DNA from: a virus
Reading direction: 5' to 3' (one strand)
DNA length: 25,407 bases
Virus record (IMG/VR): IMGVR_UViG_3300008261_000202
Span: 1 to 25,407 of that record
Shown: positions 1 through 25,407 of the stretch, one piece after another
How positions within the stretch are numbered: the first letter of the stretch is position 1
Layout: each line of letters begins with the position of its first letter
Notes under the pieces: generated by a model
What the model was told of the DNA's origin: nothing
Seen by the model: only the letters and a program-made list of their open reading frames with translations
The model's database searches: none
Translations under genes and position numbers: made by a program

Positions 1-35
1 CAACTTCACCTCAAACAACACCAGAACTGAAATGA
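1..35 (+). CDS. 3' end of an unknown gene cut by the left edge
   Basis: The frame starting at base 3 reads TSPQTTPELK and then a TGA stop at 33-35. The stop overlaps the ATG of the next gene (ATGA at 32-35), the same junction seen throughout the window, which is why this frame is preferred over the two other open ones. Only the tail is visible, so no function can be given. Confidence 0.5.
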   Translation, partial: TSPQTTPELK

Positions 36-223
36 CTGACTTCTCTCAAAAACGATTTGTTGATTTAGGACAAACACTCTTTGTTGAGTGGTTGAAAACC
101 TTGAATAATGCTCAAAATTCAACTGAAGAGGAACGACGAGAACTATTCAAGTTTGCTGCTGAAATGTCTTTTGAAGCAGTAGAAGAGTTTGCTAAAGTAT
201 TCTGTCATCAAGAGGAGAACTAA
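32..223 (+). CDS. small unknown protein, 63 aa
   Basis: Starts at an ATG overlapping the previous stop and ends in TAA just before the next ATG. The product is mildly acidic and probably helical, with a central charged stretch (EEERREL, about residues 32-38) and an aromatic N-terminal half (FVEWLKTL). No signal peptide or membrane segment. I do not recognise the family. It is the first complete member of a co-directional run lasting to about 6131. Confidence 0.8.
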   Translation: MTDFSQKRFVDLGQTLFVEWLKTLNNAQNSTEEERRELFKFAAEMSFEAVEEFAKVFCHQEEN

Positions 224-224
224 A

Positions 225-551
225 ATGACTATCAGAGAAACTGAACTTCTCAAACTCTTTTCCAAAGCAAACCAACTTGATTTAAGTGTTGAGGTTCGTG
301 AGGACAAAGATGGTGATTATATAGTTCGTATCTATGAAATGTTCCATCCAGAAGGATTTGATGAAACAGTATTCATCAATCAACAAGGTGAAACCAACTG
401 GGATAAGAGATGTTATAGTTTTGATTATATGATGGATGTTCTTGATGGAATGTTGGAAGAAAAACGACAAGAGAAAATCAAAGAACAAAAACGACAAGAA
501 CTGATTGCTCGTCTGACTGATGAGGAAAAGGATTTGCTTGGTGTGAAATGA
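225..551 (+). CDS. unknown acidic protein, 108 aa
   Basis: ATG at 225 is chosen over an in-frame upstream start at 189 because it follows an AGAGGAG ribosome site (210-217) and the previous stop (221-223); the longer form would overlap its neighbour by 35 bases. The N-terminal two thirds look like a mixed alpha/beta fold; the C-terminal third (about residues 75-100) is a highly charged EKRQEKIKEQKRQEL helix. The TGA stop overlaps the next ATG. No known domain seen. Confidence 0.8.
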   Translation: MTIRETELLKLFSKANQLDLSVEVREDKDGDYIVRIYEMFHPEGFDETVFINQQGETNWDKRCYSFDYMMDVLDGMLEEKRQEKIKEQKRQELIARLTDEEKDLLGVK

Positions 552-721
552 CTAAAACTAAATCCAAATTCAAAGAAAATCCATTTCGTATTATTCGTAA
601 AGAACATTTAGTTGAAGTGTGGTTAGGAGAACCTAATGATGCTGAAAGTGAATACATCCTTACTATCAATAAATTTTGGTTGCCCGAATTGATTACCGCA
701 CTCAAAGGAGTCAGATTATGA
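548..721 (+). CDS. small unknown protein, 57 aa
   Basis: Begins MTKTKSKFKE and ends ALKGVRL, with ATGA overlaps at both ends (548-551 and 718-721). The N-terminus is strongly basic (four lysines in the first nine residues), the middle acidic. No domain recognised. The two coupled junctions are the main support for its being real. Confidence 0.75.
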   Translation: MTKTKSKFKENPFRIIRKEHLVEVWLGEPNDAESEYILTINKFWLPELITALKGVRL

Positions 722-882
722 CTGACAAAGAAATCCTAAAACTTGCTAAAAAGATTGGGTTTAGTGTTGATGCAGACGATGGGACTTGGTTTTGTTTTGA
801 GGAAGAGATTTTGAAGTTTGCCTGGGAAATCTATGGTATTGCTTCTGACGAAACTCTACAAGATTACGAATCTAAGTTTTGA
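718..882 (+). CDS. small unknown protein, 54 aa
   Basis: ATG at 718 overlaps the upstream stop; an earlier in-frame ATG at 676 would lie deep in the previous gene and is not used. The product has the pattern KEILKLAKKIGFS...DGTWFCFEEEILKFA. Short proteins with an 'eILkLA..iGF....G....F' pattern are common in tailed-phage early regions, but their function is unknown. Probably soluble. Confidence 0.75.
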   Translation: MTDKEILKLAKKIGFSVDADDGTWFCFEEEILKFAWEIYGIASDETLQDYESKF

Positions 883-884
883 TG

Positions 885-1109
885 ATGACTGACGCAGAAA
901 AACTCACCCATCTTATCAAAGTTCTCAAAAATTACGCAGAGATGAAACACTGCTACAATAAGTATGGTGATGATTTCAACCCAAACGATTATACTGATGG
1001 TGATGTTGCCTTTGATGTTGGGTCTGAATATGGTGAGATTACCTTTGCCCGCACACTTTTAGAATGTATTGAGGTAGATTATGAGTATCCTTGGAGTGAT
1101 GGTAAATGA
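885..1109 (+). CDS. small unknown acidic protein, 74 aa
   Basis: Two adjacent ATGs (882 and 885) follow the TGA at 880-882. The second begins MTDAEKL, like many neighbours starting MTD or MTN, and is chosen; the first adds one residue. A helical N-terminus (LIKVLKNYAEMKHCYNKYG) precedes an acidic aspartate-rich centre. The stop overlaps the next ATG (1106). No domain recognised. Confidence 0.75.
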   Translation: MTDAEKLTHLIKVLKNYAEMKHCYNKYGDDFNPNDYTDGDVAFDVGSEYGEITFARTLLECIEVDYEYPWSDGK

Positions 1110-1336
1110 CTAACCAACAAATAGCAAAAGAAGTTCTTTATGCTTATATGGATGTGGAGAGGGATTTATCACAACCTAAAATCCTCATTCATACACTCAA
1201 AGAACTACGGAAACTTATTTCTTACTCAAATGAGAATGTAGATTTTAAGGATGAACTGAATGTGATGTATGCTTCTGGTTGGGGTGATGCTCTCAAACAG
1301 ATTGATGCTGTATGTGATGAATTGGAGAACCTATGA
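1106..1336 (+). CDS. small unknown protein, 76 aa; first of a tandem pair
   Basis: An all-helical-looking product that starts MTNQQIAKEVL and ends AVCDELENL. The next gene starts MTNKKEVAQKVLEAY and ends DVCDELENL, with a shared internal L.AL/TLRELR-like segment, so the two look like a tandem duplication that later diverged in the middle. ATGA overlaps on both sides. Function unknown. Confidence 0.8.
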   Translation: MTNQQIAKEVLYAYMDVERDLSQPKILIHTLKELRKLISYSNENVDFKDELNVMYASGWGDALKQIDAVCDELENL

Positions 1337-1524
1337 CTAACAAAAAAGAAGTAGCACAAAAAGTTCTTGAAGCATATGAAACCTCATATACTGAAAGTGG
1401 TTTAGTTGCTGCTCTCCGTGAGTTAGTATTTGAACTCCAATACTATAACTGCCTTGAAGGTGAGGATTTCCTGCTTGATGCTCGTGCTATACTTGATGTA
1501 TGTGATGAGTTGGAGAACCTGTAA
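1333..1524 (+). CDS. small unknown protein, 63 aa; second of a tandem pair
   Basis: Paralogue of the gene just upstream: same N-terminal pattern (MTN....A.KVL.AY), a central LRELVFEL helix and the identical C-terminal CDELENL. About 13 residues shorter in the middle. The stop TAA shares its last base with the next ATG (TAATG at 1522-1526). Function unknown. Confidence 0.8.
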   Translation: MTNKKEVAQKVLEAYETSYTESGLVAALRELVFELQYYNCLEGEDFLLDARAILDVCDELENL

Positions 1525-2219
1525 TGTTTGGTATTGAAAAGGACTTTCAACAACTAATGGAACAAGTTTATGGACCACTTGACGGAGAACCTATGACCGA
1601 CCTTAAATTCACCTCACCAAGTGGAGAAACTACCCTAAAAGTTGAAGATACTGGTAGAATAGGAACAGTATCACCTAAAACACAACTACACATTAAAATG
1701 GATGAACCTGTGAAATACGAAACTCCTATGACTGTTATTGAAGATATTGAAGCACAAATCAAAGTGCTTCAAAGTAAGTTGGAATTTTATAAGGAACTGG
1801 AACGAACAAAAACTCCTTGCGAAGAAGCATATAAAAGAGTTTATGGTAATTATCCTGTGACTGATGTTGGTGATGCTTATTGGGAATATTTCCAAAAAGG
1901 ATATGAACAAGCACAGAAAGATTATAAGGTAGGAGGGTATCAACCAACTCCACAAACACCAGAACAAGTTGCTGATGGATTGAAAGAAGCATTTAGAGAA
2001 GCAGTCAAGCAAGGTGTAGTTTCATCTTCTACCAAACCACAAACCTTGAGTGATTTGATTTACGATTGGTGGGAAAGGGTCTTTGGTGATACTGATGATA
2101 CTGAAACTTGTATTGATAATTTGGTAGATGAAATTAGTTTGTGGTTGCCGACAGAACACGATACTAACAGTTATAAGTGGAATGAGTGTATCCGAATGAT
2201 TAGGGAGAAACTACGATGA
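1524..2219 (+). CDS. unknown two-module protein, 231 aa
   Basis: The largest product of the first 8 kb. Residues 1-75 form a low-complexity, threonine- and proline-containing arm; about 75-95 may be a short coiled coil (IEDIEAQIKVLQSKLEFYKEL); about 98-140 hold an aromatic segment ending AYWEYFQKGYEQAQKDY; after a proline-rich linker (QPTPQTPEQV) the C-terminal 60 residues form an acidic module with DWWERVFGDTDDTE and a terminal WNECIRMIREKL helix. I recall both aromatic modules separately in other cyanophage proteins, so this may be a fusion. No catalytic motif is visible. Starts with TAATG and stops with ATGA overlaps. Confidence 0.85.
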   Translation: MFGIEKDFQQLMEQVYGPLDGEPMTDLKFTSPSGETTLKVEDTGRIGTVSPKTQLHIKMDEPVKYETPMTVIEDIEAQIKVLQSKLEFYKELERTKTPCEEAYKRVYGNYPVTDVGDAYWEYFQKGYEQAQKDYKVGGYQPTPQTPEQVADGLKEAFREAVKQGVVSSSTKPQTLSDLIYDWWERVFGDTDDTETCIDNLVDEISLWLPTEHDTNSYKWNECIRMIREKLR

Positions 2220-2482
2220 CACTTGAAGAAATCCTAGAAGAATATGGGCAAGAAGTATTAGACACATACTACGAACTGTTTCCTGACAAAGACATTACAA
2301 AGTTTGGTGATAGGTTCTGTGGTCCTGTTGGTTCATTTGAAAATTTTGTATTGGACTGCTATCACTCAACAGGTAGTGATGAATTAGAAACACTTGAAGA
2401 CTTTACAAATGGTGTCTTTCAAGAGTATTATTACTACGATGAACAGACTGCAACTGGATTCGTATTTTATAATGAACACTAA
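2216..2482 (+). CDS. short ArdA-like (anti-restriction) protein, 88 aa
   Basis: Very acidic small protein. The segment FGDRFCGPVGSFENFVLD followed about 25 residues later by LEDFTNGVFQEYYYYDE and GFVFYN follows the layout of ArdA DNA-mimic proteins: F-x-D-x-Y/F-x-G, S-x-x-x-F, then an acidic D-aromatic helix and a terminal G-x-V/I-F strand. The same two blocks occur in the clearer homologue at 18350-18754. ArdA proteins are usually about 165 aa, so this would be roughly half a protein. Function by similarity: blocking type I restriction enzymes by imitating DNA. The match is weak, so treat as a hypothesis. Confidence 0.5.
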   Translation: MTLEEILEEYGQEVLDTYYELFPDKDITKFGDRFCGPVGSFENFVLDCYHSTGSDELETLEDFTNGVFQEYYYYDEQTATGFVFYNEH

Positions 2483-2708
2483 AGATATGGCAAACCAACT
2501 TCTATATTCTAACTACACAGATATGGAATATGGTAACGACACTGAAACGATTGATTATCGTTCTCTGATTTCTGTATTGACTGACCTTACAAATCGTATT
2601 GAAGCACTTGAGGACAGTTCTGGAACTGTCCGTGATGAGGTGCTGGAGGTGGCAAAGGGTGCTATGATTGAATACAAAGAGGCATTGGAGCAACTCAACA
2701 ATGACTGA
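2472..2708 (+). CDS. small unknown helical protein, 78 aa
   Basis: Starts inside the tail of the previous gene (ATG at 2472, overlap 11 bases); longer in-frame starts exist but would lie deep inside that gene. The C-terminal half looks like one long acidic helix (SLISVLTDLTNRIEALED ... VAKGAMIEYKEALEQL), possibly coiled coil. No domain recognised. Confidence 0.75.
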   Translation: MNTKDMANQLLYSNYTDMEYGNDTETIDYRSLISVLTDLTNRIEALEDSSGTVRDEVLEVAKGAMIEYKEALEQLNND

Positions 2709-2850
2709 CCATCCTACGCACGAAGAAATGTTGGAGATTGCTGCAGAACGAGAAGCAGCAAATAAAGCATTAGAAGCATTGGACAAACTCCATAATGAGA
2801 ATGGTGATGCACTCCAACAACTTGCTGCGATTGAACAAGAGGAAGTATGA
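2701..2850 (+). CDS. small helical protein, 49 aa
   Basis: ATG at 2701 begins MTDHPTHEEM and overlaps the previous gene by 8 bases; the stop overlaps the next ATG (2847). Residues 8-47 are rich in A, E, L and K and would form one amphipathic helix (AAEREAANKALEALDKL), probably a coiled coil. Function unknown. Confidence 0.7.
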   Translation: MTDHPTHEEMLEIAAEREAANKALEALDKLHNENGDALQQLAAIEQEEV

Positions 2851-3359
2851 CTGAAATGCAATCTGCTGTGAGTGCTATTGGTAAGTATTCTGATGCTCTC
2901 AAAGAACTTTCTGAAACTGAAAAGGTAGAGTTGCGAGCAGAACTGGAAGCAAAAAAGAAAGAAAACTTCCAACTGGTTGCTGATGCTTGTATGAAAGAAT
3001 ATGAGCAGAAGTATCATCGTGATGTATTTCCTGTGGATGAACACTGGGTTTATATGATTGGTGAATACTACGGCACTGGTGAAGGTCAAACCACCTGTAT
3101 TATGATGACACAGGCAACTCCTTATGGTGATGACTTTAGTGGAGAGAATAGGTATGTGCCTATCAACTCTAAGCAATATCGTGCTGTAAGAAAGTTTCAC
3201 GAAGAGTTCGGCACCTGGATGCTGTATGGTCTGAAGTTTCTATCTAAAGAAGATTTCTTCACTGAATGTGCCTATTATATTCCCCCTGTGATGATGAAAC
3301 TTTCCAATAAGAGTTGCTTCAAAGAGTTCCACACACAAGTTCATTATAACTTCTCATGA
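2847..3359 (+). CDS. unknown protein, 170 aa
   Basis: N-terminal 60 residues are helical and charged (LSETEKVELRAELEAKKK); the rest is globular and aromatic, with GEYYGTGEGQTTCIMM near residues 72-87 and AYYIPPVMMKL near 142-152. No catalytic signature or membrane segment recognised. Coupled to both neighbours by ATGA overlaps. A domain search would be informative because it is long enough to be an enzyme or binding protein. Confidence 0.8.
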   Translation: MTEMQSAVSAIGKYSDALKELSETEKVELRAELEAKKKENFQLVADACMKEYEQKYHRDVFPVDEHWVYMIGEYYGTGEGQTTCIMMTQATPYGDDFSGENRYVPINSKQYRAVRKFHEEFGTWMLYGLKFLSKEDFFTECAYYIPPVMMKLSNKSCFKEFHTQVHYNFS

Positions 3360-3655
3360 CTAATTACGATCTGAATCCAGAAGCAAAACCATTCTCTTAC
3401 ACTCGGGAAGAACTCTTTGAGTGTATCACAAAGATTATCACTTATCCTATGGTGATTACTACCGATTCCGAAAGGGCAAAGGCAGCAGCAATCTTTATGG
3501 TGTTTCAAGACTATCTTGGAAACTACACCGAGAGTGATAACAATGGTGGGCACTATGTGTATGAGTCAGATGCAACTGACTTTGAGGGTTATATCATGGA
3601 ACGGTTTGGTTATTTGAACTATGGTGATGCAAGTGCTACGGAACTGATGCGATAA
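3356..3655 (+). CDS. unknown protein, 99 aa
   Basis: Begins MTNYDLNPEAKPF at an ATG overlapping the previous stop. A helical segment (TREELFECITKIIT, SERAKAAAIFMVFQDYL) precedes an acidic, glycine- and tyrosine-containing C-terminus. It ends the first overlapping block: a 37-base gap follows. No known domain seen. Confidence 0.8.
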   Translation: MTNYDLNPEAKPFSYTREELFECITKIITYPMVITTDSERAKAAAIFMVFQDYLGNYTESDNNGGHYVYESDATDFEGYIMERFGYLNYGDASATELMR

Positions 3656-3692
3656 TTTCTAATACATAGAATTGAAAATTAAGGAGAACAGA

Positions 3693-3809
3693 ATGAAAAT
3701 TGGAGATGTAATGCTTGCTGCAATTTGCGGTTTGGTAATTCTAGGGTCAGTTGTTAATATTGATAAGCACTTTGCAACTTCTAATGTAGAACAGCAGAAA
3801 TTGAAATGA
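3693..3809 (+). CDS. small single-span membrane protein, 38 aa
   Basis: ATG at 3693 follows an AAGGAG ribosome site (3681-3686). Residues 5-22 (DVMLAAICGLVILGSVVN) form one hydrophobic span, followed by a short polar tail with several Q, K and E. Its stop overlaps the next ATG (3806). One of several tiny one-span membrane proteins here; role unknown. Confidence 0.7.
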   Translation: MKIGDVMLAAICGLVILGSVVNIDKHFATSNVEQQKLK

Positions 3810-3991
3810 GTAGATTTGAAGAAAACCCAGATGAGATTGTACTTCAAGACATTCAAATGTTTCATCTTGAAAGTATGAATGAACGCACTCTTTGGATTGG
3901 TGTCTATACTGAAGATGATAAAATCTATCACTTAAACATTTCTGCTGATGGTGATAAACTACGTTATTATTGGAGCAATGAAACAGTTTAG
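3806..3991 (+). CDS. small unknown protein, 61 aa
   Basis: Acidic product with alternating strands (TLWIGVYTEDDKIYHLNIS, LRYYWSN), probably a small beta-rich fold. Starts with an ATGA overlap; the next gene starts 14 bases inside its 3' end. Not recognised. Confidence 0.75.
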   Translation: MSRFEENPDEIVLQDIQMFHLESMNERTLWIGVYTEDDKIYHLNISADGDKLRYYWSNETV

Positions 3992-4316
3992 AACTTGGTT
4001 AGAAGATGCTTGGTGGTCTTGGGGCAATTGTATTAACTTTAGGTTTGTTAATTACAATGACAACATAGACCGTTTGGCATTTTTTGAAGAACTGAATGTT
4101 GGTTGGTATAGAGAATACATCTATCCTTATGATGATTGGTATAATCCAACTATCAGTAAAGAAAGAAAGTTTCGACTAGATGAGGATATCCCCACAATCT
4201 ATGTGACAGAAGAACAATATGATGCTATAGTATATGCAATCAATAGTCCACCTAAACCTTCGCAGGGACTGATTGATTTAATGAATCGTAAAACACCTTG
4301 GGAGTCTGAACAATGA
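3978..4316 (+). CDS. unknown protein, 112 aa
   Basis: ATG at 3978 begins MKQFRTWLEDAWWSWGNC; a GTG 30 bases upstream is rejected because it would increase the overlap. The tryptophan-rich N-terminus could lie at a membrane surface. The C-terminus, VTEEQYDAIVYAINSPPKP then LIDLMNRKTPW, resembles the tail of DUF1778/TacA-type proteins ('L....F......PP.PN..L..L'), but there is no ribbon-helix-helix N-terminus, so an antitoxin assignment is not supported. Confidence 0.75.
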   Translation: MKQFRTWLEDAWWSWGNCINFRFVNYNDNIDRLAFFEELNVGWYREYIYPYDDWYNPTISKERKFRLDEDIPTIYVTEEQYDAIVYAINSPPKPSQGLIDLMNRKTPWESEQ

Positions 4317-4600
4317 AAATTTTTCAAATTGCTAAGTTCTACACAAAAGAAGATTATGGTAAAGAGTTTAATTTAATTCTTTTCTTTAATGAACGGTACG
4401 CATTGCTTCAGATTTCATTTGATATTAGTGAATATGGTTCTTGGATTGAATATCCTTATCTTCAAATTAACATGGGATATGGTAGATTGTTTTCCTTCCT
4501 ATTTTGTTTAGGTAAATTGGGTTTTAGTTTTGATATTTGTGGAAGAAACTGGAGAGATGAATCATTTTATGTTCAATCAAGTGAATTGAAAGATGACTAG
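4313..4600 (+). CDS. unknown aromatic protein, 95 aa
   Basis: Begins MKIFQIAKFYTKEDYG. A long stretch is rich in F, Y, L and I without being a classic membrane span, and includes LLQISFDISEYGSW and GYGRLFSFLFCLGKLGFSFDI. The layout resembles the gene at 4781-5059 (short N-terminus, L.I/D.....E......L..GIG..xLF.F, then an F-rich C-terminus), so the two may be diverged copies separated by a small gene. Function unknown. Confidence 0.75.
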   Translation: MKIFQIAKFYTKEDYGKEFNLILFFNERYALLQISFDISEYGSWIEYPYLQINMGYGRLFSFLFCLGKLGFSFDICGRNWRDESFYVQSSELKDD

Positions 4601-4784
4601 ACGAGCACAATATCTTTTAGATTCCACAATGCAATTATCACTCCGTCCACAAAGAGGGGATAGGCAAAAATTGATTGCGTTTATTCTTCGTGAAGCAGGA
4701 GACCGAATTTGTACAGACTGGGGTGAATTAGAACATCCTAGCGATGTATTGAGACAACTTGCTGATGAGGTAGAAGCACTATGA
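4593..4784 (+). CDS. small unknown protein, 63 aa
   Basis: Starts 8 bases inside the previous gene and ends with an ATGA overlap. N-terminal half is basic (TRRAQYLL, RPQRGDRQKL); C-terminal half is acidic and ends LRQLADEVEAL, echoing the LENL ends of the tandem pair at 1106-1524. No domain recognised. Confidence 0.7.
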   Translation: MTRRAQYLLDSTMQLSLRPQRGDRQKLIAFILREAGDRICTDWGELEHPSDVLRQLADEVEAL

Positions 4785-5059
4785 AACTCCTAGATTACGT
4801 CTACTACAACGATTACGGGCATGAATGGTATTTCCAAGTGCTCTCAAAGTATCCCAAGTTTGCACTGATTGATATGGTAGTGCAATGGGATGAGTTTCCT
4901 GCTACCGAATGGTTGCCATGTATTCTGTTAGGTATTGGACCACATGATTTATTTGGTTTCTCAATCCGATACAAGTGGTTTGAGATTCGTTTTGCATTAT
5001 TACATTTCAAACCACGCAACTTAGAATGGTACAAAAGGGGAGGAACCTACGATGATTGA
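4781..5059 (+). CDS. unknown aromatic protein, 92 aa
   Basis: Rich in W, Y and F, with the block WLPCILLGIGPHDLFGFSIRYKWFEIRF (residues 43-70, written here from its two halves WLPCILLGIG and PHDLFGFSIRYKWFEIRF). A plausible diverged copy of the gene at 4313-4600. Starts with an ATGA overlap; its last 8 bases overlap the next ATG. Function unknown. Confidence 0.75.
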   Translation: MKLLDYVYYNDYGHEWYFQVLSKYPKFALIDMVVQWDEFPATEWLPCILLGIGPHDLFGFSIRYKWFEIRFALLHFKPRNLEWYKRGGTYDD

Positions 5060-5234
5060 ATGTAAAGAAGAAGATGACGGAACATTTACGATTAGTTGGG
5101 ATGAGAATGACCCGACTGAAAGTTTCCTAAATGATTGGACAGAAGATGATTTTATTAAAGCAATTACAGACCATTTAGATAACCTGAAAAATGAAGAACA
5201 AGAAACTCAAGAAACTGATACAAGTTCCACTTAG
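5052..5234 (+). CDS. small highly acidic protein, 60 aa
   Basis: Starts MIECKEEDDGTFTISWDEND and contains NDWTEDDFIKAI; ends in a low-complexity E/Q/T/S tail. A very good ribosome site, GGGGAGG, lies at about 5037-5043. I recall similar 'DGTF.ISWDENDP.ES..NDWTEEDF' proteins in other cyanophages and marine phages, always of unknown function. The high negative charge might suit DNA mimicry or protein binding, but that is a guess. Confidence 0.8.
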   Translation: MIECKEEDDGTFTISWDENDPTESFLNDWTEDDFIKAITDHLDNLKNEEQETQETDTSST

Positions 5235-5430
5235 ATTTCATCATCAAGATATTCATGAGGAACTTGATGAACTTAAAAAACAACATCAAGTAAAATCTAA
5301 GTGGTATTATATTTTTTGGGGTACTATGGCAGTTGCTGTGGTCGGTGGACAACTTTATGTTGGTGCTGGGTATCGTGAAATGGCAGATGCCTTTAAGAAC
5401 ATTCAAATTAGTGTGAGTTGCATTAAATGA
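5191..5430 (+). CDS. single-span membrane protein, 79 aa
   Basis: Basic N-terminus (KNKKLKKLIQVPLRFHH), an acidic helix (IHEELDELKKQ), then one membrane span at about residues 38-56 (WYYIFWGTMAVAVVGGQLY). The positive-inside rule suggests a cytoplasmic N-terminus. ATG at 5191 overlaps the previous gene by 44 bases, unusually long, but no downstream in-frame ATG precedes the conserved part. I recall close relatives in cyanophages, with no known function. Confidence 0.8.
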   Translation: MKNKKLKKLIQVPLRFHHQDIHEELDELKKQHQVKSKWYYIFWGTMAVAVVGGQLYVGAGYREMADAFKNIQISVSCIK

Positions 5431-5588
5431 ACAATCTCACTAAAGACCAATTAGAAATTGTTGTTGCTGCTGTTCGTAAATATCAACAGAGCAATATTCA
5501 AGATATACAATTATATAATGATTGCGTTGATATTTTGACTACTTTATTTGATTTAACCTATACCCAACAGAGAGAACAAGTGCGATGA
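5427..5588 (+). CDS. small unknown protein, 53 aa; first of a related pair
   Basis: Sequence pattern LTKDQLEIVVAAVRKYQ then YNDCVDILTTLFDL. The next gene has LSKEHKKVIYDAVRHYQ then YQLCDEILNNFF at matching positions, indicating tandem duplicates. ATGA overlaps at both ends. Probably a two-helix protein; function unknown. Confidence 0.7.
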   Translation: MNNLTKDQLEIVVAAVRKYQQSNIQDIQLYNDCVDILTTLFDLTYTQQREQVR

Positions 5589-5791
5589 GTGAACTTTCAA
5601 AAGAACACAAAAAAGTAATCTATGATGCAGTGCGTCATTACCAAATATCGTTTGCTTCATTGAGTAGTAGGAAATATCAACTCTGCGATGAAATCCTAAA
5701 CAATTTCTTTGCAGAGGTAAAGATTGGATACGTTGAACCAGCATTTGAACTGTCCACTGAGAGGCACGGTGGGGACTTGGATGCCCTATAA
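5585..5791 (+). CDS. small unknown protein, 68 aa; second of a related pair
   Basis: Paralogue of the gene upstream (shared L.K.....V..AVR.YQ and Y..C.EIL). It is about 15 residues longer, and the extra C-terminus is encoded by what looks like a regulatory cassette: the last codons run through GTCCAC...GGGGAC, and the stop TAA lies inside the TATAAT box at 5787-5792. The tail may thus be a by-product of cassette insertion or expansion. Confidence 0.75.
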   Translation: MSELSKEHKKVIYDAVRHYQISFASLSSRKYQLCDEILNNFFAEVKIGYVEPAFELSTERHGGDLDAL

Positions 5792-5814
5792 TAGGTTCAT
5801 GGAACAAACCCCCA
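5764..5814 (+). promoter_or_regulatory. promoter overlapping the end of the upstream gene
   Basis: A perfect TATAAT -10 box at 5787-5792, preceded by TGCCC, sits across the stop codon of the previous gene. No good -35 hexamer lies 17 bases upstream. The TGCCCTATA context matches the cassettes at 6181 and 11686. It should drive the two small genes at 5815-6131. Confidence 0.5.
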
Positions 5815-5967
5815 ATGGACAAACAAACTAAGTTTACTCTTGCTCTAATTCAGATTGACAATCTTTCAAAGATTGTTGAAGAAAATGAATACGAGCATTT
5901 TTTTGTATCCCATTTAATTCCAATTAAAATTGAACTTGAACGTCAACTTACTTTGTTGAAAAAATGA
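5815..5967 (+). CDS. small helical protein, 50 aa
   Basis: Begins MDKQTKFTLALIQIDNLSKI, contains VEENEYEHFFVSHLIPIK and ends LERQLTLLKK. I recall 'VE.NEY..FF.SHL.PIK.ELERQL' as a recurrent cyanophage small protein of unknown function. First gene after the promoter at 5787. The stop overlaps the next start (ATGA at 5964). Confidence 0.75.
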   Translation: MDKQTKFTLALIQIDNLSKIVEENEYEHFFVSHLIPIKIELERQLTLLKK

Positions 5968-6131
5968 ATGAAAGGCATATTGGTTATGAAATCGACTGTG
6001 ATTATCAGTGGATAAATATGCTCACGAAAATGAGAGAAAAGAATCCGCAGAGATTCTATGAGTTTTATAATGATGAAACCATTTATTATTATATGGATAT
6101 TCTACAGCATCGTCATTTAACTACTGACTAG
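5964..6131 (+). CDS. small unknown protein, 55 aa
   Basis: Product begins MNERHIGYEIDCDYQWINML and ends ILQHRHLTTD; rich in Y, with a Y-Y-Y-M run near residue 41. The second ATG 4 bases later is in another frame and closes quickly, so 5964 is used. Ends the first long gene run; a cassette follows. Confidence 0.7.
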   Translation: MNERHIGYEIDCDYQWINMLTKMREKNPQRFYEFYNDETIYYYMDILQHRHLTTD

Positions 6132-6148
6132 GACACTTGGGGAACCGT

Positions 6149-6209
6149 CCACTCTGCCCCCCACTCTGCCCCACTCTGCCCTATACTAAGAGCATCCTCA
6201 AAAAGGGTA
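6149..6209 (+). promoter_or_regulatory. promoter with three CCACTCTGCC repeats
   Basis: Three direct copies of CCACTCTGCC (6149-6158, 6161-6170, 6171-6180) lead directly into TATACT (6182-6187). The repeats occupy the place of the C-rich spacer in the other cassettes and contain no -35 hexamer, so an activator or a non-standard promoter is likely. It should drive the 6210 gene and those behind it. Confidence 0.55.
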
Positions 6210-6473
6210 ATGACCGACTCCAATCTCTCCAAAATCAAACCTAAACTCCGCACTCAAGGTGTTGTATCTGGGAACTTCGGACGTGCTAAAGTTAAAGCAG
6301 GTTCTCCGATGCGTGACCTTGGTGTGACTAATGCGAAGGTAGTTAAGGTCAATACTCAAGAGGATTATTTGCAACGTCTACACTGTGCTTATGTAGCAAC
6401 TGATGATGCAAAACTGAAGAAGTTTATCTTCAATGAAATCAAAAAGATTCTCATTCAACGAGGTGAATGGTGA
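6210..6473 (+). CDS. unknown basic protein, 87 aa
   Basis: N-terminal 35 residues are basic and glycine-rich (KIKPKLRTQGVVSGNFGRAKVKAGS), suggesting contact with nucleic acid; the rest looks helical, ending FIFNEIKKILIQRGEW. Ribosome-site-like AAAAGGG at 6200-6206. First gene of an operon running to about 6950. Not assigned to a known family. Confidence 0.75.
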   Translation: MTDSNLSKIKPKLRTQGVVSGNFGRAKVKAGSPMRDLGVTNAKVVKVNTQEDYLQRLHCAYVATDDAKLKKFIFNEIKKILIQRGEW

Positions 6474-6655
6474 GAACAACTGTTTATGCTTACGCAGAAG
6501 TTGAACGTGCCTACAAGATTCTGAGTGAACTTGTGCAACGTGAAAACAAACTTCACGAGATGGATATGACTATTATGAGTCAACATCTTGATGAGATTCA
6601 ATACGAGATTCTTCCGATGCTGGAAGAAATTGTTTATTTTGACCCTACCCCCTAA
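6467..6655 (+). CDS. small helical protein, 62 aa
   Basis: ATG at 6467 (MVRTTVYAYAEVERAYK) overlaps the previous gene by 7 bases; a GTG three bases on is the alternative. Almost entirely helical, with LSELVQRENKLHEMDM and HLDEIQYEILPMLEEI. It precedes the membrane protein at 6660 by 4 bases, so the two are probably made together. Function unknown. Confidence 0.75.
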   Translation: MVRTTVYAYAEVERAYKILSELVQRENKLHEMDMTIMSQHLDEIQYEILPMLEEIVYFDPTP

Positions 6656-6659
6656 TTCA

Positions 6660-6950
6660 ATGCAATTCGATTTTTCCACTGTTAAAGACTTTTACACGGA
6701 AAATGTGACTGATGATGTTCTGAAGAAAGTTGGTCTCACTGCTGGTATTTTTACTGTAGTGGTTGTGTCTCAACTTCTTCTTCACGGACTTGTAGAGATT
6801 GTTGATAGCATCCCTGTATTCAATTCTCTGATGCAGGTTGTGGGTGTTTATGCAACGATTCGATTCGTAGTTGCAAATCTTACAACGCAAGAGAAACGAG
6901 ATAATTTCGCAGAAGATGTTCGGAATACCTACCAAAAAGTGGTTGGTTGA
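6660..6950 (+). CDS. CAAD/CURT1-like membrane protein, 96 aa
   Basis: Two hydrophobic segments: about residues 23-46 (VGLTAGIFTVVVVSQLLLHG) and 52-70, where PVFNSLMQVVGVYATIRFV follows an isoleucine-proline turn. An arginine-containing C-terminal helix (EKRDNFAEDVRNTYQKV) follows. This matches the CAAD domain of cyanobacteria, found appended to some aminoacyl-tRNA synthetases and related to plant CURT1 thylakoid-curvature proteins: two spans, 'iP.l..l...VG..Y..rF', then an R-rich amphipathic helix. A host thylakoid-membrane role is inferred, not shown. ATG at 6660 is preferred over an in-frame ATG at 6588 inside the previous gene. Confidence 0.7.
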   Translation: MQFDFSTVKDFYTENVTDDVLKKVGLTAGIFTVVVVSQLLLHGLVEIVDSIPVFNSLMQVVGVYATIRFVVANLTTQEKRDNFAEDVRNTYQKVVG

Positions 6951-6970
6951 TTGAATACATAGGTATAACG

Positions 6971-6994
6971 ATGGACAGTTTTTGGACTGTCCAT
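6971..6994 (+). terminator. perfect 9-bp inverted repeat, likely terminator
   Basis: ATGGACAGT (6971-6979) and ACTGTCCAT (6986-6994) pair perfectly around the loop TTTTGG. There is no strong T-run behind it, so it may act as a pausing or processing hairpin rather than a classic intrinsic terminator. It follows the stop at 6950 and precedes a promoter. Confidence 0.55.
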
Positions 6995-7000
6995 CTACAC

Positions 7001-7029
7001 TTGATTCAGCACCCCAAAGGTGCTATGAT
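7001..7029 (+). promoter_or_regulatory. sigma-70-type promoter
   Basis: TTGATT (7001-7006), a 17-base spacer and TATGAT (7024-7029). AGCACC (7009-7014) and GGTGCT (7020-7025), inside the spacer and running into the -10 box, form another inverted repeat. The following TTACAAGGTAA resembles the palindrome of the cassettes at 18320, 20398 and 21853. Drives the 7053 operon. Confidence 0.65.
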
Positions 7030-7052
7030 TACAAGGTAAACAAGTCGAGGTT

Positions 7053-7178
7053 ATGCCCGAAACTTACACATTTACAAGTGATGCCATTACCGTTATCGGT
7101 CTGGTTGGTGTTATCAGCACTTTTGTTATCGTTTATTCCGTTTTTCGTTCTTACTGGTCTAGTCCTTATCGCAAATGA
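7053..7178 (+). CDS. small single-span membrane protein, 41 aa
   Basis: Product starts MPETYTFTSDAITVIGLVGV; one span at about residues 12-31, then a basic tail FRSYWSSPYRK. Predicted orientation: N-terminus outside, tail in the cytoplasm. It is first after its own promoter, with an ATGA-type junction to the next gene (7175). Not matched to any known small photosystem or lysis protein. Confidence 0.7.
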   Translation: MPETYTFTSDAITVIGLVGVISTFVIVYSVFRSYWSSPYRK

Positions 7179-7405
7179 ATTATCAACAATTCGAAAAAAC
7201 ACTTCCCGAGTATGAGAAAGACCTCAAGGAAGCAAAGAAAAAGTTCGATAAACTCTCCAAGCAATACAAGAAGTGTAGGAGTGCTTATCAAGCAGAGATG
7301 ATGTATGATGACCTGACAATTCTGAGTGAAGACATTTCCGAACTTCAACTAATTGTAAAGGAACTACGTCAGCAAAAGAAACTTGCGGAACTTGAGTCTT
7401 ATTGA
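7175..7405 (+). CDS. coiled-coil protein, 76 aa
   Basis: Nearly all residues are K, E, L, Q, D or Y in heptad-like spacing (YEKDLKEAKKKFDKLSKQYK, then ISELQLIVKELRQQKKLAEL), so two long helices forming a coiled coil are expected. Possibly a partner for the preceding membrane peptide, with which it is translationally coupled. Function unknown. Confidence 0.75.
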   Translation: MNYQQFEKTLPEYEKDLKEAKKKFDKLSKQYKKCRSAYQAEMMYDDLTILSEDISELQLIVKELRQQKKLAELESY

Positions 7406-7407
7406 CA

Positions 7408-7578
7408 ATGCTTAAACTAGACAAATATAAGTATTGTCAACAGAACTTTGAAGTTCTTGAACTTGTTTGCACTCACGGGATGAAACATTACAACAATCTA
7501 TTAAATGATGTTGATAATGAAATTGATAAGTTCTTCTATCAGGAACACTTCAATGAAATGCGATGGTATGATGTTTGA
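7408..7578 (+). CDS. small unknown protein, 56 aa
   Basis: ATG two bases after the previous stop. Product starts MLKLDKYKYCQQNFEVLELV and ends EHFNEMRWYDV; contains two cysteines and two histidines (C10, C21, H23, H27), but spacing does not match a known zinc motif. Last gene of the 7053 operon. Confidence 0.7.
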   Translation: MLKLDKYKYCQQNFEVLELVCTHGMKHYNNLLNDVDNEIDKFFYQEHFNEMRWYDV

Positions 7579-7585
7579 TTATACC

Positions 7586-7611
7586 ATGTGCCACTAATCT
7601 TTCTGGCACAT
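7586..7611 (+). terminator. GTGCCA-type hairpin of the repeated cassette
   Basis: ATGTGCCA (7586-7593) pairs with TGGCACAT (7604-7611) around a 10-base loop. It uses the same arms as the hairpins at 16447, 18262, 20340 and 21795. No T-run follows. Confidence 0.55.
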
Positions 7612-7616
7612 AACAC

Positions 7617-7645
7617 TTTACAAACACGGGTGCATCTGCTATGAT
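7617..7645 (+). promoter_or_regulatory. sigma-70-type promoter
   Basis: TTTACA (7617-7622), a 17-base spacer, TATGAT (7640-7645). A near-perfect ribosome site AAGGAGG (7660-7666) follows, the best in the window. Drives the 47-aa gene at 7674. Confidence 0.65.
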
Positions 7646-7673
7646 GTACTCATCAAGTCAAGGAGGTTTCAAG

Positions 7674-7817
7674 ATGATTGACACTTGTATTCTTCACGAT
7701 GATTACGAGGACTTTGCACAAAAGTTTCTCGGTGTTGATTATGAAGATTATGTAAATCTTCAACTTGGTCTCGGTGACGAAGATGAAATCGAAGTTGAAC
7801 ATCCTGTGGGTGTTTGA
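7674..7817 (+). CDS. small very acidic protein, 47 aa
   Basis: Begins MIDTCILHDDYEDFAQKFLG; about a third of residues are D or E (GDEDEIEVEH near the end). With its own promoter and the strongest ribosome site in the window it is likely made in quantity early in infection. Size, acidity and expression would suit a small host-takeover or DNA-mimic protein, but no homology supports this. Confidence 0.75.
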   Translation: MIDTCILHDDYEDFAQKFLGVDYEDYVNLQLGLGDEDEIEVEHPVGV

Positions 7818-7877
7818 TTTCGGGGAATGAGTTTGCCCAAAAGTTACTCACCTTTTGTTCATTTGACTTTTTATTAA

Positions 7878-8102
7878 ATGTCTGCTAAACTGATTGCTCT
7901 TGCTGCTGAAATCGTTGATACCAACCCTGCTGGTTCTCAACTGATTGTCAATCTGACTAACGCAGAAACTGGTGCTGATATTATTGAAGCACTGGATAAT
8001 TATGATTCCACCGTGCTTGAGAACCATACTCAACCTGTGGATTCTGAAGATGAAGGTTATGTGTCCTTCACTGATGCTGATGGCACTGTAACTTACGTCT
8101 GA
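7878..8102 (+). CDS. small acidic protein, 74 aa
   Basis: Product starts MSAKLIALAAEIVDTNPAGS and continues with LIVNLTNAETGADIIEALDNY; the C-terminal part is an acidic strand-rich segment (EGYVSFTDADGTVTYV). I recall 'IALA.EI......SQL..NL..A..GA.I.EALD' as a recurrent cyanophage protein of unknown function. A 60-base gap precedes it without a clear promoter. Confidence 0.75.
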   Translation: MSAKLIALAAEIVDTNPAGSQLIVNLTNAETGADIIEALDNYDSTVLENHTQPVDSEDEGYVSFTDADGTVTYV

Positions 8103-8190
8103 TAGATAATATGGGCATCAAAGGTCCAAACTTTGAATAAGTCCCACACCCTCCATGCATCTTAACAATGCACAAACAGGAGGGTCTCTT

Positions 8191-8263
8191 GGGCAAGTAG
8201 CATAATGGATAATGCATCAACCTTCTAAGTTGCCGACTGTAGGTTCGAGTCCTACCTTGCCTG
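8191..8263 (+). tRNA. tRNA-Arg(TCT)
   Basis: A full cloverleaf can be drawn: acceptor GGGCAAG (8191-8197) with CTTGCCT (8256-8262), D arm GCAT/ATGC, anticodon loop CTTCTAA with anticodon TCT (reads AGA), T arm GTAGG/CCTAC with loop TTCGAGT, discriminator G at 8263. CCA is not encoded. The top pair of the anticodon stem (positions 27-43) is a T/C mismatch and the first acceptor pair is G-T. tRNA-Arg(TCT) is common in T4-like cyanophages and would help read AGA codons. No integrase is present, so it is not likely an integration remnant. Confidence 0.95.
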
Positions 8264-8284
8264 TTATACTTTTACTTTTTTGTT

Positions 8285-8467
8285 ATGAACCAAGAAACTT
8301 CTTACACTTTGACTTATGATTGTCGCAATGCCGACACACGAGATACGATTATGAATCTAAGTCTTTCTTTTGATAATCCATCAGAAGAAGAACTCAAAGA
8401 AAGAATCAACACTTGGTTGAGAGCAGTTGGTGTTAATCTTATTGTAGTAGAATCACTTAATATCTGA
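8285..8467 (+). CDS. small unknown protein, 60 aa
   Basis: Product starts MNQETSYTLTYDCRNADTRD, then EEELKERINTWLRAVGVNLIVVESL: a strand, helix, strand layout. The EL.ERINTWL.A.G..L.VV pattern is familiar from cyanophage small proteins of unknown function. It lies just after the tRNA, 2 bases ahead of the phosphoesterase gene. Confidence 0.75.
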   Translation: MNQETSYTLTYDCRNADTRDTIMNLSLSFDNPSEEELKERINTWLRAVGVNLIVVESLNI

Positions 8468-8469
8468 CA

Positions 8470-9240
8470 ATGAAACTCAAAGTCCTCAGTGACTTGCATC
8501 TTGAACATTTCGTTGCTTGTCAAGTTTTTGATGTTGGTGAAGGTGATGTTCTAGTTCTTGCTGGGGACATTCTTAATGCTAAGCATTTCAAGACTGATGG
8601 TTATATTCACGCAGTCTATGATAGGTTCCTGAGTGATTGCAGCAAGAACTATGATAAAGTTCTTTACGTATTTGGAAATCATGAATACTACGGATACAAC
8701 TATGAAAGTGCGAAGAGAAAGATAAAAGAGAATCTTCCTCATAATTTTCATATCCTAGACAATGATACTATCAAGATTGGAGACTGGAACTTTGTAGGTT
8801 TCACTCTCTGGACAGACTTTAGAGATGAAAATGCTCTAGAGATGATGGAAGCAGCACAAGTGATGAATGACTACAAAGTTATTCGTATCACTCCGAAGTA
8901 TCGGAAACTGAATCCAACTGATACTCTTAACTTCCACAAGGATAGTAAGAAGTATCTGCTGAATCAACTACAAACACTGGATGAAAACGTATTTGTCATC
9001 AGTCATCACGCACCGAGTTATCAATCTATTCCGCAGGAATACAAAAAGAATGCAAATGGTGCTTATTGTAGTAATCTTGATACTCTTATTCTAAATCATC
9101 CACAAATTAAATACTGGGTTCACGGACACACTCACAATGCTTTTGATTATATGATTGAGCAGTGTAGAGTAATCTGTAATCCTGGTGGTTATCCTGGTCA
9201 AAATACTGGATGCAATCCAGACTTATTCTTTGACATCTAG
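8470..9240 (+). CDS. calcineurin-like metallophosphoesterase, 256 aa
   Basis: Hydrolyses phosphoester bonds with two metal ions. The family signature is complete: DLH (D8, H10), GD (G32, D33), GNHE (69-72), HH (179-180) and GHTH (219-222), all in standard order. Length is normal for a single-domain enzyme. The substrate cannot be told from sequence; relatives act on nucleotides, DNA ends or proteins. Cyanophages often carry such an enzyme. It is followed by the HNH nuclease, so a nucleic-acid role is plausible. Starts 2 bases after the previous gene; cytoplasmic, no signal peptide. Confidence 0.93.
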   Translation: MKLKVLSDLHLEHFVACQVFDVGEGDVLVLAGDILNAKHFKTDGYIHAVYDRFLSDCSKNYDKVLYVFGNHEYYGYNYESAKRKIKENLPHNFHILDNDTIKIGDWNFVGFTLWTDFRDENALEMMEAAQVMNDYKVIRITPKYRKLNPTDTLNFHKDSKKYLLNQLQTLDENVFVISHHAPSYQSIPQEYKKNANGAYCSNLDTLILNHPQIKYWVHGHTHNAFDYMIEQCRVICNPGGYPGQNTGCNPDLFFDI

Positions 9241-9288
9241 ATATAAAAGGAGTTAGAATCTCCCAAATGCAAACTCACAAAAAGGTCG

Positions 9289-9765
9289 ATGGACTACTTA
9301 CAAATTGAACCATACAAAACAATACTTGTTCTAAACGCATCTTACGAACCAATCAACTTCACTAATTGGAAGAGAGCAATTGTGCTGCTTATGAAGAATA
9401 AAGCACAGGCACTTGGTAAGAGGGTTATCCGTCTGGTCAATTATATTAAGTTGCCCTACGAGAAACTCGCACAAAACAAACCATCAAGGACAATGATTTA
9501 CAAACGTGATGGTCACAAGTGTCAGTATTGTGGTTCCACTAAAGAATTAACCATTGACCACATCATTCCACGTTCTCGTGGTGGTGAAGATACTTGGGAA
9601 AATCTAGTTGTTGCTTGTATGCCTTGCAATACCAGAAAGAGTGATAAACTTCTGGAAGAAACTAATTTAGTTCTGCAATGTGTCCCAAGAAAACCAATCA
9701 ATAAGATGCTCTTCACTTTAGATAGAGCAAATGACCCAGAATGGAAAGAATACTCTTATGTATAA
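9289..9765 (+). CDS. HNH endonuclease, 158 aa
   Basis: Residues 70-120 form a zinc-bound HNH core: C78-x2-C81, the catalytic D90-H91 in TIDHIIPRSRGG, N105, then C110-x2-C113-N114. The N-terminus (ILVLNASYEPINFTNWKRA) is typical of a group of HNH proteins widespread in cyanobacteria and their phages. It may nick or cut DNA; unlike homing endonucleases it is not inside an intron or interrupted gene, so it is probably freestanding. The next gene starts 8 bases before its end. Confidence 0.9.
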   Translation: MDYLQIEPYKTILVLNASYEPINFTNWKRAIVLLMKNKAQALGKRVIRLVNYIKLPYEKLAQNKPSRTMIYKRDGHKCQYCGSTKELTIDHIIPRSRGGEDTWENLVVACMPCNTRKSDKLLEETNLVLQCVPRKPINKMLFTLDRANDPEWKEYSYV

Positions 9766-9922
9766 ATTCGATAATGAATTTTATACTGTAGAGTATGAGT
9801 TTATGGGTGAGACCAAGTTTGCTTGTTATTTTCAACTTGAATCTGCACAAGAAGCAATGATGAAAATGATTAAACAAGGAATGATTGTGAAAGGTTTAGA
9901 AACCAAGACACTCAAAAAATAG
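9758..9922 (+). CDS. small unknown protein, 54 aa
   Basis: ATG at 9758 begins MYKFDNEFYTVEYEF; an in-frame ATG at 9731 would add 9 residues within the HNH gene. A beta-rich N-terminus and a methionine-rich helix (AQEAMMKMIKQGMIV) with a lysine tail. Coupled to the HNH gene; function unknown. Confidence 0.7.
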   Translation: MYKFDNEFYTVEYEFMGETKFACYFQLESAQEAMMKMIKQGMIVKGLETKTLKK

Positions 9923-9923
9923 T

Positions 9924-9985
9924 CAGTGTGCCACTTGTAGCACTGTCCCTAACACCTCTCCAAACCCCTGGAGGGGTGTTATACT
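9924..9985 (+). promoter_or_regulatory. hairpin-promoter cassette
   Basis: CAGT..GC pairs with GC-ACTG across 9924-9945 around GTGCCACTTGTAGCAC-like sequence, a mosaic of the two cassette arm types. Then a C-rich spacer with CCCC-TGGA-GGGG (9965-9976) and the -10 box TATACT (9980-9985). No clear -35. Drives the 10009-11368 operon. Confidence 0.55.
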
Positions 9986-10008
9986 ATGGAGACAAGCAAA
10001 GGGGAGGG

Positions 10009-10131
10009 ATGACTCCGAATTGGCAACACAATTCAGGAAAACGTAAAAGCACTAAGGGTTCTTGCAAAGGAAAACTCAAAGCAAGAAAACAAGCACTTCA
10101 ACACATCAAACGAAAACTTAAAGTAATCTGA
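10009..10131 (+). CDS. very basic small protein, 40 aa
   Basis: About 16 of 40 residues are K or R (GKRKSTKGSCKGKLKARKQAL, ending IKRKLKVI when read in two pieces). ATG at 10009 follows the purine-rich ribosome site AAAGGGGAGGG (9998-10008). Extreme basicity in an otherwise acidic gene set suggests nucleic-acid binding. First gene after its promoter. The stop overlaps the next ATG (TGATG). Confidence 0.75.
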   Translation: MTPNWQHNSGKRKSTKGSCKGKLKARKQALQHIKRKLKVI

Positions 10132-10304
10132 TGACTTATCAAAATCTTCTGGAGATTCTTCAGACTCTCACTGTTGAGCAGTTGAAGATGGATGTGTCAA
10201 TCTATGACATTGGTGATGATGAGTTTTATCCGATGAATGGTTTTCATTTCACTGATAAAACTGTTGACGTTCTTGACCCTGAGCACCCCTACCTTTCTTT
10301 CTGA
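10131..10304 (+). CDS. small unknown protein, 57 aa
   Basis: Product starts MTYQNLLEILQTLTVEQLKM, then DVSIYDIGDDEFYPMNGFHF and a tail ending DPEHPYLSF. I recall 'MTYQ.LL..L...T.EQL..DV.I.D...DEFYP' as a recurrent cyanophage protein of unknown function. It shares one base with the previous stop. Confidence 0.8.
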   Translation: MTYQNLLEILQTLTVEQLKMDVSIYDIGDDEFYPMNGFHFTDKTVDVLDPEHPYLSF

Positions 10305-10306
10305 TT

Positions 10307-10588
10307 ATGTTCCGCACACTTTCTGAACTTAAAGACAGCATCGAAAACCTGATTGAGCAGCAAGGTGAAGATGCACCTTGTGCAGCATTTATTTTCACTC
10401 AAGAAGATGTTTTTGAGTTTGATGCTGATGAAAATGAAGCACGTTTCCCTGCACTTTTTAATCAAGATGTGCTGTGTGATGTAGGTGGGTCTTCATACAT
10501 TTATGAACAAGTTGGTGAGATGATTGATGATTATGTTCGTATGCGTAAAGGTATGGAAATCTACGAAAAAGCAGGATTGACTGAATAA
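10307..10588 (+). CDS. acidic unknown protein, 93 aa
   Basis: Product starts MFRTLSELKDSIENLIEQQG, with a central beta segment AAFIFTQEDVFEFDADENEA and a C-terminal helix (GEMIDDYVRMRKGMEIYEKAG). The 'L..L...I..LIEQQG.DAPCAAFIFT..DV' pattern recurs in cyanophages. Starts 2 bases after the previous stop. Function unknown. Confidence 0.8.
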   Translation: MFRTLSELKDSIENLIEQQGEDAPCAAFIFTQEDVFEFDADENEARFPALFNQDVLCDVGGSSYIYEQVGEMIDDYVRMRKGMEIYEKAGLTE

Positions 10589-10590
10589 TT

Positions 10591-10755
10591 ATGCCAACTA
10601 ACAAGTTCACAATACAAACTGCTGCTGCCTTTGAGAGAATTGATGAGGCATTGATGGGCAAGACACAAGATGATTATGATTTTGTCGTTGGTAAGATAAA
10701 ATCACTCACGGATAAAGTAAAAAGAATTGAAAGTGTAACTAACGAGTTAAATTGA
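10591..10755 (+). CDS. small unknown protein, 54 aa
   Basis: Product starts MPTNKFTIQTAAAFERIDEA, with a C-terminal coiled-coil-like helix (IKSLTDKVKRIESVTNEL). Starts 2 bases after the previous stop; its own stop shares a base with the next ATG at 10755. Function unknown. Confidence 0.75.
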   Translation: MPTNKFTIQTAAAFERIDEALMGKTQDDYDFVVGKIKSLTDKVKRIESVTNELN

Positions 10756-11165
10756 TGCACAACACGACTCTGATGCAAGAACAAATCCTTGATTTGATTC
10801 AGCAATTCTGCGATGTTCTACGCACAAACTATCAAACATATGCAATAGAATCTCACAGAAAATTTCTTGATGACCCAGAAACTAAAGAATGGCATCAAGA
10901 ACAGATTGACAAACTCTGTGAAGGTGAAGGTCTGTATAATTTCACCTATGATAAAGCAAGGAAGTATGCAAAGATTGTACTTCACACTCCTCAAGGGCAA
11001 CGTAGTGCTCACGCATTTGTTGACTTGAGCACTGGTGATGTGTATAAATCTGCATCGTGGAAAGCACCTGCAAAGAATGGTGTAAGGTTTAATCTTGTTG
11101 ATGAGAAGTCTCGTCAAGAAATGTATCAACGTGCCGATTGGGCAGGAGGTTATCTTTACAAATGA
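10755..11165 (+). CDS. conserved cyanophage-type protein, 136 aa
   Basis: The C-terminal half holds YAKIVLHTPQGQRSAHAFVD, then LSTGDVYKSASWKAPAKNG and RADWAGGYLYK, a block I recall as strongly conserved across cyanophages. The N-terminal half is helical. The beta-rich, small-residue-rich core looks like a compact binding domain; no catalytic residues are known. ATG at 10755 shares its A with the previous stop; the last codons overlap the next gene's start. Confidence 0.85.
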   Translation: MHNTTLMQEQILDLIQQFCDVLRTNYQTYAIESHRKFLDDPETKEWHQEQIDKLCEGEGLYNFTYDKARKYAKIVLHTPQGQRSAHAFVDLSTGDVYKSASWKAPAKNGVRFNLVDEKSRQEMYQRADWAGGYLYK

Positions 11166-11368
11166 ACTCTAAAACTGTTACTTACGTTTTTCTTGCTTTT
11201 ATTGCTGTTCTTGGTTGGAACGCATTTCTAATCAAACGTGACCAAAAGATGTTTGATGCTTATGAAAAACAATCAGCAATGGAAAGATTGAAGCAACCCC
11301 CAAGCAATTCTCTAAAGACTTGGTGCGAACGTCAAGCAGGTTGGCATCCAGATTGTAATGTTGAATAA
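11162..11368 (+). CDS. single-span membrane-anchored protein, 68 aa
   Basis: Residues 5-23 (TVTYVFLAFIAVLGWNAFL) form an N-terminal membrane span followed by a positively charged KRDQK, so the rest (with two cysteines in WCERQAGWHPDC) probably stays in the cytoplasm unless the span is reversed. ATGA overlap upstream. Function unknown. Confidence 0.75.
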   Translation: MNSKTVTYVFLAFIAVLGWNAFLIKRDQKMFDAYEKQSAMERLKQPPSNSLKTWCERQAGWHPDCNVE

Positions 11369-11371
11369 CTG

Positions 11372-11379
11372 TATAAATT
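11372..11379 (+). promoter_or_regulatory. late-promoter-like TATAAATT
   Basis: TATAAATT at 11372-11379, 24 bases before the next ATG, is one base off the T4-type late promoter TATAAATA. No -35 is needed for that class. It could give the 11403 gene a late transcript. Confidence 0.4.
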
Positions 11380-11402
11380 AGAAGAGATTACTTAATTGTC
11401 AA

Positions 11403-11663
11403 ATGCCATTTCATTACAATCCAAAAGTTAATGATTATGTAAAATGGAAGCATCTTGAAGGATGGGTGTATTTCAAGGATGAGCAATATATTTCTATTGA
11501 AATTGCGGTAAAAGATAAACTCTGCAATAAAGGTTCTTTTCATAAAAAAGACCATCTTCTCGTACTATGTTATCATAATCAATGGCATGAACTTGAGTAT
11601 GTGACATCAAGGCAGTCGGTCCACGATGATACCGTTGTGCCAGTTGTAGAGGTGGCACCATAA
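11403..11663 (+). CDS. conserved cyanophage-type protein, 86 aa
   Basis: Product starts MPFHYNPKVNDYVKWKHLEG and continues with WVYFKDEQYISIEIAVKDK. I recall this N-terminus as highly conserved in T4-like cyanophages; no function is known. Beta-rich, SH3-like layout is possible. The last codons (GTGCCAGTTGTAGAGGTGGC, coding VPVVEVA) are themselves the GTGCCA..TGGCAC hairpin of the cassette that follows. Confidence 0.85.
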   Translation: MPFHYNPKVNDYVKWKHLEGWVYFKDEQYISIEIAVKDKLCNKGSFHKKDHLLVLCYHNQWHELEYVTSRQSVHDDTVVPVVEVAP

Positions 11664-11694
11664 AGTCCCGCAGCACCCCCTGATGCCCTATAAT
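11637..11694 (+). promoter_or_regulatory. hairpin-promoter cassette overlapping a gene end
   Basis: GTGCCA (11637-11642) pairs with TGGCAC (11653-11658) inside the final codons of the previous gene. A C-rich spacer and a perfect TATAAT (11689-11694) in TGCCCTATAATA context follow. No -35. Drives the operon from 11717. Confidence 0.6.
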
Positions 11695-11716
11695 ACAGGG
11701 ACACAAGCAAAGGACG

Positions 11717-11866
11717 ATGACTCTTTCTTCTCTGACTTTTGAGGAACTCGATGCGATTCTTTCTCTCATCGAGTTTCATGATGATTGGGATGAAGTTGGT
11801 GAACGACTCGATGTAAATGTTCACGAACTCTATGAAAAACTCTCTGAAATGCGGGATGAAGTCTGA
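11717..11866 (+). CDS. small acidic protein, 49 aa
   Basis: Product starts MTLSSLTFEELDAILSLIEF and continues HDDWDEVGERLDVNVHELYE. Strongly acidic, two helices. ATG follows a modest ribosome site (AAAGGA, 11709-11714). The stop TGA shares its A with the next ATG. Function unknown. Confidence 0.75.
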   Translation: MTLSSLTFEELDAILSLIEFHDDWDEVGERLDVNVHELYEKLSEMRDEV

Positions 11867-12117
11867 TGATTACTGATGTTTTTCACTACACCACTTCCCG
11901 TTGGGATTGGCATGATGGTAATGTGAATCAGATGTGGATTCAAGAGATTGAAGAATCTCATGATTGCTACAAATACATTGCTGTTGCTTACAATCCTCGC
12001 AAGGATTCTAGTATGGTGATGAGTGAACCTCGTTGCTATGCTGATACTCTTCAATGGGTTCGTAAGTTCTGCGGTTCTTTCTCCATTCTTCCTGAGTTCT
12101 CGATTCTTCCTGTTTGA
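11866..12117 (+). CDS. unknown protein, 83 aa
   Basis: Product starts MITDVFHYTTSRWDWHDGNV and continues with MWIQEIEESHDCYKYIAVAY. Aromatic and beta-rich, ending SFSILPEFSILPV with an internal repeat of F-S-I-L-P. One-base overlap with the upstream stop. No domain recognised. Confidence 0.75.
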   Translation: MITDVFHYTTSRWDWHDGNVNQMWIQEIEESHDCYKYIAVAYNPRKDSSMVMSEPRCYADTLQWVRKFCGSFSILPEFSILPV

Positions 12118-12119
12118 TT

Positions 12120-12500
12120 ATGACTATCACCTTCCCCCGTCTGTCTGCTGGTATCTACGAAGTTCAGAAGGATTCTAATACTGTTGGATTCATTCGTAAA
12201 GCAACTGCATCGAAGTGGATTGTCACTGATGTTGTTGATACTCCTCAACACGTTACAAAGACTCTCAAAGATGCAAAGGATGCTTGTATCAATCTCATCA
12301 TCTTTGATGTAGTTGACAACACTCCCGCAGATGACTATAATGACTCTGTGGAGGTTGATGAAATCAATCATGAACTTAATAAGAAACTTGAGGGTTCTTT
12401 GCATTGCTATAAGCAAGTTCCTGGGACTGATAAGTTCAAGGAAGTTTCTCCGACTGAGTTTGGATTTGCAGAACCGACCCTCGAACCGATTGAGTTCTGA
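12120..12500 (+). CDS. unknown protein, 126 aa
   Basis: N-terminal 60 residues (RLSAGIYEVQKDSNTVGFIRK, read with KWIVTDVVDTPQHVTKTLKDA) resemble a small domain I recall in other cyanophage proteins, perhaps DNA- or ligand-binding. An acidic linker and a C-terminal segment rich in E, F and P follow. ATG at 12120 is preferred to a TTG at 12114. The stop shares a base with the next ATG. Confidence 0.75.
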   Translation: MTITFPRLSAGIYEVQKDSNTVGFIRKATASKWIVTDVVDTPQHVTKTLKDAKDACINLIIFDVVDNTPADDYNDSVEVDEINHELNKKLEGSLHCYKQVPGTDKFKEVSPTEFGFAEPTLEPIEF

Positions 12501-12598
12501 TGACTTATCTGTTAGTATATTTGATACTTTTGGGAGTATCACTTGGATTTAATTATTGCCTTCATTCAGTTAATTCGGAAGATCAACACGATGCATGA
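12500..12598 (+). CDS. tiny single-span membrane protein, 32 aa
   Basis: ATG shares the A of the previous TGA. Residues 3-19 (YLLVYLILLGVSLGFNY) are a clear membrane span; the short tail is polar (SVNSEDQHDA). Supported by the coupled junction and hydrophobic character, but small. Function unknown. Confidence 0.55.
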   Translation: MTYLLVYLILLGVSLGFNYCLHSVNSEDQHDA

Positions 12599-12725
12599 TT
12601 CGACTCTTGACCTCTTTTGCAATTATGACTCTGATGAGTTTGCAGATGAGTATGCTATGGAAATTGAAAGGAAAGCAGCAGAACTTGAAGTGACTGTTGA
12701 TTATTACCTTGCGGAGTTTGTATAA
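12591..12725 (+). CDS. small acidic protein, 44 aa
   Basis: ATG at 12591 (MHDSTLDLFCNYDSDEFADE) overlaps the previous small gene by 8 bases; an upstream in-frame start at 12543 would read through that gene and is not favoured. Acidic helix-forming C-terminus (AMEIERKAAELEVTVDYYL). TAATG junction to the next gene. Function unknown. Confidence 0.65.
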   Translation: MHDSTLDLFCNYDSDEFADEYAMEIERKAAELEVTVDYYLAEFV

Positions 12726-13084
12726 TGCCCGATTGGGAAGTTACGGTAGTTACAGAATCAAATTATATTAAAAAAGTAACTGTTAATGATTGCTTTACTC
12801 GAAGAGATGCAGAAAGTCAAGCACTAGGTTCAACTGGTGCTAAAAAAGTCATTGTATCGAATCTTCTTTATCAATCAGAAAATAGTGATCAACAAAATTC
12901 ATCATATAAAGAATCAGTAGAAGTACATCACTATCATCAAGAAGAAAATGATGATGATGAAGATTATTATAAGCAACTTGATGAATCAGAGATTGAAATG
13001 TATGACTTGATGTGTCAAATTGCAATGGAGAAAGGGGAAGAACTCCCAACTATTCAAGAGTTCTACGATTACCTTAATAGTTGA
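12725..13084 (+). CDS. unknown protein, 119 aa
   Basis: N-terminal 45 residues (EVTVVTESNYIKKVTVNDCF, then DAESQALGSTGAKKVIVSN) look like a small alpha/beta domain of a kind recurrent in cyanophages. Residues 66-85 form a histidine- and acid-rich linker (HHYHQEENDDDEDYY), possibly metal binding; the tail is helical. Last gene of its operon. Confidence 0.75.
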   Translation: MPDWEVTVVTESNYIKKVTVNDCFTRRDAESQALGSTGAKKVIVSNLLYQSENSDQQNSSYKESVEVHHYHQEENDDDEDYYKQLDESEIEMYDLMCQIAMEKGEELPTIQEFYDYLNS

Positions 13085-13085
13085 T

Positions 13086-13149
13086 AGTCCTGTGCCACTT
13101 GTGGGACTGTCCATCACCCTTCCCGAAACCACGGGAGGGGTGCTATACT
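13086..13149 (+). promoter_or_regulatory. hairpin-promoter cassette before the helicase
   Basis: AGTCC (13086-13090) pairs with GGACT (13104-13108) around a GTGCCACTTGTG loop; TCCCG/CGGGA (13121-13125/13132-13136) forms a second small hairpin in the spacer; the -10 box is TATACT (13144-13149) in GGGTGCTATACTG. No -35. Drives the helicase gene. Confidence 0.55.
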
Positions 13150-13179
13150 GTATGAATACAAACGTGACCTGACCTATTG

Positions 13180-14415
13180 ATGCTGACTCTTCTTCCTTAT
13201 CAACAACGTGCTCTTGATGCTGTGCAGAAAGCAATCAGGGGTTCTGTCTACATTCCCACTGGTGGTGGGAAGACTGTTGTGATGATGGAAGATGCCCGTC
13301 AACGTGTTCTGAACGCAACAGAACCGATGACATTTGTTGTTGTTGCACCTAGAATCCTGCTTGCAAATCAACTCTGTTCAGAGTTCGAAGAGTATCTCAA
13401 AGAGCAAAACATTTCTTTTATGCATGTTCACAGTGGTGAAACTCATCATCAATCCTCTACACGTCCAGCAGTCATTGCAGAGTATAATGACACAGCAATC
13501 GGAAGTGGCAAGCATCAATTTATCTTCACCACTTACAATTCGATTGGTCGGGTGAATGAAGCAGACATCAACATTGATGTTGTATATTTCGATGAGGCAC
13601 ACCACTGTGTGAAACCATCTAACTTTGTGGGTATTGCTCACACTTCAGCAGTTGCAGATAATGCCTATTTCTTCACTGCAACTCCGAAGTTCAATAACAG
13701 CAAGGAGTCGATGAACAATACTGATGTGTACGGTAATAATATCATCAGTATTCCTGCACAAGAACTCATCGAAGCAGGTAGTATTATTCCTCCTCGGGTT
13801 GTTCCTTATGAAGCAGAAACCATCCGCACCAAAGAAAATGCACCTTTTGTAGATGCAGAAAACATTGTAGGTATTCTCTCTCAGATTTCTGATTGTGATG
13901 CACCTAAAGTTCTTGTTGCTGCTCCCAGCACCAAAGTAATTTGGGCAATGTTCACTGAGAGTGATTTGCTGCAACAACTCAATGACATGGGTTATACGAT
14001 TATGCACATCACTTCTAAGCATGGTGCTTACATCGACAAACAGAAAGTGTCTCGTGAAGTATTCTTCGAGAAGATGAATGAGTTTGGTGCTGACCCAGAC
14101 AAGAAGTTCATTGTGTTTCACTACAGCATCCTGTCCGAAGGTATGAATGTGCATGGTCTGACTCATTGCATTATGCTTCGCAATCTTCCTCTGATTGAGA
14201 TGGCACAAACTGTTGGTCGTGTGATTCGTATGCACCGTGATGACCGACAAGCAATCGCAGAAGGTAAGATGAATCCTGGTGAGTTTGCTTTCTATAAGAA
14301 ACCCTTTGGCACCATCACTATTCCTGTGAACAACAACTATGGTGATAAGATTGCCCGTCAACTTCAGACTGTTGTTGACACTATCTTTGTCAAGGGTGAA
14401 GTGCTTGCTGCCTAA
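13180..14415 (+). CDS. superfamily 2 DEAH helicase, 411 aa
   Basis: ATP-driven DNA or RNA unwinding/translocation enzyme. All core motifs are visible: Q-rich N-terminus LLPYQQRALDAV, Walker A PTGGGKT (26-32), Ia VVVAPRILLANQL, Walker B/II DEAH (138-141), III TATPK (166-170), IV-V region VFHYSILSEGMNVHG (312-326) and VI QTVGRVIRM (343-351). There is no accessory domain, so it is compact. This resembles ComF/UvsW/type III restriction-subunit helicases; it is too short for a restriction subunit and lacks a nuclease domain. Partner could be the nuclease/methylase pair at 15022-16439, but another promoter lies between. ATG at 13180 is chosen over a TTG 3 bases before. Confidence 0.92.
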   Translation: MLTLLPYQQRALDAVQKAIRGSVYIPTGGGKTVVMMEDARQRVLNATEPMTFVVVAPRILLANQLCSEFEEYLKEQNISFMHVHSGETHHQSSTRPAVIAEYNDTAIGSGKHQFIFTTYNSIGRVNEADINIDVVYFDEAHHCVKPSNFVGIAHTSAVADNAYFFTATPKFNNSKESMNNTDVYGNNIISIPAQELIEAGSIIPPRVVPYEAETIRTKENAPFVDAENIVGILSQISDCDAPKVLVAAPSTKVIWAMFTESDLLQQLNDMGYTIMHITSKHGAYIDKQKVSREVFFEKMNEFGADPDKKFIVFHYSILSEGMNVHGLTHCIMLRNLPLIEMAQTVGRVIRMHRDDRQAIAEGKMNPGEFAFYKKPFGTITIPVNNNYGDKIARQLQTVVDTIFVKGEVLAA

Positions 14416-14418
14416 ATA
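14411..14418 (+). promoter_or_regulatory. late-promoter-like CCTAAATA
   Basis: CCTAAATA just across the helicase stop matches 6 of 8 positions of the T4-type late promoter TATAAATA and lies 25 bases before the gene at 14443. Given the virion-like N-terminus of that gene, late expression is plausible. Confidence 0.3.
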
Positions 14419-14442
14419 CCCATAGATTTTCTTTCTTTTTCA

Positions 14443-14730
14443 ATGAAAACTTTTGCTCAATTTCTTCAACAATTAGAAGAGGCAAAATCATACAGAAAAG
14501 TCTATGCTGCAAAAGTTGCAGCAGCAAGACAAAGACAGTCTGATGACATTGAAAATAGAAAGAAAAGACTTATGAAGCAGAGAGAGCAAGAGCAAGAAAG
14601 AAAAGAGCATGAATCAGAGCAAAAACGTGAAGAAGAAGAGCACAAAGAGTATGTAAAGCATGTCGATAAGTTGAGAAATGACATTCGACAAGAGATTAAA
14701 CAAGAATACGGAATCAAAGATAAGAAATAG
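14443..14730 (+). CDS. charged coiled-coil protein, candidate internal head protein, 95 aa
   Basis: The N-terminus MKTFAQFLQQLEEAK resembles the capsid-targeting sequence of T4 internal proteins (MKTYQEFIAE...), which directs them into the prohead before cleavage by the gp21 protease after L/I-x-E. Here LEE-AK (residues 11-15) offers such a site. The rest is a single K/E/R/Q-rich helix (EQERKEHESEQKREEEEHKE). I infer an injected internal protein; virion location is not shown. An ordinary coiled-coil protein is the alternative. Confidence 0.65.
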   Translation: MKTFAQFLQQLEEAKSYRKVYAAKVAAARQRQSDDIENRKKRLMKQREQEQERKEHESEQKREEEEHKEYVKHVDKLRNDIRQEIKQEYGIKDKK

Positions 14731-14756
14731 TATAAATCTCTATGTGTCCCACATAG
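14731..14756 (+). promoter_or_regulatory. late-promoter-like TATAAATC and hairpin
   Basis: TATAAATC (14731-14738), one base from the T4-type late box, is directly followed by a perfect 7-bp hairpin CTATGTG/CACATAG (14740-14746/14750-14756) with loop TCC. The hairpin would sit at the start of any transcript begun here. The next ATG is at 14763. Confidence 0.45.
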
Positions 14757-14762
14757 AATACA

Positions 14763-14927
14763 ATGCCATTTACTAAAAAGTTTCCCAAATCAGGTGAAAC
14801 TAAACATATCAGAGTTCCAGTTGTCTATGCTGACCTAGTATTAGAACTTATGGAACTCTTTGAACGTAGATTTGATGTTGATAAGGGAAAACATCTATTG
14901 AAGAAATACATAAGCAATCTCTCTTGA
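14763..14927 (+). CDS. small basic protein, 54 aa
   Basis: Product starts MPFTKKFPKSGETKHIRVPV, then VYADLVLELMELFERRFDVD. The layout 'K-H-I-R-V-P....A..vl.L...' recalls short helix-containing DNA-binding or antitoxin-like proteins, but no domain can be named. Ends 15 bases before the cassette of the nuclease operon. Confidence 0.7.
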   Translation: MPFTKKFPKSGETKHIRVPVVYADLVLELMELFERRFDVDKGKHLLKKYISNLS

Positions 14928-14941
14928 GTCTTGTGGGTCTA

Positions 14942-15000
14942 TGTGCCAGTTGAACTGGTGGCACAAACCCCTTGACTTCTGCCCCTGCATCGGTTACAGT
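14942..15000 (+). promoter_or_regulatory. hairpin plus sigma-70 promoter for the nuclease/methylase operon
   Basis: TGTGCCA (14942-14948) pairs with TGGCACA (14959-14965); an alternative inner CCAGTT/AACTGG stem (14946-14951/14953-14958) is mutually exclusive. TTGACT (14972-14977), a 17-base spacer and TACAGT (14995-15000) form one of the better promoters in the window. Confidence 0.65.
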
Positions 15001-15021
15001 GTATCCATACACAAAGAACAC

Positions 15022-15615
15022 ATGCCCAAACTGTCCACCAATCAAGTTGCTGCCAAACTGAAAGTTACTGACTTCACAGCATTTGATAAACCTGGTAAGA
15101 ATAAGGGTGCCCGTGGTCAACTGATTGAAAATGCTCTGGGTATTCTTAATAGTTCTGCCCTGACTGATTTGATTGATGGTGAACTCAAAACCTTTACTCA
15201 AGGTGAGAGCATTGCTGTAACTCAAATCAAGCATTGTCTTGAAGAGATTATTGATGAACAAGTGGGTTTTTATGATAGCAAGGTAGGACAAAAACTTGCT
15301 CAAACTATCTACGTTGGTTTCACACGTTCTAATGATTACATCGGAACTGCTGTTGTGAACTTTGATAGTTGCCCCACTCACTTTGTTCATCTTGCAGAAG
15401 ATTATGAATACATCTGCAATGAGATTCGTAATCGTTACATGAACAACAAAGAACTTTCTACGATTACTGGTCCTAACAAACTTCTCCAGATTCGCACAAA
15501 AGCATCTAAAACTAAGCAAGGTTATTATGTGCCTCTGTGCTATAATGGTAAGAAACTGAAAGATAAGAACATGGCATTTTATCTTTGCACTCAGTTTGGT
15601 AAAACTATTGTTTGA
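15022..15615 (+). CDS. MutH/Sau3AI-like endonuclease, 197 aa
   Basis: MutH cuts unmethylated or hemimethylated GATC; Sau3AI is the restriction relative. The catalytic frame is visible: KGARGQLIE with E36 (matching MutH E56), then D49 and the signature DGELKTF with E54 and K56 (matching D70, E77, K79 with a slightly shorter spacing). Further on LQIRTKAS (155-162) and MAFYLCTQF (184-192) match MutH's C-terminal LQIRPKA and FYL..xF blocks. Length fits single-domain MutH (about 229 aa). It precedes a Dam-type methylase by 5 bases. ATG at 15022 is used; an earlier in-frame ATG at 14941 would translate the promoter hairpin. Confidence 0.88.
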   Translation: MPKLSTNQVAAKLKVTDFTAFDKPGKNKGARGQLIENALGILNSSALTDLIDGELKTFTQGESIAVTQIKHCLEEIIDEQVGFYDSKVGQKLAQTIYVGFTRSNDYIGTAVVNFDSCPTHFVHLAEDYEYICNEIRNRYMNNKELSTITGPNKLLQIRTKASKTKQGYYVPLCYNGKKLKDKNMAFYLCTQFGKTIV

Positions 15616-15620
15616 TTTTA

Positions 15621-16439
15621 ATGAATAAACCTTTTCTAAAGTGGGCAGGTGGTAAGTTTAGACTCCTGCCCCAACTTATTCCTATTATTGGTTATCCAAC
15701 TCAATTCATTGAACCGTTTAGTGGTGCAGCAAGTGTATCACTGAACATTGTCGATTGCCCAGTCATTGTTGTGAATGATGCAAACAATGATTTGATTCAA
15801 ACTTATCAGTATTTGATTTCAGAAGGTAATGACTTCATTGATTATTGTGAGGAATACTTTGTTGATGGAAATGATGAAGTGGTTTTCTATCGAAATCGAG
15901 AGTTGTTTAATGAAACAGTAGATAAAAGAGAGAAATCTGCACTGTTTGTTTATTTGAACAAACATAGTTTCAATGGATTGACTCGATACAATAAACAAGG
16001 AAAGTATAACGTTCCTTTTGGGAAGTATAAGAGTGTAACTTTCCCAAGAAATGAGATGATTAACTTCACAAACACAATGAGAGAGAAGAATCAAGTCTAC
16101 ATGCACTCTCTTGATTTTTGTGAGATGAAGTTGTATCAAAACATCAATGAGAACACTGTTGTTTATTTTGACCCACCATACATTCCTTTGAGTGAAACAT
16201 CTAGTTTTACTGATTATCACACTGAAGGATTTACTGATGCTGACCAAATTCGATTAGTTGAACTTGCAAAGTATCTCAAAAGTCAGGGTGCAAAAGTAAT
16301 CATCAGCAATCATGATGTTGAGAGAGCAAGGGAGTTGTATTGTGATGCAAGAAAGATTATCGAAGTTGATGTAACTCGAAGTGTTGGTGCTAGTTCTGAA
16401 TCAAGAGGAAAAGTTAAAGAACTGATTGCCATTTATTGA
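15621..16439 (+). CDS. dam: Dam-type DNA adenine methyltransferase (D12 class), 272 aa
   Basis: Transfers a methyl group from S-adenosylmethionine to the N6 of adenine, in this family usually in GATC. Motifs: FLKWAGGK (5-12), SAM-binding EPFSGAASV (31-39), catalytic DPPY (184-187), ISNHD (228-232), and the Dam-like C-terminus TRSVGASSESRGKVKEL (252-268). Length is normal (E. coli Dam 278). ATG at 15621 is 5 bases after the nuclease stop; one mRNA is expected. It would protect GATC sites from the adjacent MutH-like enzyme. Specificity is inferred from family and context. Confidence 0.93.
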   Translation: MNKPFLKWAGGKFRLLPQLIPIIGYPTQFIEPFSGAASVSLNIVDCPVIVVNDANNDLIQTYQYLISEGNDFIDYCEEYFVDGNDEVVFYRNRELFNETVDKREKSALFVYLNKHSFNGLTRYNKQGKYNVPFGKYKSVTFPRNEMINFTNTMREKNQVYMHSLDFCEMKLYQNINENTVVYFDPPYIPLSETSSFTDYHTEGFTDADQIRLVELAKYLKSQGAKVIISNHDVERARELYCDARKIIEVDVTRSVGASSESRGKVKELIAIY

Positions 16440-16446
16440 TGCTGGT

Positions 16447-16505
16447 GTGCCACTTGTAGGAGTGGCACTGATGCGGTTGCGGTGCATGGGATTCTGGGGT
16501 ATTAT
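16447..16505 (+). promoter_or_regulatory. hairpin-promoter cassette
   Basis: GTGCCACT (16447-16454) pairs perfectly with AGTGGCAC (16461-16468) around TGTAGG, directly after the methylase gene. TTGCGG (16477-16482), 17 bases, then TATTAT (16500-16505) give a fair sigma-70 promoter. Drives the small-gene run from 16529. Confidence 0.65.
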
Positions 16506-16528
16506 GGATTCATGGTTGAGGAAGTCCA

Positions 16529-16693
16529 ATGACTTACATCCCGCATCTGACAAACATTCCTTATTTGCAGGTGCCTGAAAATCGTTTGCGTCTTGCATAC
16601 GATTGGTACAAACGGAATAGTGATCATCCATTGAACTTTCCGTGCTATGCTTATTGGATTCAAGAGTGTGAAAATGACGGAACTGACTACTGA
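16529..16693 (+). CDS. small unknown protein, 54 aa
   Basis: Product starts MTYIPHLTNIPYLQVPENRL, then RLAYDWYKRNSDHPLNFPCY and a tail AYWIQECEND. Aromatic and proline-containing. It carries a GATC (inside TGATCA at 16621), rare in this window, immediately downstream of the Dam gene. The next gene starts 20 bases before its end. Function unknown. Confidence 0.65.
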   Translation: MTYIPHLTNIPYLQVPENRLRLAYDWYKRNSDHPLNFPCYAYWIQECENDGTDY

Positions 16694-16874
16694 AACTATG
16701 ATTGACACTGTGTTGACTATTGAAGAAATCCTGACTGAAAAGCAACTGACTGCTCTTCGGGACATTATGTATTTCTACAAAGAGTTTGAGTTGGAACTCT
16801 ATGAGTATCCTCCTGAAGATACTTTGTTCACTAAAACTCAACGAGAACTGTTCGATATTTTCGACATCAAATGA
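16674..16874 (+). CDS. small acidic protein, 66 aa
   Basis: ATG at 16674 begins MTELTTETMIDTVLTIEEIL. Mostly helical and acidic, with EFELELYEYPPEDTLFTKTQ in the second half. An earlier in-frame start at 16647 is rejected for its overlap. The stop overlaps the next ATG at 16871. Function unknown. Confidence 0.7.
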   Translation: MTELTTETMIDTVLTIEEILTEKQLTALRDIMYFYKEFELELYEYPPEDTLFTKTQRELFDIFDIK

Positions 16875-17101
16875 CTTTCATTGAAGCACTCATCGCATCT
16901 GGTTATGTCTTTGATGATGAGGACTATGATGGTTGTTATGTAAAACAAGACTCGGAAGGTTTCATTCACTGCTATCAAGAAAATGTGGAGGATGAGACTG
17001 ATACGGAGTGGAATTATGTTAAGATGACAGAAGATTTCGATGTTCTCATTGAAACCACTGTTATTGTTGATGACAACTGCCTTCCCAATTCTGCAAAATG
17101 A
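16871..17101 (+). CDS. small acidic protein, 76 aa
   Basis: Product starts MTFIEALIASGYVFDDEDYD; strongly acidic (about 20 D/E), beta-rich with HCYQENVEDETDTEWNYVKM. ATGA overlaps at both ends. Could be a small DNA mimic by charge, but no family is recognised. Confidence 0.75.
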   Translation: MTFIEALIASGYVFDDEDYDGCYVKQDSEGFIHCYQENVEDETDTEWNYVKMTEDFDVLIETTVIVDDNCLPNSAK

Positions 17102-17304
17102 CTTCAATCTCTTTTACTTCTGGTGAGTTGCTAGACATTATCTCTGCACTTGAAGAGAAAGAAAATGCTCTTTATCTTGCAGAGAATTATCAACTCTCTG
17201 CTTATTACATGAATCTTGGTTGTCAATTCCAAAAGGTTTATGATAAGTTGCAGGAAGTTGCTGGGGAGAAACGTGTTGCTAAACTTGTTCTTACTGCAAA
17301 CTAA
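17098..17304 (+). CDS. small helical protein, 68 aa
   Basis: Product starts MTSISFTSGELLDIISALEE, then KENALYLAENYQLSAYYMNL and QKVYDKLQEVAGEKRVAKLV. Three helices are likely. TAATG junction to the next gene. Not recognised. Confidence 0.75.
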   Translation: MTSISFTSGELLDIISALEEKENALYLAENYQLSAYYMNLGCQFQKVYDKLQEVAGEKRVAKLVLTAN

Positions 17305-17507
17305 TGTCACATCCACGCAAAGTAATTGTTAGACCGAAATCCAAGAAAGCAAAGAATCGACTCTGCAATGTGATGGATAACAACCCAACTTGCATTGTAG
17401 AGCAAGACAAGGGTGATGGTATGTTGTTTCTCGCATCAGAGAATCAAAAATACTTCTTTTGGGTAAATGTCAATGACTTCTGGGAATGTGATTGGGAGGT
17501 GTTATGA
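17304..17507 (+). CDS. small unknown protein, 67 aa
   Basis: Basic N-terminus (MSHPRKVIVRPKSKKAKNRL), then CNVMDNNPTCIVEQDKGDGM and an aromatic C-terminus FFWVNVNDFWECDWEVL. I recall the pattern 'K.N.m..np..iVeq.kg...FL.S...kYfFWV...ND..W' from cyanophages. Small beta fold; function unknown. Confidence 0.8.
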   Translation: MSHPRKVIVRPKSKKAKNRLCNVMDNNPTCIVEQDKGDGMLFLASENQKYFFWVNVNDFWECDWEVL

Positions 17508-17686
17508 AACCTAGATTCCGTGCTGTCCTTGAAATGGCAATCGAGGAAGGTGTGAGGTTTGGATACAACCGTGCCTTCAAGCACAATCCAGAACCACACA
17601 TTGATGCTATTGCTGATTGCATTGTAACTGAAATCTTTAATTCACTCGACACTTGGTTTGAGGACGTAAATGATGTTGAAAACTAA
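17504..17686 (+). CDS. conserved phage-type small protein, 60 aa
   Basis: Product starts MKPRFRAVLEMAIEEGVRFG, then YNRAFKHNPEPHIDAIADCI. The pattern 'FR.vLE.aIe.G...G..RA.KH...P....i.....I...I...l..WF' is widespread in tailed phages, function unknown. ATG at 17504 is chosen over a GTG at 17492. ATGA overlap with the previous stop. Confidence 0.8.
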   Translation: MKPRFRAVLEMAIEEGVRFGYNRAFKHNPEPHIDAIADCIVTEIFNSLDTWFEDVNDVEN

Positions 17687-17687
17687 A

Positions 17688-18083
17688 ATGAATGCTGAAG
17701 TTAAGCAGAAGTGGATTGATGCTCTGCGTTCTGGTAATTATGAACAGGGCAGTGAGAGACTCCGCAGTGTAACTGGTTATTGTTGTCTTGGTGTTCTGTG
17801 CGACCTTTATGCACAAGAACACAATGTTGAATGGGAGTTCAGAGGCAATGAAGAAACTAATCTTCAACCAATGGACTATTGGTATTTTGATGACCAAAGT
17901 GAGTTTCTACCAAAATGTGTGATGAATTGGGCAGGATTAATAAATTACAATCCCCAAGTGCGAGTTGATGTTCCCGAAACTGAAAATGAAGATGAATGGT
18001 TCTACCATGAACAGATTGCAGATTTGAACGATTCGGGTTATACTTTTACTGAACTTTCTAAAATTATTCAAGAACAACTTTGA
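17688..18083 (+). CDS. conserved phage-type protein, 131 aa
   Basis: Product starts MNAEVKQKWIDALRSGNYEQ, then GSERLRSVTGYCCLGVLCDL. 'KW..ALRSG.Y.Q....L.....CCLGVLCDL' is a very common block in phage proteins of unknown function; the rest is acidic with a terminal FTELSKIIQEQL. The twin cysteines in GYCCLGVLC may bind metal. ATG at 17688 follows the previous stop; two earlier in-frame ATGs (17670, 17673) would overlap it. Confidence 0.85.
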   Translation: MNAEVKQKWIDALRSGNYEQGSERLRSVTGYCCLGVLCDLYAQEHNVEWEFRGNEETNLQPMDYWYFDDQSEFLPKCVMNWAGLINYNPQVRVDVPETENEDEWFYHEQIADLNDSGYTFTELSKIIQEQL

Positions 18084-18247
18084 TGGAACAACCGACTGTG
18101 ACTCAATATAAATCTGTGAATCTCACGATTTATTTTAATGCTGATTTGGATGATGGTGAAGTGCAAGACTTCATTGAACGTATAACTGAAAAGTATAATC
18201 ATCCAGACGACATTATCCGAGATTATGAATACTGGTATGATGAGTGA
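18083..18247 (+). CDS. small acidic protein, 54 aa
   Basis: Product starts MEQPTVTQYKSVNLTIYFNA, then DLDDGEVQDFIERITEKYNH and a tail RDYEYWYDE. A beta strand and an acidic helix. Shares one base with the previous stop. Last gene before a cassette. Function unknown. Confidence 0.75.
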   Translation: MEQPTVTQYKSVNLTIYFNADLDDGEVQDFIERITEKYNHPDDIIRDYEYWYDE

Positions 18248-18261
18248 GTCTTGAGTGAGAC

Positions 18262-18332
18262 TGTGCCACTTGAGGGAGTGGCACACTGACCCTCCCAAAC
18301 CCCTGCTGGGGGTGCTATCATTACAAAGTAAT
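18262..18332 (+). promoter_or_regulatory. hairpin-promoter cassette with downstream palindrome
   Basis: TGTGCCACT (18262-18270) pairs perfectly with AGTGGCACA (18277-18285) around TGAGGG. The spacer holds CCCC-TGCT-GGGG. The -10 box TATCAT (18316-18321) runs into the palindrome ATTAC-AAA-GTAAT (18320-18332). No -35. It drives the ArdA-like gene; the palindrome is a candidate operator. Confidence 0.65.
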
Positions 18333-18349
18333 CGAGGTTGAGAGACCCA

Positions 18350-18754
18350 ATGACCGCAACTGAAGTGCAACTCAAAGAATCGACTGTTGAGTACATCAAA
18401 GAACTGGTTGAGAATAACTATCATGATGGTGACATCTATGAGTTCATCAATCAGTATGGTGAAGATGCACTTGAGTCTTGCTATGAAGACTATTGCGAAC
18501 TGGGTGAAGATTACACTTACTCCGCAGTTGATGCTTTCTGCTCTGAGTTTGGTGTAGAAAACATTGGCAACTTTCAGGATGCTTACTACGGTGAGTATGA
18601 AACTCCTGAAATCTTTGTGGAGAATTATGTGAATGAGACTTCTTGTGTTGCTATTCCTGACTACCTTGTGATTGATTGGGAAGCAACCTGGAACTCTAAC
18701 TTCCAGTATGACTTTGCCTTTGTGGAGGGTTTCATTTTCAACAAGAACTTCTGA
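18350..18754 (+). CDS. ArdA-like anti-restriction protein, 134 aa
   Basis: ArdA proteins are acidic DNA mimics that block type I restriction enzymes. This product is very acidic and carries FQDAYYGEYETPEIFVENYV (residues 75-94), then PDYLVIDWEATWNSNFQYDF and GFIF (127-130), matching the ArdA pattern F-x-D-A-Y-x-G-E-y-x-s-x-x-x-F, y-i-D-w/y-e and a terminal G-x-i/v-F strand. Length is somewhat short of the usual 165 aa; the N-terminal domain looks reduced and helical. First gene after its own promoter, as expected for an early anti-restriction factor. ATG at 18350 is preferred to an in-frame start at 18338. Confidence 0.75.
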   Translation: MTATEVQLKESTVEYIKELVENNYHDGDIYEFINQYGEDALESCYEDYCELGEDYTYSAVDAFCSEFGVENIGNFQDAYYGEYETPEIFVENYVNETSCVAIPDYLVIDWEATWNSNFQYDFAFVEGFIFNKNF

Positions 18755-19005
18755 TGAAACTTCAATCTAAACACGGTTCGATGGTGGTAGATTTCTACCC
18801 CATCAAAACCCCTTTCGGTGATGTATCTAAAACTTGGTTTCTGAAAGTATTGACTTTTCAGGGAGAAACTCAATCTAAGAAGTATCTCAACAAAGTTGAA
18901 ATGGACATTGAGGTAAGAGAGTATCTGAATCTTAATGTTCCCTATGAAGTTGTTGGATTTAATACGATTCCTCAACTTGGTAATCCTTTCTACGGTGCAT
19001 GTTAA
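18754..19005 (+). CDS. small unknown protein, 83 aa
   Basis: Product starts MKLQSKHGSMVVDFYPIKTP and continues FGDVSKTWFLKVLTFQGETQ. Slightly basic beta-rich fold. Shares one base with the ArdA-like gene's stop (TGATG), so it is translated with it. Not recognised. Confidence 0.75.
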   Translation: MKLQSKHGSMVVDFYPIKTPFGDVSKTWFLKVLTFQGETQSKKYLNKVEMDIEVREYLNLNVPYEVVGFNTIPQLGNPFYGAC

Positions 19006-19202
19006 TGCAATTTCAAGTCACTTACATTGAGTTCGACTTCGATGGTGAAGATGAACTCACACCATTTGAGAAAGATACCATTACTTCACAATACATTGGT
19101 GAAGTTTGGCAAGCAGATGATGAAGATGATCTTGTAGAAGAGATTACTTGTGCATCTGGTTGGTGTATTAAGTCCATTGATTACCGTCACATTCTTAACT
19201 GA
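19005..19202 (+). CDS. conserved cyanophage-type small protein, 65 aa
   Basis: Product starts MQFQVTYIEFDFDGEDELTP; the C-terminal half VWQADDEDDLVEEITCASGW, ending CIKSIDYRHILN, is a block I recall as recurrent in cyanophages. Highly acidic. An in-frame ATG at 18999 is the alternative start; TAATG at 19003 favours 19005. Function unknown. Confidence 0.8.
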   Translation: MQFQVTYIEFDFDGEDELTPFEKDTITSQYIGEVWQADDEDDLVEEITCASGWCIKSIDYRHILN

Positions 19203-19204
19203 AC

Positions 19205-19396
19205 ATGAGCACTGAAATTAACCGTCAAGAACTTCAAGAAAACTACATTCAGCAACTGATTGATGGTATGGACTACAAAACAATGGAACGTTTTGTTTAT
19301 GATACTCTTGAAGAAAATCTCACCAATTATACTGATGAGGAACTGATTACAGAAGTGACTGACTATTATCCTGAACTTTTGGGTATTGAGGACTGA
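19205..19396 (+). CDS. conserved cyanophage-type small protein, 63 aa
   Basis: Product starts MSTEINRQELQENYIQQLID, then GMDYKTMERFVYDTLEENLT and EELITEVTDYYPELLG. The pattern 'R.ELQENYI...lDGMDYK.me.fVyd.l..nL..y.deELi.Ev..yYPELL' recurs across cyanophages. Acidic, all-helical. Last gene before the structured gap. Confidence 0.8.
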   Translation: MSTEINRQELQENYIQQLIDGMDYKTMERFVYDTLEENLTNYTDEELITEVTDYYPELLGIED

Positions 19397-19417
19397 TTCT
19401 CAACAGTTTCACATGAA

Positions 19418-19547
19418 CAGTCGATGAGACTGCGGTGAATGACCTAGGGCACCTGCGGGGCAAAATCGAAAGTATTTTGGGTTTTGCCCCCAGTCAGGGA
19501 CTGGGTTCTCAATGTGTCCCACATGGGATTGGGGGTGCCTGGTGCCC
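19418..19547 (+). ncRNA. candidate structured RNA in a GC-rich gap
   Basis: Within the 294-base gap 19397-19690 are nested inverted repeats: CAGTC/GACTG (19418-19422/19428-19432); a long-range stem GGGCACC/GGTGCCC (19447-19453/19541-19547) enclosing GGGGCAAAA/TTTTGCCCC (19457-19465/19482-19490), CCAGTC/GACTGG (19490-19495/19499-19504) and ATGTG/CACAT (19512-19516/19520-19524). CAAAAT at 19461 can also pair with ATTTTG at 19474, so two exclusive folds exist. GC content is far above that of neighbouring genes. No ORF of note. Strand is assumed from the gene direction. Confidence 0.45.
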
Positions 19548-19564
19548 CTGACCCCAAACCGTAG

Positions 19565-19690
19565 CACTGTGCCAGTCGAGGCACTGTCCACTAAACCCCC
19601 CGTTGGGTCGGTTCTGTGGTATTGTATAGGGGTGGTGAGGGAAGGACAACCGACACCCACCCCACAAACGTCAAACTAACTCAAACTAAA
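19565..19690 (+). promoter_or_regulatory. cassette-like leader before the 19691 gene
   Basis: GTGCCAGTCGAGGCACTGTCC (read as GTGCCAGT at 19569 then GGCACTGTCC) is a mosaic cassette hairpin with CAGT/ACTG pairing (19573-19576/19583-19586). A C-rich spacer is followed by TATTGT (19620-19625), a weak -10 candidate; a TTGGGT lies too far upstream (21-base spacing). The remaining leader up to 19690 is purine/C-rich with no ORF. Confidence 0.4.
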
Positions 19691-19891
19691 ATGACTGTTG
19701 ATTTCTCGAAGGATGTGATGCTCGGTATGCTCCGCAAGGGTCAGACTGGAACTCAACTTCTGAACATTCTGGATGTGATTGTTCCTGATGAAACTCCCGA
19801 AATGACTCGTGAGTATGTCTGCGATCAACTGGGTATTGCTGATTGCCCCGAGAATGATGATGAGATTGCTGCTTATCTTGCTGCAGTCTGA
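19691..19891 (+). CDS. small acidic protein, 66 aa
   Basis: Product starts MTVDFSKDVMLGMLRKGQTG and continues TQLLNILDVIVPDETPEMTR. I recall 'MLRKGxTGxQLLxILDxI' as a recurrent cyanophage block, function unknown. An in-frame upstream ATG at 19616 would translate the promoter and is rejected. Ends in AAYLAAV. Confidence 0.8.
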   Translation: MTVDFSKDVMLGMLRKGQTGTQLLNILDVIVPDETPEMTREYVCDQLGIADCPENDDEIAAYLAAV

Positions 19892-19909
19892 TTAAATACA
19901 ACTGATAGA

Positions 19910-19954
19910 GTGCAAGTCCCTGTTACATCCTGATGAGGTGTATCACACTTGCAC
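19910..19954 (+). ncRNA. nested leader hairpin before the 19986 gene
   Basis: GTGCAAGT (19910-19917) pairs with ACTTGCAC (19947-19954); inside, TACA-T-CCT (19924-19931) pairs with AGG-TGTA (19936-19942) around the tetraloop GATG with one bulged T. It lies in a 94-base gap and would form in the leader of the 19986 mRNA. A structured leader or small processed RNA is possible; there is no T-run for a terminator. Confidence 0.45.
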
Positions 19955-19985
19955 CATCAACTTAATTCATTTGTTTTTGAGTCCG

Positions 19986-20174
19986 ATGTTTCTTTCTTGC
20001 CCTGTCTCCTTTGACCTTATTGATGCCGAGTGGTATCAAGATGTAGACAATGCCAAAGAAGATGCTCTTGATTGGAGTGTTGAACTCTCTGGTGAAACTG
20101 TGTTTGTTTATCAAGCAGTTGAGGGTGAAGATGGTGATTATGAGTTTAAGAAACTCTATTCTGTCTGTGCCTGA
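19986..20174 (+). CDS. small acidic protein, 62 aa
   Basis: Product starts MFLSCPVSFDLIDAEWYQDV and continues DNAKEDALDWSVELSGETVF. Acidic alpha/beta layout with a final GDYEFKKLYSV strand. ATG at 19986 is preferred over an in-frame start at 19938 inside the leader hairpin. The stop shares a base with the next ATG. Function unknown. Confidence 0.75.
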   Translation: MFLSCPVSFDLIDAEWYQDVDNAKEDALDWSVELSGETVFVYQAVEGEDGDYEFKKLYSVCA

Positions 20175-20212
20175 TGAGAAGTAAGACATTAACATTCAAG
20201 GCACCCGATAAG

Positions 20213-20326
20213 ATGAAAACTCTCATTCTTATCTTTGCAGTTGCATTTATTTTCTCTCCAAGTGTGAGGAATCTAACTGCAAACACACTTTACACTGTTG
20301 CTGACATTATCAGCACAACTCGGTGA
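20213..20326 (+). CDS. tiny membrane/secreted-type protein, 37 aa
   Basis: Product starts MKTLILIFAVAFIFSPSVRN and ends DIISTTR. The first 18 residues form a span or signal anchor. I recall 36-40 aa cyanophage proteins with 'MKt.ili.A..FifSPS.R..TA..L...ADiI', which supports this start. A longer form beginning at the ATG of 20174, coupled to the upstream stop, adds 13 basic residues and cannot be excluded. Confidence 0.7.
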   Translation: MKTLILIFAVAFIFSPSVRNLTANTLYTVADIISTTR

Positions 20327-20339
20327 GTCCAGTGTTGAG

Positions 20340-20412
20340 ATGTGCCACAAGTTTTAGTGGCACATTACACCCCCCGAACCCCCCTGACCCGTGCTATGAT
20401 TACGGAGTAATC
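20340..20412 (+). promoter_or_regulatory. hairpin-promoter cassette with operator-like palindrome
   Basis: ATGTGCCAC (20340-20348) pairs perfectly with GTGGCACAT (20357-20365). A C-rich spacer is followed by TATGAT (20395-20400), which overlaps GATTAC-GGA-GTAATC (20398-20412). Nearly identical to the cassette at 21795. It drives the broken gene at 20421. Confidence 0.65.
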
Positions 20413-20420
20413 AATCAGAG

Positions 20421-20977
20421 ATGACCTTGGACCGTTCTCAAGTTATCGCAAAGATTCAATCCATCCTGAAACTTCAGAATGGAACTTCTTTTGAGGGTGA
20501 GGCAGATGCTGCTGCCAAGATGATTGACAAACTGTGCAAGCGGCATACCTGAAGAATGAGAATGATGGTAAGTCTCTGCAGGTGATTGGTAGTGAAGCAC
20601 AACAAATCCAAGTGCGTCTCTATTATGATTACCTGGTTCAGGTAATGGAGAATGAGGCAGATGTTGCACATAAAGCAGAGAAAGTTCTTGCTTCTTTGAC
20701 TGGTGCAACTGTTTCTCGCAGTTTCAAGTTGAACTTCCGTAAAGCATTTGCTGATAAGGTTGCAGAACGTCTGCGTGAAATGAAGAAAGCAGAGAACCGA
20801 GTTCACGATGATGCTGATGCAGTGAAGAACAAACTCTCCACGATGCGATTCGGACGTGCTAAGAAAATGAATGGTGCTAACGGTGCTGGTGCTTATGCTG
20901 GTTCCAATGTTGGTGCTGGTGTTTCTCTGAATCGTCAAGCATCTGGATCTGTGACTAAACAACTCTGTGGGGTGTGA
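20421..20977 (+). pseudogene. DUF2786-like gene with internal deletion and frameshift
   Basis: Reading from ATG 20421 gives MTLDRSQVIAKIQSILKLQN..., a DUF2786-like N-terminus with EGEADAAAKMIDKLC, which stops at TGA 20550-20552 (43 aa). The frame one base back is open from 20528 to 20977 and reads YLKNENDGKSLQVIGSEAQQ, VRLYYDYLVQVMENEADVAH and a glycine/alanine-rich tail AGSNVGAGVSLNRQA. I recall intact cyanophage relatives of over 200 aa with both parts in one frame, separated by about 30-40 residues missing here. So a deletion plus frameshift is the simplest reading; no slippery heptamer is seen in the 22-base overlap. Each half might still be made alone. Confidence 0.7.
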
Positions 20978-21023
20978 GTTAATCTCACCTTCCTTTCTTA
21001 TTCACCTTTATTCTTGATACGAG

Positions 21024-21356
21024 ATGAACGCACAACTGACTGTTGATGAGTGCAAAGTGATGTGGGTTGTTGGAGCACTCGAACGACTTGCAACTTTGGG
21101 TATGATTGGTCCTGACATTCCACTGAAACTTTCTTCTAATGCAGTGGAAGATTATCTTGAAATTGACGAGCATCGGCAACTTCTGTTCGATTCTGATTTT
21201 GAAATTGCAACTATTTTCACTGCACTTGCGAATGATGAATGTGATCCAGAAATTCAAGATCCCGATGACCTTAAACCAATCATTGACATGTTGATTGAGT
21301 ATAAGGACAATCGTACTGAGATTGTTCGATACGCACTGATGCAACAAATTGTTTGA
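21024..21356 (+). CDS. acidic unknown protein, 110 aa
   Basis: Product starts MNAQLTVDECKVMWVVGALE and is mostly helical, with DPEIQDPDDLKPIIDMLIEY near residues 75-94. A 46-base T/C-rich gap without a clear promoter precedes it. Its stop shares a base with the next ATG. No domain recognised. Confidence 0.8.
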   Translation: MNAQLTVDECKVMWVVGALERLATLGMIGPDIPLKLSSNAVEDYLEIDEHRQLLFDSDFEIATIFTALANDECDPEIQDPDDLKPIIDMLIEYKDNRTEIVRYALMQQIV

Positions 21357-21610
21357 TGATTATGTTTGAGCAACTTGATTTTCGACCGCACGAGATTCCT
21401 GGTGCAATTCAAGGAAAGTATAAGTTCAGCAATGGATGGAGTATTTCTGTTGTTGCTGGACTTCCTGGAAGTGGATTGTATGGTAGTGTATTAGATGGCA
21501 CTTTTGAAGTTGCAATCTTTCAACCGAATGGTAACATGACCGAAGAGGTAATTGGTTGGAATACAAAAGAGGAAGTAAGTGCAATGATGAAAGTTCTTGT
21601 GCAAGTGTGA
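21356..21610 (+). CDS. conserved phage-type protein, 84 aa
   Basis: Product MIMFEQLDFRPHEIPGAIQG, then YKFSNGWSISVVAGLPGSGL and FEVAIFQPNGNMTEEVIGW. 'M.F..LdF..H.ip..i.......f.NG..iSVV.G...YG' with 'FEVA' and 'V.GW' near the end is a common phage protein of unknown role. Starting at the second ATG (21362) would give 82 aa. Confidence 0.8.
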   Translation: MIMFEQLDFRPHEIPGAIQGKYKFSNGWSISVVAGLPGSGLYGSVLDGTFEVAIFQPNGNMTEEVIGWNTKEEVSAMMKVLVQV

Positions 21611-21615
21611 TAACA

Positions 21616-21771
21616 ATGGAAGACCAAGTTAAACTGTTGATGCAACGGATTCAAGAACTTCAGAAAGAAAGGGATAATGTACCTCAACATCAAGTTCAGG
21701 TGATTGAATCTATTACTGAAGACATCAATTACTATCAGAATCAAATTGATTTTATGGTGAATGAGGTGTAA
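21616..21771 (+). CDS. small coiled-coil protein, 51 aa
   Basis: Product starts MEDQVKLLMQRIQELQKERD and ends YYQNQIDFMVNEV; two heptad-rich helices. ATG 5 bases after the previous stop; an in-frame start at 21556 overlaps that gene and is rejected. Function unknown. Confidence 0.7.
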   Translation: MEDQVKLLMQRIQELQKERDNVPQHQVQVIESITEDINYYQNQIDFMVNEV

Positions 21772-21794
21772 TCTTGAGGTGAGTCGCAGACACC

Positions 21795-21867
21795 ATGTGC
21801 CACCTGTAGAAGTGGCACATTACACTCCCCAAACCCCGTCCCCCCGTGCTATGATTACGAAGTAATC
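21795..21867 (+). promoter_or_regulatory. hairpin-promoter cassette with operator-like palindrome
   Basis: ATGTGCCAC (21795-21803) pairs perfectly with GTGGCACAT (21812-21820). After the C-rich spacer, TATGAT (21850-21855) overlaps GATTAC-GAA-GTAATC (21853-21867). Near copy of the cassette at 20340. Drives the 21881-23377 run. Confidence 0.65.
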
Positions 21868-21880
21868 AAGGGTGATTCAG

Positions 21881-22054
21881 GTGACTGCTGCTCAACGGAT
21901 GGAAAAGCAATTCTTTCTTCACTTCATTTCTCTTGTGAATGAAGTTCAGGGTAAGCAAAAACTTCCTTCGCAGATTCAAGTCAATCGTAAATCTGCTTGG
22001 TGCAAGAAAGTTTCCAATCCCAAGCAAAAGAAAGATGCTCTTGCTCGCATCTGA
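21881..22054 (+). CDS. small basic protein with GTG start, 57 aa
   Basis: By position relative to the sister cassette at 20340, the start is the GTG at 21881 (GTGACTGCT, where the sister has ATGACC), with ribosome site AAGGGTG at 21868. GTG at 21872 and ATG at 21899 are alternatives. Product: VTAAQRMEKQFFLHFISLVN, then VNRKSAWCKKVSNPKQKKDA. The basic C-terminus suggests nucleic-acid contact. Not recognised. Confidence 0.65.
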   Translation: MTAAQRMEKQFFLHFISLVNEVQGKQKLPSQIQVNRKSAWCKKVSNPKQKKDALARI

Positions 22055-22093
22055 ATCTTAATTCTCTTTTCAATCAACAATACTAAACACACA

Positions 22094-22261
22094 ATGATGA
22101 CTTTCTCCGAAGCAATTCAATCTCTGCCTTCTTTCATTTCTGAGATGGAAGCAGATTGGGAAATGGTTTATGATTGGATGATGGAGATGTGTGGACTTGC
22201 TGAGTTCAGTGATGAAGAAACTGCTGAACTTGCAATCACTTATGTACAATACGCAGACTGA
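22094..22261 (+). CDS. small acidic protein, 55 aa
   Basis: Product starts MMTFSEAIQSLPSFISEMEA, then DWEMVYDWMMEMCGLAEFSD. Acidic, methionine- and tryptophan-rich, all-helical. The second ATG (22097) is equally possible. Function unknown. Confidence 0.7.
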   Translation: MMTFSEAIQSLPSFISEMEADWEMVYDWMMEMCGLAEFSDEETAELAITYVQYAD

Positions 22262-22300
22262 ATCTTAATTCTATCTGTCCCACATAAACACAAACAACAA

Positions 22301-22465
22301 ATGCTGATTAAGACTGTTTTCGACATTCAGACCAAACAACCTGTTTATGCTGTGTGTGAAACGAAGACTGAACGTTGTGGTTTTGTGACTTATAGCATTG
22401 TCAAAGCAATTCAAGCAGCACAATGTAAAGACTTCAATCAACTGCAACAACTCATCAATGCCTGA
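22301..22465 (+). CDS. small unknown protein, 54 aa
   Basis: Product starts MLIKTVFDIQTKQPVYAVCE and continues TKTERCGFVTYSIVKAIQAA. A strand-strand-helix layout with three cysteines. A 39-base gap containing CTGTCCCACATAAACAC precedes it. Function unknown. Confidence 0.7.
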   Translation: MLIKTVFDIQTKQPVYAVCETKTERCGFVTYSIVKAIQAAQCKDFNQLQQLINA

Positions 22466-22477
22466 GGGAGAGGAGAA

Positions 22478-22636
22478 ATGTATAATCAAGTGAAGATTAC
22501 TTATCAAGTGCCTTACAATGATTGTGAGTGGAGGTTTCAATCATTTCCGAATGTAAGAGAAGCAGAAAGAATGGTTGAGTTTTACAAATCTTGTGGTTCA
22601 CCTGCTAAACTTATCTCGACACCTGATAACAAATGA
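22478..22636 (+). CDS. small unknown protein, 52 aa
   Basis: ATG follows a strong ribosome site (GGGAGAGGAG, 22466-22475). Product starts MYNQVKITYQVPYNDCEWRF and ends KLISTPDNK; a central helix VREAERMVEFYKSCG. Probably a small ferredoxin-like alpha/beta fold. Function unknown. Confidence 0.7.
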   Translation: MYNQVKITYQVPYNDCEWRFQSFPNVREAERMVEFYKSCGSPAKLISTPDNK

Positions 22637-22752
22637 TGACATTAGGTTGGATATTGTTAATTGGCAAGACTGCAACTGCAATCTGGGCAATTAAAGTTTT
22701 TATTCGAGAGTACAAGTATCTCAAAGCACAAGAAATCAAATGGAAGAAATGA
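22636..22752 (+). CDS. tiny single-span membrane protein, 38 aa
   Basis: Product MTLGWILLIGKTATAIWAIK then VFIREYKYLKAQEIKWKK. One span at about residues 3-22 and a strongly basic tail, so the tail should face the cytoplasm. ATG shares the A of the upstream TGA; ATG 22633 adds one residue. Overlaps the next start by 13 bases. Confidence 0.65.
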   Translation: MTLGWILLIGKTATAIWAIKVFIREYKYLKAQEIKWKK

Positions 22753-22883
22753 TTTTTAGATTCACACCTGATGAACTTGAAGTCCTGCAGTCTATGATTC
22801 AATTCTTTTATGATGTAGGTATTCCTGACCACATCAATCAAGATGATTACGATTCACTGTTCAACAAGGTAATGAGTAACTGA
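22740..22883 (+). CDS. small acidic protein, 47 aa
   Basis: Product starts MEEMIFRFTPDELEVLQSMI and continues QFFYDVGIPDHINQDDYDSL. Helix, loop, acidic helix. ATG at 22740 lies within the end of the membrane peptide gene; the second ATG at 22749 would remove most of the overlap. Function unknown. Confidence 0.65.
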   Translation: MEEMIFRFTPDELEVLQSMIQFFYDVGIPDHINQDDYDSLFNKVMSN

Positions 22884-22886
22884 AAA

Positions 22887-23081
22887 ATGATTTTTATTCA
22901 TCCAGAAAATCACGGTTGTATTTACACTCTTGACTATGAATCCAAAGAGTTGTATTATGCTCCTGTCTATCAAGATAACATTGTAAATCTTTCTGAATTT
23001 GCACCTGTTGACCTTGATAGTTATGATGATGTAACAGAAATACAAAACATTCAACAACAACTGATTGCCATAAACAAATGA
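22887..23081 (+). CDS. small acidic protein, 64 aa
   Basis: Product starts MIFIHPENHGCIYTLDYESK and continues ELYYAPVYQDNIVNLSEFAP. Beta-rich, then a C-terminal glutamine-rich helix EIQNIQQQLIAINK. ATGA overlap to the next gene. Function unknown. Confidence 0.75.
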   Translation: MIFIHPENHGCIYTLDYESKELYYAPVYQDNIVNLSEFAPVDLDSYDDVTEIQNIQQQLIAINK

Positions 23082-23377
23082 AACAAACAGTCAAAGACGT
23101 TATGTATCAACTGGAAAAAATGAATCCTAACGATACAGTCTTCTCTCTTCTTTATACAAAACAAGATGTAAAAGAACTAGAGCATTATGACCCAGTTACT
23201 AATCAAGTAGTTTATCCATACACTGATGAACTCGCAGAAGAAGTTCTTTCTAATCTAGATTGTTATGATGTAATCTATGAAACTGTGTATAAGTGTATGA
23301 ATGATGAAGTCTCTTATCAAGTCGATAAACTCTCAAGACAAGAAGATACTAATGCAGTTGAATCTCCGAGTTATTGA
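23078..23377 (+). CDS. acidic unknown protein, 99 aa
   Basis: Product starts MKQTVKDVMYQLEKMNPNDT and has a YTKQDVKELEHYDPVTNQVV segment and an acidic helix DELAEEVLSNLDCYDVIYET. The N-terminal 'vkdvm.qLekM.pndtvf' resembles phage proteins of the kind 'TVKDLIEELQKMPQDAIV', of unknown role. Last gene of the long run; the non-coding island follows. Confidence 0.75.
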   Translation: MKQTVKDVMYQLEKMNPNDTVFSLLYTKQDVKELEHYDPVTNQVVYPYTDELAEEVLSNLDCYDVIYETVYKCMNDEVSYQVDKLSRQEDTNAVESPSY

Positions 23378-23472
23378 AAAGAATAAGGTAAAATAATCAT
23401 TGCTTACATAAAAACGTTATAAAAGATAATTAAAAAAAATGTATTAAAAAACATATGTTTGTGTTTTGTTCT
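23378..23472. other. AT-rich left edge of the non-coding island
   Basis: No gene. Very AT-rich, with an 8-A run near 23435 and the palindrome AAACATATGTTT (23449-23460), which on the minus strand is followed by T-runs and could end the leftward transcript started at 23567. Confidence 0.4.
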
Positions 23473-23494
23473 TTTTCCACAAGGGTGTGGAAAA
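23473..23494 (+). repeat. inverted pair of TTTTCCACA boxes
   Basis: TTTTCCACA (23473-23481) and its complement TGTGGAAAA (23486-23494) separated by AGGG. The 9-mer is, as I recall, the cyanobacterial DnaA-box form (E. coli: TTATCCACA). The same inverted pair with a 4-base spacer recurs at 23935-23956. Confidence 0.7.
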
Positions 23495-23498
23495 CTTA

Positions 23499-23506
23499 TA
23501 TAAATA
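23499..23506 (+). promoter_or_regulatory. exact late-promoter motif TATAAATA
   Basis: TATAAATA is an exact match to the T4-type late promoter. No gene follows on this strand for about 1 kb, so if used it would make a non-coding transcript across the repeat island. Confidence 0.4.
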
Positions 23507-23566
23507 CCCTTTCTTCTCTGATTTAATACTCTCTAAATCCTTCTAGTTATTGCCGTCTAAGACCGC

Positions 23567-23595
23567 ATTGTATCATAAAACCCTAGAAAAGTCAA
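23567..23595 (-). promoter_or_regulatory. leftward sigma-70 promoter
   Basis: On the minus strand: TTGACT (23595-23590), a 17-base spacer and TACAAT (23572-23567), closer to consensus than most rightward promoters here. No leftward gene lies downstream; the transcript would be antisense to the last small genes or a short RNA ending near the T-runs at about 23430-23455. Confidence 0.5.
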
Positions 23596-23606
23596 GGGCA
23601 AAAATC

Positions 23607-23804
23607 CACTCTGAAAACTGGCACACGATAATTCCCCAGCACAACTTTACAGTTATGTCAATGGGTTTCGTCGATTATAATACCTTATAAGACTTGCACG
23701 ACTCGTAGGACTTATGAGATTCGTGCTCTTTTTATTTGTTCGTGCATGAGACTCGTAGTTCTTATGAGTATTGTTCGTCTTAGGACACTCTGAGAACTGG
23801 CACT
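23607..23804 (+). repeat. direct repeat CACTCTGARAACTGGCAC
   Basis: CACTCTGAAAACTGGCAC (about 23607-23624) and CACTCTGAGAACTGGCAC (about 23786-23803) differ at one position. On the minus strand they read GTGCCAGTT..., sharing the GTGCCA half-arm used by the gene-region cassettes. Confidence 0.6.
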
Positions 23805-23912
23805 TCGTCTTATGCGACTCGTCCATTCGGTGATAGACTTATAGGGTCGGGAGGGAGGGAATAGAATAAAACTCCCATAACTGATAAGTATTACACAGTG
23901 CTGCCTTATAAG

Positions 23913-23975
23913 TTTTCCACAGTTTCCACAATAGTTTTCCACAGGGTTGTGGAAAAAGTATAAAAGTTTTCCACA
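23913..23975 (+). repeat. cluster of TTTTCCACA boxes, candidate origin
   Basis: Exact boxes at 23913-23921 (+), 23935-23943 (+), 23948-23956 (-) and 23967-23975 (+), plus a one-mismatch box GTTTCCACA at 23922-23930. The 23935/23948 pair forms a 9-bp inverted repeat with spacer GGGT. Together with 23473-23494 this makes six exact copies in about 500 bases beside AT-rich DNA, the layout of a DnaA-dependent origin or a DnaA-binding decoy. Confidence 0.6.
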
Positions 23976-23977
23976 GG

Positions 23978-24255
23978 TATCATACCTGGGATACAGTTAT
24001 TAATTATAATTACACAGTACTGTTTCGTTCTTATAATGCAGTCCTTCGTGTTGACAACTGTGCCGTCTTCGAGTATTATGATACCTGGGGTATAGTTATT
24101 AATTCTAATTAAACAGTGCTGTTCTTACAGAATAATCGGAGGTCTCGTTTATACTATACCTGGGTAATACTATTTTATTCTAATTAAACAGCACTGTTTT
24201 GTTCTTATTCGTGGTGCTTCGTCTATTATAATTAAACAGTGTTGTTTAATTCTTA
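23978..24255 (+). repeat. degenerate repeat array ending in AACAGTGCTGTT palindromes
   Basis: Three units begin near 23981, 24080 and 24154 with ATACCTGGG, continue with a TA-rich stretch (GTTATTAATT-like) and TAATTAAACAGTGCTGTT-like palindromes (24012-24023, 24111-24122, 24186-24198), and usually TTCTTA. A fourth palindrome with flanks (24229-24248) and a partial one (23893-23903) lack the first half. Unit spacing is about 99 and 74 bases, so this is not a CRISPR array. Confidence 0.7.
24051..24079 (+). promoter_or_regulatory. consensus promoter inside the repeat array
   Basis: TTGACA (24051-24056), exactly 17 bases, TATTAT (24074-24079), directly leading into the second repeat unit. A strong sigma-70 match with no gene for about 500 bases downstream, so it probably makes a non-coding transcript of the array or acts in origin activation. 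Confidence 0.5.
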
Positions 24256-24563
24256 TCGACAGTTATTTGCGATTGATGGGTATTCTTATACGAAACCGAT
24301 GCCCCCCTAAAATGAAAAATGCCCTACTACCCTAATCTATAAAAGTATGATTGTGCCTTCGAGATTGTCTTTGAGGTTACCTTTAAGAAAAAAAAATTTC
24401 GACCAAACCAAAACCACCCATAAGGAAGAGTTAGAGTATTTTGTAATAACACTCGTAGAACTTATGAGAATTATGATTGAAAACTTGAAAAAAAAAATTT
24501 CCGAGGGGTGGAAAAAGTGCAAAAGGTTGATATATAAATGGAAAAAGAATAACATGAGAGGAT
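24256..24563. other. non-coding AT-rich stretch with A-tracts
   Basis: No convincing gene. Two A-tracts, A9TTTC (from 24388) and A10TTTCC (from 24488), lie 100 bases apart and could bend DNA. One copy of the 18-mer repeat is at 24451. A lysine-rich open frame here is discussed under rejected items. Confidence 0.5.
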
Positions 24564-24725
24564 ATGTTAGAAGTTACAGACTATGAGAGAGAGTTGTTGA
24601 TTGAATGCATACAATTCCGACTCGAAACGGACAATTACAATTGTAGAAAAGATAAATCCAGAAGATTTAGAGGGGACTTTGAATCAGGTCAGGGGACTTG
24701 TATGGACTTCTGGTGGAAAAGATGA
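24564..24725 (+). CDS. small unknown protein, 53 aa
   Basis: Product starts MLEVTDYERELLIECIQFRL, then ETDNYNCRKDKSRRFRGDFE and ends MDFWWKR. The N-terminus has the 'LT..ER.LL.EcI..RL..dn' pattern of small phage and cyanobacterial proteins. A GAGAGG ribosome site lies at 24556-24561. It sits between the island and the next promoter. Moderate support only. Confidence 0.6.
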   Translation: MLEVTDYERELLIECIQFRLETDNYNCRKDKSRRFRGDFESGQGTCMDFWWKR

Positions 24726-24761
24726 GGATATCAAAGTAATTCTAAATAATGGGGAAGACCG

Positions 24762-24790
24762 TTGCAATGATTGATTTGTAGTGGTATAAT
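24762..24790 (+). promoter_or_regulatory. sigma-70 promoter before the last gene
   Basis: TTGCAA (24762-24767), 17-base spacer, perfect TATAAT (24785-24790), 23 bases before the ATG at 24814. This is the best-matched -10 box with correct spacing in the window and lacks the cassette hairpin. Confidence 0.7.
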
Positions 24791-24813
24791 GTAAACGTCG
24801 AAATTTATTTTTT

Positions 24814-25407
24814 ATGGCAAAAGGATTTACGATTAAAGCAAGCGCACCGACGACTAAGAAAGTTGTTGATGAATTTAATTTAGAAGAAGCAAAAGAAATG
24901 GTGAAAGGAAAATCCATCGTCTTTTGTCTACCAGGTAGAGGTTGTTCATATATTTTTCTGAAAGCATTTGTTCAATTGTGTTTTGATTTGGTACAGGCAG
25001 GAGCAAGTATTCAGATTTCACAGGACTATAGTTCTATGGTAAACTTTGCACGATGCAAAGTACTTGGAGCAAATGTTCTCAGAGGACCACGGCAGAAACC
25101 TTGGGATGGCAAACTTGAATATGATTATCAACTCTGGATTGATAACGATATTGTGTTTAATACTGAGCAGTTCTATCGTCTTGTAGCAATGGATAAAGAT
25201 ATTGCTGCTGGTTGGTATATGACTGAAGATGGTCACACCACATCCGTTGCACACTGGTTGGAGGAAGATGATTTCCGTACCAATGGTGGAGTGATGAATC
25301 ATGAAACTGGAGAGACGATGCAGAATCGTCGTAAACCATTTACAGTTGATTACACTGGATTTGGTTGGGTGTTGATTAAGAAAGGTGTCTTTGAATCTCT
25401 TGAGTAT
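24814..25407 (+). CDS. glycosyltransferase-like (GT-A fold) protein, 5' part, 198 aa visible
   Basis: Product starts MAKGFTIKASAPTTKKVVDE. KSIVFCLPGRGCSYIFLKAF (33-52), MVNFARCKVLGAN (75-87) and LWIDNDIVF (107-115) follow the GT-A layout: an N-terminal strand-turn, an R-rich helix, then a DxD-type metal site, here D110-N-D112. GGV and TGFGWVLIKK further on also fit. It would transfer a sugar from a nucleotide-sugar, perhaps to phage DNA or virion proteins. I recall close relatives in T4-like cyanophages annotated as hypothetical or glycosyltransferase. The gene runs off the right edge. Confidence 0.75.
   Translation, partial: MAKGFTIKASAPTTKKVVDEFNLEEAKEMVKGKSIVFCLPGRGCSYIFLKAFVQLCFDLVQAGASIQISQDYSSMVNFARCKVLGANVLRGPRQKPWDGKLEYDYQLWIDNDIVFNTEQFYRLVAMDKDIAAGWYMTEDGHTTSVAHWLEEDDFRTNGGVMNHETGETMQNRRKPFTVDYTGFGWVLIKKGVFESLEY

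Follow-up and report, generated by a model that had tools for sequence, protein, structure and literature searches.

A predicted MutH-fold nuclease gene beside a Dam methylase gene in T4-like cyanophages: a putative GATC-specific restriction-modification-like cassette

Analysis was performed on a stretch of 25,407 bases from the IMG/VR virus record IMGVR_UViG_3300008261_000202 (the window). The window is a T4-like cyanophage region with many short genes, and pieces of it match phage S-PM2 at approximately 84% identity. Positions 8190 to 8263 match a tRNA-Arg gene of Synechococcus phage S-CREM1 at 96% identity. Two intact open reading frames with ATG starts, separated by 5 bases from the stop codon of the first to the start codon of the second, encode a putative nuclease and a putative adenine methyltransferase (Table 1). 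Methylase and nuclease are thus encoded together at this locus, as in Type II restriction-modification (RM) systems. A preliminary description of the locus had placed both genes under one promoter. A sigma70-like match does precede the pair, but it is weak, as scanning revealed 11 such sites compared with 6.7 (standard deviation, 2.5) in shuffled sequence. The pair is bordered by two predicted RNA hairpins. Folding of positions 14935 to 14975 yielded -17.3 kcal/mol (z, -3.0), and folding of positions 16436 to 16480 yielded -18.0 kcal/mol (z, -3.3); a terminator scan made no call at the upstream hairpin. The ResIII-type helicase gene adjoining the pair was considered as a third part of the cassette and rejected, since it is near universal in cyanophages: it was found in 418 phage records, cassette bearing and cassette free. 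Because cassette-free phages keep the helicase, its flank resembles a preferred landing site.

Table 1. Features at the nuclease-Dam locus of the window
Feature	Position	Strand	Basis
Core cyanophage helicase, outside the cassette, marking the landing site	13177..14415	+	Present with and without cassette
RNA hairpin just 5' of the unit, candidate boundary or terminator, no T-run	14942..14965	+	Predicted fold
Sigma70-like promoter match, TTGACT-17-TACAGT	14972..15000	+	9/12 consensus bases; weak alone
Predicted MutH-fold nuclease, 197 aa, phrog_15364	15022..15615	+	NCBIfam MutH, AlphaFold and Foldseek, active-site alignment
Predicted Dam-family N6-adenine DNA methyltransferase, 272 aa	15621..16439	+	PF02086, TIGR00571, EcoDam match
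RNA hairpin just 3' of Dam, candidate boundary or terminator	16447..16468	+	Predicted fold

The deduced nuclease was matched by the NCBIfam MutH model NF003458 over residues 22 to 196 (E value, 2.9e-6), and 31 of 31 homologues matched the MutH model as well (best E value, 2.8e-10). The score of 26.5 bits lies below the curated cut-off of 243 for the MutH mismatch repair equivalog; the protein is MutH-like rather than a repair equivalog. PHROGs assigned it to the unnamed family phrog_15364 (E value, 1e-76), Pfam gave no family for it, and a sequence-profile search of the Protein Data Bank (PDB) with it found no MutH. Alignment with E. coli MutH by hhalign gave a probability of 94%. An AlphaFold model generated from 31 sequences (pLDDT, 89.7; pTM, 0.85) was compared with the PDB by Foldseek. 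All five significant matches (E value, ≤0.001) were E. coli MutH (E values, 1.6e-6 to 2.4e-4; probability, 1.00; TM scores, 0.56 to 0.64).

Structural alignment placed residues E36, D49, E54, and K56 of the phage protein on E56, D70, E77, and K79 of MutH, which form a D-Xn-E-X-K motif with an upstream Glu, and R158, K160, and Y187 on R184, K186, and Y212. D49, E54, K56, R158, K160, and Y187 are invariant across the 31 homologues, and no fewer than 90% of them retain E36. The MutH catalytic frame E36/D49/E54/K56 named in the preliminary description thus aligns with that of MutH. From sequence and model, the first gene is predicted to encode a MutH-fold nuclease. Sau3AI, with which the preliminary description had also compared it, comprises two MutH-like domains in approximately 490 aa. 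The phage protein has one domain in 197 aa, and no Sau3AI chain occurred among the Foldseek matches listed for its model. The resemblance to MutH (a single domain with the methyl-sensing Tyr) thus held, and that to Sau3AI did not. Sau3AI is, like the phage nuclease, related to MutH, and it cuts GATC (PMC3848065). It is, however, blocked by cytosine methylation (PMC4390886), whereas the single-domain phage nuclease is paired with an adenine methylase.

The fold, the E/D/E/K active site, and the equivalents of R184, K186, and Tyr212 are common to E. coli MutH and the phage nuclease, although the latter is only 23 to 27% identical and is shorter by approximately 20 N-terminal and 8 C-terminal residues. 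Tyr212 sets the response of MutH to methylation, and MutL binds the C-terminal helix of MutH (PMC3848065). The shortened C terminus would therefore fit a nuclease that acts without MutL. A scan of bacterial genomes revealed a single relative, 55% identical (NZVE01000007.1; L166:1236-1820). The contig that carries it was binned as Rhodobacteraceae but probably represents phage sequence placed in the bacterial bin.

The second gene encodes an adenine methylase which, judged by its sequence, is a full-length member of the Dam family, as the preliminary description had proposed in naming an adenine methylase 5 bases after the nuclease. It matched PF02086 (E value, 6e-55) and TIGR00571 (E value, 1.5e-70; 238 bits against a cut-off of 114.85) and aligned over its full length with residues 4 to 268 of EcoDam (E value, 9e-55) and with DpnM (E value, 3e-44). 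The GATC contacts of EcoDam, which we take to be K9, Y119, N120, L122, R124, P134, and Y138, are kept in the alignment except for Y119, which is replaced by Phe. The enzyme is predicted to methylate GATC, as these residues are largely kept and GATC is the depleted motif (see below). In the S-RIM2 record HQ317292, a distant D12-type methylase (25% identity) is encoded just before the core helicase at positions 41518 to 42174; this gene occupies the slot held by the cassette Dam in other phages.

Homologues of the nuclease were found in 25 phage records, every one a Synechococcus phage, and in at least 148 IMG/VR stretches. Dam is present in all 25 phage records. At an E value of ≤1e-60, Dam was found in 65 records (64 cyanophages and one uncultured record), compared with 484 records with a related gp23. 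The probability that all 25 MutH records would carry Dam by chance is approximately 3e-24 at the level of records, many of which are near-duplicates. Counted by lineage, it is approximately 0.003 for the three isolate MutH lineages and approximately 1e-6 when four genera with the second nuclease described below are added.

The arrangement of the two genes varies. The order MutH-Dam was observed in the window and at loci L002, L003, and L019, and the order Dam-MutH was observed in S-RIM8, S-IOM18, and WH25-B. In S-8S29 (L024:2110-3588), the Dam stop codon is gone and both genes form an in-frame Dam-MutH fusion, a single open reading frame of 492 aa; its annotation reads DNA adenine methylase only. 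The genes are 32 kb apart in S-CAM7, where only Dam sits at the helicase site. Most metagenomic MutH loci likewise have no Dam within 4 kb, the genes lying kilobases apart. These separations are a point against the cassette interpretation. Full-length Dam was present on 6 of 6 metagenomic MutH contigs of at least 200 kb, and the several MutH fragments without it (e.g., G012, G016, G027, and G028) are all incomplete contigs.

In S-RIM50, ACG-2014g, S-RIM12, and ACG-2014b (L171 to L174), the gene directly after Dam encodes a 144-aa protein of family phrog_6124. This protein matched PF20472 (PDDEXK_11) above the cut-off (E value, 9e-12) and is unrelated to the MutH-fold nuclease. Its structural model is of moderate confidence (pLDDT, 77), and the nearest fold is that of the restriction enzyme BstEII (E value, 3e-3). 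The PDDEXK_11 nuclease was found in 39 phage records just after Dam. The 64 cyanophage Dam records thus consist of 25 with MutH and 39 with PDDEXK_11, with neither overlap nor orphans, a rule that covers Dam matches at an E value of ≤1e-60 and not more distant methylases. In a Dam tree, MutH and PDDEXK partners are interleaved: the sister of S-RIM8 (MutH) is S-RIM50 (PDDEXK), whereas WH25-B and S-IOM18 (MutH) cluster with S-RIM12 and ACG-2014 (PDDEXK). Between L019 and the window, both flanks show 85 to 88% DNA identity and Dam is 95% identical, but MutH is only 54% identical. The tree and this comparison indicate that the nuclease was swapped while Dam stayed. In the cyanophages found, Dam was in every case accompanied by one or the other of two interchangeable nucleases. 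The statement of the preliminary description that a lone Dam is common in phages therefore fails for this Dam family in cyanophages, in which all members found have a nuclease partner.

The window contains 9 GATC sites, compared with 88 expected from composition or 125 from a Markov model. In counts from 20-kb samples of 26 cassette-bearing and 15 cassette-free cyanophages, none of the 136 tetramers was as strongly depleted in the cassette-bearing group as GATC, with a ratio of 0.50 (p, 3.9e-6 by the Mann-Whitney test, uncorrected and from related genomes of differing habitats). The PDDEXK group alone gave a ratio of 0.51 (p, 3.6e-3). Among phages of host WH7803, the observed/expected ratio of GATC is 0.98 in S-PM2, which has no cassette, and 0.25 and 0.33 in the cassette-bearing WH25-B and S-IOM18. 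Ratios among cassette phages spread from 0.07 to 0.92. In Brizovirus, cassette-bearing S-RIM12 (0.68) does not differ from cassette-free Syn33 (0.69), which counts against the cassette interpretation. In our interpretation, the depletion reflects a cost of the cassette, as GATC sites left unmethylated for a time would be cut by the phage's own nuclease; the alternative is restriction by the host. A lone Dam was also considered as the cause of GATC depletion, and this was dropped because the four phages taken as Dam only carry PDDEXK_11 in the MutH slot.

Partnerless Dam genes are common in phages other than cyanophages, and host restriction could itself produce GATC depletion. It could thus be argued that only Dam matters, as a shield from host GATC restriction, and that the nucleases have functions of their own and accompany it fortuitously. 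We regard this as very improbable, given that exactly one of the two nucleases accompanies Dam in 64 of 64 cyanophage records across several genera and gene orders, and that depletion among the WH7803 phages varies by cassette and not by host. In addition, GATC restriction genes have been observed in cyanobacterial groups A and B alone and not in picocyanobacteria (PMC4390886). mutH is missing from all cyanobacteria examined (PMC5101192). These surveys, the two papers on which our statements about hosts rest, lead us to expect that GATC is unmethylated in the usual hosts and that the phage faces no GATC restriction there.

The nuclease might instead nick hemimethylated GATC during mismatch repair or recombination of phage DNA; Dam would then supply the strand signal, and host MutS and MutL the recognition. 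E. coli MutH works exactly so with Dam (PMC3848065), and cyanobacteria have MutS and MutL (PMC5101192), but they have no MutH for this MutL to partner. No MutS or MutL domain was detected in 7 MutH phage records, with positive controls matching, although host proteins may still supply them. The loss of the last residues from the C-terminal part contacted by MutL, the selection against GATC (the repair signal itself), and the replacement of the partner by an unrelated PDDEXK_11 nuclease make this role improbable as well.

The strict co-occurrence, the exchange of nucleases at one slot, the fusion, the avoidance of GATC, and the lack of MutS and MutL fit a methylase-nuclease unit, so the compact unit proposed in the preliminary description is partly supported. 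Taken together, the sequence and model data suggest that the pair is probably a phage-borne, GATC-specific, RM-like cassette that would cut DNA without the phage's mark. We infer the cleavage, its block by methylation, the independence from MutL, and the target as follows. Dam would put N6-methyladenine on the GATC sites of the phage's own DNA, and the MutH-fold nuclease, without MutS and MutL, would nick or cut GATC sites lacking this mark. The conserved Y187 and the GATC depletion bear on the prediction that the nuclease cuts the same site and is blocked by methylation. MutL-independent cutting is an assumption, since E. coli MutH by itself works slowly and favours hemimethylated sites, and MutS and MutL stimulate it (PMC3848065). 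Unmethylated host chromosome would be cut up for takeover and nucleotides.

The host chromosome appears the likeliest target, with a chance a little short of even, because cyanomyoviruses lack denA and denB of T4 and modified bases; they also lack ndd, and an undescribed route of host DNA degradation has been proposed for them (PMC2984593). A self-marking GATC cassette fits the gap left by these functions. The second likeliest target is the DNA of superinfecting or rival phages without Gm6ATC, which the same chemistry would attack in place of the host chromosome. This Dam is missing from most cyanomyovirus records, and cassette-free phages have near-normal GATC counts and hence would be cuttable; unmethylated host DNA, however, is there in every infection, and the host DNA nucleases of T4 are missing in cyanomyoviruses (PMC2984593), so that rival DNA seems a rather unlikely target. 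Both targets would be attacked in one and the same way, and sequence alone cannot tell them apart. More tentatively, and with somewhat less confidence than in the host as target, we propose both that, in T4-like cyanophages, this Dam is always half of a GATC RM cassette with two swappable nucleases and that this cassette provides the missing mechanism for recognising and degrading unmethylated picocyanobacterial host DNA, replacing the modified base and denA/denB of T4. If true, this would explain, for cassette carriers, how a T4-like cyanophage can dismantle host DNA and leave its own unharmed, and would give a role to two families without assigned function, phrog_15364 and phrog_6124.

Comparison with known systems revealed partial likenesses. 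Viruses of Chlorella encode nucleases and methylases, such as CviJI and CviAII, that are believed to break down the DNA of the host and leave that of the virus intact. Those enzymes, however, come from a eukaryotic virus, and their nucleases are unrelated, with no close structural match (CviJI E value, 0.47). DpnII/MboI-type RM systems likewise place a Dam-family GATC adenine methylase beside a nuclease, which in the phage would putatively act on unmethylated GATC, but the phage nuclease has a MutH fold, is borne by a lytic phage, and is replaced by PDDEXK_11 in related phages. Unlike E. coli MutH, the phage nuclease is paired with a Dam gene in a phage without MutS and MutL and is swappable for another nuclease. 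Kat-MutH of a katablepharid mitochondrion is likewise one MutH-like nuclease encoded next to a methylase of GATC type, both within a mobile element, but its partner is a cytosine methylase; no activity was detected, although a dam+ strain had served for the toxicity test (PMC8099122). To the extent of the literature searched, the coverage of which is incomplete, no description of this Dam-MutH pair was found.

Other words are depleted as well. In the tetramer samples, CCGG is nearly missing from many cyanophages with or without a cassette, S-SM2 is without CTAG, and ACG-2014d is without TCGA. The CCGG count of the window is 0. The window also has 0 RGCY sites (AGCT, AGCC, GGCT, and GGCC), compared with 86 (Markov) or 229 (composition) expected, and 3 occurrences, compared with 121 expected, of GC preceded by A, C, or G and followed by C, G, or T. 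This RGCY-type depletion is weaker in the relatives G001 (62 of 236) and G014 (39 of 147).
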